Shown here piece after piece: positions 1-64,000 of a stretch of DNA of 64,000 nt. The DNA comes from Oceanomicrobium pacificus. Lineage in GTDB: Bacteria; Pseudomonadota; Alphaproteobacteria; Rhodobacterales; Rhodobacteraceae. The stretch spans positions 247,286 to 311,285 of the forward strand of contig NZ_WUWG01000005.1 in assembly GCF_009833495.1 (NCBI RefSeq), in the 5' to 3' direction. A program made the position numbers and the translations under genes. The notes under the pieces were generated by a model. That model ran no database searches. It saw only the letters and a list, made by a program, of their open reading frames with translations, and was not told where the DNA came from. Positions within the stretch are counted from its first letter, which is position 1. Every line of letters starts with the position of its first letter.

Positions 1-522
1 CCGCTCCTGAACGCCATCTACGAGTGCCCGATCCCGACCATCTCTGCGGTGAACGGTCCGGCTGCGGGTGCGGGCGCCAACCTCGCGCTGGCCGCCGACG
101 TGGTGATTGCCGCGGAATCGGCGAGTTTCATCCAGGCCTTTGCCCGGATCGGCCTCATCCCCGATGCCGGCGGCACCTACTGGCTGCCGCGGCAGGTGGG
201 TTTTGCCCGCGCCATGGGAGCGGCGCTTTTTGCCGACAAGATCCCGGCGCGTCAGGCGGCCGAGTGGGGGATGATCTGGGAAGCCGTGGCCGATGACGAA
301 TTTGCCGAGACGGTGAAGGCCCGGGCGACGCATCTCGCGGCCGGTCCGACGGTGGCCTACAAGAACATCAAGCGGGCGCTGCGCCAGAGTTATGACAACA
401 GCCTGTCCGACCAGCTGCGGCTGGAGGCGGAATTGCAGGGCAAGGCCGGCAAGACGCGCGATTTTCTGGAGGGCGTCATGGCCTTCATGGAAAAGCGGAC
501 AGCACGCTACGAGGGCCGCTGA
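1..522 (+). CDS. Enoyl-CoA hydratase/isomerase, PaaG-like (5' truncated by window)
   Basis: The reading frame is open from the first base, so the N-terminus lies outside the window; 173 residues remain. This is the C-terminal two thirds of a crotonase-fold enzyme: the oxyanion-hole stretch NGPAAGAGANLALAADVV and the segment LIPDAGGTYWLPRQVG are visible. The Asp in LIPDAGG and the following GTYW resemble PaaG, the ring-epoxide isomerase of aerobic phenylacetate degradation, more than short-chain enoyl-CoA hydratase. A general enoyl-CoA hydratase is the alternative. No other paa gene is visible, because the next gene downstream is glnE. An intrinsic terminator follows 22 bases after the stop. 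Confidence 0.85.
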   Translation, partial: PLLNAIYECPIPTISAVNGPAAGAGANLALAADVVIAAESASFIQAFARIGLIPDAGGTYWLPRQVGFARAMGAALFADKIPARQAAEWGMIWEAVADDEFAETVKARATHLAAGPTVAYKNIKRALRQSYDNSLSDQLRLEAELQGKAGKTRDFLEGVMAFMEKRTARYEGR

Positions 523-544
523 CGCGCGGCACAGACAAGTTGGG

Positions 545-575
545 AAAGGCCCGGACCTGAGCGTCCGGGCCTTTT
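545..575 (+). terminator. Intrinsic terminator after the PaaG-like gene
   Basis: A 12-bp stem (545-556 with 563-574) encloses a 6-base loop and ends in TTTT. It lies 22 bases past the stop and separates this gene from glnE. Confidence 0.8.
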
Positions 576-643
576 GGGTCGTGCAGTTCGACGGGGCGGC
601 ACGCCACGCCAAACGCGCGCTTGACCTGTAGGCGCCAAGCGGC

Positions 644-3478
644 ATGCTCGGGCCCATGAGACTGGCCGATGCGATCACCGAACACCCGATCCCCCACCAT
701 CCCGAGCGGGGGGACGAGGCACGGGCTGCCATTGCGCGCGACCTGCCCGATGGTGCGGATGCGCTCCTGCGGGGCGCGGCGGGCTGCAGCCCCTATCTCG
801 ACGGGTTGATCCGCCGCGAGGCCGACTGGCTCGGCGCCGCGCTGGCGCAGGAGCCCGAGGTGGAAGCGCAAGCGGTGCTGGATGCGATCGGCGGCGACAG
901 CCTGTCGTCCCTCGGGGCATCGCTACGGCAGGCCAAACGGCGGCTCGCGCTCCTGACCGCGCTTTGCGATCTGGGCGGCGTCTGGGACGTGCCGGCGGTG
1001 ACCGGCTGGCTGACGCGGCTGGCCGACCGGGCGGTGGAGGCGAGCCTGGCCCATCTGGTGGGCGCGGCTGTGGCGCGCGGCAAGCTGACCCTGCCCGCGG
1101 GGGAGGGGGAGGACCGGTTCGGCGGGCTCTTTGCCATCGCCATGGGCAAGATGGGCGCCGGGGAATTGAACTATTCGTCCGACATCGACCTGATCCTGCT
1201 CTTTGATGAAAGCCGCTATCCGCCGGAGGATTATGCGCAGGTGCGCACGGCCTTCATCAAGATCGCGCAGGGCATGGTGAAGCTGCTGTCGGAAAACACG
1301 GCGGACGGCTATGTCTTTCGCACCGATCTGCGGCTGCGGCCCGATCCGTCGGTCACGCCGGTTTGTATCGGCGCGGGGCAGGCCGAACGCTATTACGAAT
1401 CCTTCGGGCGGACATGGGAACGCGCGGCTTTCATCAAGGCCCGGATCTGCGCCGGTGACCGGGCGGCGGGGGCGGCTTTCCTGAATGATTTGCAGCCGTT
1501 CATCTGGCGGCGGCATCTCGATTTCGCGGCGATCCAGGATGCCCATGACATGCGGCTGCGCATCCGGGAACATAAGGGGCTGGCCGGCCCGATCACCATT
1601 CCCGGCCATGACATGAAACTCGGCCGTGGCGGGATCCGCGAGATCGAATTTTTCACCCAGACACGGCAGCTGATCTGCGGCGGGCGGGATCCGGACCTGC
1701 GCGCACCCGGCACGCTGGCGGCGCTCGACGCGCTTGTCGGCAAGGGCTGGGTCGCGGGTGCGGACCGCGACCGGCTTCACGCCGCCTATCTGGACCATCG
1801 CCGGATCGAGCACCGGTTGCAGATGCTGGAGGATGCGCAGACCCACGCGATCCCCGAGCCCGAGGAACGGCGGCTGCGGCTCGCACATTTCTGCGGCACT
1901 GACGATCTGGCCGGTTTCGAGGCGGAACTGGCAGCGCGGCTGGCCGAGGTGCACGGGCTGACCGAGCGGTTCTTCACCCCCGACAAGCAGGAGGAGACCG
2001 CGCCGGGCACGCCCGAGGGGCTGGCGCGGTTCGGCTTCGCGCGGCCCGATCTGGCCTTTGCCACGATCGAGAGCTGGCAGGGCCGGCCGGCCCTGCGGGC
2101 CCAGCGCGCGCGGGAGATTTTCAACCGTCTGCTGCCCGGCGTTCTGGAACGGCTCGGCGCGTCGCGCGATCCCGATGCGTCACTGGCGGAGTTCGATGCC
2201 TTCCTGCGCGGCCTGCCTGCCGGGGTGCAGATCCTGTCGCTCTTCGAGGCCAATCCGAGCCTTCTGGACCTGCTGACGGACATTTGCGGGCTGGCGCCAG
2301 AACTGGCGCGCTATCTGGGCCGGAACGCTGGCGTGCTGGAGGCTGTGCTCACCCCCGATTTCTTCGAGCCCCTGCCGGATGCAGCGGCGCTGGAAGCGGA
2401 ATTGCAGGACGAGGTGGCGCAGGCGGGCGATTATGAGCAGGTGCTGGACTTCACGCGCAAGTGGCTGAAAGAAAAGCAGTTTCAGGTGGGCGTTCTGCTC
2501 TTGCGGCAGATATCCGACCCCGGTGAGGCGGCGGGCGCCTATTCCGATCTGGCGGAATGCTGCATCCGCGTGCTCTTGCCCCATGTGTCCGCTCATATCG
2601 CGCGCCGCCACGGGCCGCCGCCCGGGCGCGGGGCGGCCATCCTTGCGATGGGCAAGCTCGGCTCGCGCGAGATGACCGTTTCGTCCGACCTTGATCTGAT
2701 CGTCGTCTATGACGCGGCGGGGGCCGAGCAGTCGGACGGGCCGCGCCCGCTGCCGGTCAGCACCTACTATGCCCGGTGGACCAAGGCGCTCCTGTCCGCG
2801 CTGACCGTGCAGACCGCGGAAGGATCGCTCTACGAGGTGGACATGCGGCTTCGGCCGTCCGGCCAGCAGGGGCCGGTGGCAACATCGCTCGCGGCCTTTG
2901 CCGATTACCAGTGCAACCAGGCCTGGACCTGGGAACATCTGGCGCTGACCCGCGGGCGGGTCGTGGCCGGTGATGACACGCTGGCCGCCGACGTGACCGC
3001 CGCGGCGCGGCACGCGCTGGAGAAGCCGCGCGACCGCGCGGCGGTGCTGGGCGATGTGCGCGAGATGCGGGCGCGACTGGCACAGGCCAATGCGAAGGCT
3101 GCGGGCGATCCGTGGGAGGTGAAGCGCGGTCCGGGGCGGATGCTCGATGTGGAACTGCTGGTCCAGACCGGCGCGCTTCTGCATCCCGCCCATCCGCAGG
3201 GGCAGGCGCGGGATCTGCTGCCGCAACTGGTGGCCTGCGGGTTCCTGAACGGCGCGGAGGCGGAGACATTGGGCGAATCCCTGCGGCTGACCGGCACGTT
3301 GCAGCAGATCCTGCGGCTCGCGCAGCCCGATGGCGGCAATCCCGAGGAGGGTGGACCGGCCTTGCAGGGCCTTCTGCTGCGTGCAACCGGTGCCGCCGAC
3401 ATGGAGGCCCTGCGGACCGGGCTCGGCGCTGCGACGGCGGGCGCCGCGCAGGTCGTCGACCGGGTGTTGCACGGGTGA
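644..3478 (+). CDS. glnE: Glutamine synthetase adenylyltransferase / adenylyl-removing enzyme GlnE
   Basis: Bifunctional cytosolic enzyme that adds AMP to, and removes it from, glutamine synthetase in response to PII and glutamine. The 944-residue length matches the family (E. coli 946). Two nucleotidyltransferase domains are visible: the de-adenylylating N-terminal one with AMGKMGAGELNYSSDIDLIL around residue 166-185 and the adenylylating C-terminal one with AMGKLGSREMTVSSDLDLIV around residue 666. Both keep the GK(M/L)G and DxDL signatures. An in-frame ATG at 656 (MRLADAI) is an equally plausible start. No PII or ntr gene is adjacent. Confidence 0.95.
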   Translation: MLGPMRLADAITEHPIPHHPERGDEARAAIARDLPDGADALLRGAAGCSPYLDGLIRREADWLGAALAQEPEVEAQAVLDAIGGDSLSSLGASLRQAKRRLALLTALCDLGGVWDVPAVTGWLTRLADRAVEASLAHLVGAAVARGKLTLPAGEGEDRFGGLFAIAMGKMGAGELNYSSDIDLILLFDESRYPPEDYAQVRTAFIKIAQGMVKLLSENTADGYVFRTDLRLRPDPSVTPVCIGAGQAERYYESFGRTWERAAFIKARICAGDRAAGAAFLNDLQPFIWRRHLDFAAIQDAHDMRLRIREHKGLAGPITIPGHDMKLGRGGIREIEFFTQTRQLICGGRDPDLRAPGTLAALDALVGKGWVAGADRDRLHAAYLDHRRIEHRLQMLEDAQTHAIPEPEERRLRLAHFCGTDDLAGFEAELAARLAEVHGLTERFFTPDKQEETAPGTPEGLARFGFARPDLAFATIESWQGRPALRAQRAREIFNRLLPGVLERLGASRDPDASLAEFDAFLRGLPAGVQILSLFEANPSLLDLLTDICGLAPELARYLGRNAGVLEAVLTPDFFEPLPDAAALEAELQDEVAQAGDYEQVLDFTRKWLKEKQFQVGVLLLRQISDPGEAAGAYSDLAECCIRVLLPHVSAHIARRHGPPPGRGAAILAMGKLGSREMTVSSDLDLIVVYDAAGAEQSDGPRPLPVSTYYARWTKALLSALTVQTAEGSLYEVDMRLRPSGQQGPVATSLAAFADYQCNQAWTWEHLALTRGRVVAGDDTLAADVTAAARHALEKPRDRAAVLGDVREMRARLAQANAKAAGDPWEVKRGPGRMLDVELLVQTGALLHPAHPQGQARDLLPQLVACGFLNGAEAETLGESLRLTGTLQQILRLAQPDGGNPEEGGPALQGLLLRATGAADMEALRTGLGAATAGAAQVVDRVLHG

Positions 3479-3514
3479 CGCGCCGCGCACCGGAGTCGCG
3501 CCGCGATCTTTTTC

Positions 3515-3543
3515 TTGCCGCAATTAGATGATCTTTTTACGAT
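3515..3543 (+). promoter_or_regulatory. Candidate sigma-70 promoter for the metallophosphoesterase
   Basis: TTGCCG (3515-3520) and TACGAT (3538-3543) are separated by 17 bp inside a strikingly AT-rich pocket that also holds two GATCTTTTT copies 25 bp apart (3505 and 3530). Transcription would start near 3550, about 210 bases before the next start codon. Confidence 0.45.
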
Positions 3544-3549
3544 AAATCT

Positions 3550-3760
3550 TTGTGTCTGCGCCTTTTTTCGGCGTGACGGATGCCGGTTCGGCCACCAGAT
3601 GCTCCTGTTTCGCGAAACGGAACCACAGGATATGGTGTGCGGTCCGGCGCCGGACCTGTGGCTTGGAGGCCCGTTTTGAGTGTGAGTGTGTGGCTTTTGG
3701 GGAGTGGAGATGCGCCGGTGATGCGCCGCCCGACCCCGCGCGACCGGTGGCGGTGACGCG
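3550..3760 (+). other. Long non-coding leader with two perfect palindromes
   Basis: No convincing gene is present between glnE and the phosphoesterase. The stretch contains TTTCGCGAAA (3608-3617) and the 16-bp palindrome GGTCCGGCGCCGGACC (3641-3656), the latter able to form a 6-bp RNA hairpin, then a G/T-rich run (about 3675-3710). It may be a structured 5' leader; its function is unknown. Confidence 0.4.
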
Positions 3761-4627
3761 ATGGCCTGGATTCTCCTGCTTCTGATCCTCCTGTTTCTGG
3801 TCTGGTCCTTCTGGATCGAGCCGCGCTGGCTGCGCATCCGCAGCTACGAGGTCGCGATCGACGGGCTCACCAAGCCGCTAACCGCGGTCGTCGTGTCGGA
3901 TCTGCAGCCCAACACACTCCACTGGGACACGGACCGGCTGCGCCGCGCCTTCCGGCGGGTGCAGGGGTTCGAGCCGCATGTCGTCTTCTGGCTCGGGGAT
4001 TATTACAACGCGCCGATGGGTCGGACGAAACGGTTCCTCGACCGGTTTCCGCGCCTGAAACGCCGCGTGTTGCGCCATCTGCCGGTGATGGAGGAGATCG
4101 CCTACGAGATGAGCAGCATCAAGGCCCCGATGGGGCAGGTGGCGGTGCTGGGCGCACATGACTGGGCCTGGTCGGGCGACCGCGTCCGCGAGGAACTGGA
4201 AGATGTCGGTATCACGGTGCTGGAGGACGAGCTTGTCGTCCTGCGCGACCCGGAGTCGGGGCAGGCGCTGCAGGTCATCGGCTATAATGACATCTCGTCG
4301 GGGCGGGAGCCCGATTTCGACCGGCTGCACGCGATGGTCGATCCGGTCCTGCCGCAGGTGGCGCTCACCCATTCGCCCGATGCCTTTCCCGCCGCGCGGG
4401 GCGGGCCGAAACTGGTGCTGGCCGGCCAGTCGCACGGGGGGCAGGTCAATCTGCCCTTCATCGGACCCCTGCGCTTGCCAATGCAGCACAAGGCGTTCGA
4501 CAAGGGCTGGTTTTCCGACGGGCGGCGGCGGCTCTTCGTGACCTCGGGGATCGGCACGTCTTTCCCGCCAATGCGCTTCCGTGTGCGGCCGGAAATCATT
4601 GTGCTGGATCTGGTTCCGCCCTATTGA
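3761..4627 (+). CDS. Membrane-anchored metallophosphoesterase-like protein with degenerate metal site
   Basis: 288 residues: an N-terminal membrane anchor (about residues 2-19) followed by a calcineurin-like phosphoesterase fold of the YkuE/YaeI type, so the catalytic part would face the periplasm. Family motifs are recognisable but altered. DxH is D47-L-Q49, GD is intact (D80), GNHD is G-A132-H-D, the isolated His is kept (H204), and GHTHGGQ is G-Q223-S-H225-GGQ. Three of seven expected metal ligands are therefore replaced. The protein may be a pseudoenzyme or bind metal differently. The start ATG at 3761 has no strong ribosome site. It may be co-transcribed with the small gene 31 bases downstream. 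Confidence 0.75.
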   Translation: MAWILLLLILLFLVWSFWIEPRWLRIRSYEVAIDGLTKPLTAVVVSDLQPNTLHWDTDRLRRAFRRVQGFEPHVVFWLGDYYNAPMGRTKRFLDRFPRLKRRVLRHLPVMEEIAYEMSSIKAPMGQVAVLGAHDWAWSGDRVREELEDVGITVLEDELVVLRDPESGQALQVIGYNDISSGREPDFDRLHAMVDPVLPQVALTHSPDAFPAARGGPKLVLAGQSHGGQVNLPFIGPLRLPMQHKAFDKGWFSDGRRRLFVTSGIGTSFPPMRFRVRPEIIVLDLVPPY

Positions 4628-4658
4628 ACCGGGCGACCTTCCAGAGCACGGACCCGTC

Positions 4659-4928
4659 ATGACCAAGAGCGATCCATCCGATCCGCGCGGCCTGATCCGC
4701 GAAGCCTTCCGCATCGAGGGCATCACGGAAGCGGATTGCCGGACGATCTTCTTCGACTGGGCGCTCGGGATGGAGCCGGAGACTGTGAAGGGTCATCTGA
4801 ACCTGCTGATCGCGCGCTACGCGGCAGAGCCGGCGGACCATCCGATGCAGGCCGTCTTGCGCGAGGGGCAGGCGGGGGCCGCCGCGCCGAAGCGGCGCGG
4901 CGGGCGGCGCAGGATTACGCCCGGCTGA
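4659..4928 (+). CDS. Conserved small hypothetical protein
   Basis: 89 residues with an acidic helical core containing GITEADCRTIFFDWALGM and a strongly basic C-terminus (PKRRGGRRR). The ATG at 4659 is preferred over upstream in-frame codons, because those lie inside the phosphoesterase gene and the protein pattern begins at MTKSDPSDP. I recognise the pattern as a small uncharacterised protein of Rhodobacteraceae but know no function. The last 14 bases overlap the convergent M20 peptidase gene. The basic tail could bind nucleic acid or the ribosome; that is speculation. Confidence 0.65.
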   Translation: MTKSDPSDPRGLIREAFRIEGITEADCRTIFFDWALGMEPETVKGHLNLLIARYAAEPADHPMQAVLREGQAGAAAPKRRGGRRRITPG

Positions 4929-6297
4929 GTGCGTCGAGCACCCGGGCCCAGCTGCGGATGCCCTTGGTAAAGCTCGTCAGGCTGTATTTCTCGTTCGGTG
5001 AATGGATCTGGTCATCGTCCAGACCGAAGCCGATCAGCACCGAATCCATTCCTAGGATGCGGCGGAAATGGCCGACGATCGGGATCGAGCCGCCGGAGCC
5101 GACAAAGACCGCCGGGTTCGGCCATTCGTCGCTGAGCGCGTCGCGGGCCAGTGCGAATTCCGGCGCATCGACGGGCATTGTGGTCGCGGGCGAGCAATCT
5201 TTCGATTTCCACGCGACCGAACAGTCGGCGGGCAGGGCAGATTCGACGTAAGACTTGAACGCGGCCTGAATGGCGTTCGGGTCCTGATCGCCGACCAGCC
5301 GGAAGGTGACCTTGGCGCTTGCCTCGCTCGGCAGCACGGTCTTGAAGCCTGCGCCTGTGTAGCCGCCCCAGATGCCGTTGACCTCGAATGTCGGGCGGGC
5401 CCAGATCTGTTCGAGCGCGGAATAGCCCTCTTCGCCTGCGGGAACCGAGAGGCCGACCGCACCGAGAAACGCATCCGCGTCGAAATCGAGGCTGTCCCAC
5501 TGGGCCTTGATCTCGTCCGACAGGTCCGGCACCCCGTCATAGAAGCCGGGAAGCGTCACGCGGCCGGTCTCGTCATGCATGTCGGCGAGAATACGCGTCA
5601 GAACCCGGATCGGGTTGCGGGCAGGGCCGCCGAACATGCCCGAATGCAGGTCTTTCGACGGGCCGGTGATGGTCAGTTCCTCGCCCACCATGCCGCGCAG
5701 CATGGTGCTGATGGCGGGGGTGTCCTTGTCCCACATGCCGGTGTCGCAGACGAGCGCGATATCGGCTTTCAACTCGTCGGCATTGTCCGTCAGGAACGGG
5801 ACGAGCGAGGGGGAGCCGCTTTCCTCCTCCCCTTCGAAAAGGATCGAGACGCGGGCCGGCAGGCTGCCGGTGACGGCCTTCCATGCGCGGCAGGCCTCGA
5901 TGAAGGTCATCAGCTGACCCTTGTCGTCGGACGCGCCACGGGCGCGGATCACCGGCCCGTCGGGCGTCTCGTCGATGCGGGGATCGAAGGGTGCACTGTC
6001 CCAGAGGTCGAGCGGGTCTACGGGCTGCACGTCATAGTGGCCGTAGAAGAGCAGAGCCTTGCCATCCTCCGCGCCGCCATGGCCGACGACCATCGGGTGA
6101 CCCGGCGTGTCGCGGCGGCTGGCCTCGAACCCGATCGACGCGAGATCGTCCACCAGCCAGTCGGCGGCGGCGCGGCAGGCGTCCTTGTAGGCCGGATCGG
6201 TCGAGATGCTCTCGATCCGCAGAAGATCGAAGAGCCGCGCGACGGCATTGTCGCGGTCGGCATCGATATGGGCGAGGACGGCGTCGAGATGGGACAT
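4915..6297 (-). CDS. M20 family metallopeptidase (dipeptidase)
   Basis: 460 residues, cytosolic, no signal peptide. M20 metal-binding motifs are in order: GHYDVQP (H87, D89) near the start, a DDKGQ segment, EGEEESGS with the catalytic Glu, and the DTGMWD aspartate in the second half of the catalytic domain, with the dimerisation lid between. The length and the DVQPVDPLDLW pattern fit the dipeptidase subgroup related to carnosinase/CPG2 (dipeptidase PepV-like), which hydrolyses dipeptides or N-acyl amino acids. The true substrate cannot be told from sequence. Convergent with the small gene upstream in coordinates; the start ATG is at 6297. Confidence 0.88.
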   Translation of the reverse strand: MSHLDAVLAHIDADRDNAVARLFDLLRIESISTDPAYKDACRAAADWLVDDLASIGFEASRRDTPGHPMVVGHGGAEDGKALLFYGHYDVQPVDPLDLWDSAPFDPRIDETPDGPVIRARGASDDKGQLMTFIEACRAWKAVTGSLPARVSILFEGEEESGSPSLVPFLTDNADELKADIALVCDTGMWDKDTPAISTMLRGMVGEELTITGPSKDLHSGMFGGPARNPIRVLTRILADMHDETGRVTLPGFYDGVPDLSDEIKAQWDSLDFDADAFLGAVGLSVPAGEEGYSALEQIWARPTFEVNGIWGGYTGAGFKTVLPSEASAKVTFRLVGDQDPNAIQAAFKSYVESALPADCSVAWKSKDCSPATTMPVDAPEFALARDALSDEWPNPAVFVGSGGSIPIVGHFRRILGMDSVLIGFGLDDDQIHSPNEKYSLTSFTKGIRSWARVLDALSRA

Positions 6298-6421
6298 GGG
6301 CTGGCGCTCCTGAAAATGAGGGAGATTCGCCGCGACCCTATCACCCGGTCAGGGGCAGTTAAATGCCGCCCGGATGGTGGGGCGGAGGGCAGCAGGGCCG
6401 CCAACCGCCTGGTGGTTGCGA

Positions 6422-6607
6422 TCAGAAGATCGACACGCCGACGCCGACATGCGGCGACAGGTAAAGCCCGTCGCTGCCGAAGGAGGCGCCGACCGAGACG
6501 CCCGCATAGGGCGAGCAGGCAACGAGGATGGCCGCTGCGAGGCCGAGGCCCGCCAGCATTGCGATGCGGCGGCCGGTGTCGGTTCTGTTTGTCATGATCC
6601 GGTTCAT
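6422..6607 (-). CDS. Small putative lipoprotein
   Basis: 61 residues. A positively charged start (MNRIMTNRTDTGRR) is followed by a hydrophobic stretch and the lipobox LVAC (Cys31), then a glycine-rich segment SPYAGVSVGASFGSDG. The ATG at 6607 is chosen because AGGAGA lies 6 bases upstream, even though the frame stays open further 5'. It starts one base after the stop of the VOC lipoprotein gene, so the two are probably co-transcribed. The Gly/Val-rich mature part suggests a short outer-membrane-associated peptide; no function is assigned. Confidence 0.65.
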   Translation of the reverse strand: MNRIMTNRTDTGRRIAMLAGLGLAAAILVACSPYAGVSVGASFGSDGLYLSPHVGVGVSIF

Positions 6608-6608
6608 G

Positions 6609-7454
6609 TCATTTCTCCTGCCGCAGGATGACGCCGCCACCCCATTTGTCCGCGATGACCGCGACGGTGCCGCCGCCCGGACCGTCGGTCGGTTCGGCCA
6701 GCACGCGCCCGCCCAGTTCCAGTGCGCGCGCAGCCGTGGCGGCCGCGTCGGCGACATGGACATAGTTGACCCAGGTTGCGGGCACGGCCTCGCTCGGCCG
6801 GTCGACGAGCCCGAAGGCCGGTGTGTCGCCCGATTTCATGTGCAGGTAGGACACGCCGCCGATCTGCCGCGTGGCGGGCACGGTGCCGGTCACCATCGCA
6901 TAGAAGGGCGCGACGGCGGTCTTGTCGAGGCTCCAGACCTCCGACCAGCCCCAGAAACCTGGTTTCTCGGGCAGGTCGGCCGGGTCTCCGGTGGCGGAGC
7001 GCACGACGCCGAACGTGGCACCGTCCGGGTCGCGCAGGAGCGCGCCGCGCCCGCGGGCGCCGAGATCCTCCGGCCCTAGGAGCGCGGTCGCGCCGTTGCC
7101 GGTGGCGCGTGCCACGGCCCCGTCCACATTGTTGACCGAGACGAGCGGCAGCCAGTAATTGTCATCCGTCGCATCGGAATTGGCGATCCCGCCGATGGCG
7201 ATCCCGTCCTTCAGGATCAGGCTGTACCCGTCGCCCGCGACGCGGATGTCCCAGCCGAAAAGCTGGCCGTAAAACTCGCTGGCGCCGGCCACATCGGGGG
7301 TGATGAGGTCGCGCCAGACCACCTGTCCGGGGCGGTAGTCGCCGCTCGACGAGATGGCCGGCATCTCGACATCGGCGGAACATGCCGCGAGCAGGCCTGC
7401 CGCGAGGGTCAGGCCGATCATGGATCTTCGGGATAGGGACTTCAGACGGGTCAT
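6609..7454 (-). CDS. Exported lipoprotein with two VOC (glyoxalase-fold) domains
   Basis: 281 residues. The N-terminus has SRRSMIG, a hydrophobic run and the lipobox LLAAC, consistent with a lipoprotein and possibly Tat export. The mature part contains two vicinal-oxygen-chelate modules, one beginning near WRDLITPDVAGASEFYGQLF and one near WGWSEVWSLDKTAVAPFYAM. VOC proteins include glyoxalases, dioxygenases and antibiotic-binding proteins; most are cytosolic, so a lipid-anchored copy is unusual. Its ligand is unknown. It is followed, with one base between, by the 61-residue lipoprotein. Confidence 0.8.
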   Translation of the reverse strand: MTRLKSLSRRSMIGLTLAAGLLAACSADVEMPAISSSGDYRPGQVVWRDLITPDVAGASEFYGQLFGWDIRVAGDGYSLILKDGIAIGGIANSDATDDNYWLPLVSVNNVDGAVARATGNGATALLGPEDLGARGRGALLRDPDGATFGVVRSATGDPADLPEKPGFWGWSEVWSLDKTAVAPFYAMVTGTVPATRQIGGVSYLHMKSGDTPAFGLVDRPSEAVPATWVNYVHVADAAATAARALELGGRVLAEPTDGPGGGTVAVIADKWGGGVILRQEK

Positions 7455-7641
7455 CGACAGCTCCTGCCATTGATTTTCTTCAACTTAGGTCAGGACCGGC
7501 AGACCGCGCAAGCGTGCGACCGCGCCGATGGCGGTCGCCGGCCGGTCGGTTTGGGGATGACCTCGGGGCAGGGGCTGTTATGATGTGCTGCAACATGGGA
7601 ATGCCCCCGCGAGAGGCGGGTGCCAGACAAGGGGAACAGGG

Positions 7642-7920
7642 ATGCGAATTGTCCTGATTGCCGCGGTCGCGATGGGTCTGACGGCCTGTGCGGAGCAAAT
7701 GCAGAATCGCCAGGTGGTCCTCGATCCGAGCCGTGCCGCACCGGCACCGACGCAGCTGGAGGCCAGCCTTGGCCTGCGGCCCGAGGAATGGGGGCAATAT
7801 TCGCTCCAGCAGCTCAACCAGATCAAGTTCATCCAGGACAATCCGAGCCTGAGCCAGTCGCAGAAGCGGCAGCGCATCGCGCATGCCAAGCGCTACGAGC
7901 CCATCGGCATCACCTTCTGA
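7642..7920 (+). CDS. Small lipoprotein of unknown function
   Basis: 92 residues: a signal peptide with lipobox LTAC (Cys15) and a mature Gln-rich helical region (LQQLNQIKFIQDNPSLSQSQKRQRIA). The ATG at 7642 follows an AACAGGG ribosome site and gives a compact lipoprotein signal; upstream in-frame Met codons would put a hydrophilic tail before it. It is divergent from the VOC lipoprotein across a 187-base intergenic region and precedes fabD by 93 bases. I do not recognise a named family. Confidence 0.7.
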   Translation: MRIVLIAAVAMGLTACAEQMQNRQVVLDPSRAAPAPTQLEASLGLRPEEWGQYSLQQLNQIKFIQDNPSLSQSQKRQRIAHAKRYEPIGITF

Positions 7921-8013
7921 CCGGCCTGCCGCCCCGGTGTCGCCCCGCGCGGCGCTGCGGCGGCGTCCGATCCCCCCGACACAAGCATGAAGACCAGCGT
8001 GACAGGAGAGACT

Positions 8014-8952
8014 ATGACGCGCGCATTCCTTTTTCCCGGACAAGGCGCACAAGCCATCGGCATGGGCCGTGATCTGGCCGAGCGCTACCCGCAGGCACAG
8101 GCCGTGTTCGACGCGGTGGACGCGGCGCTTGGCGAAAAGCTGTCGGCGCTGATCTGGGAGGGCGAGATCGAGGAACTGACCCTGACCGCCAATGCCCAGC
8201 CGGCCCTGATGGCGACCTCTCTGGCGGCCATGGCGGCACTGAAGGCCGAAGGGGTCGAAGTGACGGCGGCGCAATGCGTGGCGGGCCATTCTTTGGGCGA
8301 ATATTCGGCGCTCTGTGCGGCCGGTGCCATTTCGCTGGAGGATACGGCGCGGCTGCTGCGGACGCGCGGATCGGCGATGCAGGAAGCCGTGCCGGTCGGT
8401 GTCGGCGCCATGGCCGCAATCCTCGGGCTCGACTTCGATGCGGTGCGCGGCGTGGCCGAAGAGGCCGCGCAGGGCGAGGTCTGCCAGGCGGCGAATGACA
8501 ATGATCCGGGGCAGGTTGTTGTCTCGGGCCACAAGGCGGCGGTCGAGCGGGCGGTCGAGATCGCCAAGGAAAAGGGGGCGCGGCGGGCGCTGCTGCTGCC
8601 GGTGAGCGCGCCGTTCCATTGCGCGCTGATGGAACCGGCGGCTCGGGTCATGGCCGAGGCGCTGGCGGCCGTCGAGATCAAGGCTCCTGCGGTGCCGGTG
8701 GTGCTGAACGTGTCGGCCGAGCCGACGCAGGACACGGACCTGATCCGCAATTTCCTTGTCGATCAGGTGACCGGATCGGTGCGCTGGCGCGAATCCGTGG
8801 CCCGCATGGCGGCTGACGGGGTGACGGAAACCTGGGAAATCGGTGCCGGAAAGGCGCTGTCGGGCATGGTGAAACGGATCGACCGGTCGCTGGAGACACG
8901 GGCCGTGAACACTGCCGATGATGTGAAAGCCGCCGCAGAAGCGCTGGCCTGA
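8014..8952 (+). CDS. fabD: Malonyl-CoA:ACP transacylase FabD
   Basis: 312 residues, cytosolic. Transfers malonyl from CoA to acyl carrier protein, the committed loading step of type II fatty-acid synthesis. The N-terminal FLFPGQGAQ and the nucleophile elbow GHSLGEYSA (Ser93) are both intact, as is the later PVSAPFHC segment with the catalytic His. ATG 8014 follows AGGAGAG. It is first in fabD-fabG-acpP-fabF; fabG begins 11 bases after its stop. Confidence 0.96.
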   Translation: MTRAFLFPGQGAQAIGMGRDLAERYPQAQAVFDAVDAALGEKLSALIWEGEIEELTLTANAQPALMATSLAAMAALKAEGVEVTAAQCVAGHSLGEYSALCAAGAISLEDTARLLRTRGSAMQEAVPVGVGAMAAILGLDFDAVRGVAEEAAQGEVCQAANDNDPGQVVVSGHKAAVERAVEIAKEKGARRALLLPVSAPFHCALMEPAARVMAEALAAVEIKAPAVPVVLNVSAEPTQDTDLIRNFLVDQVTGSVRWRESVARMAADGVTETWEIGAGKALSGMVKRIDRSLETRAVNTADDVKAAAEALA

Positions 8953-8963
8953 GGGAGAGAGAG

Positions 8964-9701
8964 ATGTTTGATCTGACAGGAAAAAATGCGCTGGTGACCG
9001 GCGCATCGGGCGGGATCGGCGAAGCGATAGCCCGGAGCCTTCACGCCCAGGGGGCGACCGTGACCCTGTCGGGCACGCGGGCCGAGAAGCTGGAAGCTCT
9101 GCAAGCCGATCTGGGCGAGCGGGCGCATTATGCGACCTGCAACCTGAGCGATGCGGAAAGCGTCGAGGGGCTGCCGAAGGCCGCGACGGACCTCATGGGG
9201 TCGGTGGATATTCTGGTGAACAATGCCGGCATCACCCGCGACCAGCTCTTCATGCGCATGTCGGACGAAGATTGGGCGTCGGTCATCGACGTGAACCTGA
9301 CGGCATCGATGCGGCTCTGCCGCGGCGTGATGCGGGGCATGATGAAGGCGCGCTGGGGGCGGATCATCAACATCACCTCGATCGTGGGGGCCACCGGCAA
9401 TCCGGGGCAGGTGAATTATGCCGCCTCCAAGGCCGGGATGATCGGCATGACCAAGTCGCTCGCACAAGAGGTTGCAACCCGCGGGATCACGGCCAACTGC
9501 GTGGCGCCGGGCTTCATTGCCACTGCGATGACCGACAAGCTGAATGATGACCAGAAGGCGCAACTGCTGACCGGAATCCCGGCCGGCCGGATGGGAACGC
9601 CGGAGGAAATTGCGGCCGCGACGCTCTATCTGGCGTCGGCGGAAGCCGGCTATGTGACGGGCCAGACCTTGCATGTAAACGGCGGGATGGCCATGTTCTG
9701 A
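8964..9701 (+). CDS. fabG: 3-oxoacyl-ACP reductase FabG
   Basis: 245 residues, classical short-chain dehydrogenase. Reduces 3-ketoacyl-ACP with NADPH in fatty-acid elongation. Visible signatures are the nucleotide-binding TGASGGIGEA, NNAG, the catalytic Ser in NITSIVGATG and the YxxxK pair in NYAASKAG. The C-terminal GQTLHVNGGMAMF is typical of FabG. Its ATG follows GAGGGAGAGAG, giving tight coupling to fabD. Confidence 0.96.
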   Translation: MFDLTGKNALVTGASGGIGEAIARSLHAQGATVTLSGTRAEKLEALQADLGERAHYATCNLSDAESVEGLPKAATDLMGSVDILVNNAGITRDQLFMRMSDEDWASVIDVNLTASMRLCRGVMRGMMKARWGRIINITSIVGATGNPGQVNYAASKAGMIGMTKSLAQEVATRGITANCVAPGFIATAMTDKLNDDQKAQLLTGIPAGRMGTPEEIAAATLYLASAEAGYVTGQTLHVNGGMAMF

Positions 9702-9719
9702 GCGCCGGTGCGAAAGCAT

Positions 9720-9747
9720 TTGCCAGCACCATGGATTATGCTATAGG
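9720..9747 (+). promoter_or_regulatory. Promoter for acpP
   Basis: TTGCCA (9720-9725), a 16-bp spacer and TATAGG (9742-9747) lie just after fabG. They would give acpP an independent transcript with a leader of roughly 130 bases, fitting the high demand for acyl carrier protein. Confidence 0.55.
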
Positions 9748-9886
9748 CCGGACCTGACGTGGCGGCGGGTCCGGTTGACAGACCGAATTGCAGCCACAGG
9801 CGCCGTGGTCCCAAGGGCCGGCGGCGGGACACACGGAAAACACGATAGCGACGCTCTGCGCCGCGCCCCAGAATGAGGAAAATGAC

Positions 9887-10120
9887 ATGAGCGACATCGC
9901 AGATCGCGTAAAGAAAATCGTCGTCGAGCACCTGAGCGTTGACGAAGCCAAGGTGACCGAGAATGCGTCCTTCATCGACGATCTGGGTGCGGACAGCCTC
10001 GACACGGTCGAGCTGGTCATGGCCTTCGAAGAAGAGTTCGGCATCGAGATTCCCGATGATGCGGCCGAGACGATCCAGTCCTTCGGCGACGCGGTGAAAT
10101 TCATCTCCGAAAATTCCTGA
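9887..10120 (+). CDS. acpP: Acyl carrier protein
   Basis: 77 acidic residues. The phosphopantetheine attachment site is Ser37 in [10 protein letters not shown], the invariant AcpP motif. It carries the growing acyl chain between the Fab enzymes. ATG 9887 is fixed by a GAGGAAAA site just upstream and by the normal [12 protein letters not shown] start. A strong terminator follows, so acpP can form its own short, abundant transcript. Confidence 0.97.
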
Positions 10121-10143
10121 TCCACGCGATCGGTTGAATGCGA

Positions 10144-10166
10144 CGGCGCCCATCGGGCGCCGTTTT
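10144..10166 (+). terminator. Intrinsic terminator after acpP
   Basis: An 8-bp GC stem (10144-10151 with 10155-10162) around a 3-base loop, followed by TTTT. Confidence 0.8.
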
Positions 10167-10297
10167 GCATTTCAGGGCCGGGATTTGCGGGCGCGGGCGG
10201 GCTGCCGCCGGTGGGCGTCGTCCGGGCAATCCTGCCTTGGCTCCGGTCCGGCCATGGGATAGAACCCGGTAGGAAAGAAATGCCCAGAGGAGCTCCG

Positions 10298-11557
10298 ATG
10301 CGCAGAGTTGTCGTAACCGGCCTTGGAATGGTCACCCCGCTCGCCTGCGGGGTTGAGGAAACCTGGACACGGATCCTGAAGGGCCAGTCCGGCGCCGGCA
10401 CCATCACCCAGTTCGATGCCTCGCATCTGCCGACGACCTATGCCTGCGAGATTCCGCGCGGCGACGGGTCGGACGGGACCTACAATCCCGACGACTGGAT
10501 GGAGCCGAAGGAACAGCGCAAGGTCGACGAGTTCATCACCTTTGCCATGGCCGCGGCCGAACAGGCTGTGACGGATGCCAACTGGAAGCCCGAGGCGGAG
10601 GCCGACCGGCTGCGCACGGGCGTGATGATCGGATCCGGCATCGGTGGGTTGCAGTCGATCGCGGAGACCGCCGTGACGCTCAAGGAACGCGGGCCGCGGC
10701 GCGTGTCGCCCTTCTTCATTCCCGGCGCGCTGATCAACCTCTGCTCGGGGCAGGTGTCGATCCGCTACGGGTTCAAGGGACCGAACCATGCGGTCGTGAC
10801 CGCCTGTTCGACGGGTGCACATGCCATCGGCGACGCGGCGCGGCTCATCATGCTCGACGATGCCGATGTGATGGTTGCGGGCGGCTCCGAGGCGCCGATC
10901 TCGGAAATCGGGATTGCCGGGTTCAACGCCTGCAAGGCGCTGTCGACCAAGTGGAACGACGATCCGGTGAAAGCCTCGCGGCCCTATAGCGCGGACCGCG
11001 ACGGGTTCGTGATGGGCGAGGGGGCCGGCTGTGTCGTGCTCGAGGAATATGAGCATGCCAAGGCGCGCGGCGCGAAGATCTATGCCGAAGTGGTGGGCTA
11101 TGGCCTGTCGGGCGACGCCTATCACATCACCGCACCGGCTGAGGATGGCAATGGCGGCTACCGGTCGATGGAAGCGGCGCTCAAGCGGGCCGGCCTGACG
11201 CCAGCGGATGTGGATTATGTGAATGCGCACGGCACCTCGACGATGGCCGACACGATCGAATTGGGTGCGGTTGCGCGTCTGCTCGGCGATGCGGCCGGCA
11301 AAGTGACCATGTCCTCGACCAAATCGGCGACCGGGCATCTGCTGGGGGCCGCGGGCGCGATCGAGGCGATTTTCTCGATCCTCGCGATCCGGGACCAGGT
11401 GGCACCGCCGACGCTGAACCTCGAAGAGCCTGCGGTGGAGACCGAGATCGATCTTGCGCCGCTCGAGGCCCGCAAGCGGGAGATCAACGTGGCCCTGTCC
11501 AACAGTTTCGGGTTCGGCGGCACCAATGCGTCGCTCGTCCTTGCGAAGGTGGACTGA
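10298..11557 (+). CDS. fabF: 3-oxoacyl-ACP synthase II FabF
   Basis: 419 residues, elongating beta-ketoacyl-ACP synthase. The catalytic triad is present: the nucleophile Cys170 in TACSTGAHA and the two His motifs NAHGTSTMADTIE and KSATGHLLGAAG. The C-terminal NSFGFGGTNA is diagnostic. The ATG at 10298 (MRRVVVTGLGMVTPL) follows AGAGGAGCT and matches FabF N-termini; the open frame upstream to 10211 is not expected in the protein. mltG follows 6 bases after the stop. Confidence 0.96.
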   Translation: MRRVVVTGLGMVTPLACGVEETWTRILKGQSGAGTITQFDASHLPTTYACEIPRGDGSDGTYNPDDWMEPKEQRKVDEFITFAMAAAEQAVTDANWKPEAEADRLRTGVMIGSGIGGLQSIAETAVTLKERGPRRVSPFFIPGALINLCSGQVSIRYGFKGPNHAVVTACSTGAHAIGDAARLIMLDDADVMVAGGSEAPISEIGIAGFNACKALSTKWNDDPVKASRPYSADRDGFVMGEGAGCVVLEEYEHAKARGAKIYAEVVGYGLSGDAYHITAPAEDGNGGYRSMEAALKRAGLTPADVDYVNAHGTSTMADTIELGAVARLLGDAAGKVTMSSTKSATGHLLGAAGAIEAIFSILAIRDQVAPPTLNLEEPAVETEIDLAPLEARKREINVALSNSFGFGGTNASLVLAKVD

Positions 11558-11563
11558 CCTTTC

Positions 11564-12643
11564 ATGGCCCGACATATTGCTGCGAATGCGCTGACGCTGA
11601 TCATTGCCGGGCTGGTGGTGATCGCGATCCTGTTGAGCTGGAGCAAGTCCCAGTTCGAAGATGAAGGTCCGCTGGCCGAGCCGGTGCTCTTTTCCGTCGA
11701 ACGCGGCGACACGTTGAACCGCGTGACGGCCCGCCTGTCGGAAGCCGGTGCGATTTCCAACGAGACGATTTTCCGGCTGGGCGCCCGCTATCAGGGTTAT
11801 GACCGGACGCTGAAGTTCGGGGAATATGAACTGCCCGCCGGTGCGTCGATGCAGGCGATCCTCGACCTGATTTCCTCGGGCCGTGGTGTGCAATATCGGG
11901 TCACGATCCCCGAAGGGTTCACCTCCTTCGAGGCTGTGCAGCGGCTGAATGCGGTGGCCGAACTGACGGGCGAGATCACCGAGGTGCCGCCCGAGGGCAC
12001 GCTGGCGCCCGATACCTACCAGTTCAATCGCGGGGAACCGCGGCAGGCGGTGCTCGACCGGATGCGCGAGGCGCAGACCCGGATTCTGGCCGAAGCCTGG
12101 GCAGGGCGCGCGGATGACCTTCCGCTCAATTCGCCCGAGGAACTGCTGATCCTGGCCTCGATCATCGAGCGCGAAGCGGGGGGTGCCGAGGAATGGGCCA
12201 AGGTGGCGTCTGTTTTCTACAACCGGCTGGATCGCGGCATGCGGCTGCAGGCGGATGCGACGGTGCGCTACGGAATCACGCTCGGGCGCGAAAAGCTCGG
12301 TCGCGGCCTGCGGCAGAGCGAGCTGACGGCGCCGACGCTCTACAATACCTATGTGATCGACGGGCTGACGCCGACGCCGATCGCGAATCCCGGCAAGGCG
12401 GCCATTCTGGCGACGGCCAATCCCGAGGAGACGGACTTCCTGTTCTTCGTCGCGGACGGGACGGGCGGACATGCGTTCGCCAAGACGTTGAACGAGCACA
12501 ATAAAAACGTAGCTGCGTGGCGCCGGATCGAACGGGAACGCGCCGCCGAAGCCAAGAAGCGCGAAGAAGAAGCCGCCAAGGCCGCGGCCGAAGCGGAAGC
12601 GGCCGCGGCGAAGGAAGATGCAGGCGGGGCGACAGGAAACTGA
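11564..12643 (+). CDS. mltG: Endolytic murein transglycosylase MltG
   Basis: 359 residues. A single N-terminal membrane helix (about residues 8-26) anchors a periplasmic YceG domain that cuts nascent glycan strands and limits their length. The catalytic glutamate is E202 in ASIIEREAGG; the surrounding KVASVFYNRLDRGMRLQAD segment is typical. After the domain comes a charged Ala/Glu/Lys-rich tail of about 35 residues, likely a helix. It sits at the end of the fab operon as in other Rhodobacteraceae, immediately before the GTA cluster. Confidence 0.93.
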   Translation: MARHIAANALTLIIAGLVVIAILLSWSKSQFEDEGPLAEPVLFSVERGDTLNRVTARLSEAGAISNETIFRLGARYQGYDRTLKFGEYELPAGASMQAILDLISSGRGVQYRVTIPEGFTSFEAVQRLNAVAELTGEITEVPPEGTLAPDTYQFNRGEPRQAVLDRMREAQTRILAEAWAGRADDLPLNSPEELLILASIIEREAGGAEEWAKVASVFYNRLDRGMRLQADATVRYGITLGREKLGRGLRQSELTAPTLYNTYVIDGLTPTPIANPGKAAILATANPEETDFLFFVADGTGGHAFAKTLNEHNKNVAAWRRIERERAAEAKKREEEAAKAAAEAEAAAAKEDAGGATGN

Positions 12644-12663
12644 CACAACCTGTGATTTAATTC

Positions 12664-12692
12664 TTGACTCTGCGAACGCCTTAATGTAGAGG
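12664..12692 (+). promoter_or_regulatory. Candidate promoter of the GTA cluster
   Basis: TTGACT (12664-12669), a 17-bp spacer and TAGAGG (12687-12692) lie 20 bases past mltG. The -35 is good and the -10 weak, as expected for an activated promoter. In Rhodobacter capsulatus this operon is switched on by CtrA/GafA in a minority of cells (known biology, not visible here). Confidence 0.4.
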
Positions 12693-12716
12693 TCGGGCAA
12701 GCTGGACGAATTGGGT

Positions 12717-12747
12717 AAGCGGCGCTGCAGATGCAGGGCCGCTTTCT
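12717..12747 (+). promoter_or_regulatory. Leader hairpin upstream of GTA g1
   Basis: AAGCGGC (12717-12723) pairs with GCCGCTT (12738-12744); an inner CTGC/GCAG pairs around AGAT. A short pyrimidine tail follows. It resembles a weak intrinsic terminator or attenuator about 20 bases past the predicted transcription start. The remaining bases up to 12937 hold no other clear signal besides the unclear start of g1. Confidence 0.45.
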
Positions 12748-12937
12748 CGTTTGCGGGGGGTGGCACGGCCACGTCCCGCGCACAGCATCATGCACAGCGA
12801 ACAGGTATCAGCGCCGGCCGGACCGGATCCGGCGGGCCGATGCCTGACGCCATTCAGGGAATGTTTCGATTTCGACAGGTCCACCGCCCGACGATCCGTC
12901 GCCGGCCGCCGAGCGCGACCGGCTGCAAACGGCCCGG

Positions 12938-13207
12938 ATGCTCTATCGCAGCCTGTGCGATGCGCTGGTGGCCGCGATCCACGGATTGAACGCGGACGCG
13001 GCCGATGCGGAAACCGCGCGCCGTTTGCAGAGCGTCGTGATGATGCACCAGAAATCCTTGCAGACCCTGCTCGACCTGGAGGCCCGCCTTGACCGATCAG
13101 ACCAGACCGAACCGGGCCCTGGCGCGGGACGCGGATTCGACCTGCACACCGCACGGGCCGAAATTGCCCAGCGGCTTGCCCGCATCGCTCAGGGATCTGA
13201 GCCCTGA
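12938..13207 (+). CDS. GTA g1, small terminase subunit
   Basis: 89 residues from the first ATG (MLYRSLCDALVAAIHGL), mainly helical with a charged middle (LLDLEARLDRSDQTEPGPG). By position and size it is the GTA g1 product, the DNA-recognition small subunit of the packaging terminase. The same frame is open back to 12848 and reads like coding sequence (PDDPSPAAERDRLQTAR), but has no ATG, GTG or TTG. An AGGGA site stands 8 bases before an ATT codon at 12869, so the real start may be non-canonical. The gene overlaps g2. Confidence 0.7.
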   Translation: MLYRSLCDALVAAIHGLNADAADAETARRLQSVVMMHQKSLQTLLDLEARLDRSDQTEPGPGAGRGFDLHTARAEIAQRLARIAQGSEP

Positions 13208-14513
13208 GGCGCTGGAGCGGTTTCTGGACGGGCTGTCGCCCAATGCGCTTCTGTCGCTGCCATGGCTCTTCGAGCATTGGGCGCTGGAGGGGCATCAGGT
13301 GGCGCCCGAGGGTCCGTGGGACCGCTGGCTGATCCTTGGCGGGCGCGGGGCAGGCAAGACCCGGGCCGGCGCAGAATGGGTGCGGACACAGGTCGAAGGG
13401 GGGACAGCGGAGGCGCCGGGGCGGTCCCGCCGTGTCGCGCTGGTCGGCGAGACGCTCGATCAGGCGCGGGACATCATGGTCCACGGCCCGTCGGGCATTC
13501 TGGCGGTGACGCCGCCCGACCGGCGGCCGGACTGGCAGGCGACCCAGCGGCGGCTGGTCTGGCCGAACGGGACGGAGGCGCGGATCTATTCCGCGTCGGA
13601 TCCCGAGACGCTGCGCGGCCCGCAATTCGATGCGGCCTGGTGCGACGAACTGGCGAAGTGGAAGCGCGGGGCGGACTGCTGGGACATGCTGCAATTTGCG
13701 CTGCGGCTCGGTGACCGGCCGCAGGTGGTCGTCACGACGACACCGCGGCGCGGTCCGCTGTTGCGCGACCTGCTGGGGCAGGAGGGCACGGTGGTGACTT
13801 CCGCGCCGACGGCGGCGAACCGCGCCAATCTGGCGCCGGGCTTCGTCGAGCGGGTGGCTGCGCAATATGCCGGGACCTGGCAGGGGCGGCAGGAGCTGGA
13901 GGGCGAGTTGCTGCCCGAATGGGAGGGCGCGCTGTGGGAGCCGGGCCTGATCGATGCGACACGCAGCACAGAGGTGCCGCCGCTCGACCGGATCGTTGTG
14001 GCCGTCGATCCGGCGGTTAGCTGCGGCAAGGCGGCGGATCTGTGCGGGATGGTTGTCTGCGGGGCGGTGACGGACGGGCCGGTTCAGGACTGGCGGGCCT
14101 ATCTTCTGGAGGATGCCTCGGTCGGGGGGCTGAGCCCGCAGGGCTGGGCGAGCCGCGCGGTCGGGCTGTTCCACAAATGGAAAGCCGACCGGATCGTGGC
14201 GGAGGTGAATCAGGGCGGCGATCTTGTCGCCGCGGTCATCGGGCAGGTCGATCCGCTGGTGCCGGTGCGCGCGGTGCGGGCCCAACGCGGCAAGGTGCTG
14301 CGCGCGGAGCCGGTCGCGGCGCTCTACGAGCAGGGCCGCGTGGTCCATGCGGGCCGGTTCGATGCGCTCGAGGACGAGCTCTGCGCGCTGACCCCGCAGG
14401 GCTATCAGGGGTCCGGGTCGCCGGACCGGGCGGATGCGCTCGTCTGGGCGCTGACCGATCTGATGATTGACCCGGCCGCGCGGCAGGTGCGGCCGCGGCT
14501 TCGCAGCCTGTGA
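13089..14513 (+). CDS. GTA g2, large terminase (packaging ATPase/nuclease)
   Basis: 474 residues from TTG 13089; TTG codons at 13164 and 13176 are alternative starts. It powers DNA packaging into GTA heads and cuts headful fragments. The N-terminal ATPase has Walker A GGRGAGKTR and the Walker B-like FDAAWCDELAKW; the C-terminal RNase H-like nuclease shows its acidic residues in VVAVDPAVS, VAEVNQGGD and DRADALVW. It overlaps g1 by about 119 bases from the upstream start or about 32 from the last TTG. Confidence 0.9.
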   Translation: MTDQTRPNRALARDADSTCTPHGPKLPSGLPASLRDLSPEALERFLDGLSPNALLSLPWLFEHWALEGHQVAPEGPWDRWLILGGRGAGKTRAGAEWVRTQVEGGTAEAPGRSRRVALVGETLDQARDIMVHGPSGILAVTPPDRRPDWQATQRRLVWPNGTEARIYSASDPETLRGPQFDAAWCDELAKWKRGADCWDMLQFALRLGDRPQVVVTTTPRRGPLLRDLLGQEGTVVTSAPTAANRANLAPGFVERVAAQYAGTWQGRQELEGELLPEWEGALWEPGLIDATRSTEVPPLDRIVVAVDPAVSCGKAADLCGMVVCGAVTDGPVQDWRAYLLEDASVGGLSPQGWASRAVGLFHKWKADRIVAEVNQGGDLVAAVIGQVDPLVPVRAVRAQRGKVLRAEPVAALYEQGRVVHAGRFDALEDELCALTPQGYQGSGSPDRADALVWALTDLMIDPAARQVRPRLRSL

Positions 14514-14544
14514 ATCTGGCTGCGCGCGGAACACGGGAGGTCCG

Positions 14545-15753
14545 ATGCTGAAGAAGATTTTCAAACCCGCTGCGCCGGCGCGGTCGCGACCGGTGCCGGT
14601 GGTGGCGCCGGCGCCGACGGCGGAGACCAAGGCCTCGCGCACGTCAGCGATGGTGGCCGGGATGGCCGGCGGGCGGCCGGTCTGGGCGGCGCGGGACAGC
14701 GGCACGCTGGCGCGGAGCGGATTTGCGGGCAACCCTGTGGGCCATCGCTGCGTGACCATGGTGGCGGAGGCGGCGGCCTCGGTGGGGCTGTCGCTCTGGC
14801 GGGAGGGGGCGGCGCTGACCGCCCATCCGGCGCTGGCGCTTCTGGACCGGCCCAATCCGGCGCAGGGTCGCGCCGATTTCCTGCAGGCGGCGGTGGCGCA
14901 TCTGCTTTTGAGCGGGGACAGCTATCTGGAAGCTGCGGGGCCGGACGGCGCGCCGCCGCGGGAGTTGCATGTGTTGCGGCCGGACCGGATGCGGGTCGTG
15001 CCCGGTCGGGACGGCTGGCCGGAAGCCTATGAATATCGCGTCGGCGGACGGCGCATCCGGTTCGACATGCTGGCCGGCCGGCCGGTGCTGCATCTGCGCA
15101 GTTTCCACCCGGCCGACGACCATTACGGCCTGAGCCCGTTGCAGGCGGCAGCGGGCGCGATCGAATTGCATGCGGCGGCCGGACGCTGGTCGAAGGCGCT
15201 GCTCGACAATGCGGCGCGGCCATCCGGCGCAATCGTCTATTCCGGCGCGGACGGGTCCGGACAGTTGGGCCAGGAGCAGTATTCGCGGCTCGTGGACGAG
15301 CTGGAGGCGCATCATCAGGGCGCGCGCAATGCCGGCCGGCCGATGCTGCTGGAGGGCGGGCTCGACTGGAAGCCCATGGGCTATTCGCCTGCGGACATGG
15401 AATATCAGCGGACGCGGGATGCGGCAGCGCGGGACATAGCATTGGCGCTCGGCGTGCCACCGATGCTGCTGGGGCTGCCGGGCGACAACAGCTACGCCAA
15501 CTACCAGGAGGCTAATCGTGCCTTCTACCGGCTGACGGTGCTGCCGCTTCTGGACCGGGTGACGACGGCGATCGCGGCCTGGCTGTCGGATCTGTTCGGC
15601 GAGCAGCTGTCGCTGGTGGCCGATCTCGACAGTGTGACGGCGCTGGCGGGCGAGCGCGAGGCGCTCTGGCGGCGCGTGTCGGCGGCGGGTTTCCTGACCG
15701 ATGTGGAGAAACGGCGGCTTCTGGGCCTGCCGGACCGAGGCGCGGATGGCTGA
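14545..15753 (+). CDS. GTA g3, HK97-family portal protein
   Basis: 402 residues. Forms the dodecameric ring at the head vertex through which DNA enters. The middle shows the HK97 portal pattern HYGLSPLQAAAGAIELH, followed by GVPPMLLGLPGDNSYANYQEANRAFY, characteristic of the family. ATG 14545 (MLKKIFKP) follows GGGAGG and is preferred over the upstream open frame. The last 8 bases overlap the g3.5 start. Confidence 0.92.
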   Translation: MLKKIFKPAAPARSRPVPVVAPAPTAETKASRTSAMVAGMAGGRPVWAARDSGTLARSGFAGNPVGHRCVTMVAEAAASVGLSLWREGAALTAHPALALLDRPNPAQGRADFLQAAVAHLLLSGDSYLEAAGPDGAPPRELHVLRPDRMRVVPGRDGWPEAYEYRVGGRRIRFDMLAGRPVLHLRSFHPADDHYGLSPLQAAAGAIELHAAAGRWSKALLDNAARPSGAIVYSGADGSGQLGQEQYSRLVDELEAHHQGARNAGRPMLLEGGLDWKPMGYSPADMEYQRTRDAAARDIALALGVPPMLLGLPGDNSYANYQEANRAFYRLTVLPLLDRVTTAIAAWLSDLFGEQLSLVADLDSVTALAGEREALWRRVSAAGFLTDVEKRRLLGLPDRGADG

Positions 15754-15988
15754 ACCGGGGCAACGGGTCGGGTCGCGGTTCCTCTACGAGCCGTTCGACG
15801 CGACCGCGGCGCGGCTCGAGGCGCAGGAGCGTGTGTTCGCGGCCCGCTGGGACGGGCTGGAGCGCAGGCTCGGGGCCATCGAGGCGATGATCGAACGGCT
15901 GGAGCGGCGGATCTGGTTCGCGGTCTTCGGCGGTGCGGCCTTTCTGGCGGCGCAGGCATTCTATCCGCTGGTGGCGGCGGCGAACTGA
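15746..15988 (+). CDS. GTA g3.5, small head-formation membrane-type protein
   Basis: 80 residues: an amphipathic coiled-coil-like stretch (about residues 15-55, RLEAQERVFAARWDGLERRL) ahead of a hydrophobic C-terminal segment (WFAVFGGAAFLAAQAFYPLV). Its place between portal and protease matches R. capsulatus rcc01685, annotated as a GTA head-formation protein. The hydrophobic tail suggests membrane association. It overlaps the end of g3 by 8 bases. Confidence 0.75.
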   Translation: MAEPGQRVGSRFLYEPFDATAARLEAQERVFAARWDGLERRLGAIEAMIERLERRIWFAVFGGAAFLAAQAFYPLVAAAN

Positions 15989-16000
15989 GAGGCAGACGGG

Positions 16001-16591
16001 ATGACAGGCATGACGGGGCCGGACCTTGCGGGTCTGGAGCGGAAATTCTGTGCACCGACGGCGGCACTGGATCTGGGCGCGGATGCGCGGATCCGGGGCT
16101 ATGCGTCCCTGTTCGGGCGCATTGACCGGGGCGGGGACCGGATAGCACCGGGGGCCTACGGCGCGTCGCTGGCGCGGCTGGCGCAGGAGGGGCGGCAGGT
16201 GCGGATGCTGTGGCAGCACGATCCGGGCCGGCCCATCGGCGTCTGGGACAGGCTGGCGGAGGATACGCAGGGGCTGGCGGTCGACGGGCGGCTTCTGACC
16301 GGCGTGGCACAGGGCGCGGAGGCTTTCGCGCTGTTGCAGGCCGGGGCCATTGACGGGCTGTCGATCGGCTACCGGACGGTGCGGGCGGAGCGCCATCCTG
16401 ACGGGACGCGGCTGCTGCAGGAAATCGACCTTTGGGAAGTGTCGCTCGTGACCTTCCCGATGCAGCCGGAGGCCCGTGTGGCACCGGCTGGAGGCGCGGC
16501 GGAGGCGGCCGAACTGGCCGCGGCGCTCGCGAAGGCCCGGCGCTGGCTGGGTGCATCCATCGAAAGTGAGGACGAGGCACATGACGGATGA
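16001..16591 (+). CDS. GTA g4, HK97-family prohead protease
   Basis: 196 residues. Matures the capsid by trimming the N-terminal delta domain of g5. The fold signatures GYASLFGRIDRGGDRIAPGAY, MLWQHDPGRPIGVW (catalytic His region) and GLSIGY (catalytic Ser region) are visible, as is the conserved EIDLWEVSLVTFPM that follows. ATG 16001 has GAGAGG eight bases upstream. The 3' end overlaps g5 by 11 bases. Confidence 0.92.
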   Translation: MTGMTGPDLAGLERKFCAPTAALDLGADARIRGYASLFGRIDRGGDRIAPGAYGASLARLAQEGRQVRMLWQHDPGRPIGVWDRLAEDTQGLAVDGRLLTGVAQGAEAFALLQAGAIDGLSIGYRTVRAERHPDGTRLLQEIDLWEVSLVTFPMQPEARVAPAGGAAEAAELAAALAKARRWLGASIESEDEAHDG

Positions 16592-17768
16592 GGCGGAGGT
16601 CACCCGTTTGCCGGGTGGTGGCGCAGCAGATCTGGCGAGCGAAATTCAGGGTTTCGTCAGGGACTTCAATGCATTCAAGAACAAGGTGAAGGTAGAGATG
16701 AAAGAACGCGAGCAGCGCGCAGGCGCCCAGGAACATGCTGCCGCCGGCTATGGCCGGCCGGTTCTGTCACGCGGGGAAGAGGACCTGTCCGCCCCGCATC
16801 AGAAGGCGTTTGCCGCCTATGTGCGGTCGGGCGACGATGATGCGATGCGGGGGCTGCCGATCGAGGAAAAGGCCCTGTCGACGGCGGTGGCGGCCGATGG
16901 CGGCTATCTGGTCGATCCGCAGACCGCCGACCGGATCAACGGTGTGCTGCGCGGAGCGGCGACGCTGCGCAGCATTGCCAAGGTCGTGCAGGTCGAGGCC
17001 TCGGCCTATGACATGCTGGTCGATGTGACAGATATCGGTGCGGGCTGGGCCGACGAAACGGCAGATGCGACCGAGACGGCGACGCCGCAGGTGGAGCGCA
17101 TCTCGATCCCGCTGCATGAATTGTCGGCGCTGCCCAAAGCGTCGCAGCGGTTGCTCGATGACAGTGCCTTCGATGTGGAAGGCTGGCTGGCGGAACGGAT
17201 TGCGGACCGGTTCGCGCGGGCCGAGGGCGCGGCATTCCTGTCGGGGACGGGCGCGGACCAGCCGCTCGGCGTGATGAGCTACACGGCGGTGCCCGATGCA
17301 AGCTGGAGCTGGGGCAATCTGGGCTATGTCGCCACCGGTGAGAGCGGCGATTTCAACCCGGGCGAGCCGGCCGATGCGATTGTCGACCTTGTCTATGCGC
17401 TCGGCGCGCGCTACCGGGCGAATGCGCATTTCGTGATGAATTCCAAGACCGCGGGCGCGGTGCGCAAGATGAAGGATGCGGACGGGCGGTTCCTGTGGTC
17501 CGACGGGCTTGCGGCGGGCGAACCGGCGCGGCTGATGGGCTATCCGGTGCTGGTGGCAGAGGACATGCCCGATATTGCGCCTGATGCGACCGCCATTGCC
17601 TTCGGCGATTTCAACGCGGGCTACACGATTGCGGAGCGGCCGGATTTGCGGATCCTGCGCGATCCGTTCAGCGCCAAGCCGAACGTGCTCTTCTACGCGA
17701 CGAAGCGTGTGGGCGGCGACGTAAGCGACTTTGCCGCGATCAAGCTCCTGAAATTCGCGACCAGCTGA
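16581..17768 (+). CDS. GTA g5, major capsid protein (HK97 family)
   Basis: 395 residues. Residues 1 to about 100 form the scaffolding delta domain: charged and helical (SEIQGFVRDFNAFKNKVKVEMKEREQ), removed by g4. The HK97 core follows, with SEVQ-type features such as AVAADGGYLVDPQT and the E-loop/P-domain segments AEGAAFLSGTGADQPLGVM and VMNSKTAGAVRKMKDADGRF. The end IKLLKFATS is typical of GTA capsids. The gene is followed by a hairpin and a 148-base gap, the only sizeable break in the cluster. Confidence 0.95.
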   Translation: MTDEAEVTRLPGGGAADLASEIQGFVRDFNAFKNKVKVEMKEREQRAGAQEHAAAGYGRPVLSRGEEDLSAPHQKAFAAYVRSGDDDAMRGLPIEEKALSTAVAADGGYLVDPQTADRINGVLRGAATLRSIAKVVQVEASAYDMLVDVTDIGAGWADETADATETATPQVERISIPLHELSALPKASQRLLDDSAFDVEGWLAERIADRFARAEGAAFLSGTGADQPLGVMSYTAVPDASWSWGNLGYVATGESGDFNPGEPADAIVDLVYALGARYRANAHFVMNSKTAGAVRKMKDADGRFLWSDGLAAGEPARLMGYPVLVAEDMPDIAPDATAIAFGDFNAGYTIAERPDLRILRDPFSAKPNVLFYATKRVGGDVSDFAAIKLLKFATS

Positions 17769-17769
17769 T

Positions 17770-17787
17770 CCGGCCCTGACGGGCCGG
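17770..17787 (+). repeat. Stem-loop directly after the GTA capsid gene
   Basis: CCGGCCC (17770-17776), loop TGAC, GGGCCGG (17781-17787), beginning one base past the g5 stop. There is no U-tract, so it more likely protects the capsid mRNA 3' end or slows transcription than terminates it. The rest of the g5-g6 gap holds a second, weaker hairpin (CCGG/CCGG, about 17811-17829). Confidence 0.5.
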
Positions 17788-17916
17788 TGGCGGCGGGTCT
17801 GACCGGGCCTGCCGCCGGCTTCGCCGGACACGCAGTTCGCCTGCGCCTTGCAGGTGGCTGATGTCCCCCAGTCCGGCGGAGCCGACCCCAATCATTCCCC
17901 TGATGCGGAGGACCGC

Positions 17917-18516
17917 GTGACGATGGTTCTGACCGAAGTGACGGCGATCCCCGATGCGCGTTGGCCGGTGGCGGCGTTTGCCGACCATCTGCTGATGTCG
18001 TCGGGTTTTGACGATGATGACCGCGACGATGCGCTGTTGCTGATGCTGTTGCGGGCGGCGGCGGCTGCGGTGGAGGCGCGGCTCGGCAAGGCGCTTCTGG
18101 CGCGGGACTTTCGCGTCGCGCTTGCCGCGTGGCGGCGGTCAGACCGGCAGCCTTTGCCGATGGCGCCGGTCTATGGCGGGGGCCAGTTCGTGATGCGCGA
18201 CGCAGGTGGCGCCGATCTGGGCGATCCGGGCGGATGGGTCCTGGAACCCGATACCGCGCGACCAGCGCTTGTCGGGACGGGCGGTCGGCCGTTGCCGGCC
18301 ATTCCGGCCGGTGGCGTGGCAGAAGTGACATTCACGGCCGGATTTGCGGCCGACTGGACAGATCTGCCTGCGGACCTGCAGCAGGCGGTGTTCCTGCTCG
18401 CGGCGCATTATCATGCGGCGCGGGACGGCGCAGCGGGGGCGGACCTGGCCATGCCTGTCGGTGTGCTGGCGCTCATCGATCCGCATCGCGTGATCCGTGT
18501 TCTGGGGGCCGGCTGA
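17917..18516 (+). CDS. GTA g6, head-tail connector (adaptor) protein
   Basis: 199 residues from GTG 17917, which has GGAGG five bases upstream; ATG 17923 (MVLTEVTAIPD) is the alternative. It contains the adaptor pattern of phage gp6/phiE125 gp8-like proteins: a helical LADHLLMSSGFDDDDRDDALLLMLLRAAAAAVEARLGKAL-like core split by short loops, then a beta-rich middle and a helical C-terminus. It joins the portal to the closure ring. It shares one base with g7 (TGATG). Confidence 0.85.
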   Translation: MTMVLTEVTAIPDARWPVAAFADHLLMSSGFDDDDRDDALLLMLLRAAAAAVEARLGKALLARDFRVALAAWRRSDRQPLPMAPVYGGGQFVMRDAGGADLGDPGGWVLEPDTARPALVGTGGRPLPAIPAGGVAEVTFTAGFAADWTDLPADLQQAVFLLAAHYHAARDGAAGADLAMPVGVLALIDPHRVIRVLGAG

Positions 18517-18857
18517 TGGCGCGGCGCTGGCGATTGAACCGGCGGCTGGTGCTGGAGGCGGCGGAGGCTGCCCCGGACGGGATCGGCGGGATTGCGCGGA
18601 CATGGGCGCCGCTCGGGCTGGTCTGGGCGGCTGTTGATCCGGTGGCGGGACGCAGCGAGCGGATCGGCGCGACCGATCTGGCGCGGCTGCGGGTGCGCAT
18701 CATCATCCGCAACCAGAGGCGATCGAGCCCGGCACGCCCGCAGGCAGGGCAGCGGTTCCGTGACGGTGCGCGCCTTTTCGATATCGAGGCGGTGGCCGAG
18801 GCCGATCCGCGCGGGGGATACCTTGTGTGCTGGACGCGGGAGGGGCAGGCGCGATGA
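18516..18857 (+). CDS. GTA g7, head closure / head-tail adaptor protein
   Basis: 113 residues, basic N-terminus (MARRWRLNRRLVLE). The beta-barrel pattern WAPLGLVWAAVDPVAG and RVRIIIRNQRRSSP is that of the SPP1 gp16/HK97 gp10-like head closure family. Position between adaptor and tail terminator supports the call. Start fixed by the TGATG overlap with g6; the end overlaps g8 by 4 bases. Confidence 0.85.
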   Translation: MARRWRLNRRLVLEAAEAAPDGIGGIARTWAPLGLVWAAVDPVAGRSERIGATDLARLRVRIIIRNQRRSSPARPQAGQRFRDGARLFDIEAVAEADPRGGYLVCWTREGQAR

Positions 18858-19279
18858 CGCTGGCGCATTTCCATGCGGTCCAGGCGCGGGTGTTCGCGCT
18901 GCTGACCGGTGATCCGGAACTGATGGGGCTGACAGGGGGCCATGTGCGGGACGGGGCGGCGGCGGGTGCACCGCTGCCCGATGTGCAGGTGCTGATCGGG
19001 CCGGAACGGGTGCGACCGTTTGCGTCGGCCACATCGGACGGGGCCACGCACGAGTTCACCGTCGAGGTCATCGGCGCGCGGGACGGGTTCGACCTGCCGA
19101 AGCGGGTGGCCGCGCGGGTGGGCGACCTGCTGCTCGCGCCGGCGGGCATAGGTGACCCTGACGGGGCGCATCTGGTGCGGATGCAGTTCTTGCGGGCGGA
19201 GGCGCGCAGGCTGACGGGACCGGCGCGCCGTCAGATCCGGCTGACCTTCCGTGCCGTGGTTGAATCAGACGAAAACTGA
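18854..19279 (+). CDS. GTA g8, tail terminator (DUF3168)
   Basis: 141 residues. DUF3168 proteins cap the tail tube and connect it to the head. The sequence VQARVFALLTGDPELMGLTGGHVRDGA and PLPDVQVLIGPERV fit the family. The start ATG overlaps the g7 stop (ATGA). It is followed after 14 bases by the tail tube gene. Confidence 0.87.
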   Translation: MTLAHFHAVQARVFALLTGDPELMGLTGGHVRDGAAAGAPLPDVQVLIGPERVRPFASATSDGATHEFTVEVIGARDGFDLPKRVAARVGDLLLAPAGIGDPDGAHLVRMQFLRAEARRLTGPARRQIRLTFRAVVESDEN

Positions 19280-19293
19280 AGCGGGGTGCAGCC

Positions 19294-19707
19294 ATGGTGG
19301 CGCAAAAGGGCAAGGACCTCCTGGTCAAGATCGACATGGACGGTTCGGGGACATTCGAGACGCTGGCGGGGCTGCGTGCGACACGCATCGCCTTCCAGTC
19401 GCAGACAATCGATGTGACCCATCTGGAAAGCGACGGCGGGTGGCGCGAATTGCTGGACGGCGGTGGCGTCAAAAGCGCATCGGTCAGCGGGTCGGGGATC
19501 TTCCGCGATGCCGACACGGATGCGCGGGCGCGGGCGCTCTTCTTTGGTGGCGACATCCGGCCCGTGCAGGTGATCGTGCCGGATTTCGGGATCATCGAGG
19601 GGCCGTTCCAGATCAGCGCGCTGGAATATGCGGGCAATCACGATGGCGAGGCGCGCTACGAGATGTCGTTCGTCTCGGCCGGTGCGCTCGGGTTCGATCC
19701 GCTGTGA
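19294..19707 (+). CDS. GTA g9, major tail tube protein (TP901-1 family)
   Basis: 137 residues. Builds the short non-contractile tail tube. The N-terminal AQKGKDLLVKIDMDGSGTFETLAG and the strand IAFQSQTIDVTHLESDGGWREL are typical of TP901-1-type tube proteins. Its stop TGA overlaps the GTG start of g10. Confidence 0.92.
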   Translation: MVAQKGKDLLVKIDMDGSGTFETLAGLRATRIAFQSQTIDVTHLESDGGWRELLDGGGVKSASVSGSGIFRDADTDARARALFFGGDIRPVQVIVPDFGIIEGPFQISALEYAGNHDGEARYEMSFVSAGALGFDPL

Positions 19708-20051
19708 GCGTGAACCGCTGGCGGGGCGAGGTGGCACTGTCGGTCGGCGGCGTGTCGCGGACCATGCGGCTGACCCTGCAGGCGCTGGCCGAACTGGAAG
19801 AGGTGCTCGGCACCGGCGCGGTGAGCGAGTTGGTCGGCCGGTTCGAGCGCGGAGCCTTTTCGGCCGGCGACCTGATGGCGCTATTGCATGCGGGGCTGCG
19901 CGGCGGCGGCTGGGACATCGACCGCGCGGGATTTGCCGCGCTCGATCTAGACGGGTCGCCCGTGGCACTGGCGGAGGCCGGTGCGCGGCTCCTGGCCGCC
20001 GCCTTCGTGCCCGAGGGTGCGCGGGCCGGTGCAGCGGGCGACGCGCCGTGA
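19704..20051 (+). CDS. GTA g10, tail assembly chaperone (GTA TAC family)
   Basis: 115 residues from GTG 19704 (GTGA overlap with g9). A beta hairpin with GEVALSVGGVSRTMRLT is followed by LQALAELEEVLGTGAVSEL and a helical C-terminus, the pattern of the GTA tail-assembly chaperone family. In phages such chaperones come in two forms around the tape measure; here g10 and the next small gene fill that place. Confidence 0.85.
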   Translation: MSVNRWRGEVALSVGGVSRTMRLTLQALAELEEVLGTGAVSELVGRFERGAFSAGDLMALLHAGLRGGGWDIDRAGFAALDLDGSPVALAEAGARLLAAAFVPEGARAGAAGDAP

Positions 20052-20239
20052 ACTGGGCGGAGGTCTTGCGCATCGGCCTGACCGAATTGCGGCTGCCGCC
20101 CGAACGGCTCTGGGCGATGACGCCAGCAGAGTTGCGGATCATGGCCGGATTGGCGGCGGCGCCCGATTGGGTCGACCGGGCGGCGCTCGACGGGCTTTGC
20201 GCGAAATTTCCCGACAAAGGGGGGACGGCGGATGGATGA
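20048..20239 (+). CDS. GTA g10.1, small tail assembly chaperone-like protein (rcc01693 family)
   Basis: 63 residues from GTG 20048, again in a GTGA overlap with the preceding stop. The segment LPPERLWAMTPAELRIMAG is the recognisable core of this small family, always found between GTA g10 and g11. It overlaps the tape measure start by 8 bases. Likely a partner of g10 in tape-measure folding; direct evidence is not visible in sequence. Confidence 0.82.
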   Translation: MNWAEVLRIGLTELRLPPERLWAMTPAELRIMAGLAAAPDWVDRAALDGLCAKFPDKGGTADG

Positions 20240-20888
20240 GACGGATCAGGGGCTGGATCTTGGCGACATGGCCGAAGGGCTGGCCGAGACACAGGCGATG
20301 ACGGCGGCTTTCACGGCAGAGCTTGACCGCGCGCGGGAGGCGATGGCGGATGCCGGCCGGGCCGCAAGCGGCATGTCGGGGTCGGTCGGCCGGTCGCTCC
20401 GCGGTGCTTTCGATGCGCTTGTCTTCGACGGGGCGCGGCTGAGCGATGTGCTGGCGCGGCTGGGACAAAGCATGTCGGGCATCGCGCTCGATGCGGCCCT
20501 GAAACCTGTGCAGTCGCACCTGGGCAATCTGGCGGGGGCAGGCATGCAGTCGATCCTGTCGGGCATCCTGCCGTTCGCGGCCGGCGGCGTGATCGGGCAG
20601 GGGCGCGTGATGCCCTTTGCCGATGGTGGCGTCGTGTCGGGACCGGTCGGCTTCCCGATGCGCGGCGGCATGGGGCTGATGGGAGAGGCCGGACCGGAAG
20701 CGATCCTGCCGTTGCGGCGCGGGGCGGATGGGCGCCTTGGCGTAGCCGCCGGCGGCGCGGGTGGCGGGCGGCCTGTCACCGTGCAGATGCAGGTTGTGAC
20801 GCCCGATGTGGCGGGGTTCCGGCGCTCGCAGGGGCAGATCGCAGCCGGTGTCACGCGGATGATGCGGCGCGGCCAGCGCAATTTGTGA
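20232..20888 (+). CDS. GTA g11, tail tape measure protein
   Basis: 218 residues, unusually short for a tape measure, consistent with the short GTA tail. The N-terminal helix (LDLGDMAEGLAETQAMTAAF) leads to a hydrophobic glycine-rich middle (GGVIGQGRVMPFADGGVVSG) and the family motif GEAGPEAILPL. It would span the tail lumen and help eject DNA. Confidence 0.88.
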   Translation: MDETDQGLDLGDMAEGLAETQAMTAAFTAELDRAREAMADAGRAASGMSGSVGRSLRGAFDALVFDGARLSDVLARLGQSMSGIALDAALKPVQSHLGNLAGAGMQSILSGILPFAAGGVIGQGRVMPFADGGVVSGPVGFPMRGGMGLMGEAGPEAILPLRRGADGRLGVAAGGAGGGRPVTVQMQVVTPDVAGFRRSQGQIAAGVTRMMRRGQRNL

Positions 20889-20895
20889 GGGGATG

Positions 20896-21528
20896 ATGGG
20901 ATTTCACGAGACACGCTTTCCCACGGCGCTCAGCTTCGGGGCGGCAGGCGGACCGGAGCGGCGGACGGACATCGTCACGCTCGCCAACGGGCATGAGGAG
21001 CGCAACAGCCCCTGGGCACATGCGCGGAGGCGCTATGATGCGGGCATGGGGCTGCGGTCGCTCGACGATCTGGCTGAGGTGCTGGCGTTTTTCGAGGCCC
21101 GCCGCGGGCAGTTGCACGGATTCCGCTGGAAAGATTGGGCGGATTTCAAGAGTTGCGCGCCCTCGGCTAACCCGGACCATCGCGATTGCGAGATCGGGAT
21201 CGGGGACGGGGTGACGCGCGACTGGCCGCTGGTGAAAACCTATCGCTCGGGCGCGGCGGTGACGGCGCGGCCCGTGTCGAAGCCCGTGGCCGGAACGGTG
21301 CTGGTGGGGATCGGCGGCGATGCGGTCGAGGCGGGGCTTGTCTATACGCTCGATCCGGCCGACGGGGTGCTTCGGTTCGAGGATGCCCCCGCGAGCGGCG
21401 CCCCGATCACGGCAGGGTTCGAGTTCGACGTGCCGGTCCGGTTCGACACGGACCGGATCATGGCCAGTGTCGAGGCATTCGCGGCCGGCGAGATACCGAA
21501 TATTCCGGTGGTCGAGGTGCGTGTCTGA
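20896..21528 (+). CDS. GTA g12, distal tail protein (DUF2460, TIGR02217)
   Basis: 210 residues. DUF2460 forms the ring at the end of the tail tube. The N-terminus MGFHETRFPTALSFGAAGG and the core GQLHGFRWKDWADFKSC are diagnostic. ATG 20896 is preferred over 20893 because GAGGGG lies directly against the first ATG and homologues begin at the MxFHE position. Its stop shares one base with the g13 start. Confidence 0.9.
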   Translation: MGFHETRFPTALSFGAAGGPERRTDIVTLANGHEERNSPWAHARRRYDAGMGLRSLDDLAEVLAFFEARRGQLHGFRWKDWADFKSCAPSANPDHRDCEIGIGDGVTRDWPLVKTYRSGAAVTARPVSKPVAGTVLVGIGGDAVEAGLVYTLDPADGVLRFEDAPASGAPITAGFEFDVPVRFDTDRIMASVEAFAAGEIPNIPVVEVRV

Positions 21529-22412
21529 TGCGCGCCCTGCCGGAGGCCATGGCTGCGCAACTGGCGGCGGGGGTGAGCTACCTCTGCCATGCATGGGTGC
21601 TGACGCGGAAGGACGGGCAGCGGTTCGGATTCACCGACCATGACGGCGATCTGGTCGTGGGCGATGTGGTTTGCCGCGCGGCATCGGGTCTGTTGCCAGG
21701 CGCGGTGGAATGGAGCGGGGGCTTGAGCGTCGACACGGCGGCGGTGTCGGGCGTGCTGCGCCATGACAGCCTGTCGGGGGAGGAGATCGCGCTCGGGCTC
21801 TTCGACGAGGCGGCGGTGGAGCAGTGGCTCGTGGACTGGCGCGATCCGGAGCTCAGGTTTCAGCTGTTCTCCGGCCATCTGGGCGAGATCCGGCAGGGAC
21901 CGGACCGGTTCGACGCGGAACTGCGCGGCCTGTCGGATGCGCTGGCCGCGGAGACCGGGCGGCGGATCGGACCGGCCTGTCCGCTGGCGCTGGGCGAGAC
22001 GGCCTGCGGCGTCGATCTTGAGGATGCGGCGTTCCGCGCCTTCGTGACCGTTGTGAGCGTGTCGGCCGAGGTCGGGCTGGAGTTGGAGATGGCTGGCAGC
22101 TATCCCGACGGCTGGTTCGCCGACGGGCAGCTCATCTGGTCGGGCGGCGGCAATGCGGGGAGTGCCGCGCGCTTGCGGCGCGATGCGCAGGGCGGCGAAC
22201 GCCGGCGCGTCGAGTTGCGCGGATCGCCGGTCCGTCCGGTGGCGGCCGGAGACACCGGAACACTGATCGCCGGTTGCGACAAGAGGGCAGAGACCTGTCG
22301 TGAAAAATTCAACAATTACATGAGCTATCGCGGCTTTCCGCATGTGCCGGGCGAGGATTGGCTGGTGACCTATCCAAAGCCCGGCGGGCGGCATGATGGC
22401 GGACGGCGCTGA
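21528..22412 (+). CDS. GTA g13, baseplate hub protein (DUF2163)
   Basis: 294 residues: an N-terminal DUF2163 domain (VLTRKDGQRFGFTDHDGDLVV, FQLFSGHLGEIRQG) and a C-terminal BR0599-like domain with conserved Cys residues (CPLALGETACGVD, GCDKRAETCREKFNNY). In the R. capsulatus particle the hub binds an iron-sulfur cluster through such cysteines; the Cys pattern here (CP, C, GCDKRAETC) is compatible, which is inference. It overlaps the g14 frame. Confidence 0.88.
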   Translation: MRALPEAMAAQLAAGVSYLCHAWVLTRKDGQRFGFTDHDGDLVVGDVVCRAASGLLPGAVEWSGGLSVDTAAVSGVLRHDSLSGEEIALGLFDEAAVEQWLVDWRDPELRFQLFSGHLGEIRQGPDRFDAELRGLSDALAAETGRRIGPACPLALGETACGVDLEDAAFRAFVTVVSVSAEVGLELEMAGSYPDGWFADGQLIWSGGGNAGSAARLRRDAQGGERRRVELRGSPVRPVAAGDTGTLIAGCDKRAETCREKFNNYMSYRGFPHVPGEDWLVTYPKPGGRHDGGRR

Positions 22413-22872
22413 GATGGGCACCTTCAGGGACGATGCCGGCGCGCGCGTTGTGGCGGCAGCGCGGGATTGGATCGGGACGCCCTATCGGCACCAGAGCGCC
22501 TGCAAGGGTGCGGGCACGGATTGTCTGGGGCTGGTGATCGGGCTGTGGCGGGAGCTTGTCGGACCGCTGCCGGTGTCCGTGCCGGCCTATACGCCCGACT
22601 GGGACGAGGTGGCGCGGCGGGACCGGCTCCGGTCCGCGGCGGAGCGCTATTTGCAGCGCGCGGACGGCGCGGTGGTCCGGCCCGGGGATGTGCTGCTCTT
22701 TGCGATGCGGGACGGGGCGGTGGCGAAACATCTGGGCATCGCGGCGGCGCGGGACAGGGTGGCGACGCTTATCCATGCCCATGAGCCGCGCGGCGTGGTC
22801 GAGGTGCCGCTGGGTCCTGCCTGGGTCCGGCGGGTGGTGGCGCGATACCGGCTGCCTTTGGAGGCGAACTGA
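22393..22872 (+). CDS. GTA g14, NlpC/P60 peptidoglycan peptidase
   Basis: 159 residues. Tail-associated cysteine peptidase that helps the particle cross the recipient cell wall. The nucleophile Cys is in GAGTDCLGLV and the catalytic His in KHLGI, with WIGTPYRHQS before. The longest start overlaps g13 by 20 bases; ATG 22414, two bases past the g13 stop, is a good alternative and gives a family-like N-terminus. The stop shares one base with the g15 ATG. Confidence 0.92.
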   Translation: MMADGAEMGTFRDDAGARVVAAARDWIGTPYRHQSACKGAGTDCLGLVIGLWRELVGPLPVSVPAYTPDWDEVARRDRLRSAAERYLQRADGAVVRPGDVLLFAMRDGAVAKHLGIAAARDRVATLIHAHEPRGVVEVPLGPAWVRRVVARYRLPLEAN

Positions 22873-25800
22873 TGGCGACACTTGTGCTCGGAGCGATCGG
22901 CGGGGCGATCGGGGGATCGATCGGCGGCAGCCTCCTTGGGTTGCCCGCGGCTGTGATCGGGCGTGCGATCGGTGCGACGCTTGGCGCCGTGATCGACCAG
23001 CGCGTGCTGGGACAGGGGTCGGACCCTGTCGAGATCGGGCGGCAGGAGCGGCTGCGGATCATGGGGGCGGGCGAGGGCACGCCCTTGGCGCGGGTGCAGG
23101 GCGCGATGCGCGTCGGCGGGCACCTGATCTGGTCGAGCCGGTTTCGCGAGCATGTGTCGGTCACGCGCAGCGGGGGCAAGGGCGGCGGCCCGAGCGCCAC
23201 AGTGGAGCGCTACAGCTACACGATCAGCTTCGCGCTGGCGCTGTGCGAGGGCGAGGTGAGCCGGATCGGCCGGATCTGGGCCGACGGGGAGGAGATCAGC
23301 CTCGAAGGTGTCACCTGGCGGCTGTATCGCGGAACGGCCGACCAGATGCCGGACCCGCTCATTGCGGCGGTCGAGGGCGCGGATGCGCCCGCCTATCGCG
23401 ATACGGCCTATCTGGTGTTCGAGGAATTCGCGCTCGGTGACTATGGCAACCGGATTCCGCAGATCTCCGTCGAGGTTTTCCGCCGGCCGCGAGTCCCGGC
23501 CGGGACGGCCGAGTTCGATGATCTGGCCGATCTGGTTCAGGGCGTTGCCCTGATCCCGGGGTCGGGGGAACATGCCCTGTCGACAGACCGGGTGCGGGTG
23601 CATCAGGGTCCGGGGCGCTCGCGGCTGGCAAATGTGCACAGCCGGGACGGGCGGCCGGATCTGATCGTGTCGCTCGACCAGTTGGAGGCGGACCTGCCGC
23701 GATGCCGCTCGGTGTCGCTGGTGGTGAGCTGGTTCGGGGACGATCTGCGCTGCGGGACATGCCGGCTGGAACCGGCGGCGGAAAATGCCGCGGTGGCCGG
23801 CGGCGCCGATCCCTGGTCCGTCGGCGGCGTTGGCCGTGACGCGGCGAAGATCGTGTCGCAGGTGGACGGGCGGCCCGCTTTTGGCGGCACCCCGTCCGAC
23901 AGGTCCGTCCTGCAGGCGATTGCCGAGTTGAAGGGGCGGGGACAGGCTGTCACCTTCTATCCGTTCATCCTGATGGACATCCAGTCCGGCAACGGGCGCG
24001 ACAATCCCCATGCGCCGGGATCCGAGCAGCCTTCTGTGCCGTGGCGCGGGCGGATCACCCTGTCAGCCGCGCCCGGGCAGGCCGGTTCGCCGGACGGGAC
24101 GGCGCAAGCCGATGCAGAGGTGGCGGCATTTTTCGGCAGCGCGCAGGCGTCGGATTTCGATCTGACGGGCGATGCGCCGGTCTATACCGGGCCGCCGGAA
24201 TGGAGCTACAGGCGGTGCCTATTGCACTATGCCCATCTCGTCGCGATGGCGGGCGGTGTGGAGATGTTCTGCATCGGCAGCGAGTTGCGCGGGCTGACGC
24301 AGATCCGCGGGGCGGGCGGCCACTATCCGGCGGTCGCCGCTTTGCGGCAGCTGGCGGCGGACATACGCGCGATCCTCGGGTCGGGGGTGAAGCTGACCTA
24401 TGCGGCGGACTGGTCGGAATATTTCGGCCACCAGCCGCAGGACGGGTCGGGCGATGTGCGGTTCCATCTCGATCCGCTCTGGTCTGATCCGGTGATCGAT
24501 GCGGTGGCGATCGACAATTACATGCCGCTGTCGGACTGGCGCGACGGGGAGGATCATGCCGACGAAAGGTGGCGGCACGGGTCCGATCCGGTCTATCTGC
24601 AGGCCAACATAGAGGGCGGCGAGGGGTTCGACTGGTATTACCCGTCCGAGACCGCGCGGCTGGCGCAGGAGCGGGTGCCGATCACGGATGGGGCGCATGG
24701 CGAGCCCTGGGTCTTCCGGTACAAGGATTTGCGCAGCTGGTGGGGCAAGCTGCATTTCGAGCGGATCGGGGGGGAGCGGGCATCCGCGCCGACCGGCTGG
24801 CTGCCGGGCATGAAGCCGATCATCTTCACCGAACTGGGCTGCCCGGCGGTGGACAAGGGCGCGAACCAGCCGAATCTGTTCGTCGATCCGGCCAGTTCGG
24901 AATCTGCGCTTCCGCATTTTTCGCGCGGGGGGCCGGATCCGCTGGTGCAGGCGGCGGCCTTGCAGGCTGTCCTGTCCTATTGGGCGGCGCCGGGGCGGAA
25001 TCCGGTGTCGCAGACCTATGGCGGCCCGATGATCGACCTGTCGCAGGCCCATGTCTGGGCGTGGGATGCGCGGCCCTATCCGGATTTTCCGCGCCAGCTG
25101 GACAGCTGGTCGGACGGGGCGAACCATCTGACCGGCCACTGGCTGAACGGACGCTCGGAGATGGTCGATCTGCGGCAGGCGGTGCGCGAGATCTGCGCCG
25201 AGGCGGGGCTGCATGCGGTGGACACGTCGGGGCTTCACGGACGGCTGCGCGGGACGCTCGACAGTCAGGGGCTGAGCGGTCGGGCGCGGTTGCAGGCGTT
25301 GATGCAGGCCCACCGGTTCGAGGCGCATGAAGCTGGCGGCCGGTTGCGGTTCCGCTCGCGCGACGGGCGGGCCGATGACGCGCTGTCGCGCGACGGGCTG
25401 GTCGAAGGCGAAGGCGACACGCTCGATTTCGATCTGGTGCGCCAGCCCGAGGGCGAGACACCGGCAGCGGTGGACCTGACTTTCGTCGATCCCGACCGGG
25501 ATTATCAGGCGGGGGCCGCGCGGGCGGCTTTGCCCGATGTGCAGGCGGCAGAGGCACGGGCAGCGGCCCGCGACCTGCCGGTAGCCCTGTCGGGATGGGA
25601 GGCCGAAGCCGTGGTGCGGGGCTGGCTGGCGGCGGTACAGGCCGGGCGCGACACGCTCAGCTGTGCGCTGCCCCTGTCGCGGCTGGGCCTCGATGCGGGT
25701 GATGTGCTCCAGACTAAGTTGGGCGGCACACCGATGCGGTTCCGGATCGACCGGGTCACGGTCACGGACCGGCTCGAACTGGAGGCCATGCGGATCGATC

Positions 25801-26798
25801 CGGCAAGTTTCCGCGCCGAGACACCGGCGCTGGAGGTGGTCGGGCGACCCGCGCCGGTGCAGCCGGTGCCTGTCCATGCGCTCTGGCTCGACCTGCCGCT
25901 TCTGGCCGGCGACGAGCCGCCCCATGCGCCCTATGTTGCCGCGACGGCGGTGCCCTGGCCGGGTCCGGTCGCGGTCTGGCAGTCGCCGTCCGACACCGGA
26001 TTTGCGCGCGCGGCGATCCTTGATGCGCCGGCCACGGCCGGACAGTTGACGACCGGTCTCGACGCTGCGGCGGCGGACCGCTGGCAGGGCGGGGCGGGCT
26101 TTCAGGTGCACCTTGTGCGTGGGACCCTTTCGTCGCGGACGGCCGAGGATGTCCTGGCCGGGGCCAATGCGGCGGCGTTGCGGGCGGGTGGCAGCGACGC
26201 CTGGGAGGTGATCCAGTTCCGCGAGGCGGTGCTGGTGGCGCCGGACCTGTGGCAGATATCCGGTCTGTTGCGGGGGCAGGCGGGCACGGACGCGGTGATG
26301 CGGACCTATGGCGCAGGCGCGGATTTCCTGTTGCTGGACGGCGCGGCGCGGCCGCTTGATCTGCCGCCGGCGGCGCTGGGGAGCGCCCGTATGGTGCGGG
26401 TTGGACCCGCCGGGCTGCCCTATGACCATGACGCCTATATCGGGCTCGCGGGGGAGGTGCAGGGCGTGGGGCTGCGGCCCTACCGCCCGGTCCATCTGGC
26501 GGCGCGGCCGGACGGGGCGGGCGGTGTCCATCTGTCATGGGTGCGGCGGACGCGGGTCGGCGGTGACGGCTGGGCTGCGGCGGATGTGCCCCTGTCGGAG
26601 GATCGCGAGCTTTACCGTGTGCGGATCTGGCAGGGCGGGCAGGTGGTGCGCGATGCCGCGCCCGAGCAGCCGGATTTCACCTATGACGCAGCGATGCGGG
26701 CGGTCGATGGCGTGACGGGCGGGTTTCACTGGGATGTGGCGCAGGTTTCCGCCCTTTGGGGGACGGGGCCGGAGCAAGGGAGCGAATTTGATGGCTGA
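22872..26798 (+). CDS. GTA g15, baseplate megatron / host-specificity protein with TIM-barrel domain
   Basis: 1308 residues, the largest GTA protein; forms the tail-tip spike that contacts the recipient. The N-terminus is a Gly-rich hydrophobic segment (GAIGGAIGGSIGGSLLGLP) likely to insert in a membrane. A TIM-barrel-like domain follows (about residues 440-720, DWSEYFGHQ, DNYMPLSDWRDGEDH, IIFTELGCPAVDKGANQPNL), then phage tail tip domains and a long beta-rich C-terminus. All in one intact frame; the end overlaps the DUF2793 gene by 8 bases. Confidence 0.95.
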   Translation: MATLVLGAIGGAIGGSIGGSLLGLPAAVIGRAIGATLGAVIDQRVLGQGSDPVEIGRQERLRIMGAGEGTPLARVQGAMRVGGHLIWSSRFREHVSVTRSGGKGGGPSATVERYSYTISFALALCEGEVSRIGRIWADGEEISLEGVTWRLYRGTADQMPDPLIAAVEGADAPAYRDTAYLVFEEFALGDYGNRIPQISVEVFRRPRVPAGTAEFDDLADLVQGVALIPGSGEHALSTDRVRVHQGPGRSRLANVHSRDGRPDLIVSLDQLEADLPRCRSVSLVVSWFGDDLRCGTCRLEPAAENAAVAGGADPWSVGGVGRDAAKIVSQVDGRPAFGGTPSDRSVLQAIAELKGRGQAVTFYPFILMDIQSGNGRDNPHAPGSEQPSVPWRGRITLSAAPGQAGSPDGTAQADAEVAAFFGSAQASDFDLTGDAPVYTGPPEWSYRRCLLHYAHLVAMAGGVEMFCIGSELRGLTQIRGAGGHYPAVAALRQLAADIRAILGSGVKLTYAADWSEYFGHQPQDGSGDVRFHLDPLWSDPVIDAVAIDNYMPLSDWRDGEDHADERWRHGSDPVYLQANIEGGEGFDWYYPSETARLAQERVPITDGAHGEPWVFRYKDLRSWWGKLHFERIGGERASAPTGWLPGMKPIIFTELGCPAVDKGANQPNLFVDPASSESALPHFSRGGPDPLVQAAALQAVLSYWAAPGRNPVSQTYGGPMIDLSQAHVWAWDARPYPDFPRQLDSWSDGANHLTGHWLNGRSEMVDLRQAVREICAEAGLHAVDTSGLHGRLRGTLDSQGLSGRARLQALMQAHRFEAHEAGGRLRFRSRDGRADDALSRDGLVEGEGDTLDFDLVRQPEGETPAAVDLTFVDPDRDYQAGAARAALPDVQAAEARAAARDLPVALSGWEAEAVVRGWLAAVQAGRDTLSCALPLSRLGLDAGDVLQTKLGGTPMRFRIDRVTVTDRLELEAMRIDPASFRAETPALEVVGRPAPVQPVPVHALWLDLPLLAGDEPPHAPYVAATAVPWPGPVAVWQSPSDTGFARAAILDAPATAGQLTTGLDAAAADRWQGGAGFQVHLVRGTLSSRTAEDVLAGANAAALRAGGSDAWEVIQFREAVLVAPDLWQISGLLRGQAGTDAVMRTYGAGADFLLLDGAARPLDLPPAALGSARMVRVGPAGLPYDHDAYIGLAGEVQGVGLRPYRPVHLAARPDGAGGVHLSWVRRTRVGGDGWAAADVPLSEDRELYRVRIWQGGQVVRDAAPEQPDFTYDAAMRAVDGVTGGFHWDVAQVSALWGTGPEQGSEFDG

Positions 26799-27510
26799 GA
26801 GTGCACGGCTGGGTCTGCCCTATCTGGCAGGCGCACAGACGCAGAAACATGTGACGGTCAATGCAGGCCTGTCGCGGCTCGATGCGCTGGTGCAGATGGT
26901 GGCAGAAGGCGAGGCAGCAACGCCGCCCGGGGCCGCCGCAGACGGCGCGGTCTGGATCGTCGGCGAAGGCGCAGGCGGCGACTGGGCGGGCTGGGACGGG
27001 ATGCTCGCGCTCTGGTCGAACGGGGGCTGGGAGCAGCTGGTGCCAGGCACCGGATGGTCGGCCTGGGACCTGCAGGCCGGCCTGTTGCGGCGGTACGACG
27101 GGACAGGCTGGATCGCGGGCGCGGTGGCGCTTGCCCCCGACGGGAGCGGGGCTGCGACAGTGAGCCGGGTCCTGAGCATCAGCCATGCGATCGGCGCGGG
27201 CGCGGTCTCGACCGTGGCAGCGGCGATACCGGCGGGCGCGCTCGTGACCGGTGTCACCGCGCGGGTCACGGGCGAGATCACCGGATCGGGCGTGGCGAGT
27301 TGGTCGCTCGGCGTGGCGGGCAGCGCGGACCGCTATGGCGCGGGCATGGGGCTCGGGGCCGGCAGTTGGGCGCGGGGGCTGACCGGTTCACCGCTGGCCT
27401 ACTATGCGGAAACGGATATGGAAATCAGTGCCGATGCAGGCAGTTTTTCGGGCGGGTCGGTGCTGCTGGCCCTGCATCTGACAGAGCTTCTGCCGCCCCG
27501 CGCGGTGTAA
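26791..27510 (+). CDS. DUF2793 tail-fibre-like protein attached to the GTA cluster
   Basis: 239 residues. The N-terminus ARLGLPYLAGAQTQKHVTVN is the DUF2793 signature, found in phage and GTA tail-fibre proteins; the C-terminal half is a Gly/Ser-rich beta segment (SGVASWSLGVAGSADRYGAG) as in receptor-binding tips. The ATG at 26791 lies 8 bases before the g15 stop, so it is translated with the GTA operon. In R. capsulatus the DUF2793 fibre (rcc00171) is encoded elsewhere. It ends the rightward cluster. Confidence 0.85.
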   Translation: MAESARLGLPYLAGAQTQKHVTVNAGLSRLDALVQMVAEGEAATPPGAAADGAVWIVGEGAGGDWAGWDGMLALWSNGGWEQLVPGTGWSAWDLQAGLLRRYDGTGWIAGAVALAPDGSGAATVSRVLSISHAIGAGAVSTVAAAIPAGALVTGVTARVTGEITGSGVASWSLGVAGSADRYGAGMGLGAGSWARGLTGSPLAYYAETDMEISADAGSFSGGSVLLALHLTELLPPRAV

Positions 27511-27551
27511 GGCCGGTCCGCCTGCGCGGCAGGGACGCGCGCGGGTGCCGG

Positions 27552-27896
27552 TCAGCCGCGGGCGCAATCGAGGCAGGTGCGCACCGTCGGGTCGAGCGCG
27601 AGGCGTCCCGGTGCAATCGGCTCCTCGCATTCGACACAGAGGCCGAAACTGCCATCGTCGAGACGCGCCAGAGCGGCCTCGATCGCCAGCATTTCGGCCT
27701 GCCGCCGCGCGTCTGTCGCGCGCGCCATGGCCTGCTGCTGGAGCGCATCCATCCGTGACAGGCGGCCGACGCTTTGCTGGTCGAGCGTCACCGTGGCCCG
27801 GCTGTCGGCATTGGTGGCCGCCGCGTCGGACAGCGCGCGGGCGCGGCCTTCGAGCAACAGGCGATACTCTTCACGATTGCTGGACATGGTGTTCAC
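27552..27896 (-). CDS. DksA/TraR-type C4 zinc-finger protein
   Basis: 114 residues. An N-terminal coiled-coil-like helical part (SNREEYRLLLEGRARALSD) precedes the zinc finger CVECEEPIAPGRLALDP...TCLDC with the four Cys intact, followed by two residues. This is the TraR/DksA family, whose members bind the RNA polymerase secondary channel. It is shorter than DksA proper and lacks the DxxDxA tip, so it is best called DksA-like. ATG 27887 (MSSNREEY) is an alternative start. Convergent with the GTA cluster. Confidence 0.85.
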   Translation of the reverse strand: MNTMSSNREEYRLLLEGRARALSDAAATNADSRATVTLDQQSVGRLSRMDALQQQAMARATDARRQAEMLAIEAALARLDDGSFGLCVECEEPIAPGRLALDPTVRTCLDCARG

Positions 27897-27995
27897 GGAT
27901 CACGATTTGTCTTGAAATCCAACCTCTGTGATATGATGTCTCCTGTCAAACGCGGGCGCAGCGCATGCCTGTGCCGCGAGCGAAAGGATGACGCG

Positions 27996-28808
27996 ATGGC
28001 CATGACCCAAGCGAAACTCGCCTCCGTCGATCCGGTCTGGGACCGGATCCGGGAGGAAGCGGCCGAGATGGCGCGGACCGAGCCGCTGATGGGCAGCCTT
28101 GTCCATGCGGTGGTGCTGCATCACGAGACGCTGGAGGATGCGCTGGGGTTCCGGATGGCGCAGAAACTGTCGTCGCCGGAAATGTCCGAGAGCCTGTTGC
28201 GGGACCTGTTCGATGCGGCCTATGCGGCCGATCCGGATCTGGGGCAGGCGGCACGGGCGGACCTGCTGGCCACGCTCGACCGCGACCCGGCCTGCCACCG
28301 TCTGTTGCAGCCGCTCCTGTTCTTCAAGGGGTTCCAGGCGGTGCAGACCTACCGGCTGGCGCATTGGCTCTGGGGTCAGGGCCGGCAGGACATGGCCTAT
28401 TTCATCCAGATGCGGACATCCGAGCAGTTCGGCGTGGATATCCATCCCGGCGCCAGGATCGGGCGCGGCATCATGATCGACCATGCGCATAGTGTCGTGA
28501 TCGGCGAGACTGCGGTCGTCGGGAACAATGTGTCCATGCTGCATTCGGTGACGCTCGGCGGCACCGGCAAGGAGGATGATGACCGGCACCCGAAAATCGG
28601 TGACGGTGTCCTGATCGGTGCAGGGGCCGCCGTGCTCGGCAATATCAAGGTCGGCCATTGCAGCCGGATCGCGTCCGGCTCCGTGGTGTTGCAGGAAGTG
28701 CCGCCCTGCAAGACGGTGGCCGGCGTGCCGGCGCGCGTCGTGGGCGAGGCCGGCTGTTCGGAGCCGTCCAAGTCGATGGACCAGATCCTGAACGGGATCG
28801 ACGACTGA
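27996..28808 (+). CDS. cysE: Serine O-acetyltransferase CysE
   Basis: 270 residues. Makes O-acetylserine from serine and acetyl-CoA, first step of cysteine synthesis. The N-terminal helical domain is followed by the left-handed beta helix: DIHPGARIGRGIMIDHAHSV, GETAVVGNNVSMLHSVTLGG and GKEDDDRHPKIGDGV carry the hexapeptide repeats and catalytic His/Asp. ATG 27996 (MAMTQAKL) has AAAGGA upstream. TATGAT at 27932-27937 with TTGTCT (27907-27912, 19-bp gap) is a possible promoter in the divergent 99-base gap with the DksA-like gene. Convergent with pfkB. Confidence 0.95.
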   Translation: MAMTQAKLASVDPVWDRIREEAAEMARTEPLMGSLVHAVVLHHETLEDALGFRMAQKLSSPEMSESLLRDLFDAAYAADPDLGQAARADLLATLDRDPACHRLLQPLLFFKGFQAVQTYRLAHWLWGQGRQDMAYFIQMRTSEQFGVDIHPGARIGRGIMIDHAHSVVIGETAVVGNNVSMLHSVTLGGTGKEDDDRHPKIGDGVLIGAGAAVLGNIKVGHCSRIASGSVVLQEVPPCKTVAGVPARVVGEAGCSEPSKSMDQILNGIDD

Positions 28809-28826
28809 AGCCCGCGCGGCTTTCCC

Positions 28827-29774
28827 CTAGAGTTCGGTGACCGTGCAGCCCGCGGCCAGCGCCGCGACCTGATCGGCTGTGCAGAGTGCGGTCGCGGGTG
28901 TGCTGACGGCGGAACTGGCCGCGGCCGTGCCGCGGATGAAAGCCTCTTCCCATGGCGCGCCATTGGCATGGGCAAGCACGGTCGCGGCGACGAAACTGTC
29001 GCCCGCGCCGACTTTCGAGATCACCTCTACATCCGGTGTGCGGCAGAGCCACGCGCCCTCTTCCGTCACGCAGACCGAGCCTTCGGCGCCGCGCGCGATG
29101 ATGACCGCGCGGGCGGCGCGGCGGTCGATCAATCCGCGTGCGAAGCCGACCACATCCTGCGGTGTCGCGAGCGCGCGGCCCGCGAGTTCGTCCCCCTCGC
29201 CGCCGTCGAGTCGCAAGAGGTCATAGGGTGCCTCCGGACCGTCGAGTGCGGCGGTGAGCGCCGGGCCGGACGTGTCGAGAATGGTCCGTGCGCCGGACCG
29301 CGTGACGCCGTCCGCGATGCGCCGGAACGCGTCGACGGGCAGGCCCGGCGGGAGCGAGCCGGACAGGACAACGAGATCGCCCGGGCCCGCGCTGTCATGG
29401 AGGGAACGGGTGATCCGGTCCATCATGTCGGGGCCGAGCGCCGGGCCGGGCAGGACGAAGCGGAACTGGCGGTCGGTCCCGGCTTCGGTGACCGCGAAGC
29501 TCTGGCGGACGGCGCCCTCCATCGGGATGATTTCGGGTCGGATGCCCTCGCTGGCGAGCAGGCCTTCGAGCATCTGGCCGGTGGCCCCGCCGGAGACGAT
29601 CAGGCAGGTCGAATAGCCGCCGAGAATGCGGATCGCGCGCGACACGTTGATGCCGCCGCCGCCCGGATCGAGCCGCACATTGTCACAGCGCAGTTTCGGC
29701 CCGGCCACGACCTCCGGCACATCGGCGGAAATGTCGAGCGCGGGATTGAGCGTCAGCGTGATGATATGGGCCAT
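28827..29774 (-). CDS. pfkB: PfkB-family hexose-phosphate kinase (1-phosphofructokinase type)
   Basis: 315 residues, ribokinase fold. The PfkB signatures are the GGGGINVSRAIRILGG near residue 40 and GAGDSFVAATVLA with the catalytic Asp near residue 255. The subfamily phosphorylates fructose-6-phosphate, fructose-1-phosphate or tagatose-6-phosphate; sequence alone does not decide. The neighbouring pdh, aldolase, pgk and tkt genes favour a glycolytic role such as a minor 6-phosphofructokinase. The 1-phosphofructokinase of a fructose PTS is the alternative, but no PTS gene is nearby. Confidence 0.85.
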   Translation of the reverse strand: MAHIITLTLNPALDISADVPEVVAGPKLRCDNVRLDPGGGGINVSRAIRILGGYSTCLIVSGGATGQMLEGLLASEGIRPEIIPMEGAVRQSFAVTEAGTDRQFRFVLPGPALGPDMMDRITRSLHDSAGPGDLVVLSGSLPPGLPVDAFRRIADGVTRSGARTILDTSGPALTAALDGPEAPYDLLRLDGGEGDELAGRALATPQDVVGFARGLIDRRAARAVIIARGAEGSVCVTEEGAWLCRTPDVEVISKVGAGDSFVAATVLAHANGAPWEEAFIRGTAAASSAVSTPATALCTADQVAALAAGCTVTEL

Positions 29775-29872
29775 GGGCGCGGATCCGGATCGGCGGGGAA
29801 GCTGTCGGCGTCACGGTATCGGCGCGGGCGGAAAATGCAATGGGGGCCGGGGTCGCGGACACTGGGTCCACG

Positions 29873-29903
29873 AAAAACCCCCGCCGCAGGTGCGCGGCGG
29901 GGG
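29873..29903 (-). terminator. Intrinsic terminator of the pdh operon
   Basis: A 10-bp GC stem (29878-29887 with 29894-29903) and a 6-base loop; on the minus strand it ends in TTTTT (29877-29873). It lies 30 bases past the pdhC stop. Confidence 0.85.
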
Positions 29904-29932
29904 CGGTTTGTCGAGCCAATCGGCCTATCCGG

Positions 29933-31252
29933 TCAGGCGAGCATGCCCATCGGGTCCTCGAGCGCGGCCTTGACGGCGGCCAGGAACTCGGCCCCGAGCG
30001 CCCCGTCGATGACCCGGTGATCGACCGAGAGCGTCACGGACATGACGGTTGCCACCGTGACCTCGCCCTCGGCATTGACGACCGGCTTCTTCACGCCCGC
30101 GCCGACCGCGAGGATCGAGGCATGCGGCGGGTTGATGACGGCGTCGAAATTCTCCACCCCCATCATGCCGAGGTTGGAAATCGCGAAGCTGCCGCCCTGA
30201 TATTCATGCGGTGCGAGCTTGCGGTCGCGGGCGCGTCCGGCAAGGTCCTTCATTTCCACCGAGAGGGCGGAGAGGGACTTGCTGTCCGCGTCGCGCAGGA
30301 CCGGCGTGAAGAGCCCGCCCTCGATCGCCACCGCCACGGCCACGTCCGACGGTTTCAGCTTCAGCACCCGGTCGCCGGCCCAGACGGCGTTGCAATCGGG
30401 CACCTGCTGGAGTGCCAGTGCGCAAGCCTTGATGATGAAGTCGTTGACCGACAGTTTCACGCCGCGCGGCTCCAGCGCCTTGTTGAGCTGGGCGCGGAAG
30501 GCCATGAGCGCGTCGAGCTGGATGTCGCGCCGCAGGTAGAAATGCGGGATCGACTGTTTCGCCTCGGAGAGGCGGGCGGCGATCGTCTTGCGCATCCCGT
30601 CGAGCGTGACTTCCTCGTACTCGCGGTCGGCATACATCTTGCGGACGGTCTCGGCATCCGGTCCGGCAGCGGGTGCCGATTTGGCAGCCGGTGCCGCGGC
30701 GGCCTCGGCCGGTTTCGCGGCTTCGGGTTTCGCATTCTCCACATCTGCCTTGACGATCCGGCCATGCGGGCCGGAGCCCTTGATGGCGGCCAGATCGAGC
30801 CCCTTGTCGGCCGCGATGCGGCGCGCAAGCGGCGAGGCGAAGATCCGGTCCCCGTCCGCGGCCTTGGGCGCGGCCGGCGCGGCGGCGGGCGCGGGGGCAT
30901 CCGCTTTGGCAGCCTCTGCCTTGGGCGCCTCGTCGGACTTTGCTTCGGCAGCCGGGGCAGCGTCGCCGCCGGACGCGCCGGCGGACGCGTCGATATCGTC
31001 GGCGCTTTCCCCCTCTTCGAGCAGCACGGCGATCAGGTCGTTGACCTTCACGCCCTCGGTCCCTTCGGGAACGATGATCTTGCCGATCGTGCCTTCGTCC
31101 ACGGCCTCGAATTCCATCGTGGCCTTGTCGGTCTCGATTTCGGCGATCACGTCACCCGAGGCGACGCTGTCGCCTTCCTTGACGGTCCATTTTGCCAGCG
31201 TGCCTTCCTCCATGGTCGGCGACAGTGCGGGCATGAGAATGTTGATAGGCAT
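29933..31252 (-). CDS. pdhC: Pyruvate dehydrogenase E2, dihydrolipoamide acetyltransferase
   Basis: 439 residues. Core of the pyruvate dehydrogenase complex; passes acetyl from E1 to CoA. Domains in order: a lipoyl domain (residues 1-82, lipoyl-lysine K43 in [13 protein letters not shown]), an Ala/Pro/Lys-rich linker, the peripheral subunit-binding domain ([18 protein letters not shown], around residue 140), another linker, and the acyltransferase core with [16 protein letters not shown]. It begins 12 bases after pdhB. No lipoamide dehydrogenase gene follows. Confidence 0.96.
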
Positions 31253-31264
31253 CTGTCCCTCCCC

Positions 31265-32638
31265 TCAGCGATAGGTCACGGCCTTGGCGGCCTCGACCAC
31301 CTCGTCCGTCGTGACCAGCGCGTGTTTTTCCAGATTGGCCGCATAGGGCATCGGCACATCCTTGCCGGTGCAGTTGATGACCGGCGCGTCGAGATAGTCG
31401 AACGCCTGTTCCATCAGGACCGCCGAGATGTGGTTGCCGATCGAGCAGACCGGGAACCCTTCCTCGATTGTCACGCAGCGGTTGGTTTTCTTCACCGAGT
31501 TGATGACCGTTTCCGTGTCCATCGGGCGGATCGAACGCAGGTCGACCACCTCGGCGGAAATGCCCTCCTCGGCCAGCCGGTCAGCGGCTTCGAGCGCATA
31601 TTGCATGCCGATCCCGAAGGAGACGAGCGTCACGTCCGAGCCTTCGCGCCAGATGCGGGCCTTGCCGATCGGGACGGTGAAATCCTCGATCTCGGGCACC
31701 TCGAAGCTGCGGCCGTAGAGGATCTCGTTCTCCAGCACCAGAACCGGGTTCGGATCGCGGATCGCCGATTTCATCAGACCCTTGGCGTCTGCCGCACTGT
31801 AGGGCTGGACGACCTTGAGCCCCGGGATCGCGGCATACCAGGCTGCATAATCCTGGCTGTGCTGCGCGCCGACGCGGGCGGCGGCGCCGTTCGGGCCGCG
31901 GAAGACGATCGGACAGCCCATCTGGCCGCCCGACATGTAGAGCGTCTTGGCGGCGGAGTTGATGATCTGGTCGATCGCCTGCATGGCGAAGTTGAAGGTC
32001 ATGAACTCCACGACGGGGCGCAGGCCCGCAAAGGCGGCGCCGACAGCCAGACCGGTGAACCCGTGTTCGGTGATCGGCGTGTCGATCACGCGGCGGTCGC
32101 CGAACTCGTCGAGCATGCCCTGCGAGATCTTGTAGGCGCCCTGATATTCGGCCACCTCCTCGCCCATCAGGAACACGTCCTCGTCGCGGCGCATCTCCTC
32201 CGACATGCCCTCGCGCAGGGCTTCGCGCACGGTCATCGTCTTGAAGGTGGTGCCTTCGGGGATTTCCTCGGCCTGCGGCGCGACGGTGGCCACCGGGGCG
32301 GCGGCGGGTTGCGCGACGGCCGGTTCGTCGGCGGCCGGTTCCTCTTTCGCCGGGGCTGCGTCGTCGCCGAGATTGTCGGCGGCGGACGCGTCCTCGCCTT
32401 CTTCGAGCAGGACGGCGATCGGGTCGTTGACCTTCACCCCTTCGGTGCCCTCGGCGACGAGGATCTTGCCGATCGTGCCTTCATCGACGGCTTCGAATTC
32501 CATTGTGGCCTTGTCGGTCTCGATCTCGGCGAGCACCATGCCGCTTTCGACCGTGTCGCCTTCCTTGACGAGCCATTTCGCGAGTGTGCCTTCCTCCATC
32601 GTCGGAGAGAGAGCGGGCATGAGAATCTTGGTTGCCAT
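31265..32638 (-). CDS. pdhB: Pyruvate dehydrogenase E1 beta with N-terminal lipoyl domain
   Basis: 457 residues, about 120 more than a plain E1 beta. Residues 1-82 are a second lipoyl domain (K43 in [13 protein letters not shown]), 71 of 82 identical to that of pdhC, joined by an Ala/Pro linker to the E1 beta body ([32 protein letters not shown]). Lipoylated E1 beta is known in some alphaproteobacteria. Together with pdhA it decarboxylates pyruvate using thiamine diphosphate. It begins 15 bases after the pdhA stop. Confidence 0.96.
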
Positions 32639-32653
32639 GGTGTCTGTCCTCCC

Positions 32654-33643
32654 TCAGGCGTAGATGTCGGTCCAGAGCTCGGAGAGATCCGGCTCGGGGC
32701 TTTCCTGGGCGAAATTCGCGGCGTCGCTGACGATCGACTTGATGTCCTTGTCGGCGGCCTTCAGCTCGTCCTCGGTCGCATGTTTGCCGGCGAGCAGCAT
32801 CTCGCGCACATGGTCGATCGGGTCACGCTCCTCGCGCATTTTCTGCACCTCCTCGCGGGTCCGGTATTTCGCCGGATCGGACATGGAATGGCCGCGATAG
32901 CGATAGGTGTTCATTTCAAGGATATAGGGGCCTTCGCCGGCGCGGCAGTGGGCCACGGCCTTCTCTCCGGCGGCCTTGACCGCAAGCACGTCCATCCCGT
33001 CCACGGCTTCGCCGGGGATGCCGAACGCTTCGCCGCGCGTGTAGAGCGCGGGCGAGGAGGAGGCGCGCTTGAGCGAGGTGCCCATCGCATACTGGTTGTT
33101 CTCGATCACGAAGATGCAGGGCAGTTTCCAGATCGAGGCCATGTTGAACGTCTCGTAGATCTGGCCCTGATTGGCGGCGCCGTCCCCGAAATAGGTGAAG
33201 GAGACATTGTCATTGCCGCGATACTTGTTGGCGAAGGCGAGGCCGGCGCCGATCGGCACCTGTGCGCCGACGATCCCGTGGCCGCCGTAGAAATGCTTCT
33301 CTTTCGAGAACATGTGCATCGAGCCGCCCTTGCCCTTGGAATAGCCGCCCTCGCGCCCGGTCAGTTCGGCCATGACGCCCTTGGGGTCCATGCCGCAGGC
33401 CAGCATATGGCCGTGGTCGCGGTAGGAGGTGACGCGCTGGTCGCCATCCTTGGCCGTGGCCTCCAGCCCGACGACAACGGCTTCCTGTCCGATATAGAGG
33501 TGGCAGAAGCCGCCGATCAGGCCCATTCCGTAAAGCTGGCCGGCCTTTTCCTCGAACCGGCGGATGAGGAGCATCTCGCGGTAATAGTGGAGGAGCTCTT
33601 CCTTTGACGCGTTCGGTTTCTTGCTGCGGCGCGCAGTCGCCAT
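32654..33643 (-). CDS. pdhA: Pyruvate dehydrogenase E1 alpha
   Basis: 329 residues. Carries the thiamine-diphosphate motif GDGAANQGQIYETFNMASIW with ENNQYAMGTS after it, and the substrate-channel segment GGKGGSMHMFS-like (SKGKGGSMHMFSKEKHFYGG). The C-terminal RYRGHSMSDP loop corresponds to the phosphorylation loop region of the eukaryotic enzyme. First gene of pdhA-pdhB-pdhC; its own AT-rich promoter region lies at 33660-33725. Confidence 0.96.
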   Translation of the reverse strand: MATARRSKKPNASKEELLHYYREMLLIRRFEEKAGQLYGMGLIGGFCHLYIGQEAVVVGLEATAKDGDQRVTSYRDHGHMLACGMDPKGVMAELTGREGGYSKGKGGSMHMFSKEKHFYGGHGIVGAQVPIGAGLAFANKYRGNDNVSFTYFGDGAANQGQIYETFNMASIWKLPCIFVIENNQYAMGTSLKRASSSPALYTRGEAFGIPGEAVDGMDVLAVKAAGEKAVAHCRAGEGPYILEMNTYRYRGHSMSDPAKYRTREEVQKMREERDPIDHVREMLLAGKHATEDELKAADKDIKSIVSDAANFAQESPEPDLSELWTDIYA

Positions 33644-33674
33644 GGCGTTTCCTTCCGAGCAGTTTCTATTAGTT

Positions 33675-33694
33675 TAATATTGAACGATATTATA
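33675..33694 (-). promoter_or_regulatory. pdh operon -10 box with overlapping inverted-repeat operator
   Basis: On the minus strand a perfect TATAAT (33694-33689) overlaps the perfect inverted repeat TAATAT-N6-ATATTA (33692-33675), which would straddle the transcription start. TTGACG sits 22 bp upstream of the -10 (33722-33717), too far for a standard promoter, so activation or repression at the repeat is plausible. Confidence 0.5.
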
Positions 33695-33800
33695 ATGAGA
33701 CTGCCGCGAAAAAGCACGTCAAAATTTGCAACCCTGTCATGTGCAGGCGGGAAGGCTCTGATCGGGAAGGGGCGGCAGGTGCGGCGCGCGGGATGCGCGC

Positions 33801-34115
33801 TCAGCGGATGACGATTTCGTCGCCGCGGGCCATGCCGAGGATGCGGCGGGCCTGTTCGTCCAGCAGGTCGAGGTCGAGATAGGAATTGGACAGGCGTTTC
33901 GTCTTGTTGGCGATCACCGCGCGGTCGGCCTGCAGGCTTTCCAGCTCGTCGATCAGCGCCTGTTCCTTGGCTTCCACCATGAAGAGGCGGAAGAGCCCGT
34001 ATTCGCCCTGCAGGGCGGCATAGGTGAAATAGACGATGAGCAGCAGCGACCCCGTGTAGACGAGGAGGTCGGTCAGACCGGTTCTGCGGGTTGTGCTGTC
34101 CACTGTCGATGCCAC
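33801..34115 (-). CDS. FtsB/DivIC-like septum formation initiator protein
   Basis: 104 residues: cytoplasmic N-terminus, one membrane helix (LLVYTGSLLLIVYFTYAALQ, about residues 17-36), then a periplasmic coiled coil (FMVEAKEQALIDELESLQADRAVIANKTKRL) and the end LDEQARRILGMARGDEIVI. This is the FtsB/DivIC pattern of the FtsQLB divisome bridge. Location just upstream of pdhA is usual in alphaproteobacteria. 158 bases separate it from pdhA, which has its own promoter. Confidence 0.82.
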   Translation of the reverse strand: MASTVDSTTRRTGLTDLLVYTGSLLLIVYFTYAALQGEYGLFRLFMVEAKEQALIDELESLQADRAVIANKTKRLSNSYLDLDLLDEQARRILGMARGDEIVIR

Positions 34116-34299
34116 CTTTTAAGCCCGTCTGACGCGGGGGTCCGGCGATCATGGCAGAGCGCGGCGGCCCTGTGGAGGCCTGCAAGCCCATATTTTCGCG
34201 GGCTGATTCACCTTTGCCGCACGGTGAGTCTTTTCTGCATCAGGCGCGGGCGGGGGCCTACAAGATATTGGGGTGGCCGCCGAGGGGACTACTAGGAAG

Positions 34300-34330
34300 G
34301 TGCAGGGCCTGCCATCTGGCGGCCCTGCAC
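34300..34330 (-). terminator. Probable terminator or 3' hairpin of the aldolase gene
   Basis: A 10-bp perfect stem GTGCAGGGCC/GGCCCTGCAC (34300-34309 with 34321-34330) begins 12 bases past the stop. The minus-strand tail is CTTCC, so the U-tract is weak. Confidence 0.55.
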
Positions 34331-34341
34331 GGGGCGTGGCG

Positions 34342-35271
34342 TCAGGCCTTGCCCTTGTAGATCTCGATCAGCTTGCCGAGCATGGCGAGCGCCTCGCCGC
34401 GTTCGCGCTGGAACGTGTTGCGGCCGATGATCGAGCCGTTGCCGCCGCCGTCGCGGATCGCGCGGGCATCGTCATAGACACTGTCCGCGCCCTTCTTGGA
34501 GCCGCCCGAGAAGACGACGATGCGGCGGCCGTTGAAGCTGCTTTTCATCACATCCGCGACCCGCGCCGCCTGGGTGGAGATGTCGATCCCCTCACCCTCG
34601 TAGACCTTCTTGGCCGCCGGCAGCGACAGATGGTCGGTAGAGAGTTTCACCTTGATGATATGGGCGCCCAGAAGCGCCGCGATCTGGGCCGCATAGGCCG
34701 AGATGTCGGCCGCGGTTTCGCCGGCGCTGTCGAGCGCCTCGCCGCGCGGATAGGACCAGATGACGGTCGCCACGCCCTTGGCGGCGGCTTCCTCGCGCAT
34801 GGCGGAGATTTCCTCGAACATCTCCAACCCCTGGCTGGAGCCGGGATAGATGGTGAAGCCGATGGCCGATGCGCCGATCCGTAGCGCGTCATCGACCGAG
34901 GCGGTGATCGCCTGGTCCTTCGGCGCCTCGTCGGGGATCAGGCTGTTGGCGGAGTTGGCCTTCAGGATCATCGGGATCTGGCCCGCGAATGTGTCGGCGC
35001 CTGCCTCGAGCATGCCGAGCGGCGCGGCATAGGCGTTCAGGCCCGCGTCGAGCGCGAGCTGGAAATGGTAGTGCGGGTCATAGGCGGCCGGGTTCGGCGC
35101 GAAGCTGCGCGCGGGCCCGTGCTCGAACCCCTGATCGACGGGCAGGATGATCATCTTGCCGGTGCCGCCGAGCTTGCCCTGCATCAGCATGCGGCAGAGG
35201 TTGGCCTTCACGCCGGGCGTGTCGGCTTCGTAGTTGGACAGGATTTTCTGGACGGTGCGTGTCGCTTTCAT
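34342..35271 (-). CDS. fbaB: Class I fructose-bisphosphate aldolase (FbaB/DhnA type)
   Basis: 309 residues. Cleaves fructose-1,6-bisphosphate through a Schiff-base lysine, most likely that in IIKVKLSTDHL. The start segment MIILPVDQGFEHGPARSFAPN and the phosphate-binding FSGGSKKGADSVYDDA are typical of the archaeal-type class I family. ATG 35271 (MKATRTVQKIL) has AGAGGGA eight bases upstream; the longer open frame is rejected as its first 73 residues look like shadow sequence. It follows pgk after 121 bases. Confidence 0.92.
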   Translation of the reverse strand: MKATRTVQKILSNYEADTPGVKANLCRMLMQGKLGGTGKMIILPVDQGFEHGPARSFAPNPAAYDPHYHFQLALDAGLNAYAAPLGMLEAGADTFAGQIPMILKANSANSLIPDEAPKDQAITASVDDALRIGASAIGFTIYPGSSQGLEMFEEISAMREEAAAKGVATVIWSYPRGEALDSAGETAADISAYAAQIAALLGAHIIKVKLSTDHLSLPAAKKVYEGEGIDISTQAARVADVMKSSFNGRRIVVFSGGSKKGADSVYDDARAIRDGGGNGSIIGRNTFQRERGEALAMLGKLIEIYKGKA

Positions 35272-35392
35272 CGCGGGTTTCCCTCTTCCATTCTGGGTGA
35301 CCTTGGTGGACCGCCGGTCCCGACGGGTCAGGTCGGGCGGGGAACGGGTGGGCCGCCCGGAACCGCGGGGTGCGGCCGGGCGGTGGGTTCGG

Positions 35393-36580
35393 TTAGCCGA
35401 GCGCGGCGACGCCGGGCAGGGTCTTGCCTTCGAGCCATTCGAGGAAGGCGCCGCCGGCGGTCGAGACATAGGAGAAATCCTTTGCCGCATCCGCGCCGTT
35501 GAGCGCGGCGACCGTGTCCCCGCCGCCGGCGACCGAGACGAGCTTGCCGGCTTTCGTCAGGCTGGCGGCATGCGCGGCGGCGGCATCGGTGGCGGCGTTG
35601 AAGGGGGCGATCTCGAAAGCGCCGAGCGGGCCGTTCCAGACGAGCGTGCGGGCCGCGTCGAACGCGGCCTTCACCCGGTCGACCGATTTCGGTCCGGCAT
35701 CGAGGATCATCGCGTCATCGGGGCAGGCATCGGCGGCGACGGTCTCGCTCGCGGCGCCCGCCTTGAAGTCCCGTGCGACCACAAGGTCGACAGGCAGGAT
35801 CAGTTCGCAATTTTCCTTCTCTGCCTTGGCCATGATGTCCTGCGCCGTGTCGATCAGCTCATGTTCGCAAAGCGAGGTGCCGACAGGCAAGCCTTGCGCG
35901 GCGAGGAACGTGTTGGCCATGCCGCCGCCAATGACGATCCGGTCGACCCGGTCGATCAGGTTGCCAAGAAGGTCGAGCTTGGTGGAGACTTTTGCGCCAC
36001 CGACCACGGCGACCACAGGCCGGTCGGGATGCGAGAGCGCCTGTTCCAGCGCGGACAGTTCTGCCTGCATCAGCCGGCCGGCGCAGGCGGGCAGCAAATG
36101 TGCGAGCCCTTCGGTCGAGGCATGCGCCCGGTGGGCGGCGGAAAACGCGTCATTGCAATAGATGTCGCCCAGTGCGGCCATGGCCTTGGCCGTGTCCGCG
36201 TCGTTGGCTTCCTCCCCCGGCAGGAAGCGGGTGTTTTCCAGAAGCAGGACCTCGCCCGCCTCCATTGCGCCAACGGCGGCTTCCGCGTCCGCGCCGATCG
36301 TGTCGGGGCAGAAGCGCACCGGCACGCCGAGCGTGTCGCGCAGCGCGGGCAGGGTGACCGAGAGGCTCATCTCCGGCACGGCCTTGCCCTTGGGGCGGCC
36401 GAAATGGGCGAGCAGCACCGGCTTGCCGCCGGCATCCAGAATGTCGCGCACGGTGGGGGCGATCCGCTCGATCCGGGTCGTGTCGGTGACCCGGTCGCCA
36501 TCGGTGGGGACGTTGATGTCCACGCGGGTCAGAACGGTTTTTCCCTGCAGGTCGAGATCGTCGAGTGTCTTCCAGCTCAT
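35393..36580 (-). CDS. pgk: Phosphoglycerate kinase
   Basis: 395 residues, full length. N-terminal [18 protein letters not shown] binds 3-phosphoglycerate, [15 protein letters not shown] lies in the hinge region and [11 protein letters not shown] binds nucleotide. Catalyses ATP formation from 1,3-bisphosphoglycerate in glycolysis, or the reverse in gluconeogenesis. It lies 28 bases after the small membrane peptide and 178 after tkt. Confidence 0.96.
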
Positions 36581-36608
36581 GCCATGCCTTTCGCAAAAAA
36601 AATCCCGG

Positions 36609-36749
36609 CTAGCGCCAGAAGGCCAGCCAGGATGTCATGCGGGCGAGCTGTTTTCCGAGGAAAAGGAGCACGCCCGTCTGATAGTAAATGTCTGCGGCGG
36701 CCAGCAGAGCCGCCAATGCGACAAGCCCGAGAAATGTTTTCAGGCTCAT
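36609..36749 (-). CDS. 46-residue membrane peptide between tkt and pgk
   Basis: ATG 36749 has GAGGA five bases upstream and the frame ends at TAG 36609. The product is 46 residues with a hydrophobic N-terminal helix ([19 protein letters not shown]), then [20 protein letters not shown] and WLAFWR. It begins 9 bases after the tkt stop, so it is translated within the tkt-pgk transcript. I recognise no named family. The good ribosome site, tight spacing and coherent membrane pattern support a real small protein. Confidence 0.65.
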
Positions 36750-36758
36750 CGCGGATCC

Positions 36759-38777
36759 TCAGAGCAGTGCCTCGACTTTTGCCGCGACAGCTTCCGGCGT
36801 AATCCCGAAATGTTCGTAAAGATCGTCGATCGGGCCGGAGGCGCCGAAACCGTCCATCCCGACGAAATCGGCTTTCTTGGCGCTGCCCCGCTCGCCGCAG
36901 AGCCACTGGTCCCAGCCCATGCGCGCACCGGCTTCGACGGCCACGCGGACCGGTCCGGCGGGCAGGACGCGGCGGCGATATTTCTCGTCCTGAGCCGCGA
37001 ACAGTTCCCAGCAGGGCATGGAGACGACGCGCGTGCCGATGCCCTTGGCTTCGAGGATTTCCTTCGCCTTCATGGCGATCTCCACCTCGGACCCGGTGGC
37101 CATCAGGATGGCGCGGCGCTTGGCGTCGGCCTCGGCCAGCACATAGGCGCCCTGCGCGGTCAGGTTCTTGGTCGTATGCTTGGTGCGCAGCGTCGGCAGG
37201 CCCTGACGGGTCAGTGCCAGCACCGACGGCGTGGATTCGGAGGTGATTGCCAGTTCCCAGGCCTCGGCCGTCTCGATCGTGTCGCAGGGGCGGAAGAGGT
37301 TGGTGTTGGGCGTGGCGCGGTTGATCGCCAGATGCTCCACCGGCTGGTGGGTCGGGCCGTCCTCGCCAAGGCCGATACTGTCATGGGTCATCACATAGGT
37401 GACCGGCACGCCCATCAGCGCCGACAGGCGCATCGCGCCGCGCGCATAGTCGGTGAAGCACATGAAGGTGCCGCCATAGGCTTTCACGCCGCCGTGCAGC
37501 GACAGGCCGTTCATGGCCGCGGCCATGCCATGTTCGCGGATGCCGTAATAGACGTAGCGGCCCTTGCGGTTGTCGGCATCGAACGTGCCGAGCCCTTCGG
37601 TCAGCGTGTTGTTGGAGCCGGTCAGGTCGGCCGAGCCGCCGATGGTCTCGGGTGCGATCTTGTTGATCACCTCGAGCGCCATCTCGGAGCTTTTGCGGGT
37701 GGCCACTTTCGGCGCATCGGCAGAGACCTGTTTCTTGAACGCCTTGATCGCGGCGGACAGGCGCTTGGGCGCGGCGCCCGACATCACGCGGTCGAACTCG
37801 GCCTGGCGCGCGCCCGACAGGGTCGCCTTGGCCTCTTCCCAGGCCTTGCGGGTTTCCGCGCCGTGCGCACCGATCGCTTCCCATGCGGATTTGATGTCGG
37901 CGGGGATCTCGAAGGCCGGATGCGGCCAGCCGTAGATCTCGCGCACCTTGGCGATCTCGTCGGGGCCGAGCGGCGAGCCGTGGGCTTTCGACGTGTCCTG
38001 CTTGGCGGGCGAGCCGAAGCCGATATGGGTCTTGCAGGCGATCATCGAGGGCAGGGGGCTCTGCTTGGCCTGCGCGATGGCACGGTCGATGGCGACCGGA
38101 TCATGCCCGTCGCAGGAGAAGACGGACCAGCCGGCGGCCTCGAACCGGGTCATCTGGTCGGTCACGTCCGACAGGTCGACCTTGCCGTCGATGGAGATGC
38201 CGTTGTCGTCCCAGAGCACGATGAGCTTGCCGAGCTTCTGCTTGCCGGCAAGGCCGATCGCCTCGTGGCTGATGCCTTCCATCAGGCAGCCGTCGCCGGC
38301 GATCACGTAAGTGTGGTGGTCGACAACCTTCTTGCCGAAGCGTGCGGCCATCGACTGTTCGGCCATGGCGAAGCCCACGGCGGTGGCGATGCCCTGGCCG
38401 AGCGGGCCGGTCGTCGTCTCGATGCCCTTGGCATGGCCATATTCGGGGTGGCCCGCGGTGATCGCGCCGAGCTGGCGGAAGTTGCGGATCTGCTCGATTG
38501 TCATGTCCTCGTAGCCGGTGAGGTGCAGGAGCGAATAGAGCAGCATCGAGCCGTGGCCCGCGGACAGGATGAACCGGTCGCGGTCGGCCCAGTCGGGGGC
38601 GGAGGCGTCGAATTTCAGGTGTTTCTCGAACAGGACGGTGGCCACGTCGGCCATGCCCATCGGCATGCCGGGATGGCCGGAATTGGCGGCCTGCACCGCA
38701 TCCATGGAGAGCACGCGGATGGCCGCGGCCTTGGCCCAATGGTCGGGGTGGTTCTGGCGAAGGTCGGAAATATCCAC
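36759..38777 (-). CDS. tkt: Transketolase
   Basis: 672 residues. Thiamine-diphosphate enzyme of the pentose phosphate pathway (and Calvin cycle where present). The N-terminal [13 protein letters not shown], the cofactor motif [18 protein letters not shown] and the C-terminal [19 protein letters not shown] are intact. First of a leftward block tkt, small peptide, pgk, aldolase. No Rubisco gene is present, so a housekeeping role is assumed. Confidence 0.96.
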
Positions 38778-38855
38778 GTCTCTGCTCTTTCCTGGCTGGG
38801 ACCGGCGGGAACGGGACGGGGCCCGGGCCGGGGCGGGTTGAGTCGGTTCGCTGGC

Positions 38856-38883
38856 TTGATAACAGTGTGGCGGCGTGGGTCAA
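38856..38883 (-). promoter_or_regulatory. Candidate tkt promoter
   Basis: On the minus strand TTGACC (38883-38878), 16 bp, TATCAA (38861-38856), about 80 bases before the tkt ATG. The rest of the 246-base gap to the zapA side holds no gene. Confidence 0.5.
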
Positions 38884-39023
38884 GCATCCGAACTGTCGCA
38901 ATCGAGGGTCGAAAAGCCCCCAAAAAATGCTGTATTCAGGGTAGAATAGGACTGTCCGGTGCAGGGAACGATTCGTCGTGGCCCACAGAGGCATCTGCGG
39001 CGGGCCGGATAAAAGAGAGCAGG

Positions 39024-39287
39024 ATGACGGAAAAACTGGACGCGTTAGAGGGTAGAGTCACCCGAATCTTGGAACGCCTCAGGACCCTGTCCGAGGGTGC
39101 CCCCGACCGAAGCGATCTCGATGCTGGCAGCTCCGACGGAGCCGATGCGGCAGAGGTGGCGCGGTTGACCGAGAGCCATGCAGACCTGTCGTCGGAACTG
39201 GACGCGCTGAAGCGCCGCCGGGCCGAGGAAGCCGACCGGCTCGACAGTCTGATCGGGACATTGAAGGACACAACAAGGGGGCTGTAG
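39024..39287 (+). CDS. Small coiled-coil protein preceding zapA
   Basis: 87 acidic, helical residues: DALEGRVTRILERLRTL and EVARLTESHADLSSELDALKRRR have heptad spacing. ATG 39024 follows GAGAGCAGG. Its TAG stop overlaps the GTG start of zapA (TAGTG), which points to translational coupling and a role with the Z-ring regulator. I know it only as an uncharacterised neighbour of zapA in Rhodobacteraceae; the resemblance to ZapB-like coiled coils is inference. Confidence 0.75.
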   Translation: MTEKLDALEGRVTRILERLRTLSEGAPDRSDLDAGSSDGADAAEVARLTESHADLSSELDALKRRRAEEADRLDSLIGTLKDTTRGL

Positions 39288-39685
39288 TGCCGGAACTTTC
39301 ACTGGAAATCGGCGGGCGAAGTTTTTCGGTCGTCTGCGAAGAGGGGCAGGAGACGCAGCTGCAGGCCGCGGCGCAACTGCTCGATCAGGAGGCGCAGCAT
39401 GTGATGGGCGGTCTCGGGCGTCTGCCCGAGACGCGGATGCTGCTCATGGCCGGACTGATGATGGCCGACCGCGCGATCGGCGTTGCCTGGAAGCTGGAAT
39501 CGGCGGAGGACCGGATCGGTGCGCTCGAACAGCGGCTGAAGGATGCGGAGGCGAAACTCGCCGTCCTGCAGGCCAAGGCCTCCGAGGGACCTGATGACAG
39601 CCGCGCCGAGGCGCTTCTGGAAAACCTGACGGGCGAGCTGGAAGAGTTTGTCGACACGATGGAACAGAAAGGCTGGGTGGCCTGA
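39287..39685 (+). CDS. zapA: Cell division protein ZapA
   Basis: 132 residues from GTG 39287. ZapA tetramers bundle FtsZ filaments at midcell. The N-terminal beta part ELSLEIGGRSFSVVCEEGQE is the ZapA signature, followed by a long helix (AAQLLDQEAQHVM) and a C-terminal coiled coil (RIGALEQRLKDAEAKLAVLQ). Coupled to the upstream coiled-coil gene and followed by a terminator. No 6S RNA fits between the stop and the terminator. Confidence 0.9.
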   Translation: MPELSLEIGGRSFSVVCEEGQETQLQAAAQLLDQEAQHVMGGLGRLPETRMLLMAGLMMADRAIGVAWKLESAEDRIGALEQRLKDAEAKLAVLQAKASEGPDDSRAEALLENLTGELEEFVDTMEQKGWVA

Positions 39686-39713
39686 AGCCTTGCCCGTTCC
39701 AAAGGTGAATGAG

Positions 39714-39746
39714 AGGCCGGCCGGTGCGCCGGCCTTTTTGTTTTTT
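39714..39746 (+). terminator. Intrinsic terminator after zapA
   Basis: An 8-bp stem (39714-39721 with 39728-39735), then TTTTT, G and TTTTTT. Confidence 0.85.
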
Positions 39747-39788
39747 GTCAGCCGCTTGTGTGACTTGGCTCAGGCCATGTCACAAGAA

Positions 39789-39813
39789 AGGCCGGCCCCG
39801 GAGGGACCGGCCT
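39789..39813 (-). terminator. Probable terminator after grxD
   Basis: AGGCCGG (39789-39795) pairs with CCGGCCT (39807-39813); on the minus strand the hairpin runs into TTTCTTG, 44 bases past the grxD stop. Confidence 0.55.
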
Positions 39814-39856
39814 GTCCTGTCTGCACCCCGCGCCGAGGTTGCGGCGGAAATTCGCG

Positions 39857-40219
39857 TCAGCCGTTGGCTTCGCGGATCTTGTCGGCGGCGTCCTTGTCGA
39901 AGCTGACGCCCTTGCTGGTGAAGAGCTGGTCCAGCTCGCCCGACAGGGTCATTTCGGTGATGATGTCGCAGCCGCCCACGAACTCGCCCTTCACATAGAG
40001 TTGCGGGATGGTCGGCCAGTCGGAGAAATCCTTGATGCCCTGGCGGATTTCCTCATCCGCGAGCACGTTCACGTCCTTGTAGGTGACGCCCATATAGTTG
40101 AGCACGCCAGCCACGCGGGAGGAGAAGCCGCATTGCGGCATGCTCGACGTGCCTTTCATGAACAGCACGACATCATTGCTGTCGATATCGCTCTGGATGG
40201 TTTCTGCGGCATTGGTCAT
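39857..40219 (-). CDS. grxD: Monothiol glutaredoxin, Grx4 family
   Basis: 120 residues. The CGFS active site lies in [38 protein letters not shown] is the glutathione/[2Fe-2S] binding region. CGFS glutaredoxins carry iron-sulfur clusters together with BolA proteins. It starts 5 bases after the stop of the adjacent BolA gene, so the pair is an operon. ATG 40219 gives the normal [12 protein letters not shown] start. Confidence 0.95.
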
Positions 40220-40224
40220 GTCGG

Positions 40225-40467
40225 TCACTCCGGTGCTTTTGTGGTCAGGGCGAGCGCGTGCAATTCGCCTGCCGGTCCGTCCATCCGCCCTTTGAGCGCG
40301 GCATAGACGAGTTGATGCTGTTTCACGCGGTTGAGGCCGGTGAATTCTTCCGCGATCACTTCCGCCGCATAATGGTTTCCGTCGCCGGCAAGGTCGGTGA
40401 TGGTGATCTTCGCGGTCGGAAAGGCCTCCCGGATCAGGGTTTCGATCTGCTGGGCTTCCATGGCCAT
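40225..40467 (-). CDS. BolA-family iron-sulfur protein partner
   Basis: 80 residues, class II KH-like fold. The pattern [31 protein letters not shown] and the conserved His in [11 protein letters not shown] identify a BolA/IbaG protein. Adjacent grxD supports a [2Fe-2S] transfer or storage complex. ATG 40461 (MEAQQIE) is an equally good start. First gene of the bolA-grxD pair; purL lies 90 bases upstream on the same strand. Confidence 0.9.
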
Positions 40468-40557
40468 CGGGGGTCACTCCTGCGCGTGGTTCTTGGTGGA
40501 AATCTAGGGTGCGGCCGGGGCGGGTGCAAGGGCTGCCCGCCCGGGCTGCGGTGAAGG

Positions 40558-42747
<2,190 letters not shown>

Positions 42748-42844
42748 CGGCGCTCCGGCTTTGACATTGCATCTGCGCCGCCTTGTAGTCGGGAAGGTCC
42801 CGCAGGGAAAGGGCGTAGCGCAGGCAGACCGGCCGGCGCGGCAA

Positions 42845-42872
42845 TGGACCGCGCGGGAAAAGGTCCTAAAAT
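42845..42872 (+). promoter_or_regulatory. Candidate promoter for the two exported proteins
   Basis: TGGACC (42845-42850), 16 bp and TAAAAT (42867-42872), about 70 bases before the ATG at 42942. GGACC and GGTCC near the two boxes form an inverted repeat. Confidence 0.4.
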
Positions 42873-42941
42873 CGCCCCATTCATGGCCGAGACCGGGGCC
42901 AAGGCACGGCCGGGCGGGAGAACCCGGCAGAAAGGACGGAA

Positions 42942-43535
42942 ATGGACGTGATGACCCGATATGCGCCCGCGGCCGCTCTGGCGGGGGCGATTCTGTCGGC
43001 CGGATGGGCCGGCGGACCGGCGCTGGCGGCCGATCAGGAACGGCGGACGCTGCTCGATCACAAGGATTGGGTGGTGGACGAGGTCTGGCAGGATGGCGAG
43101 GTCCATTGCGATGCCTATACGTCCGCCGGCGAGGGGATCTGGTTCTCGCTCTATGTGTTTCCCGACCATGAGGACGTGACGCTGGTGGTGGAAAACCCCG
43201 GCTGGGACCTGACCAAGCGCGAGGCGGAAGTGTCGCTGGCGATCGACCGCGACAGCTGGAGCGGGGTGGCGGAACTGGAGGGCGAGCTTCTGGTGGTGCG
43301 CGACCTGACGGATGCGTTCCTGACCGACATCCAGAACGGGCGCGACGCGGCGATCATGGATGAATATGGCAATCACGTTCTGGAATTCTCGCTGCGCGGC
43401 AGCGCGGCGGCGATCCTGAAACTCTACGAATGCTGGGACAATGCGGTCGCCAATCGCGAGAGCGACCCGAGCGACCCGTTCGCCCGTTCGGGTGCGGGCA
43501 CGATCGGGGACGAACCCCGCTATTTCGGACGATGA
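42942..43535 (+). CDS. Exported protein of unknown function
   Basis: 197 residues with a signal peptide ending near GGPALAADQ (about residue 30). The mature part is mostly beta ([42 protein letters not shown]) and has two Cys (VHCDA, YECWD) that could form a disulfide. The layout resembles periplasmic proteins of the invasion-associated locus B type only loosely. Its stop overlaps the first possible start of the next exported protein, so the two probably act together or share a transcript. Confidence 0.7.
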
Positions 43536-43546
43536 GGGCGGCACGG

Positions 43547-44113
43547 ATGACACATGCATTGCGCCTGATGGCGGCGGGGATCGCTCTGGCCGCTGCCGCG
43601 CCCGCACTTGCCGCCGATTTCGAGGTCGGCACCTACGAGAACGGCAGCTCCTACATTTTCATGACCGGCGATATCGAGGAGGGGGACGCGCAGCGCTTCA
43701 CCTCGGCCTATCTGAAGATCAAGTCCAAGCCCGAGGGCCGGATCGAGGATGTCTGGCTGCACAGCGAGGGCGGCCTGCTGGAGCCGGCGCTGGCCATCGG
43801 TTACATGATCCGCGGCTGGGGGCTCGACACGCTGGTCGACGAGGAGGAAGTCTGCCTGAGCGCCTGCGGCTTCATCTGGCTGTCGGGCGCGTCGCGCTAT
43901 GCGTCGGAGCGCGCGCTCATCGGCTTCCACACGGTCTGGTCGCACGGGATGGTCGCGCATGACGGCAATGCGCTGGTGAAGGATTTCCTGTCGGAACTGG
44001 GCTACGGGCCGCAGGTGGCGGACTATGTCATCACGCCGGAGCCCGACGAGATGATCTATCTGACGGCCAGCGATGCGCGGCGGCTCGGGATCCCGTTCGG
44101 CCATGTCGAATAG
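43547..44113 (+). CDS. Exported ClpP-fold protein (COG3904 type)
   Basis: 188 residues, signal peptide to about residue 24 (APALAADF). The mature domain follows a ClpP/crotonase-like pattern: the VWLHSEGGLLEPALAIGYMI oxyanion-type turn and EEVCLSACGFIWLSG with a Ser placed like the ClpP nucleophile, then RALIGFHTVW with a His. This matches periplasmic COG3904 proteins, whose proteolysis is predicted but little studied. ATG 43547 has a GAGGG site; ATG 43532, overlapping the preceding stop, is the alternative. Confidence 0.75.
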   Translation: MTHALRLMAAGIALAAAAPALAADFEVGTYENGSSYIFMTGDIEEGDAQRFTSAYLKIKSKPEGRIEDVWLHSEGGLLEPALAIGYMIRGWGLDTLVDEEEVCLSACGFIWLSGASRYASERALIGFHTVWSHGMVAHDGNALVKDFLSELGYGPQVADYVITPEPDEMIYLTASDARRLGIPFGHVE

Positions 44114-44134
44114 GCCGGACCCTGCGGGCGGCGG

Positions 44135-44929
44135 TCAGACGAGGCCCAGTTCCGCATCCGAGGCGATCCGGTCATAGACATCGCGCGGCGGCATCGGCCG
44201 CTCCGGCCAGTCCGGCTCGAACGTGAAACTCGACACTTTGCGCCCCTCGGGCAGGGCGCCGTTGCCCGCACCGACCGCATAGTCGTAATAGAGTTTCACG
44301 ATCTCGTCATAAGTGACCTGCTGGGCGGCGGGATGGGCGAGACAGGCGGCCTGCCAGCGCGCGACGCGGGCATAGTCGGGGCCGTCGGGCAGGCTGAACC
44401 CTTCGTAATAGTCGAGGAACCAGAACCGCATCATCAGCGGCGTGTAGACCAGTTCGGCCAGCCCGAAATCGTCGAAGAGATAGGTGCCATCGGGGTTGAG
44501 CCGCTCCAACTCGCCGTTCAGCCAGCGATATTCCTTCAGGAGCGCCTCGCGCTTTTCGTCGCGCTTGTCGCGGTCGCGGTTCATCACCATCAGATAGCCT
44601 GCGGCTGCGAAGGGACCTTCCCGACTGATGAGCCAGCGTTCCAGTCCGCGCTCGAACGGGTCGCGGCGCGCGACGGGCGTGGCGTCGAACCGTTCCTCCA
44701 CATAGCGCATGATGATGAGGCTTTCCTTCAGGATGCGGCCCTCCTCATCCTCCAGCACCGGCAGGGCGGTGGTGCCCTGGGTCTTTTCCAGAAGCCAGTC
44801 CGGCCGCGGCTTGGTGATGTCGATCACCTGAAAATCCACTGCGTCCGACAGGCCTTTGAGCGCGAGCAGAATCTTCACCCGCTGCGAGAAAGGACAGACG
44901 GGAATATGGTAGATCAGCGGTTTTTGCAT
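44135..44929 (-). CDS. Glutathione S-transferase family protein
   Basis: 264 residues. N-terminal thioredoxin-like domain with YHIPVCPFSQRVKILLALKG, where a Cys (not Ser/Tyr) sits at the active-site helix as in omega/lambda-like GSTs, and LPVLEDEEGRILKESLIIMRYVEE, the glutathione-binding strand-turn. A helical C-terminal domain follows. Such Cys-type GSTs often reduce glutathionyl adducts. Its upstream side faces the candidate small RNA. Confidence 0.88.
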   Translation of the reverse strand: MQKPLIYHIPVCPFSQRVKILLALKGLSDAVDFQVIDITKPRPDWLLEKTQGTTALPVLEDEEGRILKESLIIMRYVEERFDATPVARRDPFERGLERWLISREGPFAAAGYLMVMNRDRDKRDEKREALLKEYRWLNGELERLNPDGTYLFDDFGLAELVYTPLMMRFWFLDYYEGFSLPDGPDYARVARWQAACLAHPAAQQVTYDEIVKLYYDYAVGAGNGALPEGRKVSSFTFEPDWPERPMPPRDVYDRIASDAELGLV

Positions 44930-45113
44930 GGGTCGGCTCCGGGCTGCGAACGGCGACAGTGGGATAATCGGATGCGCATTGGCGTGACTGTGGCAAGAGG
45001 CCGGTGGCCGATCAAGTCACGATATGCCTGTGCGGGGGGGACAATGCCTGCGGCAGGGGCACAGGACGGTGCCGGCCGGCGCCAGCAAAAACAGGCGCTG
45101 CTGGCGATCGGGC

Positions 45114-45190
45114 AAAAAAAAGGCCGAGCAAAGCTCGGCCCAAGTCCAACAGGGAGGTTGAAACGGTGCGGGAAACCGCATCCCGTTTCG
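45114..45190 (-). ncRNA. Candidate small regulatory RNA with a CUCCCU loop
   Basis: No ORF is credible here, but on the minus strand a promoter is followed by three back-to-back hairpins. Hairpin 1: GAAACGG/CCGUUUC (45189-45183 with 45166-45160) with an inner UGCGG/CCGCA. Hairpin 2: CAAC/GUUG (45160-45157 with 45150-45147) presenting the loop CUCCCU, complementary to ribosome binding sites. Hairpin 3: an 8-bp stem (45140-45133 with 45129-45122), 3-base loop and eight U (45121-45114), an ideal intrinsic terminator. The RNA would be about 76 nt. Exposed C/U loops are known in alphaproteobacterial sRNA families such as CcsR, but I cannot assign this one. Confidence 0.7.
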
Positions 45191-45196
45191 AGGGTG

Positions 45197-45225
45197 GATA
45201 TAGGTATGGGTCCTGGGCCGTTCAA
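45197..45225 (-). promoter_or_regulatory. Promoter of the candidate small RNA
   Basis: On the minus strand TTGAAC (45225-45220), exactly 17 bp, TATATC (45202-45197). The predicted start at 45189-45190 coincides with the first base of hairpin 1. Confidence 0.7.
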
Positions 45226-45226
45226 G

Positions 45227-45255
45227 AAAAAAAACGGCTGAGGCGCGCATAGCCG
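45227..45255 (-). terminator. Intrinsic terminator of the LysR gene
   Basis: CGGCT/AGCCG (45255-45251 with 45239-45235), an 11-base loop and eight T (45234-45227), 58 bases past the LysR stop. It separates the regulator transcript from the small RNA promoter that follows at once. Confidence 0.75.
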
Positions 45256-45312
45256 CTATCACCCCTGTGCATAGCTATAGCACAAAAATGGCGAAGATAT
45301 GAACAAAACCCG

Positions 45313-46206
45313 TCATTCGCGGCGCTGTTTGCGGTATTCCGCCAGTTCTTCCAGCATGAAATCGCGGAAGGCGCTGACCCGGCTGGAATGGCGCAATTCC
45401 TCCGCATAGGCAAGGTAGACGGGGATCTGGTCGCTTTCCTCCTCGGGGAGCACACGGACCAGATCGGGGAAATCGACGGGCAGATAGTCGGGCAGGGCGC
45501 CGATGCCCAGCCCGTGGAGCGCGGCCTGCAGGATGCCGAAATAATTGTTCACCGTCAGGTGCGACTGGTGGTCCTGCGCGAGGATCGGCTCCAGCCAGCG
45601 CTTGCCGGCGGACACCTGCGGCGCGTCGGAGCTTTGGGTGATCATCCTGTGGCTTGCCAGATCGTCGATCGAGCCGGGCACGCCGTTCTCGTCGAGATAG
45701 GTGCGCGAGGCATAGAAGCGAATATTCACATCCATCAGCCGGCGGCGGATGATGTCGGCCTGGCTCGGTTCCTTCATGCGGATCGCCACATCGGCCTCCC
45801 GCATCGGCAGGTCGAGGACCCGTTCCTCCAGCATCAGGTTGATCTTCAGGTTCGGGTAGCGCGCGTAGAGCCGCTTCAGGCGCGGGGCGAGCCAGAGCGT
45901 GCCGAAGCCCACCGTGGAGGTGACGCGCAATTCGCCGAACACCTCGTCCTCGCTGTCGCGGATGCGCGCGGTTGCCGTGTCGAGCCGTTTCGACATGGAG
46001 CGCGTCGCCTCGAAGAGAAGCTCGCCCTGTTCGGTCAGGATCAGCCCGCGGGCGTGGCGGTGGAAGAGCGTGACCCCGAGGCTTTCCTCCAGCCCGCGGA
46101 TCTGGCGCGACACGGCCGACTGGCTGAGCCGGAGCGCCTCGCCCGCATGGGTCAGGCTGCCCGCATCCGCCACCGCGTGAAAGATCCTCAACTTGTCCCA
46201 GTCCAC
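45313..46206 (-). CDS. LysR-family transcriptional regulator
   Basis: 297 residues from GTG 46206, which has GGAGG six bases upstream. The N-terminal winged helix is plain: WDKLRIFHAVADAGSLTHAG, LRLSQSAVSRQIRGLEESLG and LFHRHARGLILTEQGE. The C-terminal effector domain has no Cys pair pointing to a redox sensor. It is divergent from the indolepyruvate oxidoreductase gene across 236 bases that contain a T-N11-A site, so it probably controls that gene. The effector is unknown. Confidence 0.9.
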   Translation of the reverse strand: MDWDKLRIFHAVADAGSLTHAGEALRLSQSAVSRQIRGLEESLGVTLFHRHARGLILTEQGELLFEATRSMSKRLDTATARIRDSEDEVFGELRVTSTVGFGTLWLAPRLKRLYARYPNLKINLMLEERVLDLPMREADVAIRMKEPSQADIIRRRLMDVNIRFYASRTYLDENGVPGSIDDLASHRMITQSSDAPQVSAGKRWLEPILAQDHQSHLTVNNYFGILQAALHGLGIGALPDYLPVDFPDLVRVLPEEESDQIPVYLAYAEELRHSSRVSAFRDFMLEELAEYRKQRRE

Positions 46207-46386
46207 GTCCGAACCTCCGCCACGGGCGCGCGTCTCCGGCGCGCAGGGGCCTTGAAATATATTGGCAAATCCGGTCCGTCTGGCCCGTCCGCCGGTGCTA
46301 TCCGGACTATACCGGCCACCGACAAACTTGCAACGATGCCAGCGACCGATCACAATCCGTGATGGACGGTGTCACGATTATTTTCT

Positions 46387-46415
46387 TTGGAAGGTCAAGT
46401 ATCCTGACCTATAAT
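46387..46415 (+). promoter_or_regulatory. Promoter of the indolepyruvate oxidoreductase gene with LysR-type box
   Basis: TTGGAA (46387-46392), 17 bp and a perfect TATAAT (46410-46415). The spacer is filled by GGTCA-N7-TGACC (46393-46409), which contains T-N11-A (46395-46407), the LysR recognition form. A second inverted repeat, GTGA-N9-TCAC (46359-46375), lies 12 bp upstream. Confidence 0.6.
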
Positions 46416-46442
46416 CGCCTGACACGGGAATTGGGAGGTTCC

Positions 46443-49400
46443 ATGTCGCTTCATCAGGTTTCCTTGCAGGACCGCTATGATCTCGAAAAGGAGCAGGTGC
46501 TTCTGAGCGGGATCCAGGCGCTGGTGCGCCTGCCGCTCATGCAAAAGGCGCGGGACCGCGCGGCGGGGCTGAACACGGCGGGCTATGTCACCGGCTATCG
46601 CGGCTCGCCCGTGGGCGGTGTCGACCAGCAGATGCAGCGGGCGGAGAAGGTGCTGACCGCGGCAGACATCAAGTTCCAGGCCGGCCTGAACGAGGATCTG
46701 GCGGCGACCGCGCTCTGGGGATCGCAGCAGATCAACCTGCGCGGCGAGGGCCGCTTCGACGGGGTGTTCGGCCTCTGGTACGGCAAGGGACCGGGTGTCG
46801 ACCGGACGGGCGACGTGTTCCGCCATGCCAATATGGCGGGCAGCGCAGAGCATGGCGGCGTGCTCGTCTGCATGGGCGACGACCATACAGGCGAAAGCTC
46901 CACTGTCCTGCACCATTCGGAATTTGCGCTCGTCGATGTGCTGATGCCGATCCTGTCGCCCGCCGGCGTGCAGGAGGTGCTCGATTTCGGCCTGATGGGC
47001 TGGGCGATGAGCCGCTACACGGGCGCGTGGGTCGGGATCAAATGCGTCAAGGACACGATCGAGGTGACGGAGGTCGTGAACGGCGATCCGGACCGGTTGC
47101 AGATCCGCCTGCCGGACCATTTCGACATGCCGCCCGACGGGCTGAACATCCGGCTCGACGACAATCCGACCGCGCAGGAGGCGCGGCTCCACGACTACAA
47201 GCGGTTCGCGGCGGAAGCCTTCGCGCGGGCCAACCGGCTCGATCATCGGGTGCTGGGCGACGAGCGGGCGAAGATCGGCATCGTGTCGGCGGGCAAGAGC
47301 TGGCTCGACACGGTCCATGCGCTGGATCTGCTCGGGATCGACGCGGCCGAGGCCAAGCGGCTCGGCATCACCACCTACAAGGTCGGCATGGTCTGGCCGC
47401 TCGACATGCGCTCGCTGCGCGACTGGGCCGATGATCTCGACCTGATCATCGTGGTGGAGGAGAAGCGCAAGCTGATCGAGGTGCAGATCAAGGAAGCGAT
47501 CTTCGACGACAGGCACGGGCGGCGGGTGATCGGCTGGAAGAAAGAGAACAGGGAGGTTCTCTTCTCGGTCAAGGGTGCGCTCGATCCGGTGACGGTGGCC
47601 CGCAAGCTGGGGGGCGTGCTGGCCGAGGAGGGCGTGACCTCCGAGAAGCTGAAGGCCGCGCTTTCGGTGCTCGATGCCGCCGCCACGGCCGACAATTCGG
47701 AGGAAATTGCCGCCCGCCTGCCGTGGTTCTGCTCGGGCTGCCCGCATAACAGTTCAACCAAGCTGCCCGAGGGCGCGCGCGCTTATGCGGGCATCGGCTG
47801 CCATTACATGGTCCAGTGGATGGACCGCGAAACGGTCGGCTTCACCCATATGGGGGGCGAGGGGGCCAACTGGATCGGCGAGGCGCCGTTTTCCACCCGT
47901 GACCATGTGTTCCAGAACCTCGGGGACGGGACCTACAACCATTCCGGCGTGCAGGCGATCCGAGCGGCGCTGGCGGCGGGTGATGTGAACATCACCTACA
48001 AGATCCTGTTCAACGATGCGGTCGCGATGACGGGCGGCCAGCACAATGAGGGCGACCTGACCGCCCAGCAGATCGCGCGCGAACTGCTGGCGATGGGCGT
48101 GCGCGAGGTGCATTGCGTCTATGACCCGAAGGAGGAGGTGGACCTGAAAGCCTTCCCCGCGGGTGTGAAGCTGCACGAGCGGCGCGACTTGCAGGCGGTG
48201 CAGAAACAGTTGCAGGGGGTGAAGGGCGTCTCGGCGCTCATCTACGTGCAGACCTGCGCGGCGGAAAAGCGCCGCCGTCGCAAGCGCGGGCTCTTCCCCG
48301 ACCCCGACCGGCGCGTCTTCATCAACCCGTCTGTCTGCGAGGGCTGCGGCGATTGCGGCGTGGTGTCGAACTGCGTCTCGGTCCTGCCGCTGGAGACCGA
48401 GTTCGGCCGCAAGCGGCAGATCGACCAGTCGAGCTGCAACAAGGATTTTTCCTGCGTGGACGGGTTCTGCCCCAGTTTCGTGACGCTCGAAGGGCCGGAG
48501 TTGCGCAAGCCCGAGGCGCTGGAGATCGACCTGCCGGACTTGCCGGAACCGGACCTGCCCGTGATCGACGGGACGCACAATCTGGTCATCACCGGCGTCG
48601 GCGGCACGGGCGTTGTGACGGTGGGCGCGCTTCTGGCCATGGCCGCACGGCTCGAGGGCAAGGGCGCGGGTGTCATGGAAATGGCCGGTCTCGCCCAGAA
48701 GGGCGGCGCGGTCCATATCCACTGCCGCATTGCCGAAAGCCCGGAGGCGATTTCCGCGATCCGCGTGGCGGTCGGAGAAGCGCATGGCGTGATCGGCGGC
48801 GATCTGGTCGTCGCAGCCGGGCCGAAGACGCTGGGGCTGATGGCGCGGGGGCGGACGCGGGCGGTCTGCAACCATCATGAGATCATCACCGGCGAGTTCA
48901 CCCGCAACCGCGAATTCCATCTGCCGATGGACCGGATGGGCATGGCGATCCGGGCCCGTCTGGGCGAGGAGGCGTTGCAGATGCTCGACGCGACCAAGCT
49001 GGCCGAGCGGATGCTGGGCGATGCCATCTACGCCAACGTGCTGATGCTCGGCGCGGCCTGGCAGGCGGGGCTCGTGCCGCTCTCCTCCGAGGCCATAGCC
49101 GAAGCGATCCGGCTGAACGGCGCGGGGGTGGAGGGCAACCTGCGGGCCTTCGAGATCGGGCGCTGGGCGATTGCCGCGCCGGATGCCGCCACGGCCGCCA
49201 TCGCGCCGCGCGAACAGGCGGCAACGCCGGATGCGGAGGCTGCGCGCGCGATCCGCCGCGCCCATGTCGAAGCCTATCAGGATGCCGGTCTTGCGGCGCG
49301 CTACGACGCGCGGGTGGCATCGGCCCTTCAGGCCGATCCGGACTTCGGTGCGGCGCTGGCCAAGGGCTATCACAAGCTCCTGACCTACAAGGATGAATAT

Positions 49401-49865
49401 GAGGTCGCGCGGCTGCATCTGGAGACGTTTGAGGAGGCCGTGGCGCGGCAGTTTTCAGGTTATCGCAGCTTCCGCATCCACATGGCACCGCCGCTGCTGG
49501 CCCGCAAGGGGCCGGACGGGCGGCCGCGCAAGATGGCCTTCGGGCCGTGGATTATGCCGGTCTTCCGGATGCTGGCGGGCATGAAACGGCTGCGGGGCCA
49601 TTGGGCCGATCCGTTCGGGCACACGGCCGAGCGGAAGATGGAACGCGCGCTCATCGCGGAATATGAGCGCGACATGGAGGAGGTGCAGGCCGGCCTGACG
49701 CCCCAGACCCGCGACATTGCCATCGCGCTGGCCGAACTGCCCCTGCAGATCCGTGGCTTCGGCCATGTGAAGGCGGCAGCGGCGGCCGCTGCGGCCAAGC
49801 GGCGCGAGGAACTGCTCGCGGCATTCCGCGCGGGCGGAACGCCGGTCGCGGAGGCAGCGGAGTAG
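46443..49865 (+). CDS. Indolepyruvate ferredoxin oxidoreductase, fused subunits
   Basis: 1140 residues; combines in one chain the IorA-like and IorB-like parts that archaea encode separately. Oxidatively decarboxylates aryl pyruvates from aromatic amino acids to acyl-CoA. The N-terminal pyrimidine-binding part (NTAGYVTGYRGSPVGGVDQQ) is followed by the diphosphate-binding region (GIGCHYMVQWM, MGGEGANWIGEAP), an iron-sulfur cluster motif CEGCGDCGVVSNC (C632, C635, C638), and the gamma domain (TGVGGTGVVTVGALLAMAA). ATG 46443 follows GGGAGG. The divergent LysR regulator is the likely control. Confidence 0.92.
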   Translation: MSLHQVSLQDRYDLEKEQVLLSGIQALVRLPLMQKARDRAAGLNTAGYVTGYRGSPVGGVDQQMQRAEKVLTAADIKFQAGLNEDLAATALWGSQQINLRGEGRFDGVFGLWYGKGPGVDRTGDVFRHANMAGSAEHGGVLVCMGDDHTGESSTVLHHSEFALVDVLMPILSPAGVQEVLDFGLMGWAMSRYTGAWVGIKCVKDTIEVTEVVNGDPDRLQIRLPDHFDMPPDGLNIRLDDNPTAQEARLHDYKRFAAEAFARANRLDHRVLGDERAKIGIVSAGKSWLDTVHALDLLGIDAAEAKRLGITTYKVGMVWPLDMRSLRDWADDLDLIIVVEEKRKLIEVQIKEAIFDDRHGRRVIGWKKENREVLFSVKGALDPVTVARKLGGVLAEEGVTSEKLKAALSVLDAAATADNSEEIAARLPWFCSGCPHNSSTKLPEGARAYAGIGCHYMVQWMDRETVGFTHMGGEGANWIGEAPFSTRDHVFQNLGDGTYNHSGVQAIRAALAAGDVNITYKILFNDAVAMTGGQHNEGDLTAQQIARELLAMGVREVHCVYDPKEEVDLKAFPAGVKLHERRDLQAVQKQLQGVKGVSALIYVQTCAAEKRRRRKRGLFPDPDRRVFINPSVCEGCGDCGVVSNCVSVLPLETEFGRKRQIDQSSCNKDFSCVDGFCPSFVTLEGPELRKPEALEIDLPDLPEPDLPVIDGTHNLVITGVGGTGVVTVGALLAMAARLEGKGAGVMEMAGLAQKGGAVHIHCRIAESPEAISAIRVAVGEAHGVIGGDLVVAAGPKTLGLMARGRTRAVCNHHEIITGEFTRNREFHLPMDRMGMAIRARLGEEALQMLDATKLAERMLGDAIYANVLMLGAAWQAGLVPLSSEAIAEAIRLNGAGVEGNLRAFEIGRWAIAAPDAATAAIAPREQAATPDAEAARAIRRAHVEAYQDAGLAARYDARVASALQADPDFGAALAKGYHKLLTYKDEYEVARLHLETFEEAVARQFSGYRSFRIHMAPPLLARKGPDGRPRKMAFGPWIMPVFRMLAGMKRLRGHWADPFGHTAERKMERALIAEYERDMEEVQAGLTPQTRDIAIALAELPLQIRGFGHVKAAAAAAAAKRREELLAAFRAGGTPVAEAAE

Positions 49866-50004
49866 CGGTCCGGTCCGGCGGGCGGGCGCTGGCAGGACCA
49901 ATCCCCTTGCCAGAGCGCGCGCCGCAGGACAGCATGCCGGGGAACGCGCAGGCCGCGCCGCGCGTTGACGATCCAACCGCCTTCAATCGCGAAAGGATTC
50001 CCGC

Positions 50005-50742
50005 ATGATCGATATCGAGACCGACCCGTCCAAAGGGTTGATAACAGCCAGTGTCGACAGCCGCCTGACAGAGGGCGACATGACGAAACTCGTTGATGCG
50101 TTCAACGACTATATCAACGCCAAGGATACCGCGCCGCGCGTGGTGATCCATGCCAAGAGCTTCCCAGGGTGGGACAGTTTCGCGGCCATGTCGGACCATT
50201 TCAAACTGGTCCGTAACTATGAGGACCTGGTTCCGCGCATCGCGGTCGTGTCCGACAGTTCGGTCATGGCGGCGATGCCGGCCATCGCCACGCATTTCGT
50301 CGGGGCGCAATTGCGGCATTTCCCGACCGACGAGGCGGGCGCGGCGCGGGACTGGGCACTGTCGGATGCGCAGGATCCGCTGGCGCTCTCCATTCTCGAC
50401 GGGTTCCCGGCGGATGTGATCGCCATGTCGATCAAGGGCCGTCTGACCAGCCGGGACTATGACGAGACGCTCGTCCCGCTTGTGAAGAAGAAGCTGGAAC
50501 GCCATGACAAGCTTAAGGTTCTGGCGATCATAGACGATGATTTCGGGGCCAGTGCCGGCGCGATCTGGGACGATATGCGCGTCGGCCTGTCGAACCCGTT
50601 CCGCTGGCGCAAGATGGCGCTGGTGACGGATTCGCAATGGATGGCCCAGTCGGCGCGCTTCTTCGGCCCGATGGTGCCGGGCGAACTGGCGGTCTTCCCG
50701 TCCGCCGAGCGCAAGGCGGCCGAGGAGTGGATCCGGTCGTAA
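50005..50742 (+). CDS. Protein with two tandem SpoIIAA/STAS-like domains
   Basis: 245 residues, no signal peptide. Two copies of the SpoIIAA-like fold are visible: residues 1 to about 118 (KGLITASVDSRLTEGDMTKL, PRIAVVSDSSVMAAMPAIA, WAL near the end) and about 128 to 245 (DVIAMSIKGRLTSRDYDETL, RKMALVTDSQWMAQSARFF, AEEWIRS). Each half has the same order: strand-GRLT/SRLT-helix, D/E-rich turn, VV/LVTDS strand. Single-domain members usually have about 120 residues. Such proteins are thought to bind lipids or act in stress; function here is unknown. Confidence 0.8.
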   Translation: MIDIETDPSKGLITASVDSRLTEGDMTKLVDAFNDYINAKDTAPRVVIHAKSFPGWDSFAAMSDHFKLVRNYEDLVPRIAVVSDSSVMAAMPAIATHFVGAQLRHFPTDEAGAARDWALSDAQDPLALSILDGFPADVIAMSIKGRLTSRDYDETLVPLVKKKLERHDKLKVLAIIDDDFGASAGAIWDDMRVGLSNPFRWRKMALVTDSQWMAQSARFFGPMVPGELAVFPSAERKAAEEWIRS

Positions 50743-50844
50743 CCGGGCGGCACCGCGCGGCGGCCTTGCGCGGGATCGCAACACATCCGTAACCAGCGGC
50801 CCGCATCCTGCGGTCAGACGTGCATCTGACGAAAGGGGCGGGCC

Positions 50845-52293
50845 ATGGCCGAGCCGGCAGAGGCGGCAAAGCCGCGCATCATCCTCCATCTGGGGTCCAA
50901 CAACTGGCAGCGGCAGGGCGAATTCGCGCCGGGCAGCGGCATCCTGCATGCCGCGCACCATGCGGCGATGGCCGCGCGGGACGATCTGCGGGTCTATTCG
51001 ACCTTTCCCTCGCCACGGCAGACGAGTGACCGCGCCGATCTGTCGATCTTCGCAATACCGCATGACATTCCGATCTGCGAAAGCATCTCACCGGTCAGCC
51101 GCAACCGCTGGCACGGGTTCTCCGACAGCGGCTTCGCGGAGTATCGCGCCGCGCTGATGGAGCATCTGCGCCGCTTTTGTGACCGGATCCGCGCCACCGA
51201 GGGGCGCGATCCGGACCTGATCATCGCACACCATGCGTTCATCAACGCGCTCGTGGGTGCCGACCTGCGCGACCATCTGGCCGCGCATGCCGCACCCGGT
51301 GTGGCGACGCCGCAGCTTGCCTGTTTCGTGCATGGCACGGCGCTCAAGATGTTCCGGGCCGAAATAGACGGCCATCCGGACTATCCTGAACGGTTCTATC
51401 CGATGATGCGGGCCTCGGGCCTGTTCGCAGCGGATGGTGCGCGGCGCGCCGATGCGGTGGTGACCATCTCGACCGCGCAGGCACAGGCATTCGCGCGGCT
51501 TTTCCCGTCCTATCCGGCGGACCGCATCCTTCAGTCCCCGAACGGCTATGATCCGGCCGTGTTCCACCCCGCAGCGGCGGGCGGGGCCAGCCGGGCCGAG
51601 GTGCTCGGCCAGTTGCAGGCGCGGGACCGCGACAAGCAGCCTGTGGCCCCCGTGACCATGCCCGACGGGACAGAGCGGCTGGTCATATTCTGCGGCAAGT
51701 TCGCCGCGTGGAAGCGGCTCGATGCCTATCTGGCGGCGCTGGCGCAGGCCGGGATGGAGGATGTGATGGCGCTGGTCATCGGGGACGGTCCGCCGGAGGA
51801 CTGGCGCCGCTATCACGATCTGGCCGCCGATCTGGGGCTGGAGCGGCTGGCCTTTGTCGGCCCCTTGCCGCAGGAGGCGCTGGCGCGGGTCAATGCGGTT
51901 GCCGACCTCGGCGTCTATCCGGCGCGGCGCGAACCGTTCGGGCTGGTCCTGATCGAGGCGATGGCCTGCGGCCTGCCGGTGCTGGGTGCACGCTCGGGCG
52001 GTCCTGTCGATTTCGTTGATGCCGCGGTCGGCGGTCTGGTGCCGGAGGCCGAGGGGAGCGCCTTCGTCACCAGTCTGGCGGCGCATATGCGCATGGCTCT
52101 GGTGCAGGACTGGCGCCGCACCAAGGGACCGCAGGCGGCGGAACGCGCCGCGCGGTGCCACACGGTCGCGGCGCAGGTGGACCGGATGCTGGACGGGCTG
52201 GATGCGGTGCGGCGGGCCGATCAGGGTAACGTGGGCGGGGCAAGGGACGCGGTGCCGCTCGTGGACGCGTCACCCCTGTCGGGCTGCGCCTAA
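50845..52293 (+). CDS. Glycosyltransferase, GT4-like (GT-B fold)
   Basis: 482 residues, cytosolic. The C-terminal nucleotide-sugar domain has FCGKFAAWKRLDAYLAALAQ, VIGDGPPEDW and the EPFGLVLIEAMACGLPVLG motif with the two retaining-GT4 glutamates. The N-terminal acceptor domain shows HGTALKMFR and FPSYPADRILQSPNGYDP. It ends in a Cys-containing tail overlapping the convergent TusA-like gene by 4 bases. The acceptor is not evident; no capsule or LPS cluster is adjacent. Confidence 0.85.
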   Translation: MAEPAEAAKPRIILHLGSNNWQRQGEFAPGSGILHAAHHAAMAARDDLRVYSTFPSPRQTSDRADLSIFAIPHDIPICESISPVSRNRWHGFSDSGFAEYRAALMEHLRRFCDRIRATEGRDPDLIIAHHAFINALVGADLRDHLAAHAAPGVATPQLACFVHGTALKMFRAEIDGHPDYPERFYPMMRASGLFAADGARRADAVVTISTAQAQAFARLFPSYPADRILQSPNGYDPAVFHPAAAGGASRAEVLGQLQARDRDKQPVAPVTMPDGTERLVIFCGKFAAWKRLDAYLAALAQAGMEDVMALVIGDGPPEDWRRYHDLAADLGLERLAFVGPLPQEALARVNAVADLGVYPARREPFGLVLIEAMACGLPVLGARSGGPVDFVDAAVGGLVPEAEGSAFVTSLAAHMRMALVQDWRRTKGPQAAERAARCHTVAAQVDRMLDGLDAVRRADQGNVGGARDAVPLVDASPLSGCA

Positions 52294-52547
52294 CCGCCCT
52301 TGCGCAGGCGGAAGACCAGATCGGCCCCGTCCTCGCGCAGCGACAGGAGCACATGGCCCTGTTCGGTGCAGAAATGCGGCACGTCGATCCGCGCCGCCGG
52401 ATCGTCGGCGGACATTTCCAGAATGGCACCGGGTTCAAGCGCCTTCAGCGCCTTGCGCGCCCGCAGGACGGGCAGGGGGCAGAGCAGGCCGCGCGTGTCG
52501 ATCACCAAATCGGGCGGGATGCCGGGGTCGTATGCGTCAGTGTCCAT
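52290..52547 (-). CDS. TusA-family sulfur carrier protein
   Basis: 85 residues with the CPxP motif DTRGLLCPLPVLRARKAL (Cys23) and the strands EMSADDPAARIDVPHFC and HVLLSLREDGADLVFRLRK typical of TusA/YeeD proteins. They relay persulfide sulfur for tRNA thiolation or cofactor synthesis. Divergent from ccdA, which handles thiol redox across the membrane, so a sulfur/thiol link is plausible. True TusA versus a paralogue cannot be decided. Confidence 0.87.
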   Translation of the reverse strand: MDTDAYDPGIPPDLVIDTRGLLCPLPVLRARKALKALEPGAILEMSADDPAARIDVPHFCTEQGHVLLSLREDGADLVFRLRKGG

Positions 52548-52723
52548 CCAATTCGATTAAGCGCTGGCCGCGCCCCTGTCCATGGCGCGGCTGTCGCAGG
52601 GCCGGATCGCGGCCCCACTTGCGAGTGGCACGCGAATGTGACACCGAGGCACGATGACCCTGCGGTGAAAACCCTGTAGGTCTGACCTGACGGGCCCGGA
52701 TAACGGGCCGCACCGATGGATGG

Positions 52724-53476
52724 ATGATGTTCGGCGTTGATATCATTGACGGATCGCTGCTGATGGCGATGGGGATTGCGCTCTTTGCGGGGGTGCTGAG
52801 CTTCCTGTCGCCCTGCGTGCTGCCGATCGTGCCGCCCTATCTGGCCTATATGGCCGGCACCAACATGAACGCCGTGCAATCGGGCGGGCGGGACTGGAAA
52901 GTGCTGCAGGCGGCCGGGTTCTTCGTGCTGGGCCTGTCGACCGTGTTCCTGTTCCTCGGCTTCGCAGCCTCGGCCTTCGGGCAGGTCTTTCTTGCCTATC
53001 AGCGGGAGATGGCGATTGTCGCCGGGATCGTCATCATGATCTTCGGTCTGCATTTCCTCGGCATTTTCCGGATCCCGCTCCTCTATCGCGAAATGCGGCT
53101 CGACGCGGGCGACCGCGGCGGTTCGGCCTTCGGCGCCTATGTGCTGGGGCTCGCCTTCGCCTTCGGCTGGACGCCCTGTATCGGGCCGGTGCTGGGTGCG
53201 GTTCTGTCGATGGCGGCGCAGGAAGGGTCCATCGCGCGCGGCACGGTGCTGATGGCGGTCTATGCGCTGGGACTCGGCGTGCCGTTCCTGCTGGCTGCGC
53301 TCTTCATGCGCCGCTCGGTCAGCGCGATGGCGCGGCTGCGCCCGCATATGGAGCGGATCGAGCGGATCATGGGCGTGCTGCTCTACACGGTCGGGTTGAT
53401 GATGATCTCCGGCACCTTTTCCGACCTCAGCTACTGGCTCTTGGAGACATTTCCGGCACTTGGCCGGATCGGCTGA
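52724..53476 (+). CDS. ccdA: Cytochrome c biogenesis / thiol-transport protein CcdA
   Basis: 250 residues with six hydrophobic segments. The two transmembrane Cys of the reductant pathway are in SFLSPCVLPIVPPYLAYMAG (helix 1) and FGWTPCIGPVLGAVLS (helix 4). CcdA moves electrons from cytoplasmic thioredoxin to periplasmic thiol proteins for haem attachment. ATG 52727 (MFGVDIIDG) is an alternative start. The next gene begins 38 bases after its stop. Confidence 0.93.
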   Translation: MMFGVDIIDGSLLMAMGIALFAGVLSFLSPCVLPIVPPYLAYMAGTNMNAVQSGGRDWKVLQAAGFFVLGLSTVFLFLGFAASAFGQVFLAYQREMAIVAGIVIMIFGLHFLGIFRIPLLYREMRLDAGDRGGSAFGAYVLGLAFAFGWTPCIGPVLGAVLSMAAQEGSIARGTVLMAVYALGLGVPFLLAALFMRRSVSAMARLRPHMERIERIMGVLLYTVGLMMISGTFSDLSYWLLETFPALGRIG

Positions 53477-53514
53477 AATTGCGCCGCGGCAGGGGCGGGT
53501 CTAGGATCACGCCC

Positions 53515-54816
53515 ATGTCTGTGTCGCCCCCTGATGGAATCGCTGCCGGTCTGCCGCCACAGGCCCCTTCGCAGCCGGATCGGCCCGCGGAGGCGGCCGG
53601 GAGGGTGCGCCGCCGGCACGTCTTCTTCCTGCCCGGCTATGACCCGAGCCCGCCGCGCCGCTATCGCGAGCTTTACCGGCGCGAAGCGGCCCGTCAGGCT
53701 GCTGTCACGGGACTGGACATGACCGTTCGCGGCGAGGCGGCCGGTGACGGCCCCTATCAGTGGCTTGTGACCGCCGCGGATGACGGGGCGCCGGTGGACA
53801 CGGTGATGGAGGTGCTCGTCTGGTTCGACATCGTGCACCGGTCGATGCGGCGGTCGATCGCGATGACCTATCCGCAGATGCTGCGCACCGCCTGGACCTA
53901 TCTGCGCTCAGGTGCGCTGGGTGCACTCCTGAAGATCCGCAAGGGCCCGTTCATCGCAGCTTTATACCCGCCGGTGGCGCTGATCCTCTATGCGCTGGCT
54001 GCTCTTCTGCTGGTGCGCTGGGGCGGGATGCTGGCGGCTGGTCTCGGCTGGCCGGCGGCGGTCGGCTGGGGGGCGGGCGCGTGCCTCGGCGTGGCGCTTC
54101 TGATCGGGTTGCGAAGGCTCGACGGGCGGCTCTTCGTCTATTACCTGCTGCATGATTACGCCTATTCGGCCAGTTGTAACGGGGCGACCCCGCCCGAGAT
54201 GGCGGCGCGACTCGACCGGTATGCCGACCGGATCGCGGCGGTCGCAGCGGACGGCAGGGTCGACGAGATCCTGATCGTCGGCCACAGTTCCGGCGCGCAT
54301 CTGGCGGTGGAACTGACCGCGCGGGCGCTGGACCGGATCGGACCGGCGAGCGCGGAGGGGCGTCCGGCACTGGGGCTGCTGACACTCGGGCAGGTCATTC
54401 CAATGGTCGGGTTTCTGCCCGGCGCGGGGGCGCTGCGGCGCGACCTGAACCGGCTGGCGCAGAGCGCGCGCCTGACTTGGGTCGATGTGAGCGCGCCGGG
54501 CGACGGGGCGAGTTTCGCGCTCTGCGATCCGGTGGCGATCAACGGCGTCGATCCCGGTGCGCAGGCCAAACGCGGTCCGCTCGTCCTGTCGGCGGCCTTC
54601 ACGCACACGCTGTCGGAGGCGCAGAAGGCCGGGATGCGTTGGAATTTCTTCCGCCGCCATATCCAGTATCTCTGCGCGTTCGATCACCCCGATGCCTATG
54701 ACTATTTCGCGATCACGGCGGGGGCGCAGACGCTGGCGGCGCGGTTCGACGGGCGCGAGAGTTCGCCCAGCACCATCCGCCGCGTCCTGAGCCCGCATTC
54801 TGGGATGGACCCGTGA
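53515..54816 (+). CDS. Alpha/beta-hydrolase-like protein with two membrane helices
   Basis: 433 residues. After a Pro-rich start comes RHVFFLPGYDPSPPRRYREL, then two close membrane helices (FIAALYPPVALILYALAALL and the following Gly/Ala-rich segment, about residues 143-195), and a second half with the nucleophile elbow VGHSSGAHLAVEL (Ser258), a hydrolase signature. The split arrangement is unusual. The catalytic acid and His are not certain. The stop overlaps the P450 GTG start (GTGA), so the two are translationally coupled. Confidence 0.75.
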   Translation: MSVSPPDGIAAGLPPQAPSQPDRPAEAAGRVRRRHVFFLPGYDPSPPRRYRELYRREAARQAAVTGLDMTVRGEAAGDGPYQWLVTAADDGAPVDTVMEVLVWFDIVHRSMRRSIAMTYPQMLRTAWTYLRSGALGALLKIRKGPFIAALYPPVALILYALAALLLVRWGGMLAAGLGWPAAVGWGAGACLGVALLIGLRRLDGRLFVYYLLHDYAYSASCNGATPPEMAARLDRYADRIAAVAADGRVDEILIVGHSSGAHLAVELTARALDRIGPASAEGRPALGLLTLGQVIPMVGFLPGAGALRRDLNRLAQSARLTWVDVSAPGDGASFALCDPVAINGVDPGAQAKRGPLVLSAAFTHTLSEAQKAGMRWNFFRRHIQYLCAFDHPDAYDYFAITAGAQTLAARFDGRESSPSTIRRVLSPHSGMDP

Positions 54817-56216
54817 GCGGGCCGGCCGGGGCCAGCGATGCCCCCGAACCACCGCGGCCCGCGACCCGGCCCGAGGGTGCGTCGGTCTGGCGGCGGATCA
54901 GGTTGGCGCGGCGTGACCTTTTCTCCGCCCAGCCGGCGCGGCTCTATCGGGCCTGGATGGCCGAACAGCGGACGCCCTTCTACCGGTCTTACGTGGTCAA
55001 CCAGCCGGAACTGGTGCGGCTGATCTTGCAGGACCGGCCCGCCGATTTCCCCAAATCGGAGATCATCGGCGCGACCCTGCGCCAGATGCTCGGCCGATCG
55101 GTCTTCGTGACCAACGGGCCGGAATGGGAGGCGCAGCGCCGGATCATCGACCCGGCCTTTGCGGGCGGGCGGCTGGCGCGGGTGCTGCCCGCGATGCAGG
55201 CGGCGGGCGACCGCGCGCTGGCACGGCTCGATGCGCAGGCCGGTGCGGCGCTGGAGGTCGAGGCAGAGACCGCGCGGCTCGCCGCCGACATCATCTTCCG
55301 CACGCTGTTCTCGGTTCCGATCGAGGACCGGGCGGCGGCGGCCGTGTTTCAGGCGTTCCGCGCTTACCAGCGCGCGCAGCCCCTGATGGTCTGGGCCGAC
55401 CTTTTGCGCCTGCCGGCCTGGGTGCCGCGGCGGCGGTCGCGCCGCCAGGCGCGGGCTGCGACCGAGATCCGCAGTCTGATCGGCGCGATGGTGACGCAGC
55501 GCGCAGCCGAGATCGAGGCGGGGACCGCGCCCGACGATCTGGCGACCCGGATCATGGTGACGCCCGATCCCGAGACGGGCCGCCGGTTCGACACGCAGGA
55601 GATGGCCGATCAGGTGGCGATCTTCTTCCTTGCGGGTCACGAGACTTCGGCCTCGGCGCTCGCCTGGGGCCTGTACCTGCTGGCCACCGCGCCTCAGGTG
55701 CAGGCGCGCGCACGTGCGGAAGTGGACGCGGTGCTGGGTGACCGCGCGCCCGAGATGGCGGATTTGCGGCGGCTGGAACAGGTGACGGCGGTGTTTCGCG
55801 AGACGCTCCGGCTCTACCCGCCGGTGCCGATGATGGTGCGCGAGACGGTGCAGCCGGAACACTGGCGCGACCGCGACATTCCGCGCGGGTCGCTGGCGAT
55901 CCTGTCGGCCTTCCATCTGCACCGGCACGAGAGGCTCTGGGACCGGCCCCATGCGTTCGATCCGGACCGCTGGCTGGCGGACCGGCCGGCTTCTGCACAG
56001 ACAGACGCCTATATGCCCTTCTCCAAGGGGCCGCGTATCTGCCCCGGCGCGGGGTTTGCGATGATCGAGGGGGTGATGATGCTGGCGCTCGTCCTGCGGC
56101 GGTTCGAGATCGAAGCCGTCGGCCCGCCACCGCGGCCCGTTGCGCATCTGACCCTGCGCGCGGCGGACGGCATCCATCTTCGGTTCCGGCCGCGCGGTGG
56201 TTCAGCCGCCGTCTGA
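54813..56216 (+). CDS. Cytochrome P450
   Basis: 467 residues from GTG 54813, no membrane anchor. The I-helix AGHETSAS (T278), the K-helix ETLR (E330, R333) and the haem loop FSKGPRICPG with the ligand Cys410 are all present, so it should be a functional haem monooxygenase. Redox partners are not in the window. The substrate is unknown; coupling to a membrane hydrolase suggests a lipid or ester. It overlaps the convergent RHH gene by 15 bases. Confidence 0.93.
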   Translation: MSGPAGASDAPEPPRPATRPEGASVWRRIRLARRDLFSAQPARLYRAWMAEQRTPFYRSYVVNQPELVRLILQDRPADFPKSEIIGATLRQMLGRSVFVTNGPEWEAQRRIIDPAFAGGRLARVLPAMQAAGDRALARLDAQAGAALEVEAETARLAADIIFRTLFSVPIEDRAAAAVFQAFRAYQRAQPLMVWADLLRLPAWVPRRRSRRQARAATEIRSLIGAMVTQRAAEIEAGTAPDDLATRIMVTPDPETGRRFDTQEMADQVAIFFLAGHETSASALAWGLYLLATAPQVQARARAEVDAVLGDRAPEMADLRRLEQVTAVFRETLRLYPPVPMMVRETVQPEHWRDRDIPRGSLAILSAFHLHRHERLWDRPHAFDPDRWLADRPASAQTDAYMPFSKGPRICPGAGFAMIEGVMMLALVLRRFEIEAVGPPPRPVAHLTLRAADGIHLRFRPRGGSAAV

Positions 56217-56444
56217 GGGCGCGCCGTTCCGTTTCAGGTCATCGAGCACATAGAGCCGGATGGCGGCGGCCAATCCGGCCTCGATCCCGCGCGCCGCGTC
56301 GATCCGGGCGGCCAACTGGTTGATGCCGAGCCCGTCGCGCCGCGCGATCGCGGTGAACGCCTCCCAGAAATCGGGTTCGAGCGACACAGATGTGCGGTGG
56401 CCGTTCAGCGTCAGCGAATGTTTTTCCGGCCGGGCGAAGCGCAT
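56202..56444 (-). CDS. Ribbon-helix-helix domain protein
   Basis: 80 residues. The N-terminal strand KHSLTLNGHRTSVSLEPDFWEAFTAIARRDGLGINQLAARI is the DUF4168-like ribbon-helix-helix pattern found as a small family in alphaproteobacteria. The remainder (RGIEAGLAAAIRLYVLDDLKR) is helical. RHH proteins bind DNA as dimers; no target is known. The ATG overlaps the stop of the DUF4169 gene, so both share one transcript. Confidence 0.82.
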   Translation of the reverse strand: MRFARPEKHSLTLNGHRTSVSLEPDFWEAFTAIARRDGLGINQLAARIDAARGIEAGLAAAIRLYVLDDLKRNGAPSDGG

Positions 56445-56653
56445 CAGCCGTCCGTCCCGCCGCCATCCCCGGGCGTGTCGCTGTCGAGCACATGCCCGTC
56501 GAGCCGCCGCGCGTCGCGCGCCGCTTCGGCTTGCTGTCGCGTCCGCTCGGCCTTGCTCAACCCGTGGCGGACGGCATTTTCATCCGCCTTGCGGCGTTTT
56601 TCTGCGCGGGCGCGGCTCTTGCGCGCGCGGTTGAGGTTCACAACCTGTCCCAT
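56444..56653 (-). CDS. DUF4169 family protein
   Basis: 69 residues, strongly basic and helical (MGQVVNLNRARKSRARAEKR, KAERTRQQAEAARDARRLDG). MGQVVNLNRARK is the family start; the upstream open frame is not. DUF4169 is usually encoded next to the RHH gene, as here with a one-base overlap. Function unknown; the charge pattern suggests nucleic acid or ribosome contact. Confidence 0.85.
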   Translation of the reverse strand: MGQVVNLNRARKSRARAEKRRKADENAVRHGLSKAERTRQQAEAARDARRLDGHVLDSDTPGDGGGTDG

Positions 56654-56697
56654 GCGCCTATCGGTGCCACGGGGCGGGCGGCGGTGCAAGCGGCACG

Positions 56698-56731
56698 AAA
56701 AAGCCCCGGAGCCATGGGGCGCCGGGGCTTT
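56698..56731 (-). terminator. Intrinsic terminator of fumC
   Basis: A 9-bp stem (56701-56709 with 56722-56730), 12-base loop; minus-strand T run from the AAAAA at 56698-56702. It lies 25 bases past the fumC stop. Confidence 0.8.
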
Positions 56732-56755
56732 CGATTTGTTGGACGATGGCGCAGG

Positions 56756-58147
56756 TCAGCGCGGGCCGATCATGTCCTTCGGCTGCACCACGCGGTCGAA
56801 GGTTTCCGCATCCACGAAGCCGAGGCGGATCGCCTCTTCCTTCAGCGTGGTGCGGTTCTTGTGCGCGGTCTTGGCAACGGTCGTCGCATTGTCATAGCCG
56901 ATCTCGGGCGCGAGTGCGGTGACCAGCATCAGGCTTTCCCACATCAGCTTGGAAATCCGCTCCTCGTCGGCCTCGATGCCGGTGACGCAATTGTCGGTGA
57001 AGGCCACGGAGGCATCGCCGAGCAACTGCATCGACTGGAGCACGTTATAGGCCATCATCGGCTTGTAGACGTTCAGTTCGAAATGGCCCTGGCTGCCGGC
57101 GAAGCCGACGGCGGCGTCATTGCCCATGACATGGGCGCAGACCTGGGTGAGCGCCTCGCACTGGGTCGGGTTGACCTTGCCGGGCATGATCGAGGAGCCG
57201 GGTTCGTTTTCCGGCAGCATCAGTTCGCCAAGGCCGCAGCGCGGACCGGAGCCGAGCAGGCGGATATCGTTGGCGATCTTGAAGAGCGAGGCCGAGACCG
57301 TCTTGAGCGCGCCCGACATTTCCACCAGCGCGTCATGGGCGGCGAGCGCCTCGAACTTGTTCGGCGCGGTCACGAAGGGCAGGCCGGTGATCCGGGCCAT
57401 GTTGGCGGCGACCTTCTCGCCCCAGCCTTTGGGCGTGTTGAGCCCGGTGCCGACGGCCGTGCCGCCCTGCGCGAGCGCGTAGATGTTGGGCAGGGCGGCC
57501 TCGACCCGCTTGATGCCCTGTTCCACCTGATAGGCGTAGCCGCCGAATTCCTGCCCGAGCGTGAGCGGGGTTGCGTCCTGCGTGTGGGTGCGGCCGATCT
57601 TGATGATGTCCTTGAAGGCCTCGGCCTTGTCGGCAAGGGCGGCATGCAGCTTGCGCAGACCGGGCAGAAGCACGTCATGTGCGGTGCGCGCCACGGCGAT
57701 ATGCATGGCCGTGGGGAATGTGTCGTTCGACGACTGGCCCATGTTGCAATGGTCGTTCGGGTGCACCGGATCCTTGGAGCCGATGGTGCCGCCGAGCAGT
57801 TCGATGGCGCGGTTCGAGATGACCTCGTTCGCGTTCATGTTGGACTGGGTGCCGGAGCCGGTTTGCCAGACGACGAGCGGGAAATGGTCATCAAGCTTGC
57901 CGGCGACCACTTCGGACGCGGCCTCGACCATGGCCTTGCCGATTTCGGGATCGAGCTTGCCCAGATCGATATTTGCCTCCGCACAAGCCTGTTTGATGAC
58001 GCCGAGCGCCCGGACGATGGCGACGGGCTGCTTTTCCCAGCCGATCGGGAAATTCTTCAGGCTGCGCTGGGTCTGGGCGCCCCAGTAACGGTCGGCGGGA
58101 ACCTCGAGCGGGCCGAAGCTGTCGGTCTCGGTGCGGGTGGCGGTCAT
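56756..58147 (-). CDS. fumC: Fumarate hydratase class II FumC
   Basis: 463 residues, the normal FumC length. Iron-independent hydration of fumarate to malate in the TCA cycle. The start [20 protein letters not shown], the [14 protein letters not shown] segment with its catalytic His region and the signature [16 protein letters not shown] are all visible. ATG 58147 ([10 protein letters not shown]) is preferred over the longer open frame, whose first 27 residues lie over the promoter. Confidence 0.96.
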
Positions 58148-58181
58148 GGGCGTCTCCTGTCCGGGATATATGCTGTGCGGC

Positions 58182-58210
58182 GGTATACTGTGCGCCGCTG
58201 GTCTTGCCAA
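58182..58210 (-). promoter_or_regulatory. fumC promoter with overlapping direct repeat
   Basis: On the minus strand TTGGCA (58210-58205), 17 bp, TATACC (58187-58182). The plus strand shows a 14-base direct repeat, TATGCTGTGCGGCG (58169-58182) and TATACTGTGCGCCG (58184-58197), 12 of 14 identical with a 15-base period, covering the -10 and the start. Confidence 0.6.
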
Positions 58211-58246
58211 CGGGCCAAAGGGGCGCACGGGGCAGGGCCAGAAAGA

Positions 58247-58276
58247 TTGACAGAATGTCGCAGTTCGGCCCTAACT
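58247..58276 (+). promoter_or_regulatory. Candidate promoter of the DUF805 gene
   Basis: A perfect TTGACA (58247-58252) with CTAACT (58271-58276) after an 18-bp spacer; TGTCGCAG occurs twice in the following 30 bases. Confidence 0.4.
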
Positions 58277-58301
58277 GTCGCAGGAACAAGGGAGAAACGA
58301 C

Positions 58302-58703
58302 ATGAACATGCAGGAGTCGGTACGTCACGTGCTGTCGAATTACGCGACCTTCAGCGGTCGCGCCCCCCGTCCTGAATTCTGGTGGTGGGTGCTCTTTGTC
58401 TTTGTGCTGCTGCTCGTCACGCAGGCCATTGACGCTTTCCTGATCGTGCCGCTGCTGGGCATCGAGCCGGCGTTGGAGGGGGAAAACCCGTCCCGGCCGC
58501 TCAGCATGCTGGTGTCGCTCGCGCTCATCATCCCGAACCTCGCGGTGGGGGTCCGGCGGCTCCACGATACGGACAAGTCGGGCTGGTGGATCCTGATCGG
58601 GCTTATCCCGATCATCGGTTTTCTGGTGCTGCTCTATTTCTATGCGCAGAAGGGCACCGAGGGCGAAAACCGCTTCGGGCCGCCGCCGGCGGGCACCGCC
58701 TGA
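58302..58703 (+). CDS. DUF805 inner-membrane protein
   Basis: 133 residues, three to four membrane helices. The N-terminal FSGRAPRPEFWWWVLFV and the later VRRLHDTDKSGWWILIGLIP are the DUF805 hallmarks. The family is widespread and of unknown biochemical role. It is divergent from fumC and followed by a bidirectional terminator shared with sspB. Confidence 0.9.
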   Translation: MNMQESVRHVLSNYATFSGRAPRPEFWWWVLFVFVLLLVTQAIDAFLIVPLLGIEPALEGENPSRPLSMLVSLALIIPNLAVGVRRLHDTDKSGWWILIGLIPIIGFLVLLYFYAQKGTEGENRFGPPPAGTA

Positions 58704-58729
58704 CCGGCAGCGTTTGACCGCGACCAAAG

Positions 58730-58764
58730 AAAACGCCCCGCGCCAGTGGCTGCGGGGCGTTTTT
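58730..58764. terminator. Bidirectional terminator between DUF805 and sspB
   Basis: A 10-bp stem AACGCCCCGC/GCGGGGCGTT (58732-58741 with 58752-58761), T run on the plus strand and A-rich flank on the other, serving both convergent genes. Confidence 0.85.
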
Positions 58765-58784
58765 CTGTCTTCCGGTCCGCGCTG

Positions 58785-59249
58785 TCAGTGCTTGCGGAAA
58801 CTGTCGAGGCTGACCACTTCCGCGTCATGTTCGCGCGTGGTTTCCACCGGCACCTCATCGGGATCCTCGATATCGGCCGGGGCTTCATCTTCCTCCTCAT
58901 GCCCGTCGAAGCGCAGACCGAATTCGACAGACGGGTCGACGAAGGTCTTGATTGCATCGAAGGGGATGACGAGCGGTTCCGGCTGGTTGCCGAAATTGAG
59001 CGTGACGCTGAACCGGTCGGGCATGACGGCAAGCGCGTCGAACCAGTCCTGCATGACGATCGTCATCTCTGTCGGGTAGCGGTCCTTCAGCCAGTCGGCC
59101 ATGTCGACGCCCGGATGGGTCGTGTCGAAGGTGAAGAAGAAATGATGTGCCCCCGGGAGCCCGTTTTCAGCCGTATATTCAAGCACTTCACGCAGGAGTC
59201 CCTGCATGGCGCGTTGCATCAGCTGGCCGTAGTTGATCCCGTTGGTCAT
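58785..59249 (-). CDS. sspB: SspB-family ClpXP adaptor
   Basis: 154 residues. Alphaproteobacterial SspB binds the ssrA tag and hands tagged proteins to ClpXP. The N-terminal INYGQLMQRAMQGLLREVLE, the core HHFFFTFDTTHPGVDMADWL and FSVTLNFGNQPEPLVIPFDAI are the family pattern; the acidic tail ends in VVSLDSFRKH, the likely ClpX-docking peptide. ATG 59249 (MTNGINYGQ) is preferred. It lies about 80 bases downstream of the tmRNA gene, same strand. Confidence 0.9.
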   Translation of the reverse strand: MTNGINYGQLMQRAMQGLLREVLEYTAENGLPGAHHFFFTFDTTHPGVDMADWLKDRYPTEMTIVMQDWFDALAVMPDRFSVTLNFGNQPEPLVIPFDAIKTFVDPSVEFGLRFDGHEEEDEAPADIEDPDEVPVETTREHDAEVVSLDSFRKH

Positions 59250-59329
59250 GGTGTCCTGAGTCCCGTTGCTCCCTCCGACCATAGACGATTCCCTTACGGA
59301 TAAAAGAGGCGCAGATCACGCTTTTGAGG

Positions 59330-59660
59330 GGAATCAGCGAAGAAATTGAAAATGCAGGCTTCTGTTGCCAGGTGCCTGCGAACCCCGCCTGAAACTGCTA
59401 GGTCTCAGGACTTAGATTTCGGTATTTCGCACTGCTTACGCAGCGAGAGCAACCGGAGCACGATTGTCGTTTGCAACTATGCTTTTTACGCCGATAACGG
59501 TGGCCGTCCGCCGAGTGAAAGCAACATCTTTACACGTCCGTCGATCCTGTTTCGGCCCCATGATCCCCAAACGAAGGATGTTGGTGGAGCCGCCGGGTAC
59601 CGCCCCCGGGTCCGATCCGCTTATTACATGCGCGTTTATCACCATAGTCCCCGGAGGAAC
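59330..59660 (-). ncRNA. ssrA: Transfer-messenger RNA, circularly permuted two-piece form
   Basis: Rescues stalled ribosomes. Order on the minus strand: acceptor piece first, with a T-arm region and an encoded CCA ending at 59582; a 22-base intervening sequence (59581-59560); then the coding piece starting GGGGCCG at 59559. GGGGCCG pairs with CGGCUCC next to ACCA to close the acceptor stem, joining the two pieces. The tag is read from GCA 59474 to the stop at 59436: ANDNRAPVALAA. A GCAGGC/GCCTGC hairpin (59354-59379) belongs to the pseudoknot region. The outer ends are approximate. Confidence 0.92.
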
Positions 59661-59666
59661 GGATCA

Positions 59667-59695
59667 AATATAGGCCCGCGCGCGGCGGATTTGAA
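59667..59695 (-). promoter_or_regulatory. tmRNA promoter
   Basis: On the minus strand TTCAAA (59695-59690), 17 bp, TATATT (59672-59667); predicted start near 59660. It lies 37 bases past the DUF1194 stop. Confidence 0.6.
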
Positions 59696-59731
59696 GGGGG
59701 AAGTTGGCAGCCTGCGCCGTTCTGCGGCCCG

Positions 59732-60412
59732 TCAGGAGGTCGGGCGCCCGATCTCGGCAAGGAGCTTGCGCTCGATGGCGCGCGGATAGTCGGCATAGTC
59801 GCGCGCGGTGATGACGAAGGCCCCGTCGCCGGTGATCACGTGGTTGTGGTAATAGGGGGTCAGGTTCGCCTCGATATCGGCAATGGCGAGCCCGTTGACG
59901 GTGATCCCCATGGCCGCCATCTGCGCCCGGACGGCGGCGGGCGGGGTGCCCTCGTTCGACGAGCCGTCGCCCGACACGTCGATCACCCGGCGGGTGCAGT
60001 CGGGCACGGCCTCGAAGGTCACGGCGGTGAAAAGGAGCGCATTTCCGATCGCGGTGGAAAAATGTTCCCACGCGCGCGGCGTGGCGCGGACGATGCGGGC
60101 CATCTCGGCCACGTCGCGCAGGCTCTTCATCCGCCGCCAGTCGATGGACAACTCCTGCCGCGAGGCGCCGGTCCATTGCACGAGGCTGAGCGCGGCCTGC
60201 GTGGCGACGAGCGCGTCCGCGATGGTGCTCTGTTCCAGCGCGTCGGCGAGCCCGTCCATCTGCAGCCGGTATTCCTCGGGCGAGATCGAGCCGGACACGT
60301 CGACAGTGAGCGCCAAGGCCACGTCACAGGCCGATGCGGGCAGGGCTGCCGCGGCCAGTGCAATCGTGGTCGCCAGCGGGCGGACGACAGGTGCAAGGCA
60401 CCGCACGCCCAC
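59732..60412 (-). CDS. DUF1194 exported VWA-like protein (copy 2)
   Basis: 226 residues with a signal peptide ending near LPASACDV. The mature part begins VALALTVDVSGSISPEEY, where DVSGS is a metal-ion-dependent adhesion (MIDAS) site of von Willebrand A domains, and later has VIDVSGDGSSNEG. It is one of two tandem paralogues; its start lies 3 bases after the stop of the copy upstream. Periplasmic role unknown. Confidence 0.87.
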   Translation of the reverse strand: MGVRCLAPVVRPLATTIALAAAALPASACDVALALTVDVSGSISPEEYRLQMDGLADALEQSTIADALVATQAALSLVQWTGASRQELSIDWRRMKSLRDVAEMARIVRATPRAWEHFSTAIGNALLFTAVTFEAVPDCTRRVIDVSGDGSSNEGTPPAAVRAQMAAMGITVNGLAIADIEANLTPYYHNHVITGDGAFVITARDYADYPRAIERKLLAEIGRPTS

Positions 60413-60414
60413 GG

Positions 60415-61074
60415 TCAGACCCCGGGGGTGCGCAATTCGCGCAGGATCTTGGCGCGGATCGCGCGGGGATAGTCGTCGAACCCCTCGGCGGTTTCCACGA
60501 AGGCGCCGGGGCCGGTGATGACCCGGTGACGGAAATATTCGCTCAACTCGAAGGACTCGTCCTCGATCGCGAGCGCATTGACCGTGAGGCCGGCTGCCGC
60601 GAGCCCGTCGCGCAGCCCCTCGGGTCCGGGGCCGGTGTTCGACTTGCCGTCGCCCGACACGTCGATGACCATCCGGTCGCAGCGGGGCGCGCTGGCAAAC
60701 CCGTCCGCCACGCGGGCGAGGGCCGTGCCCATGGCCGTGCTCTCGTTGATCGCGGCGCGCGGCAGGGTGCGGGTGCGGTCGGCAAAGGCCTGCAGGGCGG
60801 CGGGGCTGTCGATCCCGGTCCAGGGAATGGCGCGCACCTGCGTGCCGCGCCCGCCCCAGTGCCAGAGGCTGAGTTGCGCCCGCAAGGCGGCGAGGTCGCG
60901 CGCGATGGCGGGGTCCTCGAGCGCGTCGGCAAGCCCGTTCATCTGGATCGCATATTCATACCCGTCGACCGACCCCGACACGTCGACGGCAAAGGCGAGG
61001 GCCAGCCCGCAGGCCGAAGCGCCGGCAGGTGCCAGCGCCAGAGCCGTTGCAGCGGCCAGCCCCGCGCCCCGCAT
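60415..61074 (-). CDS. DUF1194 exported VWA-like protein (copy 1)
   Basis: 219 residues, signal peptide to about GASACGLA. Same layout as the next gene: LALAFAVDVSGSVDGYEYAIQMNGLADALE, then RMVIDVSGDGKSNTGPGPEG and HRVITGPGAFVETAEGFDDYP. The MIDAS DxSxS is intact. ATG 61074 shares one base with the gloA stop; GTG 61077 is an alternative. Tandem arrangement points to a duplication. Confidence 0.87.
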   Translation of the reverse strand: MRGAGLAAATALALAPAGASACGLALAFAVDVSGSVDGYEYAIQMNGLADALEDPAIARDLAALRAQLSLWHWGGRGTQVRAIPWTGIDSPAALQAFADRTRTLPRAAINESTAMGTALARVADGFASAPRCDRMVIDVSGDGKSNTGPGPEGLRDGLAAAGLTVNALAIEDESFELSEYFRHRVITGPGAFVETAEGFDDYPRAIRAKILRELRTPGV

Positions 61075-61502
61075 CACCAGTGCCCGGTATTTTCCATGCT
61101 GGCCCAGGGTTCCTGCGGCGGCAGGTCGTCGCCGTTCTGGATCAGCTCGATGGAGATATTGTCCGGCGACCGCACGAAGGCCATGTGCCCGTCGCGCGGC
61201 GGACGGTTGATCGTCACGCCATTGTCCATCAGGTGCTGGCACATGGCGTAGATATCGTCGACCTTGTAGGCGAGGTGGCCGAAATGGCGGCTGTCGGACG
61301 GCAGGCCCTCGTCCCCGTCCCAGTTGTAGGTCAGCTCCACCGGACAGTCCGGCTGGCCCGGCGGCGCCATGAAGACGAGCGTGAAGCGGCCGCCCTCATT
61401 ATCGTAACGGCGCGTTTCCTCCAGCCCGAGCAGCTTGTAGAAGGCCATCGAGGCGTCGAGATCCTTCACCCGGACCATCGTGTGGAGATATTTCAGCGGC
61501 AT
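61074..61502 (-). CDS. gloA: Lactoylglutathione lyase (glyoxalase I)
   Basis: 142 residues, VOC fold. Converts the hemithioacetal of methylglyoxal and glutathione. YLHTMVRVKDLDASMAFYKLLGL holds the first metal His, VELTYNWD the Glu, FGHLAYKVDDI the second His and ISIELIQN the second Glu, so all four metal ligands of GloA appear present. ATG 61502 (MPLKYLHTM) is family-like; the longer open frame is not. Followed by the DUF1194 pair with a one-base overlap. Confidence 0.88.
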   Translation of the reverse strand: MPLKYLHTMVRVKDLDASMAFYKLLGLEETRRYDNEGGRFTLVFMAPPGQPDCPVELTYNWDGDEGLPSDSRHFGHLAYKVDDIYAMCQHLMDNGVTINRPPRDGHMAFVRSPDNISIELIQNGDDLPPQEPWASMENTGHW

Positions 61503-61680
61503 GGAAGCTCCTGCAGATTGTTGGTTTTCAAGGACGATAGCCAAAGCCGCGGAGGGGCGCCACCATCGCCGCTGGCGATCACGGCGATTTTCTTTCATAT
61601 GGTGGTTCACGCCTGTGTGACCGCAATATATCGTGTGTGCGAGCGCGAGTCGCAGGCAACAGATGAAAGACGAGGTCCGC

Positions 61681-62601
61681 ATGCCCATCACCGCCGAGCA
61701 GCAGGCACAGATCGACGAGGAACGGGCCCGCAGCCAGCCCACGCGGCGCGCGGTGGCGCCGGGGATGGAGGAACATCTCTACACGGCCTATCCGGTGCTC
61801 GATCACGGCTTCGTCCGGGTGATCGACTATATGGGCGACGATGCCGCGATCACCCAGGCCGCGCGGGTCAGCTACGGCAAGGGCACCAAGTCGGTCAGCA
61901 ATGACGAGGGGCTGATCCGCTACCTGATGCGCCACTGGCATTCGACGCCCTTCGAGATGTGCGAGATCAAGCTGCATGTGAAACTGCCGGTCTTCGTGGC
62001 GCGCCAGTGGATTCGCCACCGGACCGCCAATGTGAACGAATATTCGGCCCGCTATTCGATCCTCGACCGGGAATTCTACATCCCCGCGCCCGAGCATCTG
62101 GCGGCGCAGTCGGTGGTCAACAACCAGGGGCGCGGGGAGCTGCTCGAAGGGGCGGAGGCCGCCCGCGTGCTCGACTATCTGAAAGCCGACAGCGCGCGCG
62201 CCTATGACCATTACGAGGAGATGATCTCCGACGAGGGGCAAGCGGGGCTGGCGCGCGAACTGGCGCGGATGAACCTGCCCGCCAACATCTACACGCAATG
62301 GTACTGGAAGGTGGACCTGCACAATCTCTTCCACTTCCTGCGCCTGCGCGCCGACGCCCATGCGCAATATGAGATCCGCGTCTATGCGGAGGAAATCTGC
62401 AAGCTCGTGGCCGACTGGGTGCCCTTCGCCTATACCGCTTTCGAGGATTACCGGCTGGGCGGCGCGACCCTGTCGGACCGCGCGCTCGACTGCGTCCGCC
62501 GGATGCTCGCGGGCGAAGAGGTCACGCAGGAAAGCTCGGGCATGAGCAAGGGCGAGTGGCGGGAGTTCCGCGCGACGCTCGACGGGCCGGCCGAAGCCTG
62601 A
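61681..62601 (+). CDS. thyX: FAD-dependent thymidylate synthase ThyX
   Basis: 306 residues. Makes dTMP from dUMP using FAD. The ThyX motif [15 protein letters not shown] begins at R112. ATG 61681 ([10 protein letters not shown]) has GAGG 5 bases upstream; ATG 61663 is possible. It is divergent from gloA. Confidence 0.95.
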
Positions 62602-62611
62602 CCCCGAAATG

Positions 62612-62640
62612 AAAACCGCCCGGACCATGGGTCCGGGCGG
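62612..62640 (-). terminator. Terminator of cspA, possibly bidirectional with thyX
   Basis: A 10-bp perfect stem (62616-62625 with 62631-62640) and a 5-base loop, followed on the minus strand by TTTTC. It lies 54 bases past the cspA stop and 14 past the thyX stop. Confidence 0.75.
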
Positions 62641-62694
62641 CATCGAATCCTATGGTCGGGGCGGCGGGTTGCCGGTCCCGTCCTTTGAAACCGC

Positions 62695-62901
62695 TCAGAG
62701 CAGTTTCAGGTCAGCGGCAGATGCGCGGCCGTCACGGCCTTCCTGCAGCTCGTACTCGACTTTCTGGTTGTCGGCGAGGCCGGTCAGACCTGCGCGCTCG
62801 ACAGCCGAGATGTGCACAAACACGTCGTTGCCGCCGGATTCCGGTGCGATGAAGCCGAAGCCTTTGGTCGAGTTGAACCATTTTACGGTGCCAGTGGCCA
62901 T
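62695..62901 (-). CDS. cspA: Cold-shock protein, CspA family
   Basis: 68 residues, a single OB fold. RNP1 is KGFGFIAP and RNP2 is VFVHISA; start [14 protein letters not shown] is typical. Single-stranded nucleic acid chaperone. The leader upstream is about 110 bases long, as in many csp genes. Confidence 0.96.
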
Positions 62902-63018
62902 ATCCGTATCTCCTGATCTGTGTCGCCCGCAACATGCGGCGACCCGGTGGTTGGTCCTTTTGTCTAGGCCGCCAACTGTATCAGAAGTCGGTAGAGTAGA
63001 ACTGTCTCACTGCGGCCT

Positions 63019-63046
63019 TCCATAGATGGGTCACATGGGATTGCAA
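63019..63046 (-). promoter_or_regulatory. Candidate cspA promoter
   Basis: On the minus strand TTGCAA (63046-63041), 16 bp, TATGGA (63024-63019), giving a leader of about 110 bases. Confidence 0.45.
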
Positions 63047-63170
63047 GGAAAATCGCTCATGTGTCGCCCACCTCACGCAGCGGTGAGCCGATATCCTCCG
63101 ACCGATTGCCCCCGTCTGGCAGCCTGTGTCTGCGGCCGGTCCGGCCGGGCGGAATTGCAGGACATATATA

Positions 63171-63186
63171 GCTCGCGCGCGCGAGC
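63171..63186. repeat. 16-bp perfect palindrome
   Basis: GCTCGCGCGCGCGAGC, directly after CATATATA (63162-63169). It stands in the 387-base gap between cspA and the ArsC-like gene, which holds no credible ORF. It could be an operator at a TATATA-type -10 or a simple GC hairpin. Confidence 0.5.
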
Positions 63187-63288
63187 GCGACCGGCGCGCG
63201 CCGGATCGGGTCATGAAATGGGTGACGGGGGCGGGCCGGCGCGTCAGTCTGGGGGCCGTTGAATCACTTGAACCATGCGGAGCCTGCC

Positions 63289-63639
63289 ATGAGCCTCACC
63301 CTCCATATCCTGAAGAACTGCGACAGCTGCCGTGCCGCGCGGCGCGACCTGACAGCGGCGGGGCAGACGGTGGAGCTTGTCGACATCATGGCAACGCCGC
63401 CGACGCGCGCGCAGCTCGACAGGTGGCTCGCCGCCCTCGGTCCCGACCGTCTGGTGAATCGCAAATCGGCCACCTGGCGGGGATTGGGCGACTCGGATCG
63501 GGACGGATGGGACGATCCCGCGCGGGCCGCGGCGCTCCTTCAGGCGCATCCCAAACTGATGAAGCGTCCGCTCATCGAGGCGGGCGATGCGGTCCATGTC
63601 GGATGGACGGCCGAAACCCGCGCGGCGCTCGGCCTTTGA
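63289..63639 (+). CDS. ArsC/Spx-family protein (arsenate reductase-like)
   Basis: 116 residues, thioredoxin-like. HILKNCDSCRAARRDLTAAG has a CxxC at the position of the ArsC/YffB/Spx active Cys, followed by LVDIMATPPTRAQLDRWLAALG and the family segment LMKRPLIEAGDAVHVGW. This is the ArsC-related YffB group; arsenate reduction is not implied, as no ars gene is near. ATG 63289 follows AGCCTGCC without a strong site; ATG 63259 is possible but lacks homology-like sequence. Confidence 0.85.
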   Translation: MSLTLHILKNCDSCRAARRDLTAAGQTVELVDIMATPPTRAQLDRWLAALGPDRLVNRKSATWRGLGDSDRDGWDDPARAAALLQAHPKLMKRPLIEAGDAVHVGWTAETRAALGL

Positions 63640-63698
63640 GGGAAGGGGCAGGGCGCATCCGGGCGCCGGAATCTCCGCCCTTGACGCAGGGGCATGAT

Positions 63699-63721
63699 CC
63701 GGGGCAATTTATGTGCCCCGG
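63699..63721. repeat. Strong hairpin between the ArsC-like gene and the rRNA promoter
   Basis: CCGGGGCA/TGCCCCGG (63699-63706 with 63714-63721), 7-base loop, no U-tract. It probably insulates the rRNA promoter from upstream transcription. Confidence 0.5.
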
Positions 63722-63742
63722 AACGGGCGGTTTCGGGTCGAA

Positions 63743-63813
63743 AATTTCGTTCTGAAAAAAGTGCGGATTTTTGAAAAAAAGCTGTTGCGGCCCCCAGAGG
63801 AGGGGCCTATACA
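63743..63813 (+). promoter_or_regulatory. rRNA operon promoter with UP-like element
   Basis: TTGCGG (63785-63790), 17 bp, TATACA (63808-63813). Upstream, 63743-63782 is rich in A and T runs, as in UP elements of rRNA promoters. Predicted start near 63820. Confidence 0.7.
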
Positions 63814-63819
63814 CCGCCC

Positions 63820-64000
63820 TCACCGGAGACGGGGAGCGGCACTGACCGCCACGGCGACGGCGGCCTGAAAGGGCCACGCTCTTTGAAATTTTGATACAGA
63901 TGAAGAGATATGCGGGCGGTTTGGTTCGTTTCGACGACCGGACGTTTTGCATATCGGCTCTTTAGGGGTTTCGGCTCCGATGATGAGAGTGTCAGCTTCA
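63820..64000 (+). other. rRNA operon leader with boxA-type antitermination sites
   Basis: GCTCTTTGAA (63878-63887) and GCTCTTTAG (63957-63965) resemble boxA (TGCTCTTTA). The sequence matches the leader preceding 16S rRNA genes in Rhodobacteraceae, ending just before the expected 16S start. The 16S gene itself is not in the window. Confidence 0.75.

Follow-up and report, generated by a model that had tools for sequence, protein, structure and literature searches.

Which RNA is encoded on the minus strand between a LysR-family regulator gene and a glutathione-S-transferase-like (GST) gene of Oceanomicrobium pacificus? A preliminary description of the window (the whole stretch of 64,000 nt analysed here) had read the unit as an unassigned small RNA whose layout was not recognised. 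That reading has to be corrected, since SorY (formerly RSs1543), a published oxidative-stress sRNA of Rhodobacter sphaeroides, has the same layout. We consider it very probable that the window gene is the ortholog of R. sphaeroides SorY; its RNA would be stress-induced, probably Hfq-bound, and is predicted to pair with Shine-Dalgarno regions.

SorY and SorX are R. sphaeroides sRNAs that depend on RpoHI/RpoHII, and both were co-immunoprecipitated with Hfq; SorY limits the import of malate, while SorX regulates the uptake of spermidine (PMC5036791). Hfq binding of SorY is reported in PMC5036791 and PMC7866481. SorY has its own promoter with a mapped start at 1,632,642 and influences the stability of takP mRNA (PMC6238624), and it is reported as a primary transcript without processing from an mRNA (PMC8307010). 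The SorY literature found concerned this one species, and none was found on family-wide SorY or on a LysR linkage, which the original SorY/SorX papers may mention.

Layout and promoter of the sRNA locus

The features of the locus are listed in Table 1. The promoter named in the preliminary description could be read directly from the minus strand as CTTGAAC-16-CTATATC or, written as hexamers, TTGAAC (45225-45220), 17 nt and TATATC (45202-45197). With TTG counted as -36 to -34, the predicted +1 is G45189 and thus the first base of the 5' hairpin, as had been proposed; the alternative +1 at 45191 comes from the position relative to the mapped start of R. sphaeroides SorY. The bases published as over-represented are TTG at -36 to -34, C-37 and T-9 for RpoHI, and C-14 and T-13 for RpoHII (PMC3441632). 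With +1 at 45189 the window promoter has C-37, TTG, C-14, T-13 and T-9, i.e., all of the RpoHI/RpoHII bases, and it scored 12/12 (best of the four -10 forms allowed). A sigma-70 promoter was rejected as a candidate, because the scan listed none in 44700-45700; the scan rule demands a second hexamer that ends in T, which leaves out TATATC.

Table 1. Features of the sRNA locus and its neighbours in the window.
Feature	Position	Strand	Basis
-35 element CTTGAAC, RpoH-type promoter (C-37, TTG -36 to -34)	45220..45226	-	sequence; PMC3441632; relatives
-10 element CTATATC (C-14, T-13, T-9)	45197..45203	-	sequence; PMC3441632; promoter score 12/12
SorY-type sRNA, 76 nt, predicted +1 45189 (or 45191)	45114..45189	-	Rfam match, fold, model R1
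5' hairpin, 7 + 5 bp	45160..45189	-	fold; same kind of hairpin in relatives
Single-stranded core ACCUCCCUGUUGGAC, predicted seed	45144..45158	-	sequence, Rfam match, fold, alignment
Anti-Shine-Dalgarno CCUCCCU within core	45157-45151	-	sequence, fold
Intrinsic terminator, 9-bp stem (45141-45121) + U8 to 45114	45114..45141	-	pattern scan, fold, pair counts in relatives
Terminator-like hairpin + U8 after LysR gene, upstream of sRNA promoter	45227..45257	-	fold
LysR-family regulator gene, start codon inferred	45313..46206	-	Pfam; synteny
GST-like gene	44135-44929	-	Pfam

The 76-nt RNA folded at -35.4 kcal/mol compared with a mean of -20.7 (sd 2.98) for shuffled sequences (z -4.93), and none of 200 shuffles folded as well. 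Its terminal hairpin with eight U was recovered as described. The second hairpin, which had been said to present CUCCCU, did not hold up: a 2-bp loop around this motif occurred in the MFE structure only and was gone from the centroid, and the segment is a single-stranded linker with no hairpin loop. Its complementarity to ribosome binding sites stands, as an anti-Shine-Dalgarno segment. The separate LysR terminator reported just upstream is present, but it is weaker, with a 7-bp stem (45257-45233) and an 8-U run (45234-45227) that abuts the -35 box of the sRNA; the 65-nt stretch gave a z of -1.64, and 16 of 200 shuffles folded as well. The unit has its own promoter sequence and terminator, both kept in relatives, which agrees with the proposed independent transcript of about 76 nt.

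On the other side of the LysR gene and divergent from it, the window carries a large oxidoreductase gene with POR, TPP and DUF6537 domains by Pfam (46359-49865, plus strand). This oxidoreductase was found by tblastn in 70 SorY-typed loci, the window's included, so the block of sRNA, LysR and oxidoreductase is often kept.

Rfam matches and distribution of the two types

At its own cut-offs, Rfam named tmRNA alone in the window and gave no sRNA name at 45114-45189. That tmRNA gene, of the alphaproteobacterial type, lies at 59351-59699 on the minus strand (308 bits; the permuted-tmRNA model matches too). When the cut-off was lifted, the covariance search proposed in the preliminary description gave an end-to-end match to SorY (RF02651, model 1-83 of 83) with 62.8 bits and an E-value of 2.7e-12. 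SorX (RF02784) matched at the same place with 45.7 bits (E 5.4e-10) and an identical core, and suhB/MmgR (RF00519) with 29.3 bits (E 4e-4). The gathering cut-offs are 111, 46.6 and 41 for SorY, SorX and suhB, respectively. The window RNA is therefore under the SorY cut-off and misses that of SorX by 0.9 bit, and we term it a SorY ortholog and not a curated member of RF02651, because 62.8 bits is less than 111.

In a search of the family genomes with the SorY model (E <= 0.001), matches were found in 185/198 genomes compared to 0/14 control genomes. The curated SorY cut-off was passed by a single one of the 198, G051, which is R. sphaeroides 2.4.1 by its coordinates: the SorY match (L017) lies at 1632645 against the mapped 1,632,642, and the SorX match at 2598225 against the mapped start 2,598,224 (PMC6238624). 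The SorX model matched in 188/198 family genomes (157 over its cut-off) and in 1/14 controls. SorX reportedly is called conserved in the title of its paper. Neither model matched at E <= 0.001 in nine of the 198 genomes (G014, G029, G033, G054, G058, G089, G101, G135, and G166). Closely spaced second SorY- or SorX-like copies were seen in L210 (about 1152 and 1334, minus strand) and in G147, G181, G189, G022, and G183.

Since the SorY and SorX models match each other's RNAs, the copies were typed by the SorX 5' hairpin instead. The fetched loci held 215 core copies, of which six were dropped as duplicates or for N, leaving 209 (158 SorY-typed and 51 SorX-typed); the weak own-genome loci L002-L016 were excluded from this core scan. 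The SorY-typed total is slightly too high, because the type rule let in some SorX-like copies: R. sphaeroides SorX itself (L059) and, by eye, L083, L086, and L190. The named loci (names for 80 of 118, among the matches listed) are uninformative on core conservation, as they were collected with a pattern that fixes the core.

A LysR gene directly upstream on the same strand accompanied 138/158 SorY-typed copies compared with 0/51 SorX-typed ones, and the upstream LysR proteins had a median identity of 70% to that of the window. The R. sphaeroides SorY locus also has LysR upstream, with 72% identity. A promoter score of at least 10/12 was reached by 116/157 SorY-typed copies (on average 3.4 and at most 7 in 50 rounds of shuffling), compared to 1/51 SorX-typed copies (shuffled mean 0.6); the promoter consensus was written after viewing these sequences, and published work names the same bases. 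Since the upstream LysR gene and the RpoH-type promoter split SorY-typed from SorX-typed copies, the window RNA falls on the SorY side. It is, by its sequence features, a SorY ortholog, with a full-length match, the shared LysR neighbour and the RpoH-type promoter sequence all present.

The window RNA has in common with R. sphaeroides SorY the core, the terminator start ACCUCCCUGUUGGACUUGGGCCGAGC and a 5' hairpin at the start, and both loci have the RpoH-type promoter and the upstream LysR gene. It differs from that RNA in its 5' hairpin, which is shorter and of another sequence. Moreover, a single RpoH gene over the cut-off was found in the window's genome (372 bits, with a model that may not find an RpoHII), and for the window RNA the targets and the induction are predicted. 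A second match of 139.6 bits to the RpoH model was in a 674-residue frame, which we take to be RpoD. With one RpoH gene over the cut-off, control by two RpoH factors, as in R. sphaeroides, may not hold here.

Structure conservation and alternative readings

For the structure analysis, the 158 SorY-typed copies were reduced to the 129 that scored 9 or more for the promoter, had a fitting spacing and carried a U run, and to 120 after a redundancy filter. The 5' part folded better than its shuffles, with a median z of -3.39 (114/120 below -2), and the 5' hairpin ended 0-2 nt before the core in 118/120 copies. The family-wide model R1 scored the window RNA at 72.2 bits, the window being among its own 58 sequences. 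The 5' hairpin was missing from the RNAalifold structure for R1, probably owing to misalignment by MAFFT, and the hairpins were therefore tested singly and in a same-length group. In 27 copies of equal length, 70.7% of the 5'-stem cells paired (shuffled maximum 68.2%; slid versions 44-54%) and 33 cells were doubly changed (shuffled maximum 30; slid versions 18-32). Pairs with a double change numbered 11 and did not exceed the controls (mean 7.9 and maximum 12 in shuffles; 7-11 in slid versions). The covariation support for the 5' hairpin is moderate, since pairing exceeds the controls, doubly changed cells exceed the slid versions only barely, and double-change pairs do not exceed them. In the terminator stem of the relatives, 98.3% of the cells were paired, with nine doubly changed cells compared with 1.2 in shuffles. 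Conserved hairpins and compensatory changes, whose absence the preliminary description had named as evidence against an sRNA, were thus found on sequence, with good support for the terminator and moderate support for the 5' hairpin.

SorX (RSs2461) has a terminator too, and its core differs from that of the window RNA by single changes only. SorX is cut from the ompR-1 3' UTR (PMC8625941), and an RNA of its type would here be released by RNase E from the 3' UTR of the upstream mRNA. Besides the near-threshold SorX score and the shared core, the names given by Rfam speak for this: at its own cut-offs, 20 SorY-typed loci (L194-L213) yielded 13 SorX names, no SorY name and seven loci without an sRNA name, although one of the 13 names, that of L210, belongs to a second copy. 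We nevertheless regard the SorX reading as very unlikely, because an RpoH-type promoter belongs to the window RNA itself and a terminator-like hairpin closes the LysR gene before it. Moreover, the CCC...GGG 5' hairpin that marks the SorX-typed copies is missing from the window RNA, which lies beside a LysR gene, as no SorX-typed copy does. SorY-type loci beside LysR are labelled SorX in 13/20 cases, which means that SorX counts taken from Rfam pool two types of gene. SorY itself is named poorly by Rfam (one genome at the cut-off), and the window copy is just below both cut-offs.

An alphaR8/MmgR/SisA-D RNA (Rfam suhB) has, like the window RNA, a weak hairpin, a single-stranded CCUCCCU and a GACUUGGGCCG-like terminator start, which is reflected in the suhB match. 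However, that match is below 41, and the alphaR8 core UUUCCUCCCU, the family motif, lacks the GUUG insert and is absent from the window RNA. The genome moreover has a better copy elsewhere (C1:1223275-1223346, minus strand; L254:1501-1572) with 54.9 bits, next to another neighbour: it is convergent with a gene read by eye as N-formylglutamate amidohydrolase, the usual alphaR8 neighbour (PMC12559287). This assignment is accordingly even less probable than SorX. Equally improbable is that the RNA serves the GST gene downstream as its leader or attenuator and is no trans-acting sRNA. The GST start codon is on the same strand, about 185 nt past the sRNA terminator, but among the typed loci tblastn (1e-10) found the GST only at the window's own, while LysR is widely kept, and the conserved part is the sRNA core; the GST leader was rejected on this basis. 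A chance cluster of hairpins without function is the least credible reading: the locus is known from sequence alone, but the family-wide matches, which the controls lacked, and the kept promoter and synteny argue against chance.

The likeness to CcsR-type sRNAs in the preliminary description was right in one respect: CcsR1-4 are, from their descriptions, stress-induced RNAs with anti-Shine-Dalgarno motifs, as SorY is. They differ in being derived from the ccaF1 3' UTR, a point also taken from description, and SorY and SorX fit better; the comparison with CcsR is by description, and none of the 12 Rfam matches obtained in the window with the cut-off lifted was from a family named CcsR.

A class-wide search with R1, run with rough E-values and without control genomes, gave matches in 104/289 genomes at E <= 0.01; scores of at least 60 bits were confined to the four genomes belonging to the same family, and the maximum elsewhere was 44.4 bits. 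At several outside-family loci a similar core precedes AACUUG or GACUUG, with a terminator after it; some were BjrC1505 or MmgR by Rfam, and others had no sRNA name. BjrC1505 (RF02356) has a CCUCCCUGUU-GACUUG-like core and terminator in L247 and L248, but its model gave only 18 bits (E 0.51) at the window locus. Loci from other alphaproteobacterial families (L239-L244, L246, L250, and L251, at about 1501-1590) carried CCUCCCUGUU-type cores and terminators with no Rfam sRNA match at the gathering cut-off. As a tentative idea that we hold to be rather unlikely as a whole, SorY, SorX, BjrC1505 and alphaR8/MmgR might form a single sRNA superfamily of the Alphaproteobacteria, built from a hairpin, a CCUCCCU segment with GACUUG as its tail and a terminator. 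SorY would be the RpoH-driven Rhodobacteraceae branch of it and would, under stress, lower organic-acid uptake by TRAP transporters in general and not through takP alone. Since an MmgR is also present in the window's genome, SorY could at most be a paralogous branch.

Predicted targets and role in the family

In the window's genome, 14 sites of the form CAGGGAGG-N3-10-ATG were found compared with two for the reversed control. Two of the 14 precede TRAP DctP genes (L316, and L325, which is the same gene as L276), and two others (L315 and L323) are doubtful as start sites, since they lie inside open frames that extend upstream for more than 500 codons. The proteins downstream of ten of the sites were run on Pfam and came out as a TRAP DctP solute-binding protein, a purine-phosphorylase-like protein, a carboxyl-transferase, a molybdopterin oxidoreductase, an NAD-binding dehydrogenase, an aldo/keto reductase, an EamA transporter, a cupin, a glucose/sorbosone dehydrogenase and an enolase-superfamily protein. 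Two other searches were discarded. The hits of CCAACAGGGAGG-N4-9-ATG (93/198 genomes), where compared, mostly turned out to be the sRNA genes read on their antisense strand, and the 99 sites for the 15-mer with up to three mismatches (control 47) were not used as targets.

R. sphaeroides takP (L268) served as the positive control, with a predicted pairing of -24.2 kcal/mol, the best of its nine DctP genes. L268 is PDB 2hzk over the whole length (365 residues, E 7e-255), which we presume to be TakP. Among 127 DctP starts from 29 genomes, a part of all DctP matches, the median predicted pairing was -16.4 compared to -12.4 at 585 other gene starts (p ~1e-20). Against cores with permuted CCUCCCU flanks, the DctP excess had a p of 0.087, and 21/127 DctP starts compared with 58/585 others had p<=0.05 (Fisher p 0.026). 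As this excess is not significant, the strong pairing is mostly due to strong GGGAGG Shine-Dalgarno sequences. At an equal Shine-Dalgarno score of 6, DctP starts reached -17.7 (85 starts) and others -15.0 (105 starts). The median differed little between genomes with a SorY match (-16.5, 99 starts) and those without (-15.9, 28 starts, five genomes); of the two genomes with neither SorY nor SorX, G014 paired poorly (-9.6) and G029 well (-17.0). A takP-like subset with an MDRRS/MERRN-type start (9/127) had a median of -19.7 compared to -16.0 (p 0.002; excess p 0.02); the ranking was already known when this subset was picked, and two of its nine starts belong to genomes in which SorY had no match. 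The best TakP-like genes of the window's genome are 34-37% identical to TakP.

Specific pairing with TRAP transporter genes is no more than suggestive. The most likely targets are the relatives of takP, for which regulation by SorY is published, among the TRAP-type genes for organic-acid transport; a takP-like target is plausible, and a TRAP-wide regulon only possible. In the proposed mechanism, RpoH-RNA polymerase would likely transcribe the SorY ortholog under heat or oxidative stress, and Hfq would likely bind it, by analogy with R. sphaeroides SorY. The single-stranded CCUCCCUGUUGGAC is predicted to pair, via CCUCCCU, with Shine-Dalgarno regions; the alphaR8 RNA SisA represses through this sort of pairing with Hfq, as shown by compensatory mutation (PMC12559287). 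The translation of mRNAs for uptake and carbon catabolism would then fall, and the cell would take up less organic acid or other carbon.

Copies of this RNA are present in most sampled genera beside the same LysR gene and with an RpoH-type promoter, so that SorY looks like a core stress RNA of the family. Since it is kept across the family in this setting, the function of SorY, so far described in R. sphaeroides, is open to comparative testing.
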